From Alphaproteobacteria bacterium (GTDB lineage Bacteria; Pseudomonadota; Alphaproteobacteria; Micropepsales; Micropepsaceae), in the NCBI GenBank assembly GCA_028871345.1, contig JAGWNK010000013.1, positions 25,648 to 89,647 of the forward strand: a stretch of DNA of 64,000 nucleotides, given 5' to 3'. The position numbers were made by a program, and so were the translations under genes. Positions 1-64,000 of this stretch are shown here, piece after piece. Under the pieces are notes generated by a model. The model did no database searches and was not told the origin of the DNA. It saw nothing but the letters and a program-made list of their open reading frames with translations. The number at the start of each line of letters is the position of its first letter. Position 1 is the stretch's first letter.

Positions 1-2
1 CA

Positions 3-887
3 CTGTTCGGCATCGGGGCTTCGCTCAACGACGACACCAGCCGGGACGTCTCGATCTTCTATCTGCGTCTGGCGCTGTACCTGCAGCCGAAGCTCGACCT
101 GGCGACCATCCTCTTGGCGGACCGTTTCGAGAGTCTCGAGAAGTACGACGATGCCATCGAGGCCTATCGCGGCGTCGCTCACGACAGCCCCTATTACCGG
201 ATGGCGGCCGTGGAAGTCGCCGTCGATCTGGCGCGTCTCGACAAGACGGACGAAGCCATTGCCGACCTCAAGGCGCTGACGATCGAGTTTCCGCAGGATA
301 TCGAGACCTGGACAGCCCTGGGCGACACCTACCGGCAGGCGCAGAATTTCCCCGACGCCGTCAAGGCCTATGACTCGGCGATCAAGGCTTCGGGAACACC
401 GGACAAGAAGGAGTGGCCCCTGTTCTACGCCCGCGCCATCGCGGAGCAGCAGACCGACAACTGGCCGGCGGCGGAAGCCGACCTGAAGCAGGCACTGACG
501 CTGAGCCCGGATCAACCGCAGGTGCTGAACTATCTGGGCTACAGCTGGGTCGACAAGGGGCGCAACATCAAGGAAGCGCTGGGGATGCTTGAGAAGGCCC
601 GCAAGCTGGCGCCGCAGGACGGCTACATCATCGACAGCGTCGGCTGGGCCTATTACCGGCTGGGCCGCTACAAGGAGGCCGTCAATACGCTCGAGGATGC
701 CATCCAGCTCGTGCCGGGCGATCCTACCATCAACGATCATCTGGGCGACGCCTATTGGAGGATCGGGCGCAGGCTGGATGCCAAGTTCCAGTGGAACCAC
801 GCGCTTGCCTTCGGTCCCGAAGCGGCCGAGAAGTCGAAAATCGAGAAGAAGCTGCAGGCGGGTCTGAACCGTGACGATCGAAGCTGA
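3..887 (+). CDS. TPR-repeat protein, 5' end cut by the window
   Basis: The frame is open to the left edge, so the start and any signal peptide lie outside; the TTG at 114 is only an internal codon. The visible 294 residues are tandem tetratricopeptide repeats with the usual spacing of Leu/Gly/Tyr and Ala residues (for example the repeats containing ALGDTYRQAQNF, YLGYSWVDKG and SVGWAYYRLGRY). TPR arrays mediate protein-protein contacts; proteins of this kind in alphaproteobacteria are usually exported or lipoprotein-like, but that cannot be checked here. The 3' end overlaps ispE by 17 bases, so the two are translationally linked. Confidence 0.85.
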   Translation: MFGIGASLNDDTSRDVSIFYLRLALYLQPKLDLATILLADRFESLEKYDDAIEAYRGVAHDSPYYRMAAVEVAVDLARLDKTDEAIADLKALTIEFPQDIETWTALGDTYRQAQNFPDAVKAYDSAIKASGTPDKKEWPLFYARAIAEQQTDNWPAAEADLKQALTLSPDQPQVLNYLGYSWVDKGRNIKEALGMLEKARKLAPQDGYIIDSVGWAYYRLGRYKEAVNTLEDAIQLVPGDPTINDHLGDAYWRIGRRLDAKFQWNHALAFGPEAAEKSKIEKKLQAGLNRDDRS

Positions 888-1764
888 AGCGCTGCGCGTC
901 CTCGCTCCGGCCAAGATCAATCTGTTCCTCCATGTCGGCGACAAGCGCTCCGACGGCTTCCATGCGCTGCAGAGCCTGGTGGTGTTCGCGCGGATGGGCG
1001 ACGAACTGGCGCTGTCGCCCGACCGCGACATCAAGGTCGTGGCCTCGGGGCGGTTTGCAGCGGGATTGCCGCCGGCGGGCCAAAACCTGGTGCACAAGGC
1101 GGCGCGGGCATTGGCGCAACATGCCGGCATTACGCGCGGCGCCTACATCTCGCTGAAGAAAAACCTGCCGGTCTCGTCGGGCATCGGCGGCGGATCGGCG
1201 GATGCGGCCGCGGCCTTGCGCGGCCTGGCGCGATTGTGGAACTTGAAGGTCGAGCACGACGTGCTGCGCCAGATCGGAGAGACGCTCGGTTCCGACGTTC
1301 CGGTATGCGTCGCGTGCCGGCCGCAGTGGATGGAAGGACGCGGCGAGACGCTGGCGCAGGTCGAGAGCGTCCCTGCGGTGCAGATCGTGCTCGTCAATCC
1401 GCGCGTGGGCGTGGCGACGAAGGACGTCTTTGCGGCGCTCAAGGACCGGCGCGGCACGGGGCAGCCGCGGCCGCCTGCGATGCGCACGACGGGCGATCTC
1501 GTCGCCTTCCTCAAGGATACGACGAACGATCTGGAGGCGCCCGCCCGCGCTGTGGCGCCGGTGATCTCCGATGTGCTGCGCGAAATTGCGGCGCAGCCGG
1601 GCGTTCTGCTGACGCGCATGTCGGGCAGCGGAGCCACGTGCTTCGGGCTGTTCGGCGATCCCGATGACGCCGCCAGGGCGGCCCTGACCATCGGCGAGGG
1701 GCATCCCAGCTGGTGGGTCTCGGCGACGGCCACGACGCCGGTCCTCTCGGCGGCGCTCGCCTAA
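871..1764 (+). CDS. ispE: 4-diphosphocytidyl-2-C-methyl-D-erythritol kinase
   Basis: A 297-residue GHMP kinase of the MEP isoprenoid pathway, phosphorylating CDP-methylerythritol at the 2-OH. The N-terminal PAKINLFL motif (residues 13-20, with Lys15), the glycine/serine ATP loop LPVSSGIGGGSADAAA (about 100-115), the LGSDVPV motif with Asp144 and the C-terminal MSGSGATCF motif are all present. The length matches the family. The GTG start lies inside the end of the TPR gene. The stop overlaps the convergent polyprenyl synthase stop by 4 bases. It shares isoprenoid metabolism with that neighbour, which uses the downstream products. Confidence 0.95.
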   Translation: MTIEAEALRVLAPAKINLFLHVGDKRSDGFHALQSLVVFARMGDELALSPDRDIKVVASGRFAAGLPPAGQNLVHKAARALAQHAGITRGAYISLKKNLPVSSGIGGGSADAAAALRGLARLWNLKVEHDVLRQIGETLGSDVPVCVACRPQWMEGRGETLAQVESVPAVQIVLVNPRVGVATKDVFAALKDRRGTGQPRPPAMRTTGDLVAFLKDTTNDLEAPARAVAPVISDVLREIAAQPGVLLTRMSGSGATCFGLFGDPDDAARAALTIGEGHPSWWVSATATTPVLSAALA

Positions 1765-2780
1765 TAGGCGCGTTCGACGCAGAAGCCGGCAACCGCGGCC
1801 AGAACGTCGCGCAGCTCGCTGGCGGGAACGCCTTCGAGCGCATCGCAGGCCTTGGCGGCATAGGCGCGGGCGCGGGCCATGGTATCCGAGATGGCACCGG
1901 TTTCTTCCACCAGAGTGATGGCCCGGTCGAGATCGCTCTCGCTCTGGGGACCGGTCTCGATGGTGCGGGTCCAGAACTTGCGCGCGGCGTCGTCGGCGCG
2001 CGCCACGGCCAGGATCACCGGCAGCGTCACCTTGCCTTCGCGGAAATCGTCGCCGACGGACTTGCCCATCAACGCCTGTCGTCCGGAATAATCGAGGGCG
2101 TCGTCCACCAGCTGGAAGGCGATGCCGAGGTTGTCGCCATAAGCCCGCATGGCGGAGACGAACGTGTCGGACACGGACGCGATCATGGCGCCGGATTCGG
2201 CTGCGGCGGCAAAGAGCGCCGCCGTCTTCGCGCTCACGACGCGCAGATAATGGGCTTCGTCGGCCGCCAGATTGTTGGCCGACTTCAGCTGCATCACTTC
2301 GCCTTCAGCGATGATCGACGAGGCGCGAGCGAGCACGCCGAGTACGGCCTGGGCGCGCGTCTCGACCATCAACTCGAAAGCGCGGCTGAACAGGAAGTCG
2401 CCGACCAGCACGCTCGGCTTGTTGCCCCAGACGATGTTGGCGGACACCTTGCCGCGGCGCAGGGCGCTTTCATCCACGACATCGTCGTGCAGCAGCGTGG
2501 CGGTGTGGATGAACTCGACCGCGGCAGCGAGTTTCACGTGGTTGCGCCCGTCGTAGCCGCCCATACGCGCCGCGGCGAGCGTAAGGAGGGGACGCAGCCG
2601 CTTGCCGCCGGAATCGATCAGATGCTTGGCCAGGTCGGGGATCAGGGCCACGGCGCTCGACAGGCGCTCGTGAATCAGGGCGTCCGTCGCCGCCATGTCC
2701 TGAGACACCAGGGCATGCAGCCGCTCGACCGGCGAAATGCCGGCTTGATCGGCGGACCTCAGCACCTGCGGCGCCAGCAT
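1761..2780 (-). CDS. ispB: Long-chain polyprenyl diphosphate synthase (ubiquinone side chain)
   Basis: A trans-isoprenyl diphosphate synthase that condenses IPP units onto an allylic primer to make the ubiquinone side chain. The first Asp-rich motif is LHDDVVDE (Asp99, Asp100, Asp103) and the second is QLVDDALDY; SGGKRLRP provides the conserved GK/R substrate-binding motif. I chose the ATG at 2780 because an AAGGGG ribosome-binding site lies about 10 bases upstream, and the 339-residue product then matches the family; in-frame starts exist further out at 2804 and 2870. Chain length (C40 or C50) cannot be read from sequence alone; many alphaproteobacteria make ubiquinone-10, so a decaprenyl product is likely. 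Confidence 0.9.
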   Translation of the reverse strand: MLAPQVLRSADQAGISPVERLHALVSQDMAATDALIHERLSSAVALIPDLAKHLIDSGGKRLRPLLTLAAARMGGYDGRNHVKLAAAVEFIHTATLLHDDVVDESALRRGKVSANIVWGNKPSVLVGDFLFSRAFELMVETRAQAVLGVLARASSIIAEGEVMQLKSANNLAADEAHYLRVVSAKTAALFAAAAESGAMIASVSDTFVSAMRAYGDNLGIAFQLVDDALDYSGRQALMGKSVGDDFREGKVTLPVILAVARADDAARKFWTRTIETGPQSESDLDRAITLVEETGAISDTMARARAYAAKACDALEGVPASELRDVLAAVAGFCVERAY

Positions 2781-2885
2781 CAAATTCGAGCCCCTTGGCA
2801 ACATTTGCCAGCCCGGACATTGGAAGGCCGGGCACGCGCGGTCAAGCGCGTGGTGGTACAGTACTCCCAAGGAACGGGAGAACCC

Positions 2886-3098
2886 ATGCGCGCGGTGCTC
2901 AAGACCAACGACCCGGTGAAGTTGAATTTCGCGCAGGCCCTGCTGAGGGATGCGGAAATTGCGGCGGTCGTGTTCGACGCCGAGATGAGCATCATGGACG
3001 GCAATCTGGGAATACTGCCACGGCGGCTGATGGTGGCTGACGAGGATTTCGCAAAGGCCGAGACCGTGCTGCGGGAAGGGCTTGGTGCCGCGGGATGA
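2886..3098 (+). CDS. DUF2007 family small protein
   Basis: A 70-residue soluble protein beginning MRAVLKTNDPVKLNFAQALL, with the DUF2007 pattern: a strand, a helix, AAVVFDAEMSIMDGNLG, then PRRLMVADEDFAKAETVL. The family is annotated as a putative signal-transducing protein but no reaction is known. A clear AGGAACGGGAG ribosome-binding site precedes the ATG. It overlaps the downstream methyltransferase by 4 bases (ATGA), and the two are probably co-translated. It is transcribed divergently from the polyprenyl synthase across about 105 bases. Confidence 0.85.
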   Translation: MRAVLKTNDPVKLNFAQALLRDAEIAAVVFDAEMSIMDGNLGILPRRLMVADEDFAKAETVLREGLGAAG

Positions 3099-3817
3099 CC
3101 ACGACCGAGGACCGGTTCCTGGGAGGACGTGTCATCGTGCGACAGACGCCGCACGGGTTCCGCGCCGGGTTGGATGCCGTCATGCTGGCGGCGGCGGTTC
3201 CCGCCGTGGCGGGCGAGACCCTGCTGGAACTGGGATCAGGCGCGGGGACCGCAAGCCTTTGCCTGGCACGACGGGTCGACGGCGCCTGCGTGACCGGTGT
3301 CGAAATCGATGCAGCATTGGTGCGGCTCGCCGCAGAAAACACTATGGCCAACGGCATGGGGGATCGGGTGTCCTTTGCGGCGGGCGACGCTCTGAATCCG
3401 CCCGAGTCGTTGCGGCGCCAGTTCGACCACGTCTTCTGCAACCCGCCTTTCCATAACGATGACGGTGCGGTGTCGCCGGACTCATCGCGGGCGGTGGCCT
3501 TGCACGACGCCGGAACCCTCGGTGCATGGATCACAGCCGGCATGAAACGGACGGTGTCGGGAGGGACATTCACACTGATCCTACGGGGCGACCGGCTGGG
3601 CGAGGCGCTGGCGGCGCTTCCCGAGCGAGGCGTCCATATCTTCCCGCTGTGGCCGCGGGCCGGCGCGGCGGCCAAGAGAATCCTGATGCAGGTGCACCAG
3701 GGTTCGCGGGCTCCCGTGAACATGCTCCCCGGCCTGGTGCTGCACGAGGCGGACGGGCGCTATACGTCGGATGCGGATGCGGTTTTGAGGGGATCAGGAC
3801 TGACGATCGCGGGTTGA
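3095..3817 (+). CDS. tRNA1(Val) (adenine-N6)-methyltransferase-like protein
   Basis: A 240-residue class I SAM-dependent methyltransferase of the TrmN6/YfiC type. The SAM-binding motif LLELGSGAGTASLCLA (residues 43-58), the acidic end of strand 2 (GVEIDAALV) and the catalytic NPPF motif at 116-119 are present; NPPF is typical of enzymes that methylate exocyclic amino groups of adenine. The substrate in E. coli TrmN6 is A37 of tRNA1(Val); the exact target here is inferred. Translation is coupled to the upstream DUF2007 gene through an ATGA overlap. Confidence 0.8.
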   Translation: MTTTEDRFLGGRVIVRQTPHGFRAGLDAVMLAAAVPAVAGETLLELGSGAGTASLCLARRVDGACVTGVEIDAALVRLAAENTMANGMGDRVSFAAGDALNPPESLRRQFDHVFCNPPFHNDDGAVSPDSSRAVALHDAGTLGAWITAGMKRTVSGGTFTLILRGDRLGEALAALPERGVHIFPLWPRAGAAAKRILMQVHQGSRAPVNMLPGLVLHEADGRYTSDADAVLRGSGLTIAG

Positions 3818-3909
3818 TGCGTCCTCATGAGGAGGAGGCAAGAAGGTAGGCTGTTGTTTGGACGGCAGCCCGCCTATAGGTTCCGGCCCGCCGCCGGAGA
3901 CACCGAATC

Positions 3910-4782
3910 GTGGCCAAGACCTTCCAGGACCTGATCTTGACGCTGCAGAATTACTGGGCGGTGCAAGGCTGCCTCATCCTGCAGCCCTATGACGTGGAGA
4001 TGGGGGCGGGGACCTTCCATCCGGCGACGACGCTGCGCGCGCTGGGGCCGCGGCCGTGGCGGGCCGCCTATGTCCAGCCGTCGCGCCGGCCAAAGGACGG
4101 CCGCTATGGCGAGAACCCCAACCGGCTGCAGCACTATTACCAATACCAGGTGATCCTGAAGCCGACGCCCGACAACGTGCAGGACCTTTACCTGGGCTCG
4201 ATCAAGGCCATCGGTCTCGATCCCATGAAGCACGACATCCGCTTCGTCGAGGACGACTGGGAGAGCCCGACGCTGGGGGCCTGGGGCCTGGGCTGGGAAG
4301 TGTGGTGCGACGGCATGGAGATCACCCAATTCACCTACTTCCAGCAGGTCGGCGGCATCGACTGCGACCCGGTCTGCGCCGAGATCACCTACGGCCTGGA
4401 ACGGCTGGCCATGTACGTGCAGGGCGTCGAGTTCGTCTACGACCTGAAGTTCAACGAGCAGTTCCGCTATGGCGAAGTCTTCCACCAGTCGGAACGCGAA
4501 TTCTCGGCCTTCGATTTCGAGCACGCCGACACGGCGATCCTTTTCCAGCATTTCGCGGACGCCGAGAAGGAATGCAAATCGCTCAACGACAAGAAGCTGG
4601 CGCTGCCGGCCTACGACCAATGCATCAAGGCGAGCCACTGCTTCAACCTGCTGGATGCGCGCGGCGTGATCTCGGTCACCGAGCGCGCCGCGTATATCGG
4701 GCGGGTCCGAGCCCTGGCGAAACTGTGCTGCGAAAGCTGGCTGGCGTCGGATCAGGGCGCCTATACGCCGAGGTTCGCCTGA
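3910..4782 (+). CDS. glyQ: Glycyl-tRNA synthetase alpha subunit
   Basis: The 290-residue catalytic class II alpha subunit of the bacterial alpha2beta2 glycyl-tRNA synthetase, which activates glycine and charges tRNA(Gly). The N-terminus ([17 protein letters not shown]), the [18 protein letters not shown] segment and the class II motif region near [15 protein letters not shown] are those of the family. The start is a GTG. The 92-base spacer upstream holds an imperfect promoter candidate (TTGTTT and TATAGG about 15 bases apart) and a 10-base palindrome CCTCATGAGG; I do not call either as a site. Only one base separates its stop from glyS. Confidence 0.96.
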
Positions 4783-4783
4783 C

Positions 4784-7087
4784 ATGCCCGATCTTCTCCT
4801 CGAACTCGTCTCCGAAGAAATTCCCGCCCGCATGCAGTCGCAGGCGGCGAAGGACCTGGAACGGCTCGTGGTCGGCGCCGTGTCGGATCGCGGTCTGCTG
4901 TTCGAAGGCGCCAAGGCATTTGCCGGGCCGCGGCGGTTGGCGCTGGTGATCGCCGGCCTGCCGGGAAAGCAGCCGGACGTCTCGGAGGAGAAGAAAGGGC
5001 CGCGCGTCACGGCGCCGGAGAAGGCTGTGGAAGGTTTTTTGCGCTCGGCAGGCGTCACGCTCGAACAGTGCCAGAAGCGCGACGACGGCAAGGGGGAATT
5101 CTATGTCGCCGTCATCCAGCGCAAGGGGCGGGCCACCGCCGAGGTGCTGGCGGAGGTGCTGCCGGACTGCTTCGCCAGGCTGCCCTGGCCGAAATCGATG
5201 CGCTGGCGGCCGGGCGAGGCGACGCGCTGGGTGAGGCCGCTCCACAGCATCCTGTGCACCTTCGACGGCGAGGTCGTGCCGTTCGAATTCGCCGGCGTGA
5301 AGAGCGGCAACGAAACGCGCGGCCACCGCTTCCTGTCGCAAGGCGGCATCGCAGTGCGCCACTTCGACGATTACGCCAAGAAGCTGCGGGATGCGCATGT
5401 CGTGCTCGACGCGGCGGAACGCAAGGCGATCATCCTCAACCAGGCCAAGCAGAAGGCGTTCGCGCTGGGCCTCGAGCTGATCGAGGACGAGGGATTGCTC
5501 GACGAAGTCGCAGGCCTCAACGAGTGGCCGACGGTCCTGATCGGACGCATCGAAGACCAGTTCATGGACGTGCCGGCGGAGATCCTGCAGACATCCATGC
5601 GCACGCATCAGAAGTATTTCTCGCTGCGCGATCCTTCGAGAGGCTCGCGGCGGCTCACTCCTCAGGGGAAGGCGAGCCCCAAGACGAGTCTTCATCCTGA
5701 GGCTTCTTTGCGACGCGAAGAAGCCGTCTCGAAGGATGGGGGCATCGCCCACCGCTTCGCTGTCGTCTCCAATATGGTGGCGGCGGACGGCGGCCGGGAG
5801 ATCGTGGCCGGCAACGAGCGCGTGCTGCGGGCGCGGCTGTCGGACGCCAAGTTCTTCTGGGACCAGGACCGCCAACATCGCCTCGACAGCCGGGTGGACG
5901 CGCTGAAAGGCATCGTCTTCCACGCCAAACTCGGCACGCAATACGAACGCGTCGAGCGCATCGAGGCGCTGGCGGGCGAGATCGCGGAAAAAATCGGCGC
6001 CGACGTGGCGAAGGCCAAGCGTGCCGCGCGGCTGTGCAAGGCGGATTTGACGACCGGCGTGGTCGGCGAATTCCCCGAGTTGCAGGGCGTGATGGGCCGC
6101 TATTACGCCCTGCACGATGGCGAAGACGCCGAAGTCGCCGACGCCATCCGCGACCACTACAAGCCGCTGGGACCGTCCGACGCCGTGCCGACGTCCAAGG
6201 TCTCTATCGCGGTCGCGCTGGCGGACAAGCTGGATCAGCTCGTTGGGTTCTGGGCGGTTGACGAAAAGCCAAGCGGTTCTTCTGATCCGTTTGCGCTTCG
6301 TCGCGCTGCGCTTGGCGCGATCCGTATCATCTTCGCAAATTCGTTGCGGATGGAGCTTCAACAAGTCTGGGCGATCCCCTTCTTACGAAACGCATCAAGA
6401 GCAACTGTGGTAAAAGTTGAGAGACAGCTAGCTCCCGCCGCGCGAACGTTGGTGCGTCATGGTTACGAGAGCCAGTTCCGTGAGATCTGGAAAACTGCTC
6501 AGGCTACGGAAATGTCAGAGGAAGCGCTCGCCAAGGGTTACGAATCGTACGTTGCCAGCGCTTCCTCGTTGCTGGAGTTCTTGGCCGACCGTCTGAAGGT
6601 CGCGCTGAAGGAAAAAGGTACCCGTCACGACCTGATCGATGCCGTGTTCTCGCTCGGCAACGAGGACGATCTGGTGCGGCTGGTGGCGCGGGTGGAGGCG
6701 CTGCAGGAATTCCTCAAATCCGACGACGGCGCCAATCTGCTGGTGGCCTACCGTCGCGCGGCGAACATCCTCAAGATCGAGGAGAAGAAAGACAAGGCAT
6801 CCTACGGGGGCGAGCCGGATCCCGACGCCTTCGTGCTCCCGGAGGAGAAGGCGCTGTTCGTCGAGTTGGCGACGGCGGGCGAACTGGTGCGCGCCGAAAT
6901 CGGGCGCGAGCGCTTCGTCGAAGCCATGGGCGTGATGAGCCGCCTGCGCAAGCCCGTGGATGCCTTCTTCGACAAGGTCACGGTCAACGACAAGGACGCA
7001 GCGCTGCGCAAGAACCGGCTGCTCCTGCTCTCCCGCCTGCGCGCCACGCTGCATCTGGCGGCGGACTTTTCGAAGATCGAGGGGTAG
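4784..7087 (+). CDS. glyS: Glycyl-tRNA synthetase beta subunit, with an internal repeat-encoded insert
   Basis: The tRNA-binding beta subunit (767 residues) of glycyl-tRNA synthetase. It starts [18 protein letters not shown] and keeps family landmarks such as [43 protein letters not shown] and the C-terminal helical region ending in the [13 protein letters not shown] motif. It is longer than typical family members (about 690-710). Part of the excess is residues 283-318, encoded by a palindromic repeat element that stays in frame between [14 protein letters not shown] and RFAVVSNM. A second oddity is residues about 489-616, whose codons (TTA, CTA, AGA, CGA, GTA) and lower GC differ from the rest of the gene, although DPFALRR and [11 protein letters not shown] motifs are intact. 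No frameshift is seen, so the product is probably functional. Confidence 0.93.
5631..5737. repeat. Palindromic repeat element inserted in frame within glyS
   Basis: An element of about 107 bases bounded by inverted copies of ATCCTTCGAGA (5631-5641) and TCTCGAAGGAT (5727-5737). Inside, CCTCAGG (5660-5666) faces CCTGAGG (5696-5702), so it looks like two oppositely oriented copies of one module. The right module contains an 8-base-pair stem (5701-5708 with 5718-5725). ATCCTTCGAGA...CCTCAGGATGA-type repeats are common in intergenic DNA of alphaproteobacteria; finding one translated inside an essential gene recalls the Rickettsia palindromic elements. Confidence 0.8.
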
Positions 7088-7582
7088 CGCTTCAACCCGA
7101 TCACAGTCTGGCGCCCGGCCAAATCGAATATGAGATGTGCATAATTGTCGCGGCCCGGACATGAGGCGGTTGCTCGAAGCCGAACCAGGACGGCGAAATC
7201 ACCCATGCGCCTGACCGACTACGGGCGCGCGGAGAGGCATGACAGCGCTGGTCAAATCACGGGCTAGGACCACCGGCGATTTGCTGCTCGGCACAACAAT
7301 CCGACAGCAAGAATTTGATTTTACGCAAATAAAATAGCGCCCTCTCGCGCCCGCGTGTCACATTGCGTCGCCAGTTTCGACCAACCATATGTCCGCCCAG
7401 GGGTAGAGTCCCTCACGCCATGCACGGTCATGGCCCGCGTATGCAGGCGTTCTCGGTTCTTTGGACGTCGAATCGTCACGAGAAATCGAGCGACGTAGTA
7501 GGTTAAAGATGCTCGCGGCCTTCATTCGCTGGTCATGACGGTTGGATGCGACGGCGATGAACACAGCAAGGGTAGAGAAACA
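7088..7582. other. 495-base non-coding spacer between glyS and ppdK
   Basis: No gene is supported here. The longest forward open stretch in the middle is a 20-codon run from ATG 7205. A segment around 7430-7460 (GGCCCGCGTATGCAGGCG) vaguely resembles degenerate REP-like repeats. An AT-rich stretch at about 7312-7338 could hold promoter elements for ppdK, but I cannot identify a convincing -35/-10 pair with normal spacing. Confidence 0.5.
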
Positions 7583-10255
<2,673 letters not shown>

Positions 10256-10284
10256 AAGGCTTATTATCAGTACACAGAGTTAAG

Positions 10285-10325
10285 AAGGGAATCCCGGGAA
10301 AAATCCAGGGATTCCCTTGCTTTTT
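10285..10325 (+). terminator. Intrinsic terminator after ppdK
   Basis: A perfect 11-base-pair stem (AAGGGAATCCC at 10285-10295 with GGGATTCCCTT at 10308-10318) and a 12-base loop, followed by GCTTTTT. It lies 30 bases downstream of the ppdK stop. Confidence 0.9.
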
Positions 10326-10334
10326 GATATTCAA

Positions 10335-10353
10335 CCGTGACGCTGTGTCACGG
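10335..10353. promoter_or_regulatory. Inverted repeat upstream of the SleB-like hydrolase gene
   Basis: CCGTGAC (10335-10341) and GTCACGG (10347-10353) are separated by GCTGT, giving a perfect 7-base inverted repeat. It lies about 135 bases upstream of the hydrolase start and beyond the ppdK terminator. It could be an operator or just a small hairpin; no regulator can be assigned. Confidence 0.35.
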
Positions 10354-10487
10354 ACTCGCAATTTTTCATTTGACGATTCGGATTTTCTTGGCCAAAAGGC
10401 CGAACCTTTCCGCTGAGGGGGAGATGGGGACCATTCGAGATTAACGCCGCCTACAAACGAAACGAAATCCGAAGAGAGTCATTCCCG

Positions 10488-11156
10488 ATGCACCAGAAAT
10501 CTTCAGACGTCCTGCGACGCTCGGATCGCGTGCTGGTCGGCGCACTGATTGTCGTGCTCGCTGCCGTGAGCGCCGCCGTCGGCGCTGCTGCCGCATATCG
10601 TCCGCATGCGAATGAAGTGCGCACGGCTGTGGTGATCGCCCAGCCTGCCGCCCCCGTGGCGATGGTGCAGGAGTCCGATGGGGCTCTGCCCGCCGCTCTG
10701 GTCGCCGCCCGTTCGGCTTCGGAGAAGGCAATCCTCGAGAAGCTGATGGCGGAGCACCGCTGCCTGTCCGAGGCGCTGTACTATGAAGCGCGGGGCGAAG
10801 GCCTGAAGGGCCAGAAGGCCGTCGCTGAAGTGATCTTTCACCGCATGCGGACGGGCAATTACGGGCATTCCATCTGCGCCGTCGTCTACGAGGGCGCCAA
10901 TCAGCCGGGTTGCCAGTTCTCGTTCACCTGCGACGGTGAGTTGGCGCTGCACAAGACGCCCGGCGCCTGGACGGAGGCCCAGGTCGTGGCCGCGCGTATC
11001 CTGACGGGCGAAGAGCGGCTGAACGACGCCACCGGCGGCGCCACGAGTTTCCACGCCGTTTCCGTCTCGCCGGACTGGGCGCCGGAGCTGCAGAAGACCG
11101 TGCAGATCGGCAATCATGTCTTCTACAAGGATCCGCCGCGCTCCGGGCCGATGTGA
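10488..11156 (+). CDS. SleB-like cell wall hydrolase
   Basis: A 222-residue protein with an N-terminal hydrophobic segment (about residues 17-37), a low-complexity linker, and a C-terminal Hydrolase_2/SleB-type domain (about 88-218). The domain begins CLSEALYYEARGEGLKGQ; the Glu in YYEARGE is the expected catalytic acid of this lytic transglycosylase-like family. GATSFHAVSVSPDW is the typical second motif. The predicted role is peptidoglycan cleavage on the periplasmic side of the inner membrane. It is a single-gene unit between a terminator upstream and a convergent hairpin downstream. Confidence 0.85.
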   Translation: MHQKSSDVLRRSDRVLVGALIVVLAAVSAAVGAAAAYRPHANEVRTAVVIAQPAAPVAMVQESDGALPAALVAARSASEKAILEKLMAEHRCLSEALYYEARGEGLKGQKAVAEVIFHRMRTGNYGHSICAVVYEGANQPGCQFSFTCDGELALHKTPGAWTEAQVVAARILTGEERLNDATGGATSFHAVSVSPDWAPELQKTVQIGNHVFYKDPPRSGPM

Positions 11157-11174
11157 AGTTGCCAACGTTTGCGG

Positions 11175-11205
11175 ACGGCGGGCCGAGGCTTGCCCGCCGT
11201 TTCCT
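11175..11205. terminator. Hairpin between the convergent hydrolase and nadC genes
   Basis: ACGGCGGGC (11175-11183) pairs with GCCCGCCGT (11192-11200) around the loop CGAGGCTT, followed by TTCCTATT on the + strand. A 9-base-pair GC-rich stem placed 18 bases after the hydrolase stop fits a terminator, but the T-tract is poor. It may act for either strand. Confidence 0.6.
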
Positions 11206-11217
11206 ATTGATTAGGGC

Positions 11218-12081
11218 TCAGAAATCCAGCGCGACGTCGAGTGATGGCGCGCTGTGAGTGATGGCGCCTGACGAGATGTAGTCCACGCCCGTCTCGGCGA
11301 TGGCCCGCACGGTGTCGAGCGTCACGCCGCCGGAAGCTTCGAGCACAGCGCGGCCCGCCGACATCTCCACCGCCCGCTTCAGGTGTTCGATGCGCATGTT
11401 GTCGAGCAGGATGGTATCGACACCGAGCGCCAGGACCTCTTCCAGCTGCTCCAGCGAATCCACTTCCACCTCGATCTTGGCCATGTGGCCCAGCCCGGCG
11501 CGCACACCGGCGACGGCCGCGGCGATGCCACCGGCGGCGATGATGTGGTTGTCCTTGATGAGCACGGCGTCGTCCAGGCCGAAGCGGTGATTGAAGCCGC
11601 CGCCGCAGCGCACGGCGTATTTCTCGAGCGTGCGCAGGCCCGGCGTCGTCTTGCGCGTGCACACGACGCGCGCCTTGGTGCCGGCCACGGCATCCACGAG
11701 GGCACGTGTGGCGGTGGCGATACCCGAAAGGCGACCGACGAAATTCAGCGCCACGCGCTCCGCCGTCAGCACACCGCGTGCAGGGCCGTCGATCGAGAGA
11801 AGCACGGCGCCGATGCGTGCACGTTCGCCGTCCTGGACGCCGGCACGCAATTCAATGGCTTCGTCGACGAGCCTGAAGGCGATCTCGGCGGCGCAAGAAC
11901 CCGCGACGATGCCGGGCTGACGCGCTACCAGGCGGGCCTGCACGCGCCGATCGGGCGGAATCACCAGATCGGACGTCAAGTCTCCGGCGTGGCCGAGATC
12001 CTCTTCCAGCGCACGACGCACGCACGGTTCGACGAGCAACCGGTGCGGCGGGCGCAGCACTGAGAAATCAGCGGACGGCAT
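11218..12081 (-). CDS. nadC: Nicotinate-nucleotide pyrophosphorylase (quinolinate phosphoribosyltransferase)
   Basis: A 287-residue enzyme converting quinolinate and PRPP to nicotinate mononucleotide and CO2, the third step of de novo NAD synthesis. Family motifs are [14 protein letters not shown] near the N-terminus, [17 protein letters not shown], and the [20 protein letters not shown] region; [13 protein letters not shown] and [18 protein letters not shown] close the barrel. Its start lies inside the end of nadB (14-base overlap), so it is the last gene of a translationally coupled nadA-nadB-nadC operon. Confidence 0.96.
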
Positions 12082-13657
12082 GGTTCTTCAGCGGAGTTTG
12101 CGCACTGTGGCCGGCAGCGATTTTGTCGGCGTCGGCCAAAGTCATGAAGGTCCGCGCGGGCGTCCCGTTCGTGGAGGGATAGTCATTTCGATAGTGACCG
12201 CCGCGGCTTTCCCGGCGCGCCAGCGCTGCCGTCACGACCATCTTGGCCGTAACCGTCATGTTGAGGAGCGAGGCTTCGTGGCCGCCGGCTCGTTCGATCT
12301 GACCGATGGTGCCCAGCGCCTGGCGTAGCCCGTGGGCGTCCCTTTCGAGCCCGGCGAACCTGGTCATGGTGTCGCGCAGAACCTGTGGCACCGGAGCGGC
12401 TGCGTAGCGGTCGGGCGCCGGAATGGCGCCGTGACCGGGGCGGGGAGCGACAGTGGCCCGCACGTCGTCCGCGACACGAGCGCCAAAAACCAGCGCTTCC
12501 AAGAGCGAGTTCGAAGCTAGGCGATTCGCCCCGTGCAGGCCGGTGGCGGCACATTCGCCCACCGCCCATAGGCCGCTAAGAGAACTGCGACCGCGCTTGT
12601 CGGTGGCGATGCCTCCCATGTGGTAGTGCGCCGCCGGCGCCACAGGAATCGGCTGGCTGGCCGGATCAATGCCTTCGGCGCGGCAGGCCGCGTAGACCGT
12701 GGGGAACGCTTTGGCGAAACGTTCGCCGACGGCCTGACGGCAATCCAGGAAGACCGAATGTCCGGCGACAAGCTCACGATGAATGGCGCGGGCGACAATA
12801 TCGCGCGGCGCCAGTTCGGCATCGGCATGCACCGCCGGCATGAAGCGGCGACCGGTCTCGTCGACCAGGATTGCGCCCTGGCCGCGCAGAGCCTCGGTGG
12901 CCAGAGGCGCCGGGTCGCGACGCACCGCAATCGCGGTGGGATGGAATTGCACGAACTCGGGATCGGCGATCACGGCGCCGGCACGCGCCGCCATGCCGAG
13001 GCCTTCGCCGCGCGTCTCGGGCGGGTTGGTCGAAACGGCATAGAGCGCTCCCAGTCCGCCGGTTGCCAGAATCACGGTCGATGCGCGCAGCAGTACGAGG
13101 CGGCGGACGCTGCCCGCCGAAATTCGCGCGAACATGCCGACCACGCGCCCGTTCTCGAGGGCGAGTTCGATGGCGTGAAAGCCCTCCATGACGGTGATGG
13201 ACGGCGTCTCCAGGGCGCGCTCGGCCAGCGCGCGCGTGACTTCGGCGCCGGCACGGTCCCCGCCAATATGCACGATGCGCGCCGTGGAATGCGCCGCTTC
13301 GCGGCCCACGGCCAACGAGCCGTCCGCCCGCCGGTCGAAGGGTACGCCGTAGCGGATCAGGTCTTCGATGCGGTCCGGCGCTTCCCGCGCAACCAGTGCG
13401 GCAATCTCGGAATCGCACAGGCCGGCGCCGGCCGTAATCGTGTCGGCGGCATGCGACTGCCAGCTGTCTCCTTTGGCCACGGAGGCGGCGATGCCGCCCT
13501 GGGCGCGCGCGCTTGAGCCGGAGACGCCCGGATGGGCGTCCGCCAGGATCACCGCCGGGAACGGCGCCAGCTTCAGTGCCGTGAACAGGCCCGCGACGCC
13601 GGCGCCCAGGATGAGGGCGCCTTTGGTGTCGATGATGTTGTCGATCTGCTGGGTCAT
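12068..13657 (-). CDS. nadB: L-aspartate oxidase
   Basis: A 529-residue FAD enzyme oxidising L-aspartate to iminoaspartate for NadA. The N-terminal dinucleotide-binding motif is [31 protein letters not shown] is the FAD-contact segment; [16 protein letters not shown] and [21 protein letters not shown] are the active-site and C-terminal FAD-binding motifs shared with the fumarate reductase/succinate dehydrogenase flavoproteins. The product set nadA-nadB-nadC rules out annotation as SdhA. The ATG overlaps the nadA stop by 4 bases. Confidence 0.96.
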
Positions 13658-14709
13658 GCTGCCACCGAGGCGCGGGGCCTGGCGCTGCCGACCGCCAGCA
13701 TGCGCTCAACGCTGGCGCGGGCGCGCGCGGCGACGGCCGGATCGACCGTCACCTCCACCGTCAGGCTCTGCAACGAGTGCAGGATCTTCGGCAGCGTGAT
13801 GCGCTTCATGTACGGACACAGGTTGCAGGGCCGCACGAATTCGATGTCGCGGTATTCGGCCGCCACGTTGTCGCTCATCGAGCATTCGGTCACCAGCACG
13901 ACGCGATGCGGCCGGTGTTTTCCGACGTATCCGATCATGCCTGACGTCGATCCCGCGAAATCGGCTTCGGCAATGACTTCGGGCGGACATTCGGGATGGG
14001 CCAGAACAACCACGCCGGGGCTGGAACTGCGGAAGGCGCGGATGTCGGCTGCGGTAAAGCGTTCATGGACTTCGCAATGGCCTTTCCAGGTGATGATCTT
14101 CACCGCGGTCTGCTCGGCCACGTTCTGGGCCAGGAATTCGTCGGGCACCATCACCACTTCGTCGACGCCCCATTCGCGCGCGATGTCTTCGACCACGGCA
14201 ACGGCATTCGAGGAGGTGCAGCACACGTCGCATTCGGCCTTCACGTCCGCCGAGGTGTTCACGTAGGTGACGATCGGCAGCCGCGGATACTTCGGTCTCA
14301 GCAGCCGCACGTCGGTGGCGGTGATCGAGGCGGCGAGCGAGCAGCCGGCCTGCGGGTCGGGGATCAGCACCGTCTTCTCCGGCGAAAGGATCTTCGACGT
14401 CTCCGCCATGAAGTGCACGCCTGCCTGCACGATCAGTGCTGCATCCGTCTTCGCGGCTTCCCGGGCGAGCTGCAGCGAGTCGCCGACGAAATCTGCGACG
14501 CAATGGAAAATTTCCGGAGTCATGTAGTTGTGGGCGAGGATGACCGCGTTCATCTCCCGCTTCAGCGCGTTGATCGCCTGCACATATGGCGCATGCACCG
14601 GCCATTCGATCTCCGGCACGACATGGGCGACCTTGCGGTACACGTCGGCGGTCTCTCTGGCAATTTGGGGCGTGAAGGGGAGTGGGTCGCTGTTGCCGGT
14701 CGTCGTCAT
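13654..14709 (-). CDS. nadA: Quinolinate synthase
   Basis: A 4Fe-4S enzyme condensing iminoaspartate with dihydroxyacetone phosphate to quinolinate. The three family cysteines are visible in VQAGVHF-proximal/[16 protein letters not shown] and [17 protein letters not shown] contexts. [19 protein letters not shown] and [10 protein letters not shown] are also typical. I choose ATG 14709 (MTTTGNSD, 351 residues), preceded by GGAAAGGCGGGG, rather than the in-frame ATG at 14736, which lies within the palindromic operator candidate and lacks a ribosome-binding site. It is the first gene of the NAD operon, so the operator immediately upstream would control all three genes. Confidence 0.96.
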
Positions 14710-14728
14710 GGTCCCCGCCTTTCCATTA

Positions 14729-14745
14729 ATACTCATTATGAGTAT
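14729..14745 (-). promoter_or_regulatory. Palindromic operator candidate in the nadABC promoter
   Basis: ATACTCAT-T-ATGAGTAT is a perfect 17-base palindrome located 19 bases upstream of the nadA start. Read on the minus strand it overlaps a TATACT hexamer that could be the -10 box. The likely NAD regulator gene lies directly upstream, so this is probably its repressor site. I have not compared it with published NrtR-type consensus sequences. Confidence 0.7.
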
Positions 14746-14756
14746 ATATGTAGGGC

Positions 14757-14783
14757 AAAAACGCCGGCCTTCAAGGGCCGGTT
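14757..14783 (-). terminator. Intrinsic terminator of the NAD-regulator operon
   Basis: On the minus strand CCGGCC, the loop CTTGAA and GGCCGG form a stem (14764-14769 with 14776-14781), followed by CG and a run of five T (14757-14761). It sits about 105 bases beyond the regulator stop codon and just before the nadA promoter, insulating the two units. Confidence 0.8.
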
Positions 14784-14887
14784 CACCCCCTTATGCTGCA
14801 CATGAGCACAAAGAGGTCAAGAGCAGATGCGTTTGAGGAGCAACCAGCGACAGCAGCCTTGAGAAGGGACTGTGGCGGGTCGGGAAT

Positions 14888-15838
14888 TCAGACCACCCGG
14901 CGCGGCGCCAGCCGCACTCCAGGCGCTGGGCGCTCCCTGAGGACCTCTCGACGAAAACGAAAGAGTTCGGCCGGCCGGCCCCGGGTGAGCGCCGACATCT
15001 TGCCTGTTCCTTCGACAAGACCCTGGTCTTCGACCAGCCGGCGGAAATTCTGTTTGTGGAGGCGTACGCCCGAGATGGCCTCAACCGTGCGTTGTAGTTC
15101 CAGAAGGGTGAACGAAGCGGGCATCAGCTCGAAGACGACCGGGCGGTATTTCATCTTGCCCCGCAGACGGGCAATCGCCGTGGCCAGAATGCGTCGATGG
15201 TCGAACATCATCGGTTCGCCGAGCCGCACGGCATGATCCGCGGGCGTCCTTCCATCCCGCGCGCTTTCGGCCACGAGCCCGGCTTCATAGAGCAGCTCAT
15301 ACCGCTCGAGAACCTTCTCTTCGTCCCAGGCCAAGCCGTCGAGTCCGAAGCACAGACGGGCACGGTCGCGCCGGGCCTCGGCGAGGGCCGGCGCGTCGGC
15401 CGCTGTCTCGAAGGCCTGCAGCGCCGGCACGATCGCATCGGCAATGACTGCTGGCCTTGCCGTTCGCCAGTCCTCCCACGGAAAATAGCGATACCAGCTG
15501 CGCCAGATCGTGTCCGGCGCCTTGGGTTCGCCTGTCGGACGAGTCAGGGCGAGATATCCGACGGAAACGACGCGTGGGCCTTCGCCCGGCTTGAAGGTAT
15601 GCCGGCCGCGGTCGCCGAATGTGTACAGCTGCTCCACGTAACCGAGTTCGAGATAGGTCTGCTCGCCAACCCAGGTCCGCAAACCGCTCTCGAGCGTGCG
15701 GTGCGCGATCGGATCGAAGGGGCCGAAGGGCAGGGCATCGCTGCCGGATTTCACGATGAGGACGTCGGGGTTCTCGTCCGCCACCGCGACGATGGCGGCC
15801 GACAGCCCGATCGAAACGACGTGTCTGTCGCTGGTCAT
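14888..15838 (-). CDS. Nudix-related transcriptional regulator of NAD synthesis (NrtR-type)
   Basis: A 316-residue protein with a Nudix-like N-terminal fold (about 1-165) lacking a recognisable catalytic Nudix box, and a C-terminal winged-helix part (about 225-305, including LLELQRTVEAISGVRLHKQNFRRL and the wing-like TGKMSALTRGRPAELFRFR). This architecture is that of NrtR-type NAD regulators; an alphaproteobacterial branch is known to sit beside nad genes. The position next to nadABC and a palindrome in the nadA promoter support the call. ATG 15838 overlaps the phosphatase stop (ATGA), so it is the last gene of a phosphatase/HD operon. Ligand (ADP-ribose or another NAD metabolite) is inferred from the family. 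Confidence 0.85.
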   Translation of the reverse strand: MTSDRHVVSIGLSAAIVAVADENPDVLIVKSGSDALPFGPFDPIAHRTLESGLRTWVGEQTYLELGYVEQLYTFGDRGRHTFKPGEGPRVVSVGYLALTRPTGEPKAPDTIWRSWYRYFPWEDWRTARPAVIADAIVPALQAFETAADAPALAEARRDRARLCFGLDGLAWDEEKVLERYELLYEAGLVAESARDGRTPADHAVRLGEPMMFDHRRILATAIARLRGKMKYRPVVFELMPASFTLLELQRTVEAISGVRLHKQNFRRLVEDQGLVEGTGKMSALTRGRPAELFRFRREVLRERPAPGVRLAPRRVV

Positions 15839-16383
15839 AGCCCGAAGACGTCGAGTGGAAATTCGACGATCTCGCCTTCCTGCACGGTATTGCACGGTCC
15901 CATGGCTTCCACCGCCTCGACCATCCTGCCTTTGCGGCCCAGGGCATCGTCCGCGAGGCGCACCAGTAGCCTGTTGGGCGAGGCGTGTGGAGCGCGGGCG
16001 CGAATTTCACGCGCAATGCGGTGTTCCGCGCCGGGCCAGGAACGCTCGCAAAGAATCGTGAAAGCCGCCGCCATCGAGCGGCTCACTCCGGCCCAGCAAT
16101 GAACGAGGAGTGGAGCGGTTCCGGTCCAGCCATGGCTGAATTCGATCAGATCGAGCACGTGGTCTTCGAGTGGCGGAGTTCCACCCAAGGCGGGATCGGC
16201 CACATCGTTCAGCGCCAGGCGCAGGTGACGCTCGGCGGGAAAGCCCTCCGGCGTGGTGATCATGAACTCGGGCGACAAGAGGGTGACGAGATGCGACGGA
16301 TGGTACTCGTCCAACGCGTCCAGCATGGCTGAGAGAGGCGAAACGAGAATCAGGGGCATCGGAACACTCTGGTCTTCCGCCAT
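15835..16383 (-). CDS. Protein tyrosine/dual-specificity phosphatase-like protein
   Basis: A 182-residue cysteine-dependent phosphatase with the signature HCWAGVSRSMAAA, i.e. Cys96-X5-Arg102, at about 95-107. The upstream segment LNDVADP holds the likely general-acid Asp. It resembles the small alphaproteobacterial tyrosine phosphatase family annotated without known substrate. I use ATG 16383 (MAEDQSVP); a TTG at 16395 would add four residues. It lies between an HD hydrolase gene and the NAD regulator and is translationally coupled to the latter. Confidence 0.8.
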   Translation of the reverse strand: MAEDQSVPMPLILVSPLSAMLDALDEYHPSHLVTLLSPEFMITTPEGFPAERHLRLALNDVADPALGGTPPLEDHVLDLIEFSHGWTGTAPLLVHCWAGVSRSMAAAFTILCERSWPGAEHRIAREIRARAPHASPNRLLVRLADDALGRKGRMVEAVEAMGPCNTVQEGEIVEFPLDVFGL

Positions 16384-16417
16384 TATGGCACGCAAGCGGG
16401 TCGAGTGGCGCGCAGAC

Positions 16418-17005
16418 TCAGCTTGCCAGCCGGCAGAAGCGCTCCAGGAACTGGGCCTGGGCCTCGGCGGTCGCCAAGGGCACGAGACGCGGCGTCTTCA
16501 ACGCCTTGGGCGGAACGCCGAAATACTTCTTCGCTTCCGTCGGCTCGAACCCGGCGAGCTGGGTGGCCTCGTAATAGGCGGCAATGGTGTCCGCCTTCTT
16601 GAACAGCATCCGCAGGGGGGGCGGAGGCGTCGCCGGAAGGCCGAAGCGAAGGTGTATCGCCGCTAGAAGTTTGAGTTCCAAGTCCTTGTAATTGATGCCT
16701 ACGGCCGCCTTGAAAGGGCTTATGAGGTCACCGACAACATACTCCGGCGCGTCGTGCAGGAGGGCCATCAACCGGGCCTCTCGCGCCAGCCGCGGATTGA
16801 GCTCGAAGCTCAGCCGTTCGACCAGCACACAGTGCTGTGCAACCGAGAAGGCGTGGGCGCCCTTGGTCTGCCCGTTCCAACGCGCCACGCGGGCAAGCCC
16901 GTGGGCGATGTCCTCGATTTCGACGTCGAGCGGTGAAGGGTCGAGCAGGTCGAGGCGGCGACCGCTCAACATTCTCTGCCAGGCACGGGGCGGCGCACTC
17001 GCCAC
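16418..17005 (-). CDS. HD-domain hydrolase (YfbR-like)
   Basis: A 195-residue HD-superfamily metal-dependent phosphohydrolase. The metal-binding residues are visible in HAFSVAQHCVLV (about 51-62) and ALLHDAPEYVVGD (His84-Asp85); a later Asp in FKKADTIAAY completes the pattern. The layout resembles YfbR/YedJ-type nucleotidases, but the substrate is unknown. The start is GTG 17005 with a GAGGTT ribosome-binding site 5 bases upstream. It begins 7 bases after the TSUP gene and is followed by the phosphatase and NAD regulator, suggesting one operon. Confidence 0.8.
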   Translation of the reverse strand: MASAPPRAWQRMLSGRRLDLLDPSPLDVEIEDIAHGLARVARWNGQTKGAHAFSVAQHCVLVERLSFELNPRLAREARLMALLHDAPEYVVGDLISPFKAAVGINYKDLELKLLAAIHLRFGLPATPPPPLRMLFKKADTIAAYYEATQLAGFEPTEAKKYFGVPPKALKTPRLVPLATAEAQAQFLERFCRLAS

Positions 17006-17012
17006 GACAACC

Positions 17013-17801
17013 TCACAATGCCAGCTTGACGGCGGCCAGCAGCAGCACGATCGCCAGCAGCCGCCGCAGGGTCTGCTCGGGTATGCGCGGCGCCAGTGTC
17101 GATCCCAGGATGATGCCCGGTACCGATCCCATCAGAAGCATTCCCAGCATGGCGGGATTGATGTTGCCCAGGAGCCAATGGCCCGCACCCGCGACCAGGG
17201 TCAAGGGGACGGCATGCGCGATGTCGGATCCCACAAGGCGCGCGACCGGCAATTCGGGATAGAGGATGACGAGGGCGGTCACTCCCAAGGCCCCTGCGCC
17301 CACCGACGTCGATGAGACAAGAACACCCAGAATGGCGCCCGTCAGGATCGTGAAGTTGCGCGTTCTCCGCCCGTCGAGGACTCCCACTCGATCGGCATAA
17401 AACGCGAGGAGGCGCTTGCGGAAAAAGAGCGCCGCTGCCGTGATGAGGAGGGCGATCGCCAGGACGTGCGAGACGAGGACGTTGGCGCGAGCGCTTTCGA
17501 TTCCCAGTCCGTGCAGGATTGCCAAGGTCAGCGTGGCGGCAGGTACGCTCCCGAGCGCAAGGCGTCGTACAACCTTCCACTCGATCGTGCGATTGACGCC
17601 ATGCATCAACGACCCGGCGGTCTTCGTCGCTGCCGCATAAAGCAGATCGGTTCCCACGGCCGCCACGGGCTGGACGCCGAACAGCAGAATGAGCACCGGC
17701 GTCATCAGCGAACCGCCGCCGACGCCGGTGAGACCAACCAGCGAACCGACGACGAATCCAGACGCGACAAACCCCCAGTTGATGGCTGCTAGGAAATGCA
17801 T
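17013..17801 (-). CDS. TSUP/TauE-SafE family membrane exporter
   Basis: A 262-residue integral membrane protein with about eight hydrophobic segments and two family repeats (GFVVGSLVGLTGVGGGSLMTPVL near the N-terminus; GAILGVLVSSTSVGAGALGV in the middle). The family exports sulfite, sulfoacetate or other organosulfur anions across the inner membrane; the substrate here is not determined. It is the first gene of the probable TSUP-HD-phosphatase-regulator operon. Confidence 0.85.
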   Translation of the reverse strand: MHFLAAINWGFVASGFVVGSLVGLTGVGGGSLMTPVLILLFGVQPVAAVGTDLLYAAATKTAGSLMHGVNRTIEWKVVRRLALGSVPAATLTLAILHGLGIESARANVLVSHVLAIALLITAAALFFRKRLLAFYADRVGVLDGRRTRNFTILTGAILGVLVSSTSVGAGALGVTALVILYPELPVARLVGSDIAHAVPLTLVAGAGHWLLGNINPAMLGMLLMGSVPGIILGSTLAPRIPEQTLRRLLAIVLLLAAVKLAL

Positions 17802-17881
17802 TCCACAGATTGGATTTGTGATTGGATGCGATCAGCCGATCGCACGGACAAGACCGGCAAGTATTCCACGCCCTTCGGCGG

Positions 17882-19009
17882 TTAGGAAGCCATCTTGCGC
17901 AGGATCACGCTGCCTGCGGAGTAGCCGGCGCCGAAAGTGCATAACAATCCGTAATCGCCGGGATTCAGGTCGGCGCTGTGGCGATTGAAAGCGATCATGG
18001 CGCCCGCGGAACTGGTGTTGGCATATTCGTCGAGCGTGATCGGAGCCTCGGTTGCCGTCGCGTCGCGGCCCAGCACGCGATGGGCAATGAGCTGGTTCAT
18101 GCTCAGATTGGCCTGGTGCAGCCACATGCGCTTGAGCGATTGAGGCGTGAGGCCGTTGCCCTCGAGGTGCTCGTGAATGAAATCCGAGACCAGCGGCACG
18201 ACTTCCCTGAAGACCTTGCGGCCCTGCTGGACGAACAGCTTGTCGCGGTTGCCGATACCTTCCGGAGCCGTCCGGTTGAGAAATCCGAAATTGTTGCGGA
18301 TGTTGTTTGAGAACTTCGACTTGAGGCTGGTCGAGACGACTTCCCAACAATTCCTGCTGCGTACGGTGGAGGCGCGCTCGACGATGAACGCCGAGGCGGC
18401 ATCGCCGAAGATGAAGTGGCTGTCGCGGTCGCGGAAATTGACGTGGGCGGTGAGAATCTCGGGATTGCAGATCAAAATCGAGCTGAGGTGATTGCGCTCG
18501 ATCATGCCGCAGGCGACCTGCAAAGCATAGGTGGCCGATGAGCAGCCGACATTCATGTCGAAGCCGAAGCCCTCGATTCCGAGCGCATCCTGGACCTCGA
18601 TGGCGACGGCCGGATAGGCGCGCTGCAGGTTGGCGCAGCTGACGATCACGCCCCCGATGTCCGCCGGCTTGCGATCGGCATCCCGCAGGGCCCCGCGGGC
18701 GGCCGCCACCGCGATTTCGGCCATGACGGAAATCTGGTCGTCGGGACGTTCCGGGATCCGCGGGCACATGATGTCCGGGTCGAGGATACCCTGCCTGTCT
18801 AGGACGTAGCGGCGCTTGATGCCGGATGCCTTGACGATGAAATCGGATGACGATTCCAGCAGCGGCGTCATGGAGCCGGCGGCGATTGCCTTGGCGTGGG
18901 CGTCGTTGAAGCGCCGCACGTACTCGTTGAAGGAGGCAACCAGTTCGTCGTTGGTTATCGTCTGGGCAGGTGTGAAGACCCCGGTCCCGGAAATCGCCAA
19001 TTCCGTCAC
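17882..19009 (-). CDS. 3-oxoacyl-ACP synthase III family protein
   Basis: A 375-residue thiolase-fold condensing enzyme. The Cys-His-Asn triad of the KAS III/FabH family is visible: Cys156 in NVGCSSATYALQ, His298 in WLHQANLSMNQL, Asn331 in EYANTSSAGAMIAF. I choose GTG 19009 (MTELAISGTGVF) because AGAGGGG lies just upstream; the open frame continues to 19231 without conservation. It is longer than classical FabH (about 320), with inserts around residues 30-60 and 220-260, so it may act in a specialised pathway rather than fatty acid initiation. No acyl carrier protein gene is adjacent. Confidence 0.8.
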   Translation of the reverse strand: MTELAISGTGVFTPAQTITNDELVASFNEYVRRFNDAHAKAIAAGSMTPLLESSSDFIVKASGIKRRYVLDRQGILDPDIMCPRIPERPDDQISVMAEIAVAAARGALRDADRKPADIGGVIVSCANLQRAYPAVAIEVQDALGIEGFGFDMNVGCSSATYALQVACGMIERNHLSSILICNPEILTAHVNFRDRDSHFIFGDAASAFIVERASTVRSRNCWEVVSTSLKSKFSNNIRNNFGFLNRTAPEGIGNRDKLFVQQGRKVFREVVPLVSDFIHEHLEGNGLTPQSLKRMWLHQANLSMNQLIAHRVLGRDATATEAPITLDEYANTSSAGAMIAFNRHSADLNPGDYGLLCTFGAGYSAGSVILRKMAS

Positions 19010-19250
19010 TGGCAGCCCCTCTTCTTCTCCCACGGCAAAACTGACGCAGGGATGACCGGAAGGCAAGTATTGCAAATCCGTCTTAACGCCGCGCTCCGGT
19101 TGGCGGGCCGAGAGTCGCCTTGCGGCGCCGTTAAGGCCTGCGCCGTGCAGGCCGGGGTGTGTTGCTTCTGCCTGCAGACTGCGGCCGCCCGCCCAAGCGC
19201 TCCATTCTTCAACGCTCGCGTCGACGGACACAACGCGCTACACCCGGCGC

Positions 19251-19949
19251 ATGAGTGAGACCAAAGCCTTGGTGCTGTTCTCCGGCGGACAGGATTCCAC
19301 CACCTGCCTGGCGTGGGCATTATCCCGGTTTTCGGTCGTCGAAACCGTGGGCTTCAACTACGGCCAACGTCACCGGACCGAGCTGGAGGCGCGAGGCCGC
19401 ATCCTGACGATCCTGCGGCGATGGTTTCCGGCCTGGGATGCCCGCCTCGGCGACGATCACATGCTCGATCTTGACGTGTTGCGGCAAATCGGCGGCAGCG
19501 CGTTGACCGAATCCATGGCGATCGAAATGGGCAAGGACGGGCTGCCGACGACCTTCGTGCCCGGCCGCAACGTCCTGTTCCTCAGCGCCGCCGCGGCGCT
19601 GGGCTACCGGCGCGGCATCGCCGATCTCGTCGGCGGCATGTGCGAGACCGACTATTCGGGATATCCCGACTGCCGGGAGAAGACCGTGGCCGCTGTGGCG
19701 GAGGCTCTTACTCTGGCGCTCGCAAGGCGCGTCACGGTGCATACGCCGCTCATGGCCGTCGACAAGGCCCAGACGTGGCGCCTTGCGGACCAGCTGGGTG
19801 GCAAGGCGCTGGTGGACCTCATCCGCGAAGAGACGGTCACCTGCTACCAGGGAGATCGAGAACACCGTCACGACTGGGGCTATGGCTGCGGCGTCTGTCC
19901 GGCCTGCGACTTGCGGGCCAAGGGTTACCGGAAATACGTAGGCGCATGA
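19251..19949 (+). CDS. queC: 7-cyano-7-deazaguanine synthase
   Basis: A 232-residue ATP-dependent enzyme converting 7-carboxy-7-deazaguanine to preQ0 in queuosine synthesis. The PP-loop SGGQDST (residues 11-17) and the C-terminal zinc-binding cluster ([15 protein letters not shown], with an upstream Cys in TVTCYQGD) are present. The ATG lies 241 bases from the divergent KAS III gene; no preQ1 riboswitch-like structure was recognised in that spacer. The stop overlaps queE (ATGA). Confidence 0.95.
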
Positions 19950-20581
19950 CGTACGCCGTCAAGGAGATCTACTACACGCTGCAAGGGGAGGGCGCCCGCA
20001 CCGGGCGGGCCGCGGTGTTCCTGCGCTTCGCCGGCTGCAACCTGTGGAGCGGTCTGGAGCGCGACCGGTCCGATGCGGTCTGTAAGTTCTGCGACACGGA
20101 TTTCGTGGGGACCGACGGTCCGGGCGGCGGGAAATTCGCTGACGCCGCAGCGCTAGCTGATGCCGTGGCCGGGCACTGGCCCACGCGTGTGGCGGGTCGG
20201 CCGTACGTCGTCTGCACGGGCGGCGAGCCGCTTCTGCAGCTGGACGAGGGGCTCATCGGCGCCCTGCATCGAAAGGGCTTCGAGGTCGCCATCGAATCCA
20301 ACGGCACGTTGCCGGCGCCGGCGGACATCGACTGGATCTGCGTCAGCCCGAAAGCCGATACCGCACTGCGTCAGGTCAAGGGCCAGGAATTGAAACTCGT
20401 CTATCCGCAGGCCGGCGCAGCGCCCGAGTGCTACGCTGATCTGGCCTTTGACCATTTTTTCCTGCAGCCGATGGATGGGCCGGCGCGCGACGAGAACACG
20501 CGGTTGGCGGCGGCGTATTGCCTGGCGCATCCGCGCTGGCGGCTCGGCCTGCAGACGCACAAGCTCATCGGTATGCGCTGA
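19946..20581 (+). CDS. queE: 7-carboxy-7-deazaguanine synthase (radical SAM)
   Basis: A 211-residue radical SAM enzyme that contracts 6-carboxytetrahydropterin to 7-carboxy-7-deazaguanine, the step before QueC. The N-terminus [20 protein letters not shown] is diagnostic. The cluster-binding cysteines have the long form Cys-X14-Cys-X2-Cys (CNLW...AVCKFCDTD) instead of CX3CX2C, a variant known in some QueE proteins. GGEPLLQLD is the SAM-binding GGE motif. ATG 19946 is coupled to queC. Confidence 0.93.
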
Positions 20582-20704
20582 CGTCACTTTCGGGGTCGAT
20601 GCGTCACAATAATTTCATGCGCGCCGATATGCTCTGCGCGGTTCCGTTAACATGGCAACAACCGCCAATAGGTAGCTTCCCCGCGCGATTTCATCGGGCG
20701 GGCC

Positions 20705-21925
20705 ATGAGTTCATTTGGCGGACGGGGCGTGGCTGTCGATCTGACTGATGAGAAAGCCGACGAGTGGCGGGCCGGCGCGCTGGCGCTCCCTCTTCCCGCC
20801 TTTGCCGCCAATACGAATTGTGCCGATGTCTATGAGCGCTTCCGCGAACAAACCTCGCAAATCGCGGCGGCGATCGTAGACGAGGAAGACCGGGTCGTCG
20901 GCATCGTCAATCGTTTGCGATTCCTGGCGCGGTATGCCCAACGCTTCGTGCCGGAGCTGTACCAGAAGCGGCCGATTCTCCATCTCGCGAATGTGAAACC
21001 GCTCGTCGTGGACGAGGCCATGACGGTGGAAGACCTGGCAGCGATGATCGCGCTGGACTGCCCCGACGCCCTTCGCGAATGTTTTGTCGTGACCCGGCAG
21101 GGGCGCTATCTCGGAATCGGGACCAGTGAGGCGCTGGTGCGCTCGAAAGTGGCGCTGCTGATGGAGCGGCAAGAGCGCCTTAACGTTGCACTGGCCGCGG
21201 CGGAAGATGCCGACCGTACCAAGAGTAACTTTCTGGCGCTGATGAGCCATGAGCTCCGCACACCTCTGAATGCCATCATCGGGTTTTCGGAGGTTCTGGC
21301 CGGCGAGCTGTACGGGCCGCACAGTGTGCCGCGATACGGCGAATACGCGCGCGACATCCACGGCGCCGGTAAACATCTTCTGGCCCTGATCAACGACATC
21401 CTGGATCTCTCGAAGTGCGAAGCAGGGCGTCTTGAATTGCAGCGGGAGGATATCGACGTTGCCGAGCTGTTCCAGCGCTGCGTCCGGCTGATCGGCGGTC
21501 GGGCTTCGGAGCGCCGCCTCAAGCTGGCCTCGGTCGCACCGCGGGGTCTGACCGTGCGGGCGGACGAACTGCGGCTGAAGCAGATCCTGTTGAACCTGCT
21601 GTCCAATTCCGTGAAATTCACCGAACCCGGCGGCAGCGTAGAAATGGTCGCCTCGCGTTCAAAAGAGGGCGCGGTCGACATATGTGTAACCGACACTGGC
21701 ATCAGCATGGCGCCTGAACTGATTCCGGTCGCTCTCGAACCGTTCCGCCAGATCGACTCGCCGCTGTCGCGCCAAGCGGAAGGTACCGGGCTCGGCCTCT
21801 CGCTCGCCAAGTCGCTGACGGAAGCGCATGGCGGCACCTTGAGCATCACGAGCGCACCCAATAGGGGCACGACCGTACGCTTGAGCTTTCCGCCGCCCGG
21901 CGGGCGCGAGGCCGAAGCCGCCTAG
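20705..21925 (+). CDS. Soluble sensor histidine kinase with N-terminal CBS-like domain
   Basis: A 406-residue protein without membrane segments. Residues about 37-145 look like a divergent CBS pair (AAAIVDEEDRVVGIVN..., CFVVTRQGRYLGIGT). A short coiled linker leads to a HisKA domain with phospho-acceptor His182 in SHELRTPLNAIIGFSE, and a HATPase_c domain with N box (LLNLLSNSVKFTEPGG), G1 (CVTDTGISM) and G2 (GTGLGLSLAKSL) motifs. No receiver domain and no adjacent response regulator gene, so it is an orphan kinase. CBS-like domains often bind adenine nucleotides, suggesting energy or nucleotide sensing (inference). Confidence 0.85.
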   Translation: MSSFGGRGVAVDLTDEKADEWRAGALALPLPAFAANTNCADVYERFREQTSQIAAAIVDEEDRVVGIVNRLRFLARYAQRFVPELYQKRPILHLANVKPLVVDEAMTVEDLAAMIALDCPDALRECFVVTRQGRYLGIGTSEALVRSKVALLMERQERLNVALAAAEDADRTKSNFLALMSHELRTPLNAIIGFSEVLAGELYGPHSVPRYGEYARDIHGAGKHLLALINDILDLSKCEAGRLELQREDIDVAELFQRCVRLIGGRASERRLKLASVAPRGLTVRADELRLKQILLNLLSNSVKFTEPGGSVEMVASRSKEGAVDICVTDTGISMAPELIPVALEPFRQIDSPLSRQAEGTGLGLSLAKSLTEAHGGTLSITSAPNRGTTVRLSFPPPGGREAEAA

Positions 21926-22506
21926 AACCGCGTCACGATCTTGGTCATGTCGGGACGCGCCCGCTCCTCCAAGGAGAGCGCAGGCTTGCCGATGTAGATG
22001 AAACCGGCGATGCGCTCGCCCGGTTTCAGCCCCAGCCTTTCCTGCACCAGCGGGTGGTAGGCGCACCATTCGGTCAGCCAGTTCGCCACGTAGCCCAAGG
22101 CATGCGCCGCTATAAGCATCGTCTGGCACGCCGCACCCGCCGAGAGCTGCTGCTCCCATTCGGGGATGGGGATCCCTTCGCGGATGCGGCTCACCACAGC
22201 GACCACGACGGGCGCGCGCAGGAAGCGGGCCGCTTCGAGCGCCTCGCGTTCCGCAGTCACGGCCTCTGTGGCCTTCAGACAGTCGACGAGCAGCAGACCG
22301 AAGCGCGCCCGAGCCTCGCCTTCGAACACGATGAAGCGCCAGGGAAAGAGCTTGCCATGGTCGGGGACGCGGGCCGCCGCCTGCAATATTGTCGTCAGCT
22401 CGTCGGGCGATGGCCCCGGAGCCGTCATGGTCTTGGCGGAGCCGGAGCGCCGGCTCAGCAACAGGTCGATCGCGTCCGGCGCGGGCCGGTTGAACTCGGG
22501 GGTCAT
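21922..22506 (-). CDS. Nitroreductase family protein
   Basis: A 194-residue FMN-dependent oxidoreductase of the nitroreductase superfamily (YdjA-like short form). The N-terminal IDLLLSRRSGSAKTM phosphate-binding segment, AAARVPDHGKLFPWRFIVF and the C-terminal GFIYIGKPAL motif fit. The substrate is not predictable. Its stop overlaps the histidine kinase stop by 4 bases in convergent orientation. Confidence 0.85.
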   Translation of the reverse strand: MTPEFNRPAPDAIDLLLSRRSGSAKTMTAPGPSPDELTTILQAAARVPDHGKLFPWRFIVFEGEARARFGLLLVDCLKATEAVTAEREALEAARFLRAPVVVAVVSRIREGIPIPEWEQQLSAGAACQTMLIAAHALGYVANWLTEWCAYHPLVQERLGLKPGERIAGFIYIGKPALSLEERARPDMTKIVTRF

Positions 22507-22628
22507 GCGTCCATTTACCCTCTGGGCAAGGCTTGCAGCCGCCTTTCGGCAGCCTATCTAAGTCTAACTGGCGGGAGGCTTTTGGCGAACAGCCGCCTCT
22601 ACAGTAGGATGCAGCACAGGAGAGGAAA

Positions 22629-23438
22629 ATGGCTGTCCACGTCGAAAAGGTTGCCAGCGTCGATCCGATCTGGAGCACCCTGCGGAAGGAAGCGGAGGAA
22701 TTGGCCGGCCGCGAAGCGGCTCTGGCGAGTTTCGTCCACGCCACCATCCTGAAGCACCAACAACTCGAAGACGCGTTGTCCTATCATCTCGCCAAGAAAG
22801 TCGGCGGCGACGACCTGAGTCCGATGCTGGCGCGCGAGATTTTCGACGAGGCGATGGCTGCGGATGGCGGCATCGGCGCGGCGGTGCGCGCCGACCTGTC
22901 GGCGGTATTCGAGCGCGACCCTGCTTGCCATTCCTATGTCGAGGCATTCCTCTTTTTCAAAGGCTTCCACGCGCTGCAATGCTACCGCATCGCCCATTGG
23001 TTATGGGTGGCGAAGCGCGAAGGCATGGCGTTGTTCTTCCAGAGCCGCATCTCCGAACTCTTCGACGTCGACATCCATCCCGCCGCCGTGCTCGGCCGCG
23101 GCATCATGATCGATCACGCGACCGGCGTGGTGATCGGAGAGACCGCCGTGGTGGAGGACGACGTGTCCATGCTGCACGGCGTGACCCTCGGCGGCACTGG
23201 CAAGGAGGAGGGCGACCGCCACCCGAAGATCCGGCGCGGCGTTCTCTTGTCGATGGGCGCGAAAGTTCTCGGCAACATCGAAGTTGGAGAATACTCGCGT
23301 ATCGGCGCGGGATCGGTTGTGCTGAAGTCGGTCCCGGCCGGATGCACGGCGGTCGGCGTTCCGGCCAAGCTCGTCAACTGCCATGGTCCGGAACGGCCGT
23401 CGCAGGAGATGGACCAGTTGATCGACGACGATGGCTGA
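22629..23438 (+). CDS. cysE: Serine O-acetyltransferase
   Basis: A 269-residue enzyme making O-acetylserine from serine and acetyl-CoA for cysteine synthesis. The N-terminal helical domain (about 1-140) is followed by a left-handed beta-helix of hexapeptide repeats (VDIHPAAVLGRGIMIDHATGVVIGETAVVEDDV...). The catalytic His-containing segments IDHATGVVIGE and LHGVTLGGTG are present, and the C-terminal tail ends near MDQLIDDDG. A strong AGGAGAGGAAA ribosome-binding site precedes the ATG. DUF3126 follows, a common alphaproteobacterial arrangement. Confidence 0.95.
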   Translation: MAVHVEKVASVDPIWSTLRKEAEELAGREAALASFVHATILKHQQLEDALSYHLAKKVGGDDLSPMLAREIFDEAMAADGGIGAAVRADLSAVFERDPACHSYVEAFLFFKGFHALQCYRIAHWLWVAKREGMALFFQSRISELFDVDIHPAAVLGRGIMIDHATGVVIGETAVVEDDVSMLHGVTLGGTGKEEGDRHPKIRRGVLLSMGAKVLGNIEVGEYSRIGAGSVVLKSVPAGCTAVGVPAKLVNCHGPERPSQEMDQLIDDDG

Positions 23439-23557
23439 TGCCTTGTGGCGCAAAGTCGCGCCCGGGAGGCGACTCAATCGGCTAATTTGACCGGCCGCCA
23501 CCTCGACCATGGTGCTTGACCGCGTCCGGCGGCCATGCGAGTTCAGGCGGGCTCGAT

Positions 23558-23803
23558 ATGGAGATGACTTTGACCCGCAGCGAAATCTGGCGCGTCGAGA
23601 AGTATCTGCGGAACCTTTTCCGCCTCGACACCATCACTCTTATCGAACGGCCGAAACAGCCCGATTCCGTGGAAGTTCAGGTCAACGGGGAATTTATCGG
23701 CGTCATTTTCAAGGACGAGGAGGACGGCGAGGTCTCCTATGCCTTCAACATGGCGATCCTTGAAATGGATCTGCCTGAAGCGCCGGCCAGCCGCGCGGGA
23801 TGA
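23558..23803 (+). CDS. DUF3126 family protein
   Basis: An 81-residue protein starting MEMTLTRSEIWRVEKYLRNLF and continuing with the conserved IYKDEE-like pattern (GVIFKDEEDGEVSYAFNMAILEMDL). The family is restricted largely to alphaproteobacteria and has no known function. ATG 23558 is preceded by AGGCGGG. It sits downstream of cysE, as in many relatives, which hints at a link with sulfur or cysteine metabolism but proves nothing. Confidence 0.85.
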   Translation: MEMTLTRSEIWRVEKYLRNLFRLDTITLIERPKQPDSVEVQVNGEFIGVIFKDEEDGEVSYAFNMAILEMDLPEAPASRAG

Positions 23804-23806
23804 GCC

Positions 23807-25012
23807 ATGGCATGGGATGCCGGACGGTTTCCCGCCGCGCAATTCTGCCGCCGTCATCGCACCGTCTTCCTGTCAATCGCCCTGGCGCTGATCGGCGTTG
23901 TCGCGGGCGCCGCCGCCGCCCTTTCTATCCTCCAGAATGCCGCGCCGCGTGACGCGCTTGTTGTGACTGCCGGGGTTGTGCTGGCTGCGGCTTTCGGGCT
24001 CATCCAGACGCGCCACCTGTCGCTGGCGTTCCTGATGGCCGCGGCGCCGTTGCCGGGCCTGGTCTGCGCCGCCCCGATGAGCGACGGCGGCGCCTTCGGA
24101 GCCGTGCCGCTCGTGGCGTATGCCTTCGCTTTTGGCGCGGCGGTACTGGAGGGCGGCAGCGTCCTGGGGCGCATTCTGGGCAGGCCATCCTGCTCTCCAC
24201 AGAGGCCGATCGTGGTCGCCCTCGGTCTGATGGCGGCGCTCGCCGCATTGTGGTTCTGGCAGGATGTGCAGCGCGAAGCAGCAACGCAGTCGGTGTTGGA
24301 CACGGTGTTGGCGACAGGGTCGTCGCTATTCGTGATGCGGATCGGGGCATCCTTCCTGGTGTTCGACGAGGCCTTCATCACCCGCGCCAACCGTGCAAGC
24401 GAGCGGCGGCAGAGGGTGCTCGAGCGAGTGTCGTCCTTCGCGGCTCCTCGCTGGGGATTGAGCTTCACCGGCATCGGATTGGTTTTCCTCGCTCTGGGTT
24501 GGTTTGGTGCTCTGCCGGACGGGATCGAAGGCGCTACGCTGCTGCGCGGTGCCGTGTCGGCGGGAATCATGCTTGCAGCGGCGGCGGTCTTCGGCGGTTG
24601 GCGGGACGGCATTGCGCTTGCCTTGGCCGGGCTGACGGTCGCCTTGATCGTCGTGTGGTGTGCGCGGGGAACGTCGCTCGCAGGCGTGGCTGCTCTGCAA
24701 ATTGCGATGTTTGCCGCGCTTCTTGCGTTCCTGGGGAGCCGTTCGACACGATCCGCTGCCAAGCGGGGCTGCAATGGGGGCAACGCCCATGCCGTCGGCA
24801 TGGAGGACGCCGGTGAAGGTCAATTCTTTGCAGCGGCCGGGGCGGTCGTGGCCGTTCTGCCTGCCGTGGTCCTCGCTGGGAGCGGCGCCTATCCGGCCGG
24901 CTTTGCATATGCGGGGTTGGCGGCGGTGGTCTTTGTCCCCGCGTTTTCAATGTCGCTGGAGATACTGTACCCGCCCAGGCACACGGCCGAGGAGCTTTAC
25001 AGCCGGCGGTAG
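23807..25012 (+). CDS. Polytopic membrane protein of unknown function
   Basis: A 401-residue, Ala/Val/Leu-rich protein with roughly ten predicted membrane segments: about 22-42, 50-66, 72-90, 98-118, 132-152, 218-238, 245-262, 266-286, 290-310 and 345-385. A charged stretch of about 170-215 (RIGASFLVFDEAFITRANRASERRQRVLERV) probably faces the cytoplasm. No catalytic or transport motif was recognised. It starts 3 bases after DUF3126 and so may be co-expressed with cysE. It abuts the convergent gene that follows without overlap. Confidence 0.65.
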   Translation: MAWDAGRFPAAQFCRRHRTVFLSIALALIGVVAGAAAALSILQNAAPRDALVVTAGVVLAAAFGLIQTRHLSLAFLMAAAPLPGLVCAAPMSDGGAFGAVPLVAYAFAFGAAVLEGGSVLGRILGRPSCSPQRPIVVALGLMAALAALWFWQDVQREAATQSVLDTVLATGSSLFVMRIGASFLVFDEAFITRANRASERRQRVLERVSSFAAPRWGLSFTGIGLVFLALGWFGALPDGIEGATLLRGAVSAGIMLAAAAVFGGWRDGIALALAGLTVALIVVWCARGTSLAGVAALQIAMFAALLAFLGSRSTRSAAKRGCNGGNAHAVGMEDAGEGQFFAAAGAVVAVLPAVVLAGSGAYPAGFAYAGLAAVVFVPAFSMSLEILYPPRHTAEELYSRR

Positions 25013-25741
25013 CTATTTCCGTCGCGATTCGAAGGAGGCCAAGAGCCCGTCGACGCCGTTGGCAATATCGCTCCAATCCTCGAGATGCGATCGCTTGAAA
25101 CGATAGGAGAGCGAGACGCCGGGCCTGATCAGCAAGTCGCGCAGGCAGCCCGGACTGGTGACGTTTCCTCCCAACCGCGCGCAAAGCATGACCACGGGTC
25201 CCTTGGGCGTGTCGCCGACGAACAGATCTTCCTCGTGGTAGCCCGAATCTTCCCGGAACGCGTATTGCCGCAGACCGTAGGGCCCGGGGATGCCGCGCGT
25301 ATCCGCGACGTATCCGAGATAGACACGGTGCAAGCGATCCGCCTCGGTCAGGTTCAGCTTTTCATCGCGGATCAGGATGTAGATGATCGGCGACGATGCG
25401 GCATTGCTGGCGAAGGTCTGGGCCTCCCAATTCGACCAGCCGGCCATGTCGGGCCACAGGGCGAACAACTCGATCGCCTGGCGCTCGCCGCCCTGCCGCT
25501 CGCTTTCATATTCGAGGTAATTGGCGGGGATGCGGAACTTGTGGCGGTTGACCGACAGCGTGATGAGATCGGTGCGCGACGTCGGCGCAATCTGCTCTTC
25601 GAACAGGCTGGGAGCGCTCGGCGCCAGATAGAGCAGCAGAAACATCGCCGACAGCAGGAAGGTGACGATGAACACGCCGAGCGGAATTATCCACGCGGAG
25701 CGCTTGCGGATCGTCTCGTCGTCGTCAGAAGCCCGGCCCAT
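25013..25741 (-). CDS. Single-pass membrane-anchored protein of unknown function
   Basis: A 242-residue protein with a short charged N-terminus (MGRASDDDETIRKRS), one transmembrane segment at about 18-40, and a periplasmic domain of about 200 residues. The domain contains conserved-looking blocks (LSVNRHKFRIPANYLEYE, ELFALWPDM, RQYAFREDSGYHEEDLFV, GCLRDLLIRPGVSLSYRFKR). No family is recognised. The topology is Nin-Cout by the positive-inside rule. Confidence 0.7.
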   Translation of the reverse strand: MGRASDDDETIRKRSAWIIPLGVFIVTFLLSAMFLLLYLAPSAPSLFEEQIAPTSRTDLITLSVNRHKFRIPANYLEYESERQGGERQAIELFALWPDMAGWSNWEAQTFASNAASSPIIYILIRDEKLNLTEADRLHRVYLGYVADTRGIPGPYGLRQYAFREDSGYHEEDLFVGDTPKGPVVMLCARLGGNVTSPGCLRDLLIRPGVSLSYRFKRSHLEDWSDIANGVDGLLASFESRRK

Positions 25742-25961
25742 GCGCGGCAGCTATTCCACCCGACTCGACATTAACGCAATGGGACGGCCAGAATCCCCTT
25801 AACGTGAGCCCCGGCGCGTCAATTCGAGACGGCGTTGTAACCTTGCATCGCAGGAGGTTGTCGGCGAAACGGCAAGCGTCCCCGACTGGCACAGAAACCG
25901 GCCTCCCGTGCGGGCACGGGCCCTGCATTTCCCGGTCTTCGAACCTTTCCCGGGTGCGGTC

Positions 25962-26255
25962 ATGCTTCATTCTGTGGCGGTCATGCTGTTTGCGATCGTG
26001 GTCGGTTTCACGGCTTCCGGGATCGTCGCCAACGCATATCGTCTGCTGGTCAAGGAGCCGCAATCGCCGAGCGGCAAGACTGCCCACATCGCCGTAATGG
26101 TCGTGGCCGGGCCCAACGTGCTGTTCGAGAACGCCGCCCGCAGCTTGCGTTCGAAGCAGTGCTCGATGATCGCGTTCTGGCTGGCCGCCGCCGTCTCCGG
26201 CTATTGGAGCTTCGTCATCGGCCTGTTCGTCCTGAATATCAGCCTCGTCCTCTAA
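25962..26255 (+). CDS. Small membrane protein, DUF6949-like
   Basis: A 97-residue protein with two hydrophobic segments at the N-terminus (LHSVAVMLFAIVVGFTASG) and C-terminus (about 65-95), and the central NAYRLLVKEPQSP / GPNVLFENAARSLR motifs. It resembles the small alphaproteobacterial DUF6949 proteins, from memory. ATG 25962 is the most plausible start; the ribosome-binding site is weak and a further in-frame start lies at 25908. It converges on phoH with a 3-base gap. Confidence 0.6.
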   Translation: MLHSVAVMLFAIVVGFTASGIVANAYRLLVKEPQSPSGKTAHIAVMVVAGPNVLFENAARSLRSKQCSMIAFWLAAAVSGYWSFVIGLFVLNISLVL

Positions 26256-26258
26256 GCA

Positions 26259-27008
26259 TCAGAGAACGGTAAGCATTCCTGCGACCAGCGGGTGGCGGAC
26301 AATGTCGGCCTCCCCAAGCCGAACCACCGCGATATCAGGAACCTTCTCCAGCCGCTCGGCGACATCGCGCAGACCCGACAACCCGGCCAGCAGGTCGGTC
26401 TGGTCCGGATCGCCCGTCAGAACCATGGTCGAACGCCAGCCCAAGCGCGTCAGCAGCATCTTGAGCTGGCCATACGTGCAGTTCTGCGCCTCGTCGATGA
26501 CGACGAAGCAGTCGTTCAGGGTTCGACCGCGCATGTAGGCGACCGGCGCGACCTCGATCACGCCTTCGGCAACGAGCGCCTTCAGCCGCTTGGTGCCCAG
26601 CCGCTCGGTCAACGCGTCGTAGAGCGGCCGCAGATAGGGTGCCAGCTTGTCCTGAAGGTCACCCGGCAGGAACCCGAGGCTTTCCCCGGCCTCCACGGCC
26701 GGCCGCGACAGGACGATGCGGCCGACGCGTCCGGCTTCGAGGGCTTCGACCGCCTTGGCCACGGCGAGATAGGTTTTTCCGGTTCCGGCGGGCCCCAGCG
26801 CCAACGAAACCGCGCGCTCGTCGATGGCATTCAGCAGCCGCTGCTGACCCGGGCTCATGGCCCGGATGTTCTTTACGTATTTTCGATCGCGCGCGTCGCT
26901 TTCGCGAGGGCTCCACCCCGATCGCCCGGGAAACAGGGGGCGGACATTTTCGTCATCCGATGCTGCGATGGACTCTCTGCTCTTGTAACGCGCGGAACGC
27001 TTGGCCAT
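26259..27008 (-). CDS. phoH: PhoH-like ATPase
   Basis: A 249-residue P-loop ATPase of the PhoH family, thought to be linked to RNA metabolism. Walker A is GPAGTGKT (72-79), Walker B is CFVVIDEAQN, with the family motif SRPAVEAGESLGFLPGDLQDKL between them and TGDPDQTDLL after them. ATG 27008 follows AGGGAG at good spacing; an in-frame upstream start at 27098 is not needed. This is the short form without an N-terminal PIN domain and without the ybeY gene next to it, so it is the PhoH2/PhoH-like class rather than the YbeZ partner of YbeY. Confidence 0.88.
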   Translation of the reverse strand: MAKRSARYKSRESIAASDDENVRPLFPGRSGWSPRESDARDRKYVKNIRAMSPGQQRLLNAIDERAVSLALGPAGTGKTYLAVAKAVEALEAGRVGRIVLSRPAVEAGESLGFLPGDLQDKLAPYLRPLYDALTERLGTKRLKALVAEGVIEVAPVAYMRGRTLNDCFVVIDEAQNCTYGQLKMLLTRLGWRSTMVLTGDPDQTDLLAGLSGLRDVAERLEKVPDIAVVRLGEADIVRHPLVAGMLTVL

Positions 27009-27239
27009 GGATACTCCCTGGTCAAAGAACAAACGCCGATGGATGTGGATGCGAGGAGGCGGGGTACGCCGCTGAAACCGGAGATCTGCAAAGTGCAACG
27101 CCGCACTATGATCGTGCCCCTGGGCCGAATCGACCGACCGATTTCAGGATACCAGAACTGTGAAGCGACGGACCGGAATTTTCATCGCCAAACGCGACAT
27201 CGGCCGTCACAATGGCATGGCAGAATGCGGAGTTTCCGA

Positions 27240-27767
27240 ATGCCCATCTACGCCATCGAGGGAGCTGCACCGGAGTTTCCATCTGACGGCCAGTACTGGA
27301 TTGCGCCCACCGCGACCGTCATTGGCCGTGTCCGGCTGATGAAGAATGCCAGTATTTGGTTCGGCGCCGTGCTGCGCGGGGACAACGATCCGATCGTGAT
27401 CGGGGAAAATTCGAACATCCAGGACAACAGCGTGGTGCACACCGATCCCGGTCTTCCGGCCACGGTGGGTGCCAACGTCACGGTCGGCCACAACGTCATC
27501 CTGCATTCGGCGACGGTGGGCGACAACGCCCTCATCGGCATGGGATCGACCCTGCTCAACCGATCCCGCATCGGTTCGCATTGCATCGTGGGCGCGAATT
27601 CGCTGGTGCCGGAGGGAAAGGAATTTCCGGACGGCTCCCTGATCGTCGGATCACCGGCGCGACTCGTGCGGCCGCTGACGGAGGCGGAGATCGCGATGTT
27701 GCAGGTTTCGGCCGATGTCTACGTAGCGAATTCGCGCCGCTTCCGTGACCATCTTGCGGCGCGCTGA
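27240..27767 (+). CDS. Gamma-class carbonic anhydrase-like protein
   Basis: A 175-residue left-handed beta-helix protein made of hexapeptide repeats. The three zinc-ligand histidines of gamma-carbonic anhydrases are seen in VVHTDPG, VGHNVILHSATVG. Residues Arg and Asp in VLRGDNDPI and Gln in SNIQDNSV match the family. Metal-dependent CO2 hydration is probable but unproven for this subgroup (YrdA/CaiE-like). ATG 27240 has GCGGAG upstream. Its stop abuts the convergent GYF_2 gene with no spacer. Confidence 0.87.
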   Translation: MPIYAIEGAAPEFPSDGQYWIAPTATVIGRVRLMKNASIWFGAVLRGDNDPIVIGENSNIQDNSVVHTDPGLPATVGANVTVGHNVILHSATVGDNALIGMGSTLLNRSRIGSHCIVGANSLVPEGKEFPDGSLIVGSPARLVRPLTEAEIAMLQVSADVYVANSRRFRDHLAAR

Positions 27768-28334
27768 TCAGCCCCCCGTGGCCGTCAGCTGTTCCAGGGA
27801 TTTCTGCCAGAGGCGTCGGATGCGGGAATCCGCCTCGGGGCCGTAATTGAACCACGCCGCCTTGTTGTGCGTGGCATCGACGATGAAAAGCACATCGAGG
27901 CGTCCGAGCTTCTGCACCAGGGCGTTTCGCATGGCGTTGATCGTCATGCTGCTCGAGACCAGCCAGGCCTGCGGCATGATCGCGAAGGCAGGCCCGCAAC
28001 TGAAGATTTCCTCTTCAAGCCCGGCAATCGAGCGCGACTTCATGTCGGCTATGATGATGTAGTGGCAGGCATCGCTCGACACTTCGCGTTCATTGCGGCC
28101 GAAGGACTGCCGGCCGCCTTCGCCATCCGCAGTGAAGAAGACCGGTCGGGCAGCGGGGCGGAAGAGCGCCGCCAGATGCGGATCGTCGGCCGCCCGATGG
28201 ACGGTGCCGTCGCCGGCCCTGGCGACGAGGGAATGCGGCGCCAGCCGGCCTTGGCCGGCATAACTTCGCAGTTGCTCCAACGTGTAAGGGCCGTAGCTAC
28301 GGTCGTCGACCCTGATCGTCCAGGTGTCCACCAT
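27768..28334 (-). CDS. GYF_2-domain protein with a possible Cas2/SinR-like C-terminal domain
   Basis: A 188-residue protein. Residues 4-48 form a GYF_2 (DUF4339) domain: WTIRVDDRSYGPYTLEQLRSY, then GRLAPHSLVARAGDG. After a linker, residues about 90-178 begin with a strand YIIIADMKS, followed by a helix, the block AWLVSSSMTINAMRNALVQKL and the strand DVLFIVDATHNKAAWF. This order (strand, helix, WLV strand, helix, LF-V strand) resembles the ferredoxin-like fold of SinR/Cas2/VapD-type proteins. The GYF_2 call is firm; the second domain is a structural guess. No cas genes are nearby. Confidence 0.7.
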   Translation of the reverse strand: MVDTWTIRVDDRSYGPYTLEQLRSYAGQGRLAPHSLVARAGDGTVHRAADDPHLAALFRPAARPVFFTADGEGGRQSFGRNEREVSSDACHYIIIADMKSRSIAGLEEEIFSCGPAFAIMPQAWLVSSSMTINAMRNALVQKLGRLDVLFIVDATHNKAAWFNYGPEADSRIRRLWQKSLEQLTATGG

Positions 28335-28472
28335 CGTGCCGACTAATTCCTGCTCTCTCTCGCAGAAATCGTAATGATGATAGGTTACGCAATCATTTCG
28401 GTAAGGGCTTGGTAACAGTGAACCCCGGCCCCGTTAGGGTCCGAGGTTCCTGCCAAGACGTCGGATAGTCCT

Positions 28473-29108
28473 TCAGTCGTCGAAGTGCCAGTTGCCGTCC
28501 CGTTGGCGGCATGCCGTGCCGGAACGAGTGTATGTGCGTCCACGGGCGTAGGTCGTTTCGCTCCAGGAGCGGCAAGTATACCCTTCCCGGTAGAATTCGC
28601 GCTCGGGAACGAAATAGCCGTAATCGTCGCCGTGGCGCCACTCGTAACGTCGTCCCAGGTCGCCATCGAGCCCTTCGGCGTAGACGCGCATGGCATAGGG
28701 GTGGTCTTCGCAGGGCATGTCGCGGGTGAGCGCATTGCCCAGCAGTCCGCCGAGTACGACGCCTCCGACAACGGCGCCGCCGTTGCCGTGGCTGGCTGCG
28801 CCGCCGATCAATCCACCGGCCAAGGCACCGAAGATGGTGCCCGCAATATTGTTGTTTCGGCGGCAGTTCTCTTCGTATCGACCTTCGCGGTAATAGCGGT
28901 CGTCCTCCGGCGGGGGAGCAGCATCTTCATTGTAGCGATCACGATAGCGGACGTAATTGCCGTTCCGGTCGTAATAGCCGTCGTGATCGTACTGGCTGTA
29001 ATAGCCGTAAGGGTCAGAACCCTCGGGAGGGCCGCCATAGGGTTGGGCGGACGCATTCGCGCCGAAGAGCAGGGCGACGGCCGAGGCCGCCATGAACGCT
29101 TTCCTCAT
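28473..29108 (-). CDS. Exported glycine-zipper protein, Tyr/Asp-rich
   Basis: A 211-residue protein with a signal peptide (MRKAFMAASAVALLFGANASA), a Tyr/Asp/Arg-rich low-complexity region (about 25-85) and a glycine-zipper 2TM-like segment (GTIFGALAGGLIGGAASHGNGG... to about 125). A C-terminal domain has four cysteines including CEDHPYAM and CRQRDGNWHF. Such proteins are usually outer-membrane or periplasmic. The start at 29108 follows GAGGAG and gives a good signal peptide; an upstream ATG at 29129 also exists. A weak GC-rich inverted repeat (near 28415-28455) lies downstream. Confidence 0.75.
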   Translation of the reverse strand: MRKAFMAASAVALLFGANASAQPYGGPPEGSDPYGYYSQYDHDGYYDRNGNYVRYRDRYNEDAAPPPEDDRYYREGRYEENCRRNNNIAGTIFGALAGGLIGGAASHGNGGAVVGGVVLGGLLGNALTRDMPCEDHPYAMRVYAEGLDGDLGRRYEWRHGDDYGYFVPEREFYREGYTCRSWSETTYARGRTYTRSGTACRQRDGNWHFDD

Positions 29109-29224
29109 ACCAAGGCACTCCTCTGTCATTAGAGAGGCAAATCATGGAACCCAGCTTGTGTAGCAGAGGATGAATGCGTCCTGAATGGAATTGGGCAACA
29201 TTCTGACATGACGCATCGTTAACG

Positions 29225-29383
29225 TCAGAACCGGCCGGCCAGCACCAGAATGATGACGACGACCAGTACCACGCCCAGGAGACCGGACGGGTAGTAGCCC
29301 CATCCGGTGGAATAGGGCCAACTGGGGACTGCCCCGATCAGCAGGAGGATCAGGATGATGATAAGGATCGTGCCGATGGACAT
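29225..29383 (-). CDS. DUF3309 small hydrophobic protein
   Basis: A 52-residue protein that begins MSIGTILIIILILLLIGAVP, contains SWPYSTGWGYYPSG and ends in a second hydrophobic stretch with AGRF. Two membrane-spanning strands flanking a Trp/Tyr/Gly-rich loop are the hallmark of DUF3309 (YqaE-neighbour type) proteins. An AGGGGAT ribosome-binding site precedes the ATG. The function is unknown; related proteins are often found among envelope-stress genes. Confidence 0.85.
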   Translation of the reverse strand: MSIGTILIIILILLLIGAVPSWPYSTGWGYYPSGLLGVVLVVVIILVLAGRF

Positions 29384-29459
29384 CTCCTATCCCCTGTGTT
29401 TTTGACGGATAGGACAACGTCCCCGCGGGCACGCAAGTTCTGTGGCAATCTTGGGTCCG

Positions 29460-29864
29460 TCAGCGGATGAAGTAACCGGCCGCCTTCCAGTTACCGGCGT
29501 CCATCATCATCGTAATCGTCTCTGTTGCGTCCGCCTTGTTCGCAAATCGAGTGTGGAAGCGAATGACGATGTACTGTCCATCCGGCGCGCCGGGCAACGA
29601 CGTGGCCGTTTCGGCGTCGACGAAATCGCGGGAGGTGACGCTCCCAAGAGACTCCCGCACGGGCTTCAGCTGCTTGGCCCAGTCCGATTGCGTGACGCGC
29701 GACTTCATCAGCGTGCTGGCGTCGGTCCAGCTCTGCGCGTAATTTCCGGCGTCGATCAGCTTGAGCCAGGCGCTCGCCGCATCGACAGCGGGCTGACTGT
29801 TGTCCGCAGCAATCGCCGCCACCGGCATCAAGAACGCGAACACGAGAGCAAGAAGCGCTTTCAT
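29460..29864 (-). CDS. Exported DUF4019 family protein
   Basis: A 134-residue protein with a cleavable signal peptide (MKALLALVFAFLMPVAAIAA) and a DUF4019 domain: AASAWLKLIDAGNYAQSW, SDWAKQLKPVRESLGSV and GQYIVIRFHTRFANK. The fold is probably a periplasmic alpha+beta (NTF2-like) domain of unknown role. An open frame extends six codons upstream to 29882, but MKALL is the sensible start. Confidence 0.8.
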   Translation of the reverse strand: MKALLALVFAFLMPVAAIAADNSQPAVDAASAWLKLIDAGNYAQSWTDASTLMKSRVTQSDWAKQLKPVRESLGSVTSRDFVDAETATSLPGAPDGQYIVIRFHTRFANKADATETITMMMDAGNWKAAGYFIR

Positions 29865-29895
29865 GGCATGGCCTCCGAGCAATGCATCATAGCCG

Positions 29896-29924
29896 GATCG
29901 GGCCAGCGCTGATGCGGCCCGATC
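29896..29924 (-). terminator. Hairpin downstream of sdhA
   Basis: GATCGGGCC (29896-29904) pairs perfectly with GGCCCGATC (29916-29924) around an 11-base loop, 58 bases past the sdhA stop. It may stabilise the sdh transcript 3' end. No T-tract follows on the minus strand, so intrinsic termination is doubtful. Confidence 0.45.
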
Positions 29925-29981
29925 GTCGCATGGTGAGGCGAAGAACGCGCGGAAGGAACGGCCGCTTCGACGGCAACAGGG

Positions 29982-31769
29982 TCAGTACGTGCGCGCCTTC
30001 GGCTCGATGTATTCGACATCGTTCGATAGCGTGTAGCTGTGCACCGGCCTGTAATCGAGGCGCACGTCGCCTGTCGTCGCGTCGAACCACGACATCGTGT
30101 GCTTCATCCAGTTCTTGTCGTCGCGGTTTGGATGATCCTCGCGCGCATGCGCTCCACGGCTCTCGGTGCGGTTCAAGGCGCCGGTAATCGCCACGGATGC
30201 CTGGGCGATGAGATTCTCGTATTCCAGCGTCTCCACGAGGTCCGTATTCCACACCATGGTACGGTCGGTGACGCCGATTTCGCCGAAGGAACGATAGATC
30301 TCCTGGATGCGCGCCTTGCCCTTGGCCAGCGTGTCACCGGTGCGAAAGACGGCTGCGTCTTCCTGCATCGCCTTCTGCATGGCCAGCCGCATCTCCGCCG
30401 TTGGCGTCCTGCCTTTGGCGTGGCGCAAGCGATCGAGGCGCGCAATCGCCTGTTCGCCGGCATCCTTCGCCAATTCGGGGTGCTTGCCGCCGTGCTCGAT
30501 GGTCTTGGCGGCCTGTATGCCGACGGCCTTGCCGAAGACGACGAGATCGATCAGCGAATTCGAACCAAGCCGGTTGGCGCCGTGCACCGATACACAGGCG
30601 CCTTCGCCGACCGCCATCAGACCGGGAATGACCGCATCGGGATCGCCGTCTCTCAGCGTGACGGCCTCGCCCATGTAGTTCGTCGGGATGCCGCCCATGT
30701 TGTAGTGCACGGTCGGCAGGACCGGAATCGGCTCCTTGGTGACGTCAACGCCTGCGAAGATGCGCGCGCTCTCGGTAATGCCGGGGAGACGCTCGTGAAT
30801 GATCTTCGGGTCGAGATGCGACAGATGAAGATGCACGTGATCCTTCGCCGGCCCGCAGCCGCGGCCTTCGCGGATTTCGACGGTTATGGCGCGCGAGACG
30901 ACGTCGCGGGAGGCAAGATCCTTGGCGTTGGGCGCGTAGCGCTCCATGAAGCGTTCGCCCTCGGAGTTCGTGAGGAAGCCGCCTTCACCCCGCACCCCTT
31001 CGGTGATGAGCGTACCGACCCCGTAAATGCCGGTCGGGTGGAACTGGATGAACTCCATGTCCTGCAGCGGCAGGCCGGCGCGCAGCACCATGCCGTTGCC
31101 GTCGCCGGTCTGGGTGTGAGCCCCGGTGCACTGGAAATAGATGCGGCCGTAGCCGCCGGTTGCCAGGATGATCTTGTGGGCCCGGAAACGGTGGATCGTG
31201 CCGTCGTCGAGGCACCAGGCCATCACGCCACGGACCGCTCCGTCGTCCACGATGAGGTCGAGCGCGAAATATTCGACGTAGAAGTTCACCTCGTGCTTGA
31301 CGCATTGGCCGTAGAGCGTGTGCAGCATGGCGTGGCCGGTGCGGTCCGCCGCTGCCGCGGTGCGCTGGGCGACGCCCTTGCCGAAATGCGAAGTCATGCC
31401 GCCGAAGGCGCGCTGGTAGATCTTGCCGTCGGCGGTGCGCGAGAAGGGCACGCCGAAATGCTCGAGCTCGTAGACGGCTTCAGGTGCGTTACGGCACAGG
31501 TATTCGATCGCATCCTGGTCGCCCAGCCAGTCGGAACCCTTGACGGTGTCGTACATGTGCCAGCGCCAGTCGTCTTCGCCCATGTTACCGAGCGCGGCGG
31601 CGACCCCGCCTTGCGCCGCCACCGTGTGGCTGCGGGTGGGAAACACCTTCGTCACGCAGGCTGTCTTCAGCCCGGCGCGGGCGCATTCCAGTGTGGCGCG
31701 AAGGCCGGCGCCTCCGGCGCCCACGACGACGACATCGAAGCTGTGGTCCGTGATGGGGTATGCAGTCAT
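29982..31769 (-). CDS. sdhA: Succinate dehydrogenase flavoprotein subunit
   Basis: The 595-residue FAD subunit of complex II, oxidising succinate to fumarate. It shows the FAD motif [17 protein letters not shown], covalent FAD His48 in [16 protein letters not shown], the active-site HPTGIYGVG segment, [10 protein letters not shown] and [20 protein letters not shown]. It is 11 bases downstream of sdhD in an sdhC-sdhD-sdhA unit. Normally sdhB follows directly; here only a hairpin and a DUF4019 gene follow, and sdhB lies at 43296-44090 on the other strand. Confidence 0.97.
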
Positions 31770-31780
31770 GTCAGTATCCG

Positions 31781-32158
31781 TTATCCGATCGCGATTCTGA
31801 GCAGCGCGAACACGCAGGCGAGCGCGACGGCAAACGCGAACGCGTAGTTGAGGGTCCTCAGCAGCAGCTTCACGCCTTCATGGTGGATGTAATCGGTAAT
31901 CACTTCCTGCAGGCCCAGCGCCATGTGGTAGATCGAGACCAGCATGAAGGTGCCCATCAGAACGGCGTTCAGCGGGTTGGAAAGGAAGATGAGCACGGCG
32001 GGTTCGCGGGCGCCGACGAGGCCGAGGGCGGATACCGCAAACCAGATCGACAAGGGCACGAGCACAACGGCGCTGACCCGCTGGCGCCAGAAATGTCCGA
32101 CGCCCGAATGGGCGGCGCCGAGACCTTGCACGCGGTGCAGAGGCGTTTGCGAACTCAT
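31781..32158 (-). CDS. sdhD: Succinate dehydrogenase membrane anchor subunit
   Basis: A 125-residue membrane anchor with three hydrophobic segments (about 28-48, 58-80 and 97-122). The N-terminus [29 protein letters not shown] is the alphaproteobacterial SdhD hallmark; the [25 protein letters not shown] segment carries the heme/quinone-site histidine. The ATG overlaps the sdhC stop (ATGA). Confidence 0.93.
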
Positions 32159-32571
32159 TGGTAATAACCTCCCTGGCCAAGCCAGGCGAGCGCGAAGGCG
32201 CCGCCGGCCAGGATGAGCGAGAGCACGAAGACCAGGATGCCGGTCCGATTCGCGGTCGGCACCTCGAAGCCATAGCCGAAATCCCAGCTCAGATGGCGGA
32301 TGCCGTTCACGAGGTGGTAGGCGAGGGACCATACGAAGCCGAATAGGATGATCTGGCCGATCGGCGTGGCGACCATTCGATTGAAGAAGTCGAACGCATC
32401 CGGGCCGGTCGCCGTGGCGATCAGCCACCATGCGACGACGATGGTGCCGCCGACCAGCGCCACGCCGGTCATGCGATGGACGATCGACGTCGCCATCGTG
32501 ATCGGCCAATGGAATATGGTCAGAAACGGGGAGAGTGGGCGCGAGGCCACCTTGTGCGGGATATCCGCCAT
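32155..32571 (-). CDS. sdhC: Succinate dehydrogenase cytochrome b556 subunit
   Basis: A 138-residue cytochrome b subunit with three membrane helices. RPLSPFLTIFHWPITMATSIVHRMTGVAL contains the quinone-site residues (SIVHR-TG) and the LAYHLVNGIRHLSWD segment holds the heme-binding His. I use ATG 32571 (MADIPHKV), preceded by GAGG; the open frame continues upstream without conservation. It is the first gene of the sdhCDA unit. About 160 bases separate it from the divergent membrane protein. Confidence 0.95.
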   Translation of the reverse strand: MADIPHKVASRPLSPFLTIFHWPITMATSIVHRMTGVALVGGTIVVAWWLIATATGPDAFDFFNRMVATPIGQIILFGFVWSLAYHLVNGIRHLSWDFGYGFEVPTANRTGILVFVLSLILAGGAFALAWLGQGGYYQ

Positions 32572-32734
32572 GCCGATCCTCGAAGATAAGGGGCGCGAAA
32601 CGGGCCGGAGTGTAGGTTTGTGTGACCCTAAGTCAACCGATGTGACGCGTTGCGGCACGGCCAAGACGCAGTTTGCGGTTTCAGGGCCGTTGAGCCATTG
32701 TCGCACCCGTCGTGGCGGTTTTTTCGTATCAGGC

Positions 32735-34180
32735 ATGAGCGATTCGCAGGTTGGGACGTTGCGCCGGCCCCGTCTGGTCGCGCACTGGCGCTTGGTTCTG
32801 GCAAGGGCGCCGCTGTCCGGCGTTGCCGCGGAAATGTCCGCCATTCTGCTGCTGTGCCCGGCCTTTCTCTACATGGCGGCCTGGAACCGCTTCCCCTTCG
32901 TGTTCTTCGACACCGGGGCCTACGTGTTGGAGGGCTTCGCCAAGGTCTTCGTCCCGGAGCGCTCGGCGGTTTATTCGCTGTTCCTGCATTATGTGCATGG
33001 CCGCCAGAACCTCTGGTACGTGGCCATCGTACAGTCGCTGATGACCGCCTTCGTGGTGACCGAATTTGCACGGGCGTTGCGGCCGAAGACCACGATCTGG
33101 AAACTTCTCGGCATCAGCCTGGCACTGTCGATCTTCACGAGCGTGGCTTGGTACGTCGGGCAAATCGAGCCCGACTGCATGACGGCCGTGCTGGTGATGG
33201 CGCTGTACCCGCTGGCATTCCGGCTGCGGCAGGTGGGGTGGCCGAGGGCGGCGCTGCTTGTCGCCGTCGCCGCTTTTGCGATCGGCGCCCATCCGTCGCA
33301 CCTCGGGCTGGCGGCGGGTCTGGTGATGTGCCTGGCATTGGTCCGGCTGGCCGGGATGGTGTGGCGTTACGAGCGGCTGCCAAAGCCCAACATCGTCCTC
33401 CCGGCCCTGGTCTTCGTCCTCGGTCTGGGATCGGTTCTCGTCGCGAACTATTCGATCACCCACAAGATTTTCGTGAGCAAATCGGGCTCGATATTCCTGA
33501 CCGCGCGGCTGATGGGGGACGGGGTCGTCAAGGAGACCCTCGACGAGATCTGCCCAGCGCAATCCTTGGACCTGTGCGCCTACAAAGACCGGCTGCCGCC
33601 GTCCGCGGATGCCTATCTTTGGGCTCCGGACAGCCCGTTTAACAAGCTTGGGCGCTTCTACGGCGACCAAAAGCAATACGGCATCATTGTCCGCGAGAGC
33701 CTCGAACGTCACCCCATACAGAGCATTGCCACGGGCTTGTGGGACTCGTTTCGCCAGTTGCTGATGTTCCGCACTGGCGACGGCGTGGCGCCGCAGGAGT
33801 GGGTGCTGGTCCCTATGTTCCGCGACTTCATGCCGAAGCAGTACCGGGATTACATGTCCGCCCGGCAGCAGCGCGGCAGCCTGCGCTTCAATGACGTCAA
33901 TGTCGTCCACTACCCGCTTGCCGTGTTTTCGCAGGTCTGGCTCCTGGTCGTACTGATACGCGCACTGCGCCGTCGGCGCTGGAACCTGGCGGTGCTGCCG
34001 GCCTTCCTTCTGCTCGCCTTCATCGGCAATGCGCTCGTCTGCGGGATGTTCTCGGGACCGCACGACCGTTACCAGTCGCGCCTCGTGTGGGTCGCGACGC
34101 TGACAGTGTTGTTGACAACCAGTCCGAGGCTCGAACGTGCCTTGCGGGCGCCGGCGAATCCGGCCCTTAATGCCTTGTGA
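32735..34180 (+). CDS. Polytopic membrane protein of unknown function
   Basis: A 481-residue protein with about ten membrane segments (about 32-52, 95-115, 122-142, 150-168, 180-198, 202-222, 235-258, 390-410, 420-440 and 448-462) and one large soluble loop (about 265-390) with conserved-looking YLWAPDSPFNKLGRF. Early FFDTGAYVLEGFA and a QIEPDCM motif between helices recall GT-C-like membrane glycosyltransferases, but no diagnostic motif is seen. ATG 32735 is chosen because the longer open frame runs back through the sdhC gene. It is translationally coupled to rpe (TGATG). Confidence 0.6.
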   Translation: MSDSQVGTLRRPRLVAHWRLVLARAPLSGVAAEMSAILLLCPAFLYMAAWNRFPFVFFDTGAYVLEGFAKVFVPERSAVYSLFLHYVHGRQNLWYVAIVQSLMTAFVVTEFARALRPKTTIWKLLGISLALSIFTSVAWYVGQIEPDCMTAVLVMALYPLAFRLRQVGWPRAALLVAVAAFAIGAHPSHLGLAAGLVMCLALVRLAGMVWRYERLPKPNIVLPALVFVLGLGSVLVANYSITHKIFVSKSGSIFLTARLMGDGVVKETLDEICPAQSLDLCAYKDRLPPSADAYLWAPDSPFNKLGRFYGDQKQYGIIVRESLERHPIQSIATGLWDSFRQLLMFRTGDGVAPQEWVLVPMFRDFMPKQYRDYMSARQQRGSLRFNDVNVVHYPLAVFSQVWLLVVLIRALRRRRWNLAVLPAFLLLAFIGNALVCGMFSGPHDRYQSRLVWVATLTVLLTTSPRLERALRAPANPALNAL

Positions 34181-34839
34181 TGGCACTTCCGGTTCGCGTC
34201 GCCCCGTCGATCCTGTCTGCGGATTTCTCGCGCCTTGGCGCGGAAATCGAAGCGCTCACCGATGCCGGCGCGGACATGATCCACGTCGACGTGATGGACG
34301 GCCACTTCGTGCCGAATATCACGATCGGTCCTCCGATCGTCAAGGCGCTGAGAGCGCACACCAAGAAGCCATTCGACGTGCATCTGATGATCTCGCCGGT
34401 CGATCCTTACGTGCCGGCGTTCGCTGAGGCGGGGGCCGACGGCATCACGGTCCATCCGGAGGCCGGTCCGCACATCCACCGCTCGCTGCAGCTGATCAAG
34501 AGCCTGGGAAAGCGGGCAGGGATCGTGCTCAATCCGGGTACCCCGGTGGACCACATCGATTGTGTGCTGGATCTGGTCGACCTGGTCCTGATCATGACGG
34601 TCAATCCCGGCTTCGGCGGGCAGACCTTCTTGTCGTCCCAATTGCGAAAGATCGAGGCCGCCGCTGAGCGGATCGCGAAGTCGGGACGGGAAATCGCGCT
34701 CGAAGTCGACGGGGGAATCACGCCCAAGACTGCCAGGCAGGCCGTCTCGGCCGGTGCCAACGTCCTCGTGGCCGGGACGGCGGTGTTCAAGGGCGGGGCG
34801 AAGAACTACGCCGCCAACATCGCGGCGTTGAGAGGCTAG
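34180..34839 (+). CDS. rpe: Ribulose-phosphate 3-epimerase
   Basis: A 219-residue TIM-barrel epimerase of the pentose phosphate pathway interconverting ribulose 5-phosphate and xylulose 5-phosphate. Conserved motifs are APSILSADFSRLG, the metal-binding HVDVMDGHFVPNITIGP (His and Asp ligands), LMISPVDPYVPAFAEAG, MTVNPGFGGQTF and EVDGGITPKTA. The ATG overlaps the preceding TGA by one base; a GTG at 34177 is an alternative. The heparinase-like gene follows after one base. Confidence 0.96.
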   Translation: MALPVRVAPSILSADFSRLGAEIEALTDAGADMIHVDVMDGHFVPNITIGPPIVKALRAHTKKPFDVHLMISPVDPYVPAFAEAGADGITVHPEAGPHIHRSLQLIKSLGKRAGIVLNPGTPVDHIDCVLDLVDLVLIMTVNPGFGGQTFLSSQLRKIEAAAERIAKSGREIALEVDGGITPKTARQAVSAGANVLVAGTAVFKGGAKNYAANIAALRG

Positions 34840-34840
34840 G

Positions 34841-36544
34841 GTGGGCAAGCCGTCGCGGCCGACGCCGCTTTCTCTGGTCCCGGAAGCATTGGGCGTAGCG
34901 CTCTGGCGGTCGGGCACGGGATTGCGCGGCTGGACGCGGCGGACTTGGCTTTACCGGCGCCTGCTGGTGGGGCCGCATTCCGACCGGATCGCGTTCCATC
35001 CCTACGATGCGCTGCCGCGCCGCCTGGAAGATGCCGACGCGCTGCTGCGGGGACGCTTCCGCTTCGAAGGGGAGACGGTGGAAGTGCGCGACCGCTCCGT
35101 TTTCGATTTGGCCGCGCCGTCCCAGGAATGGGCCGAAGGGCTGCACGGTTTTGCCTGGCTGCCGCCGCTGGCCGCCGCGGGCGGTGACGCGGCCCGGACC
35201 CTCGCCACCAACTTGACGACGCAATGGATGCGCCGCTGTTCGCGCTACCGCGAGCCGGCCTGGCTGCCCCACGTCATCGCCCGGCGGCTGATCGCGGTCT
35301 TTTGCCACGGCCGGTTCATTCTCTTGAATTCCGAAATGCTCTGGCGGTCGAAGGTGTTTGTGTCGCTGCGCGAGCAGTCGCGCATGCTGCAGCGAATCAT
35401 CAGCGAAGCGCCCGAAGGCTTGCCGAGGTTCGAGGCGGCGACTGCGCTGGCGCTGTCGGGTGCCTGCCTGTCCGACGCGGCGCGGTTGGATGCCGGTCTG
35501 GTGCGATTGAACCAGGAGATCGCCCGCCAGATCCTGCCGGACGGCGGACATGCCTCGCGCTCGCCGGAAGAGCTCGTTGACGCCTATCGCTATGTCGTCA
35601 TGGTGATGGATGCGCTCGCCGCCACGGGACACCGGGTTCCCCAGGATCTGCGCAGCGCCCATGACCGCATGGCGCCGATGATTCGTTTCTTCCGGCACGC
35701 CGACGGCGGTCTCGCGCTGTTCAATGGCGGTGGTGAAAGCGATTCCCGCATGGTGGCGGGCCTGCTGACCCGTGACGAAGTACGCGGTCAGCCTTTCGCC
35801 TTTGCGCCGCATTCGGGCTACCAACGACTGGCCGCCGGGCGCACGCTGGTGCTGGTTGAGTGCGGAACACCACCGGCGAACGCCTATTCGGTCAACGCCC
35901 ACGCCGGGTGCTTGTCGTTCGAACTGAGCGCCGCCGCCCAGCGGATCGTGGTCAACTGCGGCACGCCCGCCGTGGCGGGCCACCGCAAATGGCAGAAGGC
36001 GCTGCGGGCCACCGCCGCACATTCGACCGTGACCGTCGCCGATACCTCGAGCGCGCTTGTGCTGGGCGACGGCTGGATCAGGCGTCTGGTGGGGCCGCGC
36101 TTGGTTTGTGGGCCGACGAAAATCGAGACCAGGCGGGTGGAGACGGACAAAGGCTGGACCGTCGAGGCGGCGCATGACGGCTACGAAGCTGCCTTCGGGA
36201 TCCGCCACGAGCGGTCGCTGACGCTCTCGCCGCAGGGGCTGGCGCTGGCGGGTCTCGATCGTCTGGTTCCGCAAGAGGACCGCAAGACGGGGATCGTTTT
36301 CGCGATCCGGTTCCACATACATCCCGACGTGCGCGTCTCGACGGCCCAAAGCGGTGACGTCATCCTCAAGCTGCCGAACGGAGAGGGATGGCGCTTCCGG
36401 GCCGACGCGCCGCTGAACGTCGAGGAAAGCGTCTATGTCGGCGGCGACAATGTGCGCCGCACCGAGCAGCTGGTTCTGACGGGCGCCGTCAAGAATAAGA
36501 GCGTTGAAATCAACTGGATGTTCGATCAGATCGGTGCGGCATAG
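34841..36544 (+). CDS. Heparinase II/III family protein
   Basis: A 567-residue protein with an N-terminal alpha/alpha toroid region (about 100-330) and a C-terminal beta-sandwich heparinase II/III-like domain (about 340-540; CLSFELSAAAQRIVVNCGTP, HSTVTVADTSS, WTVEAAHDGYEAAFGIRHERSL). Alphaproteobacterial members commonly sit near rpe/purH; the substrate is unknown and no signal peptide is evident. The start is a GTG one base after rpe. No purH follows here. Confidence 0.82.
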   Translation: MGKPSRPTPLSLVPEALGVALWRSGTGLRGWTRRTWLYRRLLVGPHSDRIAFHPYDALPRRLEDADALLRGRFRFEGETVEVRDRSVFDLAAPSQEWAEGLHGFAWLPPLAAAGGDAARTLATNLTTQWMRRCSRYREPAWLPHVIARRLIAVFCHGRFILLNSEMLWRSKVFVSLREQSRMLQRIISEAPEGLPRFEAATALALSGACLSDAARLDAGLVRLNQEIARQILPDGGHASRSPEELVDAYRYVVMVMDALAATGHRVPQDLRSAHDRMAPMIRFFRHADGGLALFNGGGESDSRMVAGLLTRDEVRGQPFAFAPHSGYQRLAAGRTLVLVECGTPPANAYSVNAHAGCLSFELSAAAQRIVVNCGTPAVAGHRKWQKALRATAAHSTVTVADTSSALVLGDGWIRRLVGPRLVCGPTKIETRRVETDKGWTVEAAHDGYEAAFGIRHERSLTLSPQGLALAGLDRLVPQEDRKTGIVFAIRFHIHPDVRVSTAQSGDVILKLPNGEGWRFRADAPLNVEESVYVGGDNVRRTEQLVLTGAVKNKSVEINWMFDQIGAA

Positions 36545-36564
36545 CCGCCGGCACGGGAGCGGCC

Positions 36565-37191
36565 ATGCCCGCGGGCAGCGTGGAAGGCGTCATCTTCGAT
36601 CTGGGCGGCGTGCTCATCGACTGGGATCCGATGCGCGTCTACCGCGACGTTTTCCGCGGCGACGAAGCAAGGGCCGCCGATTTCCTGGCACGAATCTGCA
36701 CCCAGGACTGGAACGAATTGCAGGACGCCGGCCGCGGCCTGGACGAGGCGACGCGGGAGCGCATCGTTCTTTTCCCGGAATTCGAAGCGGAGATCCGCGC
36801 CTATTACGGGCGCTGGGTCGAGATGATCGGCGGACCAATCCCCGGCACCGCGGGCATCCTGCGCGAGCTGAAGTCGCTGGGGCTTCGCGTCTTCGCGCTG
36901 TCGAACTGGAGCGGCGAGACCTTCCCGAAGGTGCGCCACGAATTTCCCGAACTCGACCTGTTCGAGGAGATATTTCTTTCGGGCGATCACGGCTGCACCA
37001 AGCCCGACGCGAAGTTCTACCGCATTGCCTTGGGCCGCATCGGGCTCGAAGCCGGCAAGCTTGCCTTCATCGACGACAATGTCCGCAACATCGAGGGCGC
37101 CCGCAGGCTCGGCATGAAGACGGCGGTGTTCACCACCGCGGAGGCCTTGCGCGCCGATTTGCGCGCCCTTGGCATTGCCCTGGCGCCTTGA
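36565..37191 (+). CDS. HAD-superfamily phosphatase (YihX-like)
   Basis: A 208-residue HAD hydrolase. The nucleophile Asp lies in VIFDLGGVLIDWDP; the residue two after it is Gly rather than the usual general-acid Asp, as in YihX-type family members. Motif II SNWSGE, the motif III Lys in TKPDAKFY and motif IV FIDDNVRN are present. YihX acts on alpha-glucose 1-phosphate in E. coli, which would fit the glycogen genes nearby, but the substrate here is not established. It begins 20 bases after the heparinase-like gene. Confidence 0.82.
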   Translation: MPAGSVEGVIFDLGGVLIDWDPMRVYRDVFRGDEARAADFLARICTQDWNELQDAGRGLDEATRERIVLFPEFEAEIRAYYGRWVEMIGGPIPGTAGILRELKSLGLRVFALSNWSGETFPKVRHEFPELDLFEEIFLSGDHGCTKPDAKFYRIALGRIGLEAGKLAFIDDNVRNIEGARRLGMKTAVFTTAEALRADLRALGIALAP

Positions 37192-37195
37192 CGGG

Positions 37196-37582
37196 TTACA
37201 GGCTTTCGATGGCGCGGCGCAGCTTGTCGCGGATATGGCCGGCCATCGCCTTGAGCCTGGGGTTGTCGATCGCCATCATCGATGCGACGGGATCGACGGC
37301 GGCGACTTCGATCACGTCCGCTGCCGTTTCCTGCACCACGACGTTGCAAGGCAGCATCGTTCCAATCTTGTCTTCGATCTGGATGGCCTCGTGCGCGTAG
37401 GAGGGATTGCAGGCGCCCAAAATGCGATAATTGCGGAAATCGATGTCGAGCTTCTTGCGGAAGGTCTCCTTCACGTCGATCTGGGTGATGACGCCGAATC
37501 CTTCGCGGGCGAGGGCTTCGGTGGTCCATTGAACCGCATCTTCGAACGAGCCGGTCAGGGTCTTGGCAAGGAAGTAGCTCAC
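37196..37582 (-). CDS. DUF302 family protein
   Basis: A 128-residue soluble protein with the DUF302 pattern: SFEDAVQWTTEALAREGFGVITQIDVKETFRKKL, then YRILGACNPSYAHEAIQ and the Pro-Cys-containing LPCNVVVQE. The GTG start at 37582 has GGGAG six bases upstream; the open frame continues to 37708 without conservation. The function is unknown; related proteins are often associated with metal or redox stress. It converges with the HAD gene 4 bases away. Confidence 0.85.
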   Translation of the reverse strand: MSYFLAKTLTGSFEDAVQWTTEALAREGFGVITQIDVKETFRKKLDIDFRNYRILGACNPSYAHEAIQIEDKIGTMLPCNVVVQETAADVIEVAAVDPVASMMAIDNPRLKAMAGHIRDKLRRAIESL

Positions 37583-37804
37583 GTTCGTCTCCCGAACTGT
37601 GCCTGGAACAGGGTAGCTGCGCGCCGGAGGCAGGAAAAGCGAGATTGCGGAGGATGCGTCCGATGCGCATGATCGCAAAACGCCGGGCCCCGGAGACGAC
37701 AAGATCATGCGGCCCTGCGGCCGGAATCGACCGCGGCCAGTTGCCTGACTTGCCTCGCCAATTCCGCGACGCTATTTCGGTCGTGCCGCAATCTGGAGGC
37801 TCCC

Positions 37805-38836
37805 ATGAAGGCACTCGTCAAGTCCAACGCCTTGGAAGGCTTGTGGCTCCAGGATGTCCCGGAGCCTGAGTGCGGCATCGACGACGTCCTGATCAAGGTC
37901 CTCAAGACCGGCATCTGCGGCACCGACGTTCACATCTACAACTGGGACGCCTGGGCCCAGAAGACGATCAAGCCCGGCACCGTGATAGGCCACGAGTTCG
38001 TCGGCCGCATCGTTGCCGTCGGCTCCAATGTCCATGGCCACAATGTGGGCGATCTCGTCAGTGCGGAGGGCCACATCGTCTGCGGCCATTGCCGGAATTG
38101 CCTGGCCGGCCGGCGGCATCTGTGCGCCAACACGCTGGGCGTGGGCGTCAACCGCAACGGCGCCTTTGCCGAGTTGATCGCCGTTCCGGCGCTCAACATC
38201 TGGCACTGCAACGCCAAAATTCCCTTGGAGCTCTATGCAATCTACGACCCGCTGGGGAATGCCGCCCACACGGCATTGTCCTTCGATCTGGTGGGCGAAG
38301 ACGTTCTGATCACGGGCGCGGGTCCCATCGGCGTTTCGGCGGTCCCGATGGCGCTGAAGGCGGGCGCCCGCTACGTGGTGGTGACCGACGTCAACGATTA
38401 CCGCCTGGGCCTGGCCGAGAAGATGGGCGCCACGGCGGCCATCAATGTGAAGAGGCAGGATCTGCGCGAGGTCATGTCGCGGCTGGGCATGCAGGAAGGC
38501 TTCGATGTCGGCCTCGAGATGTCGGGCAACCCGGCGGGCTTCCGCCAGATGCTCGAGACCATGGCCAATGGCGGCAAGATCGCCATGTTGGGCATCCAGT
38601 CCGAACAGACGGGCATCGACTGGAACACGGTGGTCTTCAAGGGCCTCACGATCCGCGGCATCTACGGGCGCATGTTCGGCGAGACCTGGTACAAGCTCAC
38701 ATCGATGATCCAGTCTGGCATGGACATCAGCCCCATCATCACCCATCGCTTCCCCTACAAGGATTTCCAGAAGGGCTTCGACGTGATGCGGTCGGGCAAT
38801 TCCGGGAAGGTCGTGCTGGACTGGAGCGAGCTGTGA
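37805..38836 (+). CDS. tdh: L-threonine 3-dehydrogenase
   Basis: A 343-residue zinc-dependent MDR dehydrogenase oxidising L-threonine to 2-amino-3-ketobutyrate with NAD+. Catalytic zinc ligands are in [15 protein letters not shown] and GHEFVGRIV; structural zinc cysteines in [16 protein letters not shown]; the Rossmann motif is [13 protein letters not shown]. The start has GGAGGCTCCC upstream. It overlaps kbl (GTGA), forming the two-step threonine-to-glycine pathway. Confidence 0.95.
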
Positions 38837-40026
38837 GCGCGAAGCTGGACGCCTCCCTGCGGTCGGATCTTGCCGCCATGCAGAAGGCCGGAACGCTCAA
38901 GACGTTCCGGCACATCACCGGGGCCATGGACACGGAAGTCACCATGGCCGAGCGTCAGGGCCGCGTTCTGGTCCTGTCGTCGAACAACTATCTCGGGCTT
39001 GCCGATCATCCCGAGGTCGTGGCCGCCGGCAAGAAGGCGCTCGACGAATTCGGCGCGGGTACGGCGTCGGTGCGCTTCATCTGCGGCACCTTCTCGATCC
39101 ATGACGAGATCGAGAAGACCTTAGCGCGCCTGTCGCACACCGAGAGCGCGTTGACCTACGTCTCGTGCTGGGCGGCCAATACCGGCCTCGTTCCGGCCGT
39201 GGCGGGGGAAGGCGACGCCCTGGTCTCGGATGCACTCAATCATGCTTCGCTGATCGATGGCTGTCGGGCATCGAAGGCGCAACGGCTCGTCTACAAGCAT
39301 TCCGACATGAGTGACCTCGAAAGCAAGCTGGCCGAGGTCAAGGGTGCACGGCGGATTTTTGTCGTCACGGACGGCGTCTTCAGCATGGAGGGCGATCTGG
39401 CGCGTCTGCCGGACATCGTATCGCTGGCGCAGAACGCGGGGGCCTCGGTGATCCTCGATGACTCGCACGGCGTCGGCGTCATGGGGGCTCATGGCCGCGG
39501 CACTTGCGAGCACTTCGGACTTGAGGGACAGATCGACATCATCACGGGCACTCTGGGCAAGGCGCTGGGCGGAGCGGCGGGCGGCTATGTGGCCGGGTCG
39601 AAGGCGCTGACCGATTACCTGAGCCAGGTTTCGCGGCCGCAACTGTTCTCCAACGCACTGCCGGCAACCATCGCGGCCAGCGCCAGGAAGGCCATAGAGA
39701 TCCTGGAGCGCGAACCATCCCGCGTGGAGCGGCTGCACACGCTGGCGCGCACCATGCGCAACGGCCTGAAGGCGCGCGGCTTCAAGCCGCTGGAGGGCGA
39801 GTCTGCCATCGTGCCTATCATCGTCGGCGACACGGCTTTTGCGATCCGCATGAGCCAGGAACTGCTGTCAGAGGGCATCTTCATCACCGGCTTCGGTTAT
39901 CCCGTGGTGCCTGAAGGCACGGCGCGGCTGCGAATCCAGATGTGCGCCTCGCTGACGGACGCGCAGGTGGCGTTCGCCCTGGAGCGATTTGAGAAGGTCG
40001 GCAGGAAACTGGGCGTGATCAAGTAG
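38833..40026 (+). CDS. kbl: Glycine C-acetyltransferase (2-amino-3-ketobutyrate CoA ligase)
   Basis: A 397-residue PLP enzyme of the alpha-oxoamine synthase family that cleaves 2-amino-3-ketobutyrate with CoA to glycine and acetyl-CoA. The PLP-lysine segment is [19 protein letters not shown]; upstream [14 protein letters not shown] carries PLP contacts. GTG 38833 overlaps the tdh stop. No hairpin terminator was seen in the 223-base spacer that follows, and nothing else was recognised there. Confidence 0.94.
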
Positions 40027-40249
40027 CGGAACGACCCGGTTCGAAGGCCTTCCGCTCCTGCATCAAATAATTCTTTGACCTAAGTGCGATTGCGTCCAAG
40101 GTGAAATCGGAGCGATGCAGCGCGCCCGATCGCACGGCCTTGAATCCGTTTCCGCATTTCGAGTTTGGGCAGTGAACTGGTCAATTTTGTCGCACCCCTT
40201 GACAGGTGGGGCTGCCGTCGCCATTTCCGTTATATCGCCACAAGTCCAT

Positions 40250-41710
40250 TCAAGCACGGCCGCTGCGGCGCGGCATGATGAGACTTTTGTAGAGTTCCGC
40301 ATAAGCACGGCCGCTGCGCTTCCACGAGAAGTCGGCTTTCATGCCGTGCACTTGCAGTGACCGCCAGACCTCGCGGTGGCCGTATGCCGCGACGGCGCGT
40401 TTGAGAGCGGCGATCAGTCCCTCCGGCGTGACTTCGCTGAACAGGAATCCGGTGGCCACGCCGGCGGCGAGGGCCGCTTCGTTGGCATCGATGATCGTGT
40501 CGGCCAGGCCGCCGGTACGGGCGGCGACGGGCACGCAGCCGTAACGCAGGCCGTAGAGTTGCGTCAGACCGCAGGGCTCGAAACGGGACGGGATGATGAT
40601 GGCATCCGATCCGCCCTGAAGCAGATGGGACAGCGGTTCGTCATAGCCGATCCGTACGCCGATGCCACCGGGATGGCGCGCGGCGGCGGCTTTGAAGGCG
40701 GTTTCCAGTTTGGGATCGCCGGAACCCAGCACGGCCAGGCGTCCGCCCATTGCCACCAGCGCATCGGCGGCCTCGACCAGGACGTCCATGCCTTTTTGGG
40801 ACGTCAGCCGGCTGACGACGCAGAAGATGGGACCGCCCTGGGCGGTCAGGCGGAAGCCCAACTCGATCGCCCGCTTGTTGTGTTCGCGTTGGGCGAGCGC
40901 CTTGGCGTCATAGGGGACAGCAAGGTGCGTGTCCGCGGAGGGATTCCATGTCGACGTGTCGATGCCATTCAGGATGCCGTGGACGCTGTCCTGGCGCTCG
41001 ACGATCACGCCCTCCAATCCCATGCCGAGTTCCTTGCTGCGGATTTCCTGGGCATAAGTCGGGCTTACGGTGGTGATGGCGTCGGCGGTCTGCAGACCCG
41101 CTTTCAGGAAGCCGACGCCGCCGAAATATTCGATCCCCGCGATCGTGAAGGCTTCGGGCGGCAGGAGGAGCGCAGGGAATACCTCGGGCGGAAACCAGCC
41201 GGGGAAGGCGATGTTGTGGACCGTCATCACGCTGGGAACGGGATGGCCCTCGCCAAAGCGCAGATAGGCCGGCGCCATTCCGCCTTGCCAGTCGTGCGCG
41301 TGGACCAGCTGCGGACGGTACTCGGCCAGGATGCCGCGGGCGATTTCGGCGGCGGCAAGCCCCAGCGCGCCGAAGCGGCGCCAATTGTCGGGCCAATCCG
41401 CGCCCTTAGCATCGGAGTACGGGCCGCCTTCGCGGGCGAACAGAGACGGCGCGTCGAGCGCGATGACCTCCAGCCCCGATGCGGTGCCGCGCACCAGCGA
41501 TGCCTCGGTGCCGAACAGATCATTGAAGCGATGGACGATCCGTGGTTGCGCCAGCGCCTTCATGACCGGGGGGTAGCCCGGAATCAGCGTCAGGAGTTCG
41601 ACACCATGGGGCGCGACGGCGGCGGGCAGGGCGCCCGCAACGTCGGCAAGTCCGCCGGTCTTGATCAGCGGATAGACTTCGGAGACGACCGACAGCGCCT
41701 GGAACGTCAT
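40250..41710 (-). CDS. glgA: Glycogen synthase (ADP-glucose)
   Basis: A 486-residue GT5 glucosyltransferase extending alpha-1,4-glucan from ADP-glucose. The N-terminal ADP-glucose motif is [18 protein letters not shown]; the C-terminal nucleotide-binding segment is [21 protein letters not shown] 41710 (MTFQALSV) overlaps the glgC stop. The C-terminus contains a duplicated short segment: a 16-base sequence AAGCACGGCCGCTGCG occurs at both 40252 and about 40302, encoding RSGRA twice, so the last residues may be a slipped duplication. Confidence 0.95.
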
Positions 41711-42969
41711 CGCGGCAGACGATCGATCATCGCTTGCGTTATGAGGCACACGCCCTTTTCCGTACGCCGGAAGCGCTGGGCATCAAGTTCGGGGTTCTCG
41801 CCGACCACGAGCTTCTCAGGGATGACGACGCCGCGGTCCAACACCACGCGGCGCAGATGGGCGCCGCGGCCGATCTTGCAGTAGGGCAGAATGACCGACT
41901 CCTCGACGTAGGAATAGCTGTTGGCCCGCACGCCGGTGAAGAGCAGGCAGCGGCGCAGGTGGGATCCCGAGATGATGCAGTCGCCCGACACGAGTGAGCA
42001 GACCGCGCTGCCGCGGCGGCCTTCCTCGTCGTGCACGAATTTCGCGGGAGGCGTGATCTCCGCATAGGTCCAGAGCGGCCAGCTGCGGTCATAGAGGTCG
42101 AGCTGGGGCAGCACGTCCGTCAAATCGATGTTGGCTTCCCAATATGCGTCGATCGTGCCGACGTCGCGCCAGTAGCTGTGCGTCTCGCCGTCGGAACGGA
42201 CGCAGGAGTGCGAGAAATGGTGGGCGACGGCCCTGGCGTTCCGGACCATGTATGGAATGATGTCCTTGCCGAAATCGTGGGACGAGGTCGTGTCGGCGGC
42301 GTCGCGGCGGAGCTCTTCGAAAAGGCGCGCCGTGCGGAACACATAAACCCCCATGGAGGCGAGCGAAGTATCGGGCTTGCCCGGCATGGCCGGCGGCTCC
42401 GCCGGCTTCTCCAGGAAGTCCTTGACCACGTCCTTTTCGTCCACGGCCATGATGCCAAAGGCGCGCGCCTCGGCACGCGGCACCTCGATGCAGCCGATGG
42501 TGATGTCGGCGCCGGAGGTCACGTGCTGGCGCAGCATCAGCTCGTAATCCATCTTGTAGATGTGGTCGCCGGCGAGAACGACCATGTATTCGGGATGATA
42601 GCTGTCGATGATATCGATGTTCTGGTAGACGGCGTCCGCCGTGCCCACATACCACTGGCCTTCCGAGACGCGTTGCGACGCGGGCAGGATGTCGAAACTC
42701 TCGTTGCGTTCCGGCCGGAAGAAGTCCCAGCCCTGCTGCAGATGCCTGATGAGCGAATGCGCCTTGTACTGGGTGGCGACGGCGATCCTGCGGATGCCGG
42801 AATTCACGGCATTGGAAAGGGCAAAATCGATAATCCGGGACTTGCCGCCGAAGTAGACCGCCGGCTTGGCGCGCTTGTCGGTCAGTTCGTTGAGTCTGGC
42901 TCCGCGGCCCCCCGCCAGGACGTAGGCCATCGTATCGCGCGCCAGAGGTTGACTATAGCGTGGATCCAT
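41707..42969 (-). CDS. glgC: Glucose-1-phosphate adenylyltransferase (ADP-glucose pyrophosphorylase)
   Basis: A 420-residue enzyme making ADP-glucose, the committed step of glycogen synthesis. The nucleotide-binding motif is [14 protein letters not shown] with [11 protein letters not shown]; the catalytic-site [12 protein letters not shown] and substrate EKPAEPP region are present, and a C-terminal beta-helix (about 300-420) carries allosteric sites. AGGAGG precedes the ATG at good spacing. It is coupled to glgA; glgB, glgP and glgX are not in the window. Confidence 0.95.
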
Positions 42970-43295
42970 CGGCGGTGACCTCCTGCGGCGCCCGTTCCGG
43001 GACGCGACTCTATGTTGCCCTCGGCAATGGAACGCCGACAGCCCCCGCGTTCACGCCGCACGGCTGGCAGCGGCCGGCGTACGGTGAGCGAGGATATCGA
43101 TCGACGGAAGACATCACCGGCTTGGGCTGTTATTTGAATCCGAGCCTACTGCATCGCTGGGGCGCTAATCCAGGCGACTGACGCTCGACACCCCTGCGGC
43201 CATCGCGACCCTTCCGGGGGCCAAACGCGTTGCGAGGAAGGGCGCCCTTTGCTAAGCACGTGCCGTAGGGAATTCGGTCACCCCGGGGAGCCAAA
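42970..43295. other. 326-base spacer between divergent glgC and sdhB
   Basis: No gene, tRNA or clear hairpin terminator is recognised. It must hold the promoters of both glgC (leftward) and sdhB (rightward). Open frames here are short and lack ribosome-binding sites. A ribosome-binding site CGGGGAG lies just before sdhB. Confidence 0.5.
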
Positions 43296-44090
43296 ATGGT
43301 CCAGTACACTCTGCCGAAAGGCAGCAAACCCAAGAAGGGCAAGACCTGGGACGGACCGAAGGGCGCGAACGGCAAGAAGCCCAAGCGGACGAAGGAATTC
43401 CGGGTCTACCGCTATGACCCCGAGGCGGGCGGCAATCCGAGGATCGACACCTACGAGGTCGACCTTTCGAGCTGCGGCCCGATGGTCCTGGACGCCCTCA
43501 TCAAGATCAAGAACGAGATCGATCCGACGCTGACATTCCGACGTTCATGTCGCGAGGGCGTGTGCGGGTCCTGCGCCATGAATATCGCGGGCACCAACAC
43601 GCTGGCCTGCACGAAGTCGATCACGGACATTTCCGGGCCGGTCAAGGTCTACCCCCTGCCGCACATGTCGGTCGTGAAGGATTTGGTGCCCGATTTGACG
43701 AACTTCTACGCCCAATACGCGTCCATCGGACCGTTCCTGCAGACCAAGACGCCGGAACCAGAGGTGGAATGGAAGCAGTCACCGGAAGACCGCGCCAAGC
43801 TGGACGGGCTATACGAATGCATCCTGTGTGCATGTTGCTCGACGTCGTGCCCGAGCTACTGGTGGAATTCCGACCGCTATCTCGGTCCGGCTGCGCTGCT
43901 GCAGGCGTACCGTTGGATCATCGACAGCCGTGATGAAATGACGGGCGAGCGGCTTGACTTCCTCGAAGACCCGTTCCGGCTCTATCGGTGCCACACGATC
44001 ATGAATTGCGCCTCGACGTGCCCGAAGGGTCTGAACCCGGCACGGGCGATCGGCGAGATCAAGCAGCTCCTGGTCAAGCGCGGCGTATAG
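43296..44090 (+). CDS. sdhB: Succinate dehydrogenase iron-sulfur subunit
   Basis: A 264-residue iron-sulfur subunit of complex II. The 2Fe-2S cysteines are in [18 protein letters not shown] and LAC; the 4Fe-4S and 3Fe-4S clusters are bound by [17 protein letters not shown] and [17 protein letters not shown]. The N-terminus has a Lys-rich extension (about residues 8-34) before the conserved [15 protein letters not shown]. Unusually, it is separated from sdhCDA by about 11.5 kb and is on the opposite strand. Confidence 0.97.
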
Positions 44091-44105
44091 GACTTCACGG
44101 CGGGC

Positions 44106-44975
44106 TCAGACGGGGGCCTCGGCCGTGGTCAGAATTCCTGCCCGCAGCCGCATCATGCGCCAAATCAGCGCGCCTGCGAGCCTCGCCAGGGACCCGTTCG
44201 GGTCCGCGCCGATGGCCTTGGCCACCATCCGCGTCAGCTTCTGGATGTGCTGGCGCCGGTAAACCCGCAGGCTGATCTGGAAGGCGCGCTTGGAGCAGTA
44301 CGCGCGATCGTAAGGCTTGCTGGCCTCCTCATCCGGGCGAACCGTGGCGCAGTAGTAGGCGAACGAGATTTCGTCATCGTCCGATTCGGTGACACGCGAA
44401 GCCGCAATCAGGAGTTTCCGCCAGAACGGCAGATCCGGTTCATCCTGTTTCTGAAAGGTTTCGAAGAAGAGCTTATAATGCCTGAATTCGTCGGCTGCGA
44501 TGCGCCCTGCGATCTCCCTGAGGACCGGCTCCTTGCTGGCATCCTTGATGGCCGAATAGTACGAGGACGTCCCGCTCTCGACCACGCAGCGCGCGATCAT
44601 CTCGCCGCGCCGCGAGCCGCGCACCGACATGGTGTTGTCGGATTCGCCGAAATGAGCAGGCTTGTAGCCCTTTCGGAAGCGAGCGATGGCTTCTTCGAGG
44701 TTGAAGCCGGGATCGGCCATCTCGGCCCAGCGGCCAAGGACCTTGCCGTGCTGACTCTCCTCGCGGCCCCAGTCCTCGATGTAGGCGTGGAGTTCGGGTC
44801 CAGCGTCGTGGAAGACGCGCTTCAGATAGGTGACGTAGTCCGGCGCGTTGTATTCCACCAGCGCGGCCGCCTTGACTGCAACGAGGAGCCACGATTCCAC
44901 CACGGATGGATCGAACGCCGACCACGAGATCTCGTCCGGCGTCCATCCCTGTCTGTAAACCTCGCCTTCTGCCAT
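44106..44975 (-). CDS. Ferritin-like di-iron domain protein
   Basis: A 289-residue helical protein with di-iron site motifs of the ferritin-like superfamily: EESQHGKVLG (about 72-81), a Glu in VVESGTSSYYSAI (about 132-144) and ADEFRHYKLF (about 160-169). This is the EX2H-E-EX2H type pattern of acyl-ACP desaturase or rubrerythrin relatives. The substrate is unknown. No signal peptide. It is downstream of the atp operon on the same strand, with about 90 bases between, including an AT-rich promoter-like stretch (TTTATTATAACAATAAC). Confidence 0.8.
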   Translation of the reverse strand: MAEGEVYRQGWTPDEISWSAFDPSVVESWLLVAVKAAALVEYNAPDYVTYLKRVFHDAGPELHAYIEDWGREESQHGKVLGRWAEMADPGFNLEEAIARFRKGYKPAHFGESDNTMSVRGSRRGEMIARCVVESGTSSYYSAIKDASKEPVLREIAGRIAADEFRHYKLFFETFQKQDEPDLPFWRKLLIAASRVTESDDDEISFAYYCATVRPDEEASKPYDRAYCSKRAFQISLRVYRRQHIQKLTRMVAKAIGADPNGSLARLAGALIWRMMRLRAGILTTAEAPV

Positions 44976-45043
44976 GGGTCAGGGTTCCCGCCTCTGCCGC
45001 CTTGCAATGGTTTATTATAACAATAACAAAACGGGCGAAGGAA

Positions 45044-45060
45044 CCTCCAGTTTCAGGAGG
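45044..45060 (-). terminator. Small hairpin after atpC
   Basis: CCTCC (45044-45048) and GGAGG (45056-45060) form a 5-base-pair stem with loop AGTTTCA, 6 bases after the atpC stop. On the minus strand it is followed by TTCC and later TTTTGTTATTGTT. This may be a weak terminator of the F1 operon. Confidence 0.4.
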
Positions 45061-45066
45061 CCCAGG

Positions 45067-45465
45067 TCACGCCTGGGCGCGCACGTTCCGCAGGAGGTCG
45101 ATCAATTCCTGGGCTCTGGCCCGATCGCCGTCATTTCTGGCCTGTGAAAGGTCTTTCTCCGCGATGGCGAGCCTGGCATCGACGCCCGCAGCGTCAAGTT
45201 CCGACAGGTTGACCGCGTCCTCGGCCAGAACAGTCAGCTTGGCGCCGGTGACTTCGGCAAAGCCGCCGGCGACGAAGTAGGTGCCATCGCCCTTGTCGCC
45301 GCCGGAAACTACGATCGTGCCCGGGCGCAGGGTGGAGATCAGAGGCATGTGCCCCGACATCACGCCCATGTCGCCCTCGCGGCCGGGGATCGTGACCATC
45401 TCGGCGCCTTCGGAGAGCAACAATCGCTCCGGTGTGACGAGGTCGAAGGTGATTTTGTCGGTCAT
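45067..45465 (-). CDS. atpC: F1 ATP synthase epsilon subunit
   Basis: A 132-residue epsilon subunit with the N-terminal beta-sandwich (TFDLVTPERLLLSEGAEMVTIPGREGDMGVMSGHMPLISTL) and a C-terminal two-helix region (LDAAGVDARLAIAEKDLSQAR...). It couples F1 rotation and can inhibit hydrolysis. ATG 45465 follows the unrelated upstream gene by 1 base, so both are in one transcript. It is the last gene of the F1 operon. Confidence 0.94.
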   Translation of the reverse strand: MTDKITFDLVTPERLLLSEGAEMVTIPGREGDMGVMSGHMPLISTLRPGTIVVSGGDKGDGTYFVAGGFAEVTGAKLTVLAEDAVNLSELDAAGVDARLAIAEKDLSQARNDGDRARAQELIDLLRNVRAQA

Positions 45466-45466
45466 G

Positions 45467-45931
45467 TCAGTCCTTGTGTATTCCGAATGCCCACGCATAG
45501 AAACCCGTGTCGCCGGACTTTTGGGCCGAAAACCCAACCGCGACACCGTCGTGCGAGGGCTTTGTCCAAATGATTCCCGTAACTGTCAGACCGGGCTGCT
45601 CGGATTGATCCAAATTATCCTCGCTACCGCCCGCGGCCCTCAGGGCCTCTAGAAATGCCTCCTCGGCAAATTTGGGGTCGCCGTCCGTTGTAACCACGTG
45701 GCAGTGGCCAGCCTTGGTCGTAAGCAGAACGAGGTACTTATCCGATTTGATGCGGAAGGTCGCATCTTCGCCTTCGATTGCACGTACATATTCAGTGCGT
45801 TCGGCGGCTGTTAGCGGAACTAAGGAATCGGCGGGGTACGTCTGTTTGATGATTCCATTACTGACGCCGGGAACGCACAGCCCGAAAAAGGCCGTCAGCG
45901 CCAAAGCCGTTGTCCCCGTGACGTCAGGCAT
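45467..45931 (-). CDS. Unknown exported protein inserted between atpD and atpC
   Basis: A 154-residue protein of unknown family. The N-terminus (MPDVTGTTALALTAFFGLCVPGVSNG) looks like a signal peptide, possibly lipoprotein-like. The body has EDATFRIKSDKYLVLLTTKAGHCHVVTTDGD and GLTVTGIIWTKPSHDG. The start is 6 bases after the atpD stop and the end is 1 base before the atpC start, so it is a true operon member. Its codons are richer in A/T (AAA, TTA, AAT, GTA) than in the flanking atp genes, suggesting later acquisition. Confidence 0.7.
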   Translation of the reverse strand: MPDVTGTTALALTAFFGLCVPGVSNGIIKQTYPADSLVPLTAAERTEYVRAIEGEDATFRIKSDKYLVLLTTKAGHCHVVTTDGDPKFAEEAFLEALRAAGGSEDNLDQSEQPGLTVTGIIWTKPSHDGVAVGFSAQKSGDTGFYAWAFGIHKD

Positions 45932-45937
45932 GGTCCA

Positions 45938-47404
<1,467 letters not shown>

Positions 47405-47809
47405 TCAGATGACGGTCAGCGTGACCGGCACGTTGCCGCGGGTCGCGCGGGAGTAGGGACAAATCTTGTGAGCGTCTTCGAGCAGCGCCTGTACCGCGGC
47501 CTTGTCGGCGCCCGGCACGCGCAGCGTGATGTCCGCCTTGAGCGCGAAGCTCACATCGTCCTTGTCGATGGTTACCTGCACGCCCACCTCGGCCTTGGCC
47601 GGGTCGATGCCGTGCTTGCGCCCAAGAGCGATCACGGCCTGATTGAAGCATGCGGAATAGCCGATGGCGAACAGTTGCTCGGGATTGTGTCCGTCGCCGG
47701 CGCCGCCCAGCTCCTTGGGGAACGCCATCGACAGAGCCAGCGCCCCGTTGTCCAGGTGCGCGCGGCCTTCGCGGCCGCCCTTGCTCGTCGCTTTGGTCGT
47801 GTAAGCCAT
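47405..47809 (-). CDS. ohr: Organic hydroperoxide resistance protein (OsmC/Ohr family) within the atp operon
   Basis: A 134-residue thiol peroxidase. The two redox cysteines of Ohr are Cys54 (GYSACFNQAVI) and Cys117 (HKICPYSRATRGNVPV). N-terminal Arg residues (GGREGRAHLDNG) and NPEQLFAIGYSA complete the Ohr signature, distinguishing it from OsmC. AGGAGG with 6-base spacing precedes the ATG. It sits 16 bases after atpG and 24 bases before atpD on the same strand, without its own promoter or an adjacent ohrR, so it is expected to be co-transcribed with the ATP synthase. Confidence 0.93.
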   Translation of the reverse strand: MAYTTKATSKGGREGRAHLDNGALALSMAFPKELGGAGDGHNPEQLFAIGYSACFNQAVIALGRKHGIDPAKAEVGVQVTIDKDDVSFALKADITLRVPGADKAAVQALLEDAHKICPYSRATRGNVPVTLTVI

Positions 47810-47825
47810 GGTAAGGCCTCCTGTC

Positions 47826-48697
47826 TCACAGAGCTTCAGCCCCCGAGATGATCTCGATCAGTTCCTTGGTGATCTGCGCCTGCCGCGTACGGTTGTAGAG
47901 CAACGTCAACTTGTCGATGACTTCGCCTGCGTTGCGCGTGGCGCCGTCCATCGCGGTCATCTTGGCGCCGAATTCGCCGGCGACGTTCTCCAGCAGCGCA
48001 TGGAATATCTGCACGCTCACGTTCCGGGGCAGCAAGTCGGCCAGGATCTCGCTTTCGTCAGGCTCGTATTCGTAGACCGTGCCGCCCGACGCCTTCTGCT
48101 CTTCCACTGGGGCCGGGATGAGCTGCCGGGTTGTCGGGTTCTGGCTGATGACGGAGCGGAATTTCGAATAGATGATCGTCGCGACGTCGAACTTGCCCTC
48201 GTCGAACATCTCGAGGACCCGCTTCCCGATAGCTTGGGCATTGGCAAAGCCGATGCGCCTTACGCCGGTGAATTCAAAGGTCTCGACGAACAGATGCCCG
48301 TGTTGCCGCTTGAGCTGTTCGCGCCCCTTGCGGCCGACGCAAAAGATGGAAACCTTCTTTCCCGCGGACTGGAGTTCCTCGATCTTCTGGCGCGCCAGGC
48401 GGACGATGTTGGTGTTGAATGCGCCGCACAGACCGCGGTCGGCGGTACAGACGATCAGCAGGTGCGCCTCGTCCCTGCCCGTGCCGCGCAGCAGCCTGGG
48501 GGCACCTGGATTGTCCTTCAAGCCGCCTGCCAGGTTCTGGATCACGGCGCCCATCTTCTCGGCAAATGGACGCGCCGCAACGGTGGCATCCTGTGCGCGT
48601 CGGAATTTCGAGGCCGCCACCATCTGCTGGGCCTTGGTTATCTTCCGCGTCGCCTTGACCGAGGCGATGCGATTGCGCAGGGACTTCAGCGACGCCA

Positions 48698-48698
<1 letters not shown>
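47826..48698 (-). CDS. atpG: F1 ATP synthase gamma subunit
   Basis: The 290-residue central rotor shaft. The N-terminal coiled coil [30 protein letters not shown] and the C-terminal coil with [21 protein letters not shown] are the strongest family signatures; [16 protein letters not shown] is the central domain motif. The start overlaps the atpA stop by 1 base (TGATG). Confidence 0.96.
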
Positions 48699-50230
<1,532 letters not shown>

Positions 50231-50350
50231 GCTCGTTCCTTCGGAACGACAGAAATCAGAAATCAGAAGCCAGATATCTGAACTTGCTGTTTTTTGGTTT
50301 CCGTCGCGCCCTTTTCCTTTCTGGTTTCTGAGTTCTGGATTTTGAATCTG
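50231..50350 (-). repeat. AT-rich spacer with CAGAAA/TTTCTG repeats between atpH and atpA
   Basis: This 120-base spacer is visibly poorer in GC than its surroundings. On the minus strand it contains CAGAACTCAGAAACCAGAAA near its beginning and TTCTGATTTCTGATTTCTG near its end, complementary enough to form a long imperfect hairpin around a GC-rich middle. Typical atpH-atpA spacers are short. Confidence 0.5.
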
Positions 50351-50905
50351 TCAAGCGCCGCGCATCGCTGAGCGAAGGGCGCTTAGCTTGGCGCGAAGCG
50401 AGCTGTCGATCATGCGCGAACCGATCTTCACGACCAGGCCGCCAAGCAGGGCAGGATCGACTTTGGTGACAAGCCGCGGTTCGCGCCCGAGCTTCTCTTT
50501 CAGGACCCTCTTCAGTTCCGCGGTCTGGGGATCGGTCAATGTCCGCGCGGACGTGACTTCGGCATGAATCTCGCTGCGCTGGCGGGCGACCAGCGCGTCG
50601 TAGTCGCGGATCGCATCGGCCAAAACGAACAAGCGGCCCTTGGCGCACAGAAGCAGCACGAACCGTGTGGTCAGCGGCGCCGCACCCATTTTGTCGAGCA
50701 GCGCCTGCATGCCCTTGGCCTGTTCTTCCCGGCTGAAGACGGGCGCGCGCACGAGGCGGGACAGGTCCGCGCTCTCGGCAATCATGGTCCTCAGAGCCGC
50801 GAGATCGCGGCCGACTGTTTCAACCGATCGCTCCTCTAGGGCAAGTTCGAACACGGCCAGGGCGTAGCGACCGGCGATACTGGAAAGGTGTGCTTCGTCT
50901 GCCAC
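50351..50905 (-). CDS. atpH: F1 ATP synthase delta subunit
   Basis: The 184-residue peripheral-stalk delta (OSCP-type) subunit linking F1 to the F0 b subunits. It is helical in the N-terminal domain (SSIAGRYALAVFELALEERSVETV) and ends with the conserved region VDPALLGGLVVKIGSRMIDSSLRAKL. The start is GTG 50905, with GGAG upstream. It is the first gene of the F1 operon; the F0 genes are not here, as is usual in alphaproteobacteria, which keep F0 and F1 apart. Confidence 0.93.
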   Translation of the reverse strand: MADEAHLSSIAGRYALAVFELALEERSVETVGRDLAALRTMIAESADLSRLVRAPVFSREEQAKGMQALLDKMGAAPLTTRFVLLLCAKGRLFVLADAIRDYDALVARQRSEIHAEVTSARTLTDPQTAELKRVLKEKLGREPRLVTKVDPALLGGLVVKIGSRMIDSSLRAKLSALRSAMRGA

Positions 50906-51046
50906 GCGTGCTCCGTGTCATGCGGGTCTTGGAAGGGTCGGCCTTCGAACCGCATAAGTCATTGATTCAGTTAAGAAAAGCAACGACGCAAACGAATCCT
51001 GCAGCTTGCGCGCGGTGGCCTTAGCACGCGGGAGGCAGCACGTGCA

Positions 51047-51082
51047 ACACGATGGCTAAAGCCATGTGTCGCGGCCTTTTTT
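51047..51082 (+). terminator. Hairpin with T-run between lepB and atpH
   Basis: ACAC-G-ATGGCT (51047-51057) pairs with AGCCATGTGT (51060-51069), with one bulged base and a 2-base loop. CGCGGCC and six T follow (51077-51082). The T-run lies on the + strand although both neighbours are on the minus strand, so any termination would act on antisense transcripts. On the minus strand it is a hairpin in the leader of the atp operon. Confidence 0.4.
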
Positions 51083-51086
51083 GAAC

Positions 51087-51914
51087 CTAGTGCACGAGGT
51101 GGAAGATGCGGGAGAATCGGAACTCAAGCGGCCATTCCCACAGCCCGTCAGCCTTCACGAAGTCAACCGATCCGATGACGATGAACGGCTCTCCCACGAG
51201 ATCGCCGATGGGAACGTAACCAACACCGCCCTCGTCGGGGGGAACGCGACTGTCAGAAGAATAGTCCCGGTTGTCGCCCATCATGAACACATGGTCCTTC
51301 GGGACCACGAAGACCGGTGTGTTGTCCAATTGTCCATCCCATTGCCACTTGAAAATCATGTGTTCTCGACCGTTTGGAAGCGTTTCAATATACTTTTGCA
51401 CTTCCAGGTCTCGACCATCACCCATCTCGTCTTGGCCCATCCCGGCTTCCCGTAGCGGCAGTTTCTTGCCGTTGATCCAGAGGCGGCCGTTACGCATCTG
51501 GATGCGGTCACCCGGAAGTCCGATCAGTCGCTTCACATACGTGATCGAAGTATTGGACGGCAGGCGGAAGACCACGACGTCGCCGACCTCCGGCAGACGC
51601 CCGAGAAAGCGGCCTTTGGGCGTGGGACCGTTCATAAAGGGGATCGAGTAACGCGAGTAACCGTAGGGGAACTTGGCTGCAAAGACGGCGTCACCGATGG
51701 CCAAAGTGGGTTCCATGGAGCCTGAGGGCACGTAGAAGGGCTGAGCGATGACCGTCGTCAGGGCGAAGACAACAAGGACGCTGAGCAGCGGTTCCTTTAG
51801 CCATTGCCAAGCGGCTTTGACGTCGTCCCGGGCGAAGAACCTAATGATCGGGGCAAGAAGGGACTTTGCCTCGTCGCGCGCGCGCGCGAACCAAGGATTT
51901 GGCTCGGATTGCAT
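51087..51914 (-). CDS. lepB: Signal peptidase I
   Basis: A 275-residue inner-membrane serine protease that removes signal peptides. One membrane segment (about 42-58) is followed by the catalytic Ser66 in PSGSMEPTL and catalytic Lys128 in YVKRLIGLPGD; the family box GDNRDYSSDSR is present near residue 220. It is not linked here to rnc-era-recO as in many relatives; it lies upstream of the atp operon with about 180 bases between. Composition is slightly less GC-rich than its neighbours. Confidence 0.95.
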   Translation of the reverse strand: MQSEPNPWFARARDEAKSLLAPIIRFFARDDVKAAWQWLKEPLLSVLVVFALTTVIAQPFYVPSGSMEPTLAIGDAVFAAKFPYGYSRYSIPFMNGPTPKGRFLGRLPEVGDVVVFRLPSNTSITYVKRLIGLPGDRIQMRNGRLWINGKKLPLREAGMGQDEMGDGRDLEVQKYIETLPNGREHMIFKWQWDGQLDNTPVFVVPKDHVFMMGDNRDYSSDSRVPPDEGGVGYVPIGDLVGEPFIVIGSVDFVKADGLWEWPLEFRFSRIFHLVH

Positions 51915-52038
51915 CAGGCTGTTGTCCCTTCGTTATCCCCACGCATTTCGTGGTTTTCCGCAATGATTTCAAGCCCTGGGCAGAATTGCGGACAGGTAGG
52001 ATCGCGTTTCATACTCATCTCAACCACGGAGGTACCCC

Positions 52039-52608
52039 ATGAAAGCTGTTTTCGCCAGCATAGCAATGTCCGCGACGCTTGCAGCGTTCGCGGTATCAGG
52101 GTCCGAAGCGCTGGCCGCCCTTCCCATTGGCGCAGCGGCACCGGATTTTGTCGGCAAGGCTTCATTGGGAGGCAAGGAATTCGATTTCAGCTTGTCCGCG
52201 GCCCTGAAAAAGGGGCCCGTGGTTCTTTACTTCTACCCTGCTGCCTTTACCAAGGGGTGCACGATCGAGGCGCACGACTTTGCGGAGGCCACAGCCAAGT
52301 TCAAGGCCCTCGGCGCCGCCGTCATCGGCGTCAGCCACGACAATATTGCGACGCTCGATAAGTTCTCAGTGAGCGAATGCCGCAAGAAGTTTGCCGTCGT
52401 GGCCGATCCCACGGAGGTGGTGATCAAGGAATACGACGCCGTGCTGGCCAAGAATCCGGCTTATGCGGACCGAACTTCCTATGTGATCTCACCTGATGGC
52501 AAGGTCCTGTTCACATATACGAACCTCGATCCTGATCAGCATGTGGCTTTGACGCTTGCGGCCGTCAAGAAATGGAAGTCCTCCAAGTCGGCCTCTGCGA
52601 GTCCTTGA
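52039..52608 (+). CDS. Exported peroxiredoxin (AhpC/TSA-BCP type)
   Basis: A 189-residue peroxiredoxin with an N-terminal signal peptide (about 1-27). The peroxidatic Cys74 is in [17 protein letters not shown] second Cys114 in [12 protein letters not shown] is 40 residues further on, as in atypical 2-Cys BCP proteins with the resolving Cys in helix 3. It reduces hydroperoxides, probably in the periplasm. The start follows CGGAGGTACCCC. Confidence 0.87.
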
Positions 52609-52654
52609 CCCCGCGCGCAAGCAGGCCGACAAAGCGCTCCTGGAAAGGGGCATC

Positions 52655-53107
52655 ATGCCACGCAAACTCACGCAACTGGGCCGTCGCGTTACAATTCCCG
52701 CATCGCCGGATGCCGCTGTGCTGGAGGCGGTGGCCAACCCGCATCGTGACAGTGACTACGTCGTGCGCTTTACGGCGCCGGAGTTCACCTGCCTGTGCCC
52801 GGTTACCGGCCAGCCCGATTTTGCGCATTTTGTCATCGACTATTGTCCCGGCAAGTCGCTGGTGGAATCAAAGTCGCTCAAGCTGTTCCTCAACGGCTTC
52901 CGCAACCATGCAGCATTCCACGAGGACGCCACCGTACTGATCGGCAAGCGCCTGGTTGCGGCGATCAGGCCCAAATACCTGCGCATGGCAGGATACTGGT
53001 ATCCCCGCGGCGGCATGCCGATCGATGTCTTCTGGCAGGCAGGCAAGCTGCCCGCCCGCGTCTGGCTTCCGGACCTCGAGGTCGAGCCCTATCGCGGGCG
53101 GGGCTGA
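52655..53107 (+). CDS. queF: NADPH-dependent 7-cyano-7-deazaguanine reductase
   Basis: A 150-residue unimodular QueF reducing preQ0 to preQ1. The catalytic Cys48 lies in [15 protein letters not shown], the QueF motif [20 protein letters not shown] is complete, and HED closes the pocket. I choose ATG 52655 after GGAAAGGGG; the open frame extends back through the peroxiredoxin end. It completes, with queC and queE at 19-20 kb, most of the preQ1 pathway, but is unlinked to them. Confidence 0.95.
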
Positions 53108-53117
53108 ACCGATTGTC

Positions 53118-54002
53118 TCAGTGCGCGTGCGGATCTCTTTCGCCGGCTTTGATCGCGAGCGGGATATCATCCACGGCAAATGGACAATTGTAGAATCGCG
53201 AACGCGCGCAGTTCGGGTTGTAGGCGTAGTTGAAGTCGATCGTGACGGCCGCAGGCGGGAACTTTGCGAATTTTTCAACGTCGACGTAGCGGCCCGCGGC
53301 GTAGGCGCCTTTGCCCGTCATCCCGTCGGTGAAGAATGATGTCATCGTGGAGACCTTCGCTGGCGTCTTCTCGTCCGTGTAGAGCGGCAGCACCACGGAT
53401 TTTCCCTGCAACGTGAACAGGGCGTCGCCCGCGTGGTAGAACTGCTTGTCCCAGCCGCGCGAGGTGCGGAAGATGTGCGGCGTCATGTTGGGATCGGGCT
53501 TGAAGTGCGCCAAAATGCGGTAGGCGGGATCATAGGGAAAATAATCTACTCCCTTGAACGCCTTCGCCGCCGCGCTCTGTTGGTTGAACACGGCAACGCG
53601 CAGGCCGGTCTGCCCCGGCGCAATCTGGGCGGCTGCGCCCACGACGTCGATGCCAGGGACGATGTCGACGCCGGTGGCCAGAACAGCCTCGGAGACTGCC
53701 TTGCCGTTCCGGGTCGCGTGCGCATGTCCTCCGGCCCAACCGGCAACGAGGACTGCGCCTTTCTGTACTCCCTTGAGCCAATGCCAGCTGGTCGGCTTCG
53801 CCGGATCACCAACCAGGGAGACGGACTGCCCATCGGCGACGTAGGCGGCATCATTGATCTTGAGGATCGCATGTTTCACCGTCGCATATTCCGCGTTATC
53901 GGTGGCGTGGTCGGCCTTCCACGCCTGTTCGGGCGTCGCGGCGGCCGCCTCCACGGCAAGAGCTGCGAGAAAAACGAAAACAATGGGAAAGTTGGTTCGC
54001 AT
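53118..54002 (-). CDS. Exported DUF1684 family protein
   Basis: A 294-residue protein with a signal peptide (MRTNFPIVFVFLAALAVEAAAA). The DUF1684 core shows KAFKGVDYFPYDPAYRILAHF, FTDGMTGKGAYAAGRYVDV and FNYAYNPNCARSRFYNCPF. The conserved Cys pair and the FNYAYNP block are the family signature; the function is unknown. ATG 54002 follows AGGGGAA. It converges with queF. Confidence 0.87.
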   Translation of the reverse strand: MRTNFPIVFVFLAALAVEAAAATPEQAWKADHATDNAEYATVKHAILKINDAAYVADGQSVSLVGDPAKPTSWHWLKGVQKGAVLVAGWAGGHAHATRNGKAVSEAVLATGVDIVPGIDVVGAAAQIAPGQTGLRVAVFNQQSAAAKAFKGVDYFPYDPAYRILAHFKPDPNMTPHIFRTSRGWDKQFYHAGDALFTLQGKSVVLPLYTDEKTPAKVSTMTSFFTDGMTGKGAYAAGRYVDVEKFAKFPPAAVTIDFNYAYNPNCARSRFYNCPFAVDDIPLAIKAGERDPHAH

Positions 54003-54028
54003 CGGATTCCCCTGTCGGACGTCGCACC

Positions 54029-54640
54029 TCAAGGCGCGGCCCGCCGACCTGCCGACGAGGCCAGTTTCTCGCAAGCGGGATGGCGGTGGCAAGAAACGAT
54101 GTGGTCGTTGACCATGCCGATGGCCTGGGCGAAGGCGTAAACGATCACCGGACCGCAGAAATTGAAGCCGCGCTGCTTGAGCTCCTTGGCCAGTTTCTCG
54201 CTCATGGCCGTCTTGGGGGGGATTTCTTTCGTCGTCTTGTAGCGGTTGATCTGCGGCTTGCCGTCGACATGCTTCCAGATCAACTCGGTGAATCCTCCCG
54301 GCTCCTTCTCCTGGATGTCCAGCCAGAGCTGCGCCCCCTTGATCGCCGCCCTGATCTTCATCTCCGAACGGATGATGCCTTCGTTCTTCATCAACCGCGC
54401 GAAGTCTCGCTTTCCGAAGCGGGCGATCTTGCTAGGGTCAAACCCGTGAAAGGCCTCCCGAAAATTCTCTCGCTTGCGCAGGATCGTGATCCAGGAAAGC
54501 CCCGCTTGAAATCCATCGAGGACCAGCTTTTCGTAGAGTGCGCGAGGGTCGTACTCCGGAACACCCCATTCGCCGTCGTGATAGGCGAGGTAGAGCGCGT
54601 CCTCTCCTGGCCACGGACAGCGCAGGATCGGCGAACTCAA
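54029..54640 (-). CDS. tag: DNA-3-methyladenine glycosylase I
   Basis: A 203-residue HhH-family DNA glycosylase removing 3-methyladenine. Typical blocks are RCPWPG, YHDGEWGVPEYDPRALYEKLVLDGFQAGLSW and the C-terminal GFNFCGPVIVYAFAQAIGMVNDH; cysteine and histidines in CPWPG and SCHRHPACEKL are the zinc-site residues. The TTG start at 54640 overlaps the stop of the VOC gene (TTGA). Confidence 0.93.
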   Translation of the reverse strand: MSSPILRCPWPGEDALYLAYHDGEWGVPEYDPRALYEKLVLDGFQAGLSWITILRKRENFREAFHGFDPSKIARFGKRDFARLMKNEGIIRSEMKIRAAIKGAQLWLDIQEKEPGGFTELIWKHVDGKPQINRYKTTKEIPPKTAMSEKLAKELKQRGFNFCGPVIVYAFAQAIGMVNDHIVSCHRHPACEKLASSAGRRAAP

Positions 54641-55110
54641 CGCCGTTTCGCCTTCTTCTTCTTCGCCGGCGCTTTCTTGGCCGCCTTCCTTGCCGCTTTT
54701 CTGACAGGCATTTTCGGGGATTTCTCCCGGGACGCTTCCGGTAGCAGTGTGGCCTCGATCTTGTTGCCGTCGAGATCGATCACGAAGGCGCCGTAATAGT
54801 CCGGGCCGTAATCGGGCCGGGGGCCGGGTGAACCATTGTCGATGCCGCCTTTTTCGAGGGCAGTCTTGTGGAAGCGGTTTACGGCGTTCCTGGTGCGACC
54901 GACAAAGCTGACATGCGTTCCGTTGCCCGGCGAGGCCACCTGCTGGTCGTGCGGCAGCTGGATCCAGAATGAAGGCTGCGTCACGCCATAGGCAACCGCG
55001 TACGGCAGGAACTCCATGACCCGCTTGTAGCCAAGCGCCGCCAGGACCGCGTCATAGAACAACGCGGCACGTTCGACATCGCGCACACCGACCGACACAT
55101 GGTGCAACAT
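54637..55110 (-). CDS. VOC (glyoxalase-like) protein with Lys/Arg-rich tail
   Basis: A 157-residue protein. Residues 1-125 are a vicinal-oxygen-chelate domain (LHHVSVGVRDVERAALFYDAVLAALGY at the start; YYGAFVIDLDGNKIEAT at the end), probably binding metal or a small molecule. The last about 30 residues (VRKAARKAAKKAPAKKKKAKRR) are almost all Lys, Arg, Ala and Pro, like AlgP/histone H1-type tails. The gene is coupled to tag by a 3-base-scale overlap. Confidence 0.83.
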   Translation of the reverse strand: MLHHVSVGVRDVERAALFYDAVLAALGYKRVMEFLPYAVAYGVTQPSFWIQLPHDQQVASPGNGTHVSFVGRTRNAVNRFHKTALEKGGIDNGSPGPRPDYGPDYYGAFVIDLDGNKIEATLLPEASREKSPKMPVRKAARKAAKKAPAKKKKAKRR

Positions 55111-55160
55111 GGCAATTCCCTCTGCGGAACGGCGTTACTGTGAACCGCCGTCCGGATTGG

Positions 55161-55934
55161 TCAAGCAAAAAGCCACATGGGCTTTGCCACGCGCACCGGT
55201 ATCGCCCCGGCATGGCATGGCGCCTTGCCCGTCTCGGCCAGGCGATCGAGCCGAATCAGCGCAAATCCCCGTGCCCCGTAGGTTGACGTCAGCGTGCCAA
55301 GGTCACGCCCGGCGGCGGAAACGGCGGCGCCAGCGGGCAGGGGAGTACCATCGGCGGCATCGACCGCCAGAAGGCGCTTGCGATCTGTGCCGCGATGCTT
55401 CATTCGAGCGGTCAGTTCCTGGCCGACGTAGCAGCCTTTGCGGAAGGAAATGGCGTGCAACTCGTCCAGTCCCCCGTCGAGCGCGAAGATCTTGTCCGAC
55501 CCGAAGTCTTCGCCTTCCGGGACACCGAGGTCGAGGCGCCTGTTGCGATACGCCACATCGGCCGTCTCGGTGGCGACCAGGGCGCCGACGTTACGCCGTC
55601 CCAGAGCCGCCAGCCGCGGATCGGCGGGACCGTCGCCGACAAATACCGCGAGGTCGTCACGCTCGGCGATCTCCACCTTGGCACGCAGCTTATAATGGCT
55701 CAGGAGCTTGACCAGCGCGACCCGCATCGTTCGCGGGCAGTCGATCAACAGAACATCGTCCGACTCGAACAACAGGAAGTCGAACAGGATCTTGCCTTGC
55801 GGGGTTAAGAGCGCCGCATAAGTCGGACGGCCGGGTGCCACGGTGCCGATGTCATTGGTGATCAGGCCCTGGAGGAAGTGCCGGGCTTCGGGTCCGACCA
55901 GGGAGATGACGGCACGATCGCTCAGCTGGTTCAT
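55161..55934 (-). CDS. ygfZ: YgfZ-type folate-binding protein
   Basis: A 257-residue GcvT-like protein involved in assembly or repair of 4Fe-4S clusters. The signature KGCYVGQELTARM (with the key Cys) is intact, and RAVISLVGPEARHFLQGLITND is the N-terminal motif. I use ATG 55934 (MNQLSDRA); in-frame codons continue upstream to 55970. No strong ribosome-binding site is visible for either start. Confidence 0.92.
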   Translation of the reverse strand: MNQLSDRAVISLVGPEARHFLQGLITNDIGTVAPGRPTYAALLTPQGKILFDFLLFESDDVLLIDCPRTMRVALVKLLSHYKLRAKVEIAERDDLAVFVGDGPADPRLAALGRRNVGALVATETADVAYRNRRLDLGVPEGEDFGSDKIFALDGGLDELHAISFRKGCYVGQELTARMKHRGTDRKRLLAVDAADGTPLPAGAAVSAAGRDLGTLTSTYGARGFALIRLDRLAETGKAPCHAGAIPVRVAKPMWLFA

Positions 55935-55999
55935 GAGTACTGAAGTAATGCCTGTGGCGGCCGTTGCCAAGGTTGGCGGGCCGGCCTACTCCTTTGGTC

Positions 56000-57334
56000 A
56001 TGGATAGCTACGACCTTGTCATTCGCGGTGGAACCTGCGCGACTCCAAATGGGATTGCCCCCGCTGACGTCGGTATCAAGTATGGACGAATCCAGGCCAT
56101 CGGGCCCCTCGGCCACGCCAAGGCGGCGGCGGTCTTCGAGGCCAAGGGGCTGCACGTCCTGCCGGGCGTGATCGACAGCCAGGTCCATTTCCGCGAACCT
56201 GGCAACGAACATAAGGAAGATCTGGAGAGCGGCAGCCGTGCCGCGGTGCTCGGCGGCGTCACGGCCGTTTTCGAGATGCCGAACACGCATCCGCCGACGA
56301 CGAGCCGGGCCGCGATCGATGACAAGCTCGCCCGGGCGGCTAACCGCATGCATTGCGACTACGCGTTCTATGTGGGCGCTACGCCGGCCAATGTCGGTGC
56401 GCTCTCTCTGCTCGAACGGCTTCCCGGGGTGTGCGGCGTGAAGGCCTTCCTCGGTTCGTCCACGGGCACGCTGCTGCTGGATCATGAAGATGCCATTCTG
56501 GCGGCACTCAAGGGTGGTACGCGCCGCCTGGCGGTGCATTCGGAGGACGAGGCGCGGCTGCGCGAACGCAGAAACCTGGCGGCAAGGGGCGATGTGCGGA
56601 CGCATCCCGTTTGGCGCGATGTGGAGGCGGCGCGCGCCTCGACGGAACGCGTCCTGCGCCTGGCGCGGAAAGCCGGCCGGCGATTGCATGTGCTGCATGT
56701 GACAACGGCCGAAGAATTGCCGCTGCTGATGGACGCCCGCGATCTGGCGACGGTCGAGACCACGCCCCAGCATCTGACGCTTGCGGCGCCCGACTGCTAT
56801 GAGCGGCTGGGCACTTACGCGCAGATGAATCCGCCCATCCGCGAGCCGCATCACCGCGATGCGCTGTGGAAAGCGGTCCGGGAGGGGCTCGTCGACGTCA
56901 TCGGTTCGGATCATGCACCGCATGCGCGGGCGGAGAAGGAGAAGATATATCCGGACACGCCATCGGGTATGCCGGGTGTGCAAACGCTGGTCACGGTTCT
57001 TCTTGATCACGTCCATGCGGGTCGCCTGACGCTGGAACGGTTCGTCGACCTGACGAGTACCGCAGCGTCACGCATCTTCGGAATCGCGGGAAAGGGGCGG
57101 ATCGCCGTCGGGTACGACGCAGACTTTACGGTCGTCGACCTGAATGCCCGGCGGCGCATCGAGAATGCCTGGATTGCCTCCAAATGCGCCTGGACGCCGT
57201 TTGACGGCATGGAGACCACGGGTTGGCCGGTCGCCACGATCATCCGTGGTCAGACGATCATGCGCGACGGCACCATGGTCGCCGCCGCTAGCGGCCGTCC
57301 GCTCCGCTTCGTCGAGACTCTCAGTTCAACGTGA
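56000..57334 (+). CDS. pyrC: Dihydroorotase (class I type)
   Basis: A 444-residue amidohydrolase cyclising carbamoyl aspartate in pyrimidine synthesis. Metal ligands appear in DSQVHFREPGNEHKED, HVLHVTTAEEL and GSDHAPH; a carboxylated-Lys position is in CGVKAFLG. The length and motifs fit the AllB/PyrC long class rather than the short E. coli type. ATG 56000 follows the TTTGGTC segment with no clear ribosome-binding site. Allantoinase is possible but no purine-catabolism gene is nearby. The end overlaps the convergent usg gene by 14 bases. Confidence 0.88.
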   Translation: MDSYDLVIRGGTCATPNGIAPADVGIKYGRIQAIGPLGHAKAAAVFEAKGLHVLPGVIDSQVHFREPGNEHKEDLESGSRAAVLGGVTAVFEMPNTHPPTTSRAAIDDKLARAANRMHCDYAFYVGATPANVGALSLLERLPGVCGVKAFLGSSTGTLLLDHEDAILAALKGGTRRLAVHSEDEARLRERRNLAARGDVRTHPVWRDVEAARASTERVLRLARKAGRRLHVLHVTTAEELPLLMDARDLATVETTPQHLTLAAPDCYERLGTYAQMNPPIREPHHRDALWKAVREGLVDVIGSDHAPHARAEKEKIYPDTPSGMPGVQTLVTVLLDHVHAGRLTLERFVDLTSTAASRIFGIAGKGRIAVGYDADFTVVDLNARRRIENAWIASKCAWTPFDGMETTGWPVATIIRGQTIMRDGTMVAAASGRPLRFVETLSST

Positions 57335-57584
57335 ACTCGCCGCCCGGCATCCTGAGTTCGGCATCTGAAATAATTCCGCGCGCGGCCACGCGCACCGAAT
57401 GCAGGCGGCCTTCGATGCTCGTCTCCCAGAATCTCAAGAACTTGTTGAGCACCGGGAAACCCGGCGCAATGTCGAGGTCCTGCCAGATGAAGCTCTGCAG
57501 AACGCGCGGGTGATCCGGCATGTGGTACAGGATCTCCGCGGTCGTCAGTCTGTAGCCCCTCAGTCTCAGTTCAAGATTACTCAT
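57321..57584 (-). CDS. usg: Usg family protein
   Basis: An 87-residue protein matching the alphaproteobacterial Usg family: MSNLELRLRGYRLTTAEILYHMPDHPRVLQSFIWQDLDIAPGFPVL, then FWETSIEGRLHSVRVAARG. The family has no known function; it was named from a position near trp genes. ATG 57584 is chosen over an in-frame GTG at 57596. It overlaps the pyrC end. Confidence 0.87.
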   Translation of the reverse strand: MSNLELRLRGYRLTTAEILYHMPDHPRVLQSFIWQDLDIAPGFPVLNKFLRFWETSIEGRLHSVRVAARGIISDAELRMPGGEFTLN

Positions 57585-58113
57585 CGCACTCACCACCCAA
57601 ATAACGGAACTCGCTCCAGTGGCGTTCCTCCGCTCGCCTGTTGTGGAGGAAAGCTTGGCGTGACAAATGGTGGCTGTCGAGCCTTGACAATCCGTGTACG
57701 CGGATACTCATTTCGAGACGACGCATGAGCACTCGTCACGCGTTAGTGCCAACAAGAGGGCGGGACACATCGCGCGGCACGTAATAATCCGTAGACGAAC
57801 TACTGACAGGTATCGTGGGTCCAACGAGCGCCTCGCTCGTCAGTGCGAGGCGCCGTTCGCGACCGCAAAAAACCATCGCGTCGTCGAGTCGCATGGAGCC
57901 GGGCTGGCAACTAAAGACACTGCAGACCGTCGTAGGTCTCGCGCGGGCCGGACGGGGCATTCGGGCTGGCGGTTGGACCGCTCTCGCTTCTTGAGGCCAA
58001 ATTCGTCTATATGCGGCGGCGGCCCGGGGCAGGGCCCAGGGACGTGAGGAAATCGGGCCAATGATCCTGGTATCTCCGACGACAGGCCGGGCGGCGGCCG
58101 GGATGCGCGCCTG
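57585..58113. other. 529-base spacer with a strong hairpin, no clear gene
   Basis: No gene is supported. A minus-strand open frame at 57736-57960 (ending YYVPRDVSRPLVGTNA) has no ribosome-binding site or recognised family; it may be a gene remnant. The one striking element is a perfect 9-base-pair stem at 57828-57853 (listed separately). A GC-rich run near 58010-58035 precedes the lysE-like gene. Confidence 0.45.
57828..57853. other. Perfect GC-rich hairpin in the usg-lysE spacer
   Basis: GCGCCTCGC (57828-57836) pairs with GCGAGGCGC (57845-57853) around TCGTCAGT. No T-tract follows on either strand, so it is not a typical intrinsic terminator; a small-RNA or attachment role is only speculation. 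Confidence 0.4.
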
Positions 58114-58779
58114 ATGGACTACATCGTGCTCATCATCTGGGGGGTTGTGATCGGGCTGATTGCGGCAATCCCGATTGGCCCCGTGAATTTGATCTGCATC
58201 CGCCGCACGTTGCAGGGGGGCTCGCTCACGGGTTTCATTTCCGGCCTGGGGGCGGCTGTTGGGGATGGCTTGTTCGCGGCCGTGACGGGCTTTGGCCTCA
58301 CCGCCATACGGCAGCTTATCGCCGGTTACTCCGTCATTCTTCAGCTAATCGGCGGCCTGCTTTTGCTTACGATCGGCATCCGCACGTTCTATGCGCCGCC
58401 TCCGCCGCGCTTCACCGAAAGCCTTTCGGCCACCAATGGCGGGGCCAAAGCGAAAATGTCGCCGGTGCGAGCGATAGCCTCCACGTTTGCGCTGACGATC
58501 ACGAATCCGGCGACCTTGATCTGGTTTTCTGCCTGGTTCGCGAGTGCCACAGCGCTCGCCGGCGACTCGCCGACGTTTCTCGAGGCGGCCTTCGTCGTGG
58601 CGGGTGTGTTCGCGGGGTCGGCGACATGGTGGCTGACGTTGACAACCGGGGTGGGTCTTCTCCATGCCAGGATCGATGACAAGATCGTCCGGCGAATCAA
58701 TGAGGCCTCGGGAGTCCTTGTGGTCCTGTTCGGCATCGGTGTCTTGGGCCACCTGATCTGGGTCCACATCTTCCGCTGA
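58114..58779 (+). CDS. LysE/RhtB-type exporter
   Basis: A 221-residue inner-membrane protein with six hydrophobic segments (about 4-24, 40-60, 66-88, 118-140, 148-172 and 195-218). The N-terminal motif GLIAAIPIGPVNLICIRRTLQGG and the LTITNPATLIWFSAWF motif are diagnostic for the LysE superfamily (amino-acid or related efflux). Substrate unknown. Confidence 0.85.
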   Translation: MDYIVLIIWGVVIGLIAAIPIGPVNLICIRRTLQGGSLTGFISGLGAAVGDGLFAAVTGFGLTAIRQLIAGYSVILQLIGGLLLLTIGIRTFYAPPPPRFTESLSATNGGAKAKMSPVRAIASTFALTITNPATLIWFSAWFASATALAGDSPTFLEAAFVVAGVFAGSATWWLTLTTGVGLLHARIDDKIVRRINEASGVLVVLFGIGVLGHLIWVHIFR

Positions 58780-58913
58780 TTGGGCGCGATCCGCTGTTAC
58801 ACGCACGGCGTGTATTGCGGCCGTAACCATAGGTCGCGGCACGGCTCCAATTCGTCGCAAGGCTATGCCATCCTTTTACGGCTGAGGGTTGCGACCCTTG
58901 GGGCGGGGGGATC

Positions 58914-60164
58914 ATGACGTCCGAGATCGCGTTGATGAACCAGCGCGCCGTGGCCCTGGCAGCCGATTCTGCCGTCACCTTGATCGACGGGGGTACCGTC
59001 GTCGTGCGCAATGATCAGCGCAAGCTGTTCAATTTGGGCGCCGGGTTGCCGGTCGGCGTGATGTTTTTCGGCGTGGCCGACCTCATGGGCCACCCCTGGG
59101 AAGGCCTGATCGAGCACTTCCAGGCGCAGGGCAAAGTCGCGCCGCTTCCGCATGTCCGTGACCACGCGGCCGCATTCACGGCCATCCTCGACCATCTCGA
59201 GGAGTTCTTTCCGCGCGAACGGCAGAAAGACGAGTACAAACGCCTGCTGGCCTCGGTGTTCCGCTATATCTTCCATCTGGCTCAGTACCTGAAGGATCTG
59301 GGTGGAAGTGACCGGGCGCAGTTGGCCGACAGCGTCATCCTGAAAGAGGCCATCGACCTCATCTGGCGCGACTATCAGTTTCGGGACGATGGCAGTCCGC
59401 GCCGCGACCTGCCTTGCTTTCCGCCAGGCTTCGGCGCGCAGGTGGCGCGAGAGTATGCCACCACCATCGACGAATTGATCGACTACGGCTTCTCGGGTTT
59501 TGCCCTGGATGCGGCTACGCGGCAGCACTTGCGCGAAATCGCAGTGATGTGCGTGGTGAAGGATCTTTTCCTGGAGGATGTCACCGGTCTCGTCTTCGCG
59601 GGCTTCGGAACCGCCGAACGTTACCCGGCCGTCAGCACGTACTTCCTGTCGGCGGTCGTCGGCGGCATCGCCAAACGGGCCGAGGTCAGCACCGATGCGA
59701 TCGATAACGAAGTTCGCTCCAAGATTCGCGTTTTTGCCGATTGCGAAGCGACCACCGCCTTCATCCGCGGCATCGATTACGGGCTGGAGCGCCGGATCTA
59801 CACCACGATCCAGACGATGATGCGTGGCCTTGTGGACCACGTGGTCGGCGCCTTTGTGGATGTCGAGGCTGCACAACGCGATGCTGTGCGGCGACGGTTC
59901 CATTCACAGTATCTGGGCCAGTATTTCTCGACTTTCCAGAACATGATCAGCGATTATCAGCAGCAAGTTTACATCAACCCGATTCTGCGCGTGTTGGAGA
60001 TCGCGGGGCGGCAGGAACTGGCCGAGACGGCGCGGGAACTGATTGCGCTCAATGTGTTCAAGAAGCGCATCATGGCCCAGCAACAGACAGTCGGTGGCGC
60101 CATTGATGTGGCGACGATCAGCCGGGAAACCGGCTTTCAATGGTTCACCAGGCAGGGAGGCTGA
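58914..60164 (+). CDS. Proteasome-like Ntn-hydrolase protein
   Basis: A 416-residue protein whose ends resemble proteasome beta subunits. It begins Met-Thr2-Ser-Glu-Ile; removal of Met would expose Thr as an N-terminal nucleophile. ALAADSAVT places Asp18 exactly 16 residues after Thr2, as Asp17 follows Thr1 in proteasomes, and Lys37 in RKLFNLG is near the Lys33 position. The C-terminus has ETARELIALNVFKKRI and TVGGAIDVATISR, a block I recall from uncharacterised proteasome-like proteins. About 130 helical residues (roughly 75-205) appear inserted between the halves, with a second half GLVFAGFGTAERYPAVSTYF. GGGGGG precedes the ATG, just after a small hairpin (58885-58898). No ATPase partner (HslU, Mpa) is adjacent. 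Confidence 0.72.
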   Translation: MTSEIALMNQRAVALAADSAVTLIDGGTVVVRNDQRKLFNLGAGLPVGVMFFGVADLMGHPWEGLIEHFQAQGKVAPLPHVRDHAAAFTAILDHLEEFFPRERQKDEYKRLLASVFRYIFHLAQYLKDLGGSDRAQLADSVILKEAIDLIWRDYQFRDDGSPRRDLPCFPPGFGAQVAREYATTIDELIDYGFSGFALDAATRQHLREIAVMCVVKDLFLEDVTGLVFAGFGTAERYPAVSTYFLSAVVGGIAKRAEVSTDAIDNEVRSKIRVFADCEATTAFIRGIDYGLERRIYTTIQTMMRGLVDHVVGAFVDVEAAQRDAVRRRFHSQYLGQYFSTFQNMISDYQQQVYINPILRVLEIAGRQELAETARELIALNVFKKRIMAQQQTVGGAIDVATISRETGFQWFTRQGG

Positions 60165-60165
60165 A

Positions 60166-60525
60166 TTGGCGCCTGAGAAGACGGCCCGCGCGCCGCTCGC
60201 AGAAGGAGCCGAACGCTTCGCACGCATCGTTCGGAGTGTGAAGGAAAGCCAGCGCGCCCGGACGGGCGCACCGGTGCTGGCCCCCGGATCCGACACCTAC
60301 ACCCTGAGCCCGGAAGAGGCCTGGGCCCGAAAGTACACAACGCACTGTATCGGGCCGGTCTGCTACCCTCCGTTGCCCCAGGCTCCATTTGCCCGGCAGG
60401 GCGAACCGCCCAAGATCCGGGATCGTGCCGTCCCGGTCGAGGAAAGGCCCCAATTGCAGTCCATTGGCCAGACCATCGGCAAACCGCTGCGCCGCTCCTG
60501 GCTTGGCCTATTCCGCGGCCGTTGA
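60166..60525 (+). CDS. Small protein coupled to the proteasome-like gene
   Basis: A 119-residue protein of unknown family. I infer a TTG start at 60166, one base after the upstream stop and preceded by GGGAGG at 6 bases. Features: a charged helix (about 12-32), a segment LSPEEAWARKYTTHCIGPVCYPPLP with Cys61 and Cys66, a Pro-rich middle, and a basic C-terminus (KPLRRSWLGLFRGR). It may be a partner, inhibitor or substrate of the upstream protein; this is inference from position only. Confidence 0.6.
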   Translation: MAPEKTARAPLAEGAERFARIVRSVKESQRARTGAPVLAPGSDTYTLSPEEAWARKYTTHCIGPVCYPPLPQAPFARQGEPPKIRDRAVPVEERPQLQSIGQTIGKPLRRSWLGLFRGR

Positions 60526-60624
60526 ACCCACATGCACCGCACACTAAGGGTAAATCCCGCGCCAACTGGCCCGGGAATGAGGTATTGTCTAGAAACCCCC
60601 ACTTTGAAAGGGAGCTGGAGGAAC

Positions 60625-61170
60625 ATGCGCCGAGGATTTCTGATGACCATACTGATGGTGCTGGCCGCCGCGTCCGCGCAGGCGGCGCCGGATCCGGCCC
60701 TCAGTGCGGCGGCCAACAAGGCTTTCCTGGCGAACTTCGCCAAGCAGCAGGGAGTCCAGGTCAGGCCCGACGGGCTGGAATATAGGATACTGCATAACGG
60801 CTTCGGCTCGAGGCCGAGCCTGCAGGACTACGCAACCGTCTACTACACCGGCAAGTTGATCAACGGGAAGGTATTTGACGGCACCGAAGAAGGCATGCCG
60901 AGCCGTTTCAAGGTCAACAGTCTCATTGCCGGCTGGTCCGAAGCCCTGTCGTTGATGCGTGTCGGCGACAAGTGGGAGGTCGTGATACCGTCTTCGCTGG
61001 CATACGGCGAAGCAGGTACGCCCGACGGCGCCGTGCCGCCGAACCAGACTTTGATATTCACCGTCGAACTCGTGAAAGTCGTGCCGCCGAAACTGCGCCC
61101 CGCCGATCCCAACAACCCGGACGACAAGCACGCCGGCGAAGATCTCGGGCCCGACGACGGCGACAATTGA
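60625..61170 (+). CDS. Exported FKBP-type peptidyl-prolyl isomerase
   Basis: A 181-residue protein with an N-terminal signal peptide (about 1-22, ending near ASAQAAPD). A short helical region precedes an FKBP domain (about 58-155): YATVYYTGKLINGKVFDGTEEG, VIAGW-like LIAGWSEALSLMRVGDKWEVVIPSSLAYGE, and AVPPNQTLIFTVELVKV. A Pro/Asp-rich C-terminal tail follows. It assists protein folding in the periplasm. ATG 60625 follows GGAGG. Confidence 0.92.
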   Translation: MRRGFLMTILMVLAAASAQAAPDPALSAAANKAFLANFAKQQGVQVRPDGLEYRILHNGFGSRPSLQDYATVYYTGKLINGKVFDGTEEGMPSRFKVNSLIAGWSEALSLMRVGDKWEVVIPSSLAYGEAGTPDGAVPPNQTLIFTVELVKVVPPKLRPADPNNPDDKHAGEDLGPDDGDN

Positions 61171-61192
61171 GCCGGATGAGGCGGCGGAAGCG

Positions 61193-63850
61193 GTGCTGAG
61201 ATTCCTGCGGTTTGCCATTCTGCGACGCTTCAGCAGCGGAACGTTGCGGATCGCGCTGGCGTTGTGTCTTGTGGTCGGTGCCAGCGCGCTGTTCTGGGCA
61301 AGCCGTGACTTCACGCTCGTAGCCCCCGACTGGGACGGCTTGGTGCGGGGCGTCACCTACAATCCCAGCCACGTCTATTCCCAAGGACAATCCAAGCATA
61401 TCTCGCCCGAACGCATCGACTCCGACATGGCGCAGCTGTCGCGGATCACGGGCCACGTGCGCACGTACACCGTCTCGGGCGGCATGGAGAAGGTGCCCGA
61501 GATTGCGCGCCGTCATGGCCTTTCAGTTTCGCTCGGCATCTGGATCAGCGCTGACCTCGAGCAGAACGAGAAGGAGATCGATACCGCCCTCAAGGTCATT
61601 CTCGCCAATCGCCGGGTGATCGATCGTGTGATCGTCGGCAACGAATCCGTGATGCGGGGGGACGTCACCTCGGACCAATTGAACGCCTATATACGCCGCG
61701 TGCGCGACGCCTTGCCGGCGCGCATCAAGGTCACCACCGCCGAGACTTGGTCCACTTGGCTGCTGCACCCTGAAATCGGCCAGTATTGCGACGTGATTTT
61801 CGTCCATCTGTTGCCGTACTGGGAGGGCTCGGATGTGCGGGATGCGCTGGGCTTCGTGGGGCGGCACTTTGACATGGTGCAGGAGGAATTCCCGGACAAG
61901 CCGATCATTATCGGCGAAGTGGGCTGGCCTTCGGAAGGTCGCACGCGCAATGGTGCTGAAGCGTCCCTCGCCAACGAAGCCTATTTCATCCGCAGCTTCG
62001 TCGAGATGGCGCTCGACAAGGGTTACGACTACTACATCATCGAAGCCTATGATCAGCCCTGGAAGGCGGCGGTCGAAGAGGCCGGAGGCAGCGCCGGTGC
62101 CCATTGGGGGCTGTTCGATGCTTCCGGTCAGCCGAAATTCCCTTTCACCGGCATGTTGCGCTCCTTCCCGCAGTGGCGCAGCTACACGCTCGTCGCCGCA
62201 GTCCTGACGCTGTTCCTCGGACTGTTCATCCTGGGCAGCATGCCAAGGGTACGTAGCGCGGGCTACATCGTGATGGGAGGCTTGGTGGCGCTCGTGACGA
62301 CGGGGCTGTTACTTCTCATCGACGCCACGACCCTCAATTACATCGATCCGGCCGACGTCGTAATGATTCTGGCGATGTCGCCGCTGGTTCTTCTGGCATC
62401 GGCTGTCATTCTGACGGAAGGTATCGAGCTTGCGGCAAGCCTGTGGCGCGTCGATCGGCGCACGGTGCGTGCCTCGATCCCTGAGGCCGGCCCGCGCGTG
62501 TCCATCCATGTGCCATGCTACAACGAACCTGCGTCGATGGTGATCGACACGTTGAACGCGCTGGCAATGCTGGACTACGAGAATTTTGAAGTCATTGTCC
62601 TCGACAACAACACGCCCGAGCCCGAGACATGGAAACCGGTCGAGGCGCATTGTGCGGCGCTTGGCCCACGTTTCCGCTTCTTCCATTTTGAGGGCGTGCA
62701 AGGCTTCAAGGCAGGCGCGCTCAACATCGCGCTCGAACTGACCGATCCCGAGGCGCGCTACGTGGCCGTGATCGACAGCGACTATCGCGTCGATCCGAAC
62801 TGGATCCGGCTTGCGCTGCCGCTGTTCGCCGACGCCGGCATCGCTCTGGTGCAGGGGCCGCAGGACTACAGCGACGCGCAGGGCAGCCTGTTCAAGGCAA
62901 TGGCCTACGAGGAGTATCGCGGTTTCTTCCACATCGGCATGGTGGAGCGCAACGAGCACAACGCCATCATCCAGCACGGCACGATGACTATCGTGCGCCG
63001 CGATGCCCTGGAAGAGGTCGGCCGTTGGAGCACTTGGTGCATCACCGAGGACACGGAACTCGGGCTGCGCCTGTTCGAAGCAGGCTACGGGGCCGCCTAC
63101 ATTCCGCAGAGCATGGGGCAGGGGTTGATCCCCGACACTCTGAAGGCCTTCCAGAGCCAGCGCTATCGCTGGGTCTATGGCGCGATGCAGATCCTGAAGC
63201 GCCACGCTGGCGCGATCTTCTCCGGCAGGACGCAGCTGAGTTGGGCGCAGCGCTATCAATTTCTGTCGGGCTGGCTACCTTGGATTTCGGACGGTCTTGG
63301 CATGGTTGTGACCTTCATCGCGCTCGCCTGGACCTTCGCCATGTGGACGGCACCGCGCTATGTCGATGTGCCGATGCCGGTGCTGTCGGCGGCCGCGCTG
63401 GCACTGTTCGCGGCCAAGATCCTGAAGACGCTGCTGCTGTATCCGCAGAAGGTCGGTTCCGGCATGAAGGGCGCCGTGATGGCGTCCGTAGCCGGCCTGT
63501 CGTTGACGCATACGGTCGGCAAGGCTGTGTGGGCTGGTCTCTTCACATCCGGCAAACCGTTTCTGCGCACGCCCAAGTGTGCCGACCAGGCGCTTTTGAG
63601 CCAGGCACTGCGCAGCGTGTGGCAAGAGACAACTCTCTTCGTGTTCTGCGTTCTCGCCGTGCTTTCGGTAATGTCCACGGGCCGTGCCGACGATCCGGCA
63701 GCACTCTTGTGGATCGTCATGGTCTGCGTGCAGAGCCTGCCGTACGCCGCCACCGTTGCCACTGCCGCGCTGAGCGCCCGTTCCTTGGCGAGGGACCGTC
63801 ACAAACCGACGCTTCCCGCAACGCCACCGTCGCTGGCCAAGGCCGCGTAG
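61193..63850 (+). CDS. GH17-GT2 beta-glucan synthase (NdvB/NdvC-like)
   Basis: An 885-residue bifunctional protein. Residues about 40-325 form a GH17-type glycosidase-like domain with catalytic acid Glu151 (IVGNESV) and nucleophile Glu242 (IIGEVGWPSEG). After membrane segments (about 330-410), residues 430-670 form a GT2 glucosyltransferase with Asp471, DSD (528-530), TED (618-620) and QRYRW (656-660); further membrane helices follow. The fusion matches enzymes making cyclic or branched beta-1,3/1,6-glucans at the inner membrane. The start is GTG 61193, 22 bases after the FKBP gene, so the two may be co-expressed. Confidence 0.9.
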   Translation: MLRFLRFAILRRFSSGTLRIALALCLVVGASALFWASRDFTLVAPDWDGLVRGVTYNPSHVYSQGQSKHISPERIDSDMAQLSRITGHVRTYTVSGGMEKVPEIARRHGLSVSLGIWISADLEQNEKEIDTALKVILANRRVIDRVIVGNESVMRGDVTSDQLNAYIRRVRDALPARIKVTTAETWSTWLLHPEIGQYCDVIFVHLLPYWEGSDVRDALGFVGRHFDMVQEEFPDKPIIIGEVGWPSEGRTRNGAEASLANEAYFIRSFVEMALDKGYDYYIIEAYDQPWKAAVEEAGGSAGAHWGLFDASGQPKFPFTGMLRSFPQWRSYTLVAAVLTLFLGLFILGSMPRVRSAGYIVMGGLVALVTTGLLLLIDATTLNYIDPADVVMILAMSPLVLLASAVILTEGIELAASLWRVDRRTVRASIPEAGPRVSIHVPCYNEPASMVIDTLNALAMLDYENFEVIVLDNNTPEPETWKPVEAHCAALGPRFRFFHFEGVQGFKAGALNIALELTDPEARYVAVIDSDYRVDPNWIRLALPLFADAGIALVQGPQDYSDAQGSLFKAMAYEEYRGFFHIGMVERNEHNAIIQHGTMTIVRRDALEEVGRWSTWCITEDTELGLRLFEAGYGAAYIPQSMGQGLIPDTLKAFQSQRYRWVYGAMQILKRHAGAIFSGRTQLSWAQRYQFLSGWLPWISDGLGMVVTFIALAWTFAMWTAPRYVDVPMPVLSAAALALFAAKILKTLLLYPQKVGSGMKGAVMASVAGLSLTHTVGKAVWAGLFTSGKPFLRTPKCADQALLSQALRSVWQETTLFVFCVLAVLSVMSTGRADDPAALLWIVMVCVQSLPYAATVATAALSARSLARDRHKPTLPATPPSLAKAA

Positions 63851-64000
63851 GCAGTCGTCTGTGAAGAACGCGGAACGCGTTGACACGGCGAGATTTTGAG
63901 AACGTCGGCGAGTATTCGATTTTGCAGGGAAAGGCGTGTTTGAGAGTTGGAAGCCTGCGATTTCGAGGATGATTTTCCCGATTCCGCCGGGCCTCGATCC
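63851..64000. other. Right-end non-coding tail
   Basis: The last 150 bases contain no supported gene. A short AACGCG/CGCGTT inverted repeat lies near 63868-63882, and an AT-richer segment near 63890-63960 may be a promoter region for whatever lies beyond the window. Confidence 0.4.

What the first reader, a model, noticed from the sequence alone, without database searches (positions are those of the whole stretch)
58914..60164. A proteasome-like Ntn-hydrolase outside the HslV, 20S and Anbu families
Direct observation: Met1-Thr2, Asp18 at the exact Asp17-equivalent spacing, Lys37 near the Lys33 position, and a TVGG...ISR block at residues 392-404. Established knowledge: proteasome beta subunits, HslV and Anbu use an N-terminal Thr/Ser/Cys nucleophile with Asp17 and Lys33. 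Inference: this is a self-processed hydrolase without a propeptide, with an unusual helical insertion of about 130 residues that makes it nearly twice the size of a beta subunit. It occurs in a genome window with no ATPase partner nearby. Such an enlarged proteasome homologue is a good candidate for an under-described proteolytic or amidase system.
Basis: partly seen in the sequence, partly recalled or inferred. Interest (0 to 1): 0.85.

Follow-up and report, generated by a model that had tools for sequence, protein, structure and literature searches.

The report
Proteasome-like enzyme with tiny partner gene
This bacterial gene encodes a protein with the predicted fold and the three catalytic residues of a proteasome subunit, and most of its relatives in bacteria, phages and plasmids that were examined are followed directly by a small gene whose product likely controls, or is processed by, the enzyme.

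Summary

It is not an unknown kind. A 2021 paper (PMC8665760) described 22 new proteasome-like families, and this one fits its PMI-4 class, although membership of that cluster could not be tested by sequence.

What looks new is a second gene. In the window a 119-aa ORF (60166-60525) starts one base behind the hydrolase. A small ORF with a ribosome-site match follows 128 of 157 family genes, against 103 of 679 other genes. In alphaproteobacteria it is under purifying selection, and in 61 genomes searched its intact form occurs only beside the hydrolase. The 2021 paper reports no suggestive gene context. In prophages the pair often sits behind a repressor or lysis gene.

Most likely it is an ATPase-independent N-terminal-threonine hydrolase controlled by a co-translated helical partner. 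The partner's role and any phage-exclusion function are untested.

The parts
58914..60164 (+). Proteasome-like Ntn hydrolase gene, 416 aa, 46.6 kDa, ATG start; Thr2, Asp18, Lys37 predicted catalytic; two helical insertions (residues about 91-223 and within 276-396)
60156..60160 (+). GGAGG ribosome-site-like sequence inside the 3' end of the hydrolase gene, 5 bases before the partner's TTG; junction TGA-A-TTG
   Evidence: sequence printed
60166..60525 (+). Partner gene, TTG start (inferred from alignment), 119 aa, 13.2 kDa, pI 10.4; one confidently predicted helix (10-33), the rest mostly low confidence; basic-aromatic C-terminus RRSWLGLFRGR
58114..58779 (+). Neighbour, LysE-type translocator (PF01810); relatives also in genus members without the hydrolase, so not a specific partner
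60532..61170 (+). Neighbour, FKBP-type prolyl isomerase (PF00254); follows LysE in G010, which has lost the module, so not a specific partner

Best explanation
The gene encodes a protein with the predicted proteasome-like fold, two extra helical insertions and the conserved Thr2, Asp18 and Lys37, it forms a two-gene module with the small gene that starts one base behind it, and the pair likely works as an ATPase-independent N-terminal-threonine hydrolase controlled by its co-translated partner. Predicted steps, none tested at the bench: methionine aminopeptidase removes Met1; Thr2 becomes the nucleophile with Lys37 and Asp18 as helpers; the insertions, which the 2021 paper argues could clash with closed rings, keep the enzyme monomeric or in an open assembly; the partner binds through its single helix and admits substrates or blocks the site until needed. 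Shown: residue conservation, adjacency, selection on the alphaproteobacterial partner, joint presence and absence in one genus. Predicted: the fold. Inferred: catalysis, binding, and the direction of control.
Against: No enzymatic or binding data. The partner is not recognisably homologous across deep splits: only 2 of 157 loci have a downstream homologue beside a hydrolase under 40% identical, so 'same partner everywhere' rests on position, size and helix-like sequence, not on homology. 29 of 157 loci failed the strict test. Of 17 loci re-examined because they had no candidate or none with a ribosome site, 10 have a ribosome-site-preceded ORF of 34-64 aa starting -17 to +80 nt, 1 (L061) runs into the contig end, and 6 (L019, L020, L138, L183, L190, L197) show no small one by that test. 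Foldseek alone scores the fold modestly because of the insertions (TM 0.27 by query, 0.52 by target, rmsd 15.8 for the top row), and the profile match to HslV is weak. Control genes came from a simple ORF caller. Whether the partner inhibits, activates, recruits or is cut cannot be told from these data.
Confidence: 0.55

Rival explanations
1. The partner is the substrate: the hydrolase cuts the co-encoded small protein, or ligates its end to something, as connectase does with its own target. The conserved C-terminal ends of the alphaproteobacterial partners would be the recognised or released part.
For: Small product of the next gene, mostly of low model confidence (probably disordered) and fast-changing; 28 of 32 aligned Parvularculaceae/Maricaulaceae partners end in G[IL]F behind a basic stretch and the Rhizomicrobium-type ones end in a basic-aromatic stretch; connectase is a proteasome homologue that ligates rather than degrades (PMC8665760, parts read).
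Against: Such C-terminal ends were seen only in the alphaproteobacterial partners; phage partners can be as short as 34 aa and end differently. I saw no cleavage-site-like motif common to all sets.
Confidence: 0.25
2. The pair is a toxin-antitoxin-like or superinfection-exclusion module: the hydrolase harms the cell or an incoming phage when released from the small partner.
For: 119 viral contigs, 13 phage records (12 with most of the protein) and 10 plasmid records (9 with most of it) encode relatives. In an E. coli Rac-like prophage it is directly downstream of the repressor, the place where lambda keeps rexAB (rexAB and 'Rac-like' from recall). Of 20 immediate upstream same-strand viral ORFs scanned, 7 are repressor-like and 4 are lysis genes. 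Patchy presence, 17 of 37 genus genomes, and a deletion scar.
Against: PADLOC gives the hydrolase only chance-level matches; 74 flanking viral ORFs match 26 PADLOC families, each in 1 or 2 ORFs, many of them regulators. In named alphaproteobacterial genomes it sits in recurring chromosomal synteny, and phage positions also include head and unknown neighbours. Some relatives lack a clear partner.
Confidence: 0.3
3. The small ORF is a passenger with no functional link to the hydrolase.
For: No interaction data; weak or no homology between partners of distant relatives.
Against: 128 of 157 against 103 of 679, joint presence in 17 of 17 genomes and a joint-loss scar, overlapping or short spacing.
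Confidence: 0.07
4. A catalytically dead, structural proteasome-like protein, comparable to proteasome alpha subunits.
For: Position 53, near the expected oxyanion residue, is Gly in 89 and Asn in 64 of 163, and no activity is known.
Against: Asp18 and Lys37 are invariant and Thr2 nearly so in 163 distinct proteins; alpha subunits do not keep them (established knowledge).
Confidence: 0.05

Closest known systems
PMI-4 (proteasome homologue with multiple insertions 4), Fuchs, Alva and Lupas 2021, PMC8665760
   Same: Proteasome-like core, Thr1/Asp17/Lys33, no propeptide, insertions both behind H1/H2 and between H3/H4, wide bacterial spread with phages, no AAA+ partner
   Different: The paper reports no suggestive gene context; here a small gene follows most members. 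Membership of the deposited cluster (representative HDY66466.1) could not be compared by sequence.
Anbu (ancestral beta subunit)
   Different: Anbu has a long C-terminal coiled-coil helix (PMC8665760); this model has no helix after residue 387 and has two insertions
HslV
   Same: Catalytic register D17 and K33 in a weak profile match
   Different: Compact subunit working with the HslU ATPase; the genome's one PF00227 gene, presumably HslV, is on another contig
Connectase
   Same: Proteasome homologue with a helical insertion and no ATPase
   Different: Its insertion is between S3 and S4 and it is archaeal (PMC8665760); here the insertions are elsewhere
phrog_5990
   Same: Phage protein family of unknown function that 18 of 18 scanned members match
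   Different: A name for the sequence family only; the listing attaches no function or partner

Membership tests
Proteasome-like family (Ntn clan) | alpha-beta-beta-alpha proteasome fold | tested here: met
Proteasome-like family (Ntn clan) | N-terminal Thr/Ser with Asp17 and Lys33 | tested here: met
   163 distinct proteins; register with HslV; the N-terminus itself is inferred from the start codon
Proteasome-like family (Ntn clan) | Gly47 oxyanion hole | tested here: inconclusive
   Position 53 is Gly in the window protein; Gly 89, Asn 64 of 163; equivalence judged from the sequence only
PMI-4 | Long insertion after H1/H2 | tested here: met
   Residues about 91-223 in the model
PMI-4 | Insertion between H3 and H4 | tested here: met
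   Long helices 289-313 and 319-363 between strand 269-275 and helix 366-387; element names assigned by me
PMI-4 | Occurs in phages (only PMI class so marked in the paper's Table 1) | tested here: met
   13 phage records, 119 viral contigs
PMI-4 | Clusters by sequence with the published PMI-4 set | not testable with these tools
   The published sequences could not be fetched; PMI-3 has the same two insertions but few members and no phage mark (PMC8665760)
HslV | Compact subunit of the Pfam proteasome family, with an HslU ATPase | tested here: not met
   PF00227 does not match P0001 and finds another gene in the genome; 1 of 18 relatives at E 0.21; no AAA+ unfoldase by Walker-A pattern in the window
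Anbu | Long C-terminal helix H5 forming a coiled coil | tested here: not met
   No helix after residue 387 in the model
20S proteasome beta subunit | Propeptide and partner alpha subunit | tested here: not met
   Thr is residue 2 with no propeptide; one PF00227 gene in the genome
Phage-exclusion or toxin-antitoxin module | Toxicity or changed phage plating | not testable with these tools
   Needs bench work; only the position in prophages was examined

The most novel reading that the evidence does not exclude
A widespread two-gene system of bacteria, phages and satellites in which an ATPase-free, non-ring proteasome homologue is held by a tiny helical partner and is released to cut proteins, in lysogens to exclude competing phages; it would be the first gene partner for any of the enlarged proteasome homologues.
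Probability: 0.3. Interest if true: 0.85.

Novelty: new variant of a known kind. Interest (0 to 1): 0.62.

Why it matters
The 2021 survey named 22 new proteasome-like families but found no gene context that hinted at a function. A dedicated neighbour gene, kept and lost together with the enzyme in this genus, gives the most populous PMI family a direct handle: a protein to co-purify, a likely substrate or regulator to assay, and a prophage position that can be tested for phage exclusion in laboratory E. coli. It could also show how a proteasome fold is controlled without an ATPase.

Tried and rejected
Pfam, NCBIfam, PADLOC and PDB sequence searches with the protein, its profile or 18 diverse members gave only chance-level matches (PF00227 in 1 of 18 at E 0.21). 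A close-relative scan of viral contigs with P0001 alone found none; the diverse profile then found 119, of which the best 80 were kept.

Ubiquitin link: in four rhizobial plasmid regions (L211, L213, L215, L217) the gene is near a multiubiquitin and a ThiF gene, but 0 of 15 other hydrolase genomes have PF14452 over cut-off (one, G314, has two matches under it), so I rejected it as a general partner. Of the 10 plasmid records found I opened 9 (H7 not opened; H10 covers only a quarter of the protein); of 13 phage records I opened 7.

Defence-island context: 74 flanking viral ORFs, from 32 of 44 dereplicated loci, match mainly regulators and lysis genes among the 25 of 219 PHROG families listed, and 26 PADLOC families in 1 or 2 ORFs each (25 listed), among them RmrA, WYL, capH and some candidate PDC models; not convincing.

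LysE and FKBP as partners: rejected, since both remain, next to each other, in G010 without the module.

Other samples: own phylum 10 of 398 genomes, own genome included; class of G175 2 of 48, centre included; phylum of G457 3 of 198, centre included and two of them marginal. E. coli: the window gene and two of three viral copies had no match.

Fold: absence of other families in the VIA list says nothing. Rows dropped before counts: L210 (another protein), 1 of 164 distinct proteins; L209 never entered because its frame is under the 300-aa cut; 6 of 163 loci too near contig ends for the 157; L164 and L188, 2 of 22 upstream viral ORFs, not scanned.

Papers: PMC8665760 read in parts 1-5 of 6 and by passages; every other paper was seen as a search listing only.

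Full report
The ORF and its spread. The frame at 58914-60164 (+) is open for 416 codons with an ATG and no in-frame alternative start before the upstream stop. Close relatives are 'hypothetical protein', where named at all, of Rhizomicrobium and other alphaproteobacterial MAGs (best 120 of 566 listed). The genome has one copy. In the genus, 17 of 37 genomes have it, own included, and 0 of 24 other genomes of the class. Wider searches reach 10 of 398 genomes of the phylum, own included, 312 relatives in named genomes with one peptide pattern, of which the best 80 were kept, 119 viral contigs of which 80 were kept, 13 phage records and 10 plasmid records.

Active site. In 163 distinct proteins from these loci, the window's own included, position 2 is Thr 162 and Ser 1, position 18 is Asp 163, position 37 is Lys 163; Gly225 and Gly230 are also invariant. 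Start codons were chosen with a T-x-E pattern, but only 3 of 209 loci failed to show it, one of them another protein, so the constancy is not made by the choice. Against it: P0076 has Asn18, P0056 and P0070 are predicted to start later, P0003 and P0037 earlier, and NCBI starts an E. coli relative 33 codons upstream. Profile comparison with 19 HslV-like proteins is weak (E 0.008-0.01, probability 4-5%) but pairs D18 with D17 and K37 with K33.

The partner gene. In the window a TTG codon follows the hydrolase stop after one base, with GGAGG five bases before it, and opens a 119-aa frame to 60525. It aligns with the ORF in the same place in 21 related loci (20-50% identity). Parvularculaceae and Maricaulaceae have another small protein there; 28 of the 32 aligned (of 50 clustered) end in G[IL]F behind basic residues. 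Across the 80 named-genome loci, 74 have a downstream ORF in one of three homology clusters of 50, 21 and 3. Phages and other phyla mostly have 34-73-aa ORFs, annotated as genes in 4 of 7 phage records opened. A same-strand ORF of 40-200 aa starting -25 to +30 nt from the stop behind a ribosome-site match follows 128 of 157 family genes (68 of 80 alphaproteobacterial-type, 46 of 59 viral, 14 of 18 other) and 103 of 679 other long ORFs in the same loci; without the ribosome-site condition the numbers are 137 of 157 and 233 of 679. Control genes were long ORFs from a simple caller, so the control rate is approximate. 104 of 157 have a homologous downstream ORF beside a hydrolase under 80% identical, 47 under 60%, only 2 under 40%: homology fades with distance, and for distant relatives the link is positional. 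29 of 157 fail the strict test. Of 17 loci re-examined, 10 have a ribosome-site-preceded ORF of 34-64 aa, 1 runs off its contig, and 6 (L019, L020, L138, L183, L190, L197) show none. dN/dS is 0.04-0.18 in 11 hand-picked alphaproteobacterial pairs, 6 of them with dS above 1. The model of the window's partner shows one confident helix, 10-33, and little else (pLDDT 65.5, pTM 0.30); 5 partners scanned have no Pfam match.

Joint loss. The partner profile hits 18 of 61 genomes: the 17 with the hydrolase, always adjacent, and G010, which has only a 33-residue piece. There a 34-residue match to the partner's C-terminal end lies between LysE and FKBP with no hydrolase. The two genes may have gone in one deletion; the order of events is inferred.

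Where phages keep it. In E. coli strain COL60J the gene lies directly downstream of a helix-turn-helix gene, taken as the repressor, of a prophage with recE and recT that I call Rac-like from recall. 13 of 5426 complete E. coli genomes carry this copy, all chromosomal; two other viral copies and the window gene had no E. coli match. Among 44 dereplicated viral loci, 27 have the nearest upstream ORF on the same strand, 13 on the opposite strand, 4 have none held. Of 22 same-strand ORFs of usable size and distance I scanned 20: 7 repressor-like, 4 lysis-type, 1 head, 8 unknown or no match. In streptococcal satellites the gene and its small follower are the last genes of the record in two of three opened. 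Phages keep accessory genes, some expressed by lysogens, in such places (recalled).

Reading. Shown: a conserved protein with the proteasome triad and a small gene directly behind it in most relatives examined. Predicted: fold and catalytic geometry. Inferred: Met1 removal, hydrolysis by Thr2, control by the helical partner. Open: inhibitor, adaptor or substrate; and whether phages use the pair for exclusion.

Noticed in passing
L211, L213, L215, L217 (rhizobial plasmids): The hydrolase lies within a few genes of a multiubiquitin-domain gene and a ThiF-family gene; in the three Rhizobium records a gene annotated as Clp protease subunit is there too. Not general (0 of 15 other genomes over the PF14452 cut-off).
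   Followed up: partly
L252 (G010:C46:39800-43200): Deletion scar: a 34-residue C-terminal piece of the partner between LysE and FKBP, hydrolase gone.
   Followed up: yes
L273, E. coli COL60J 2716804-2718322: Family member directly behind the repressor-like gene of a Rac-like prophage, with an unannotated 34-aa ORF behind it; this copy is in 13 of 5426 complete E. coli genomes.
   Followed up: partly
L216, L217: Broken copies of the hydrolase gene on two plasmids, described only.
   Followed up: no
L054-L110 (Parvularculaceae, Maricaulaceae): 28 of 32 aligned partners end in G[IL]F behind a basic stretch, suggestive of a docking or membrane-binding tail.
   Followed up: partly
L208: The only one of 163 distinct family proteins with Ser instead of Thr as residue 2.
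   Followed up: no
G007:C16, G019:C399, G033:C149: The LysE neighbour matches in two pieces within one longer open frame, as if it carried an insertion.
   Followed up: no
window 61193-63850: 885-aa protein with family 2 glycosyltransferase domains and a sub-cut-off GH17-like stretch; a relative recurs in 17 of 80 named loci.
   Followed up: no
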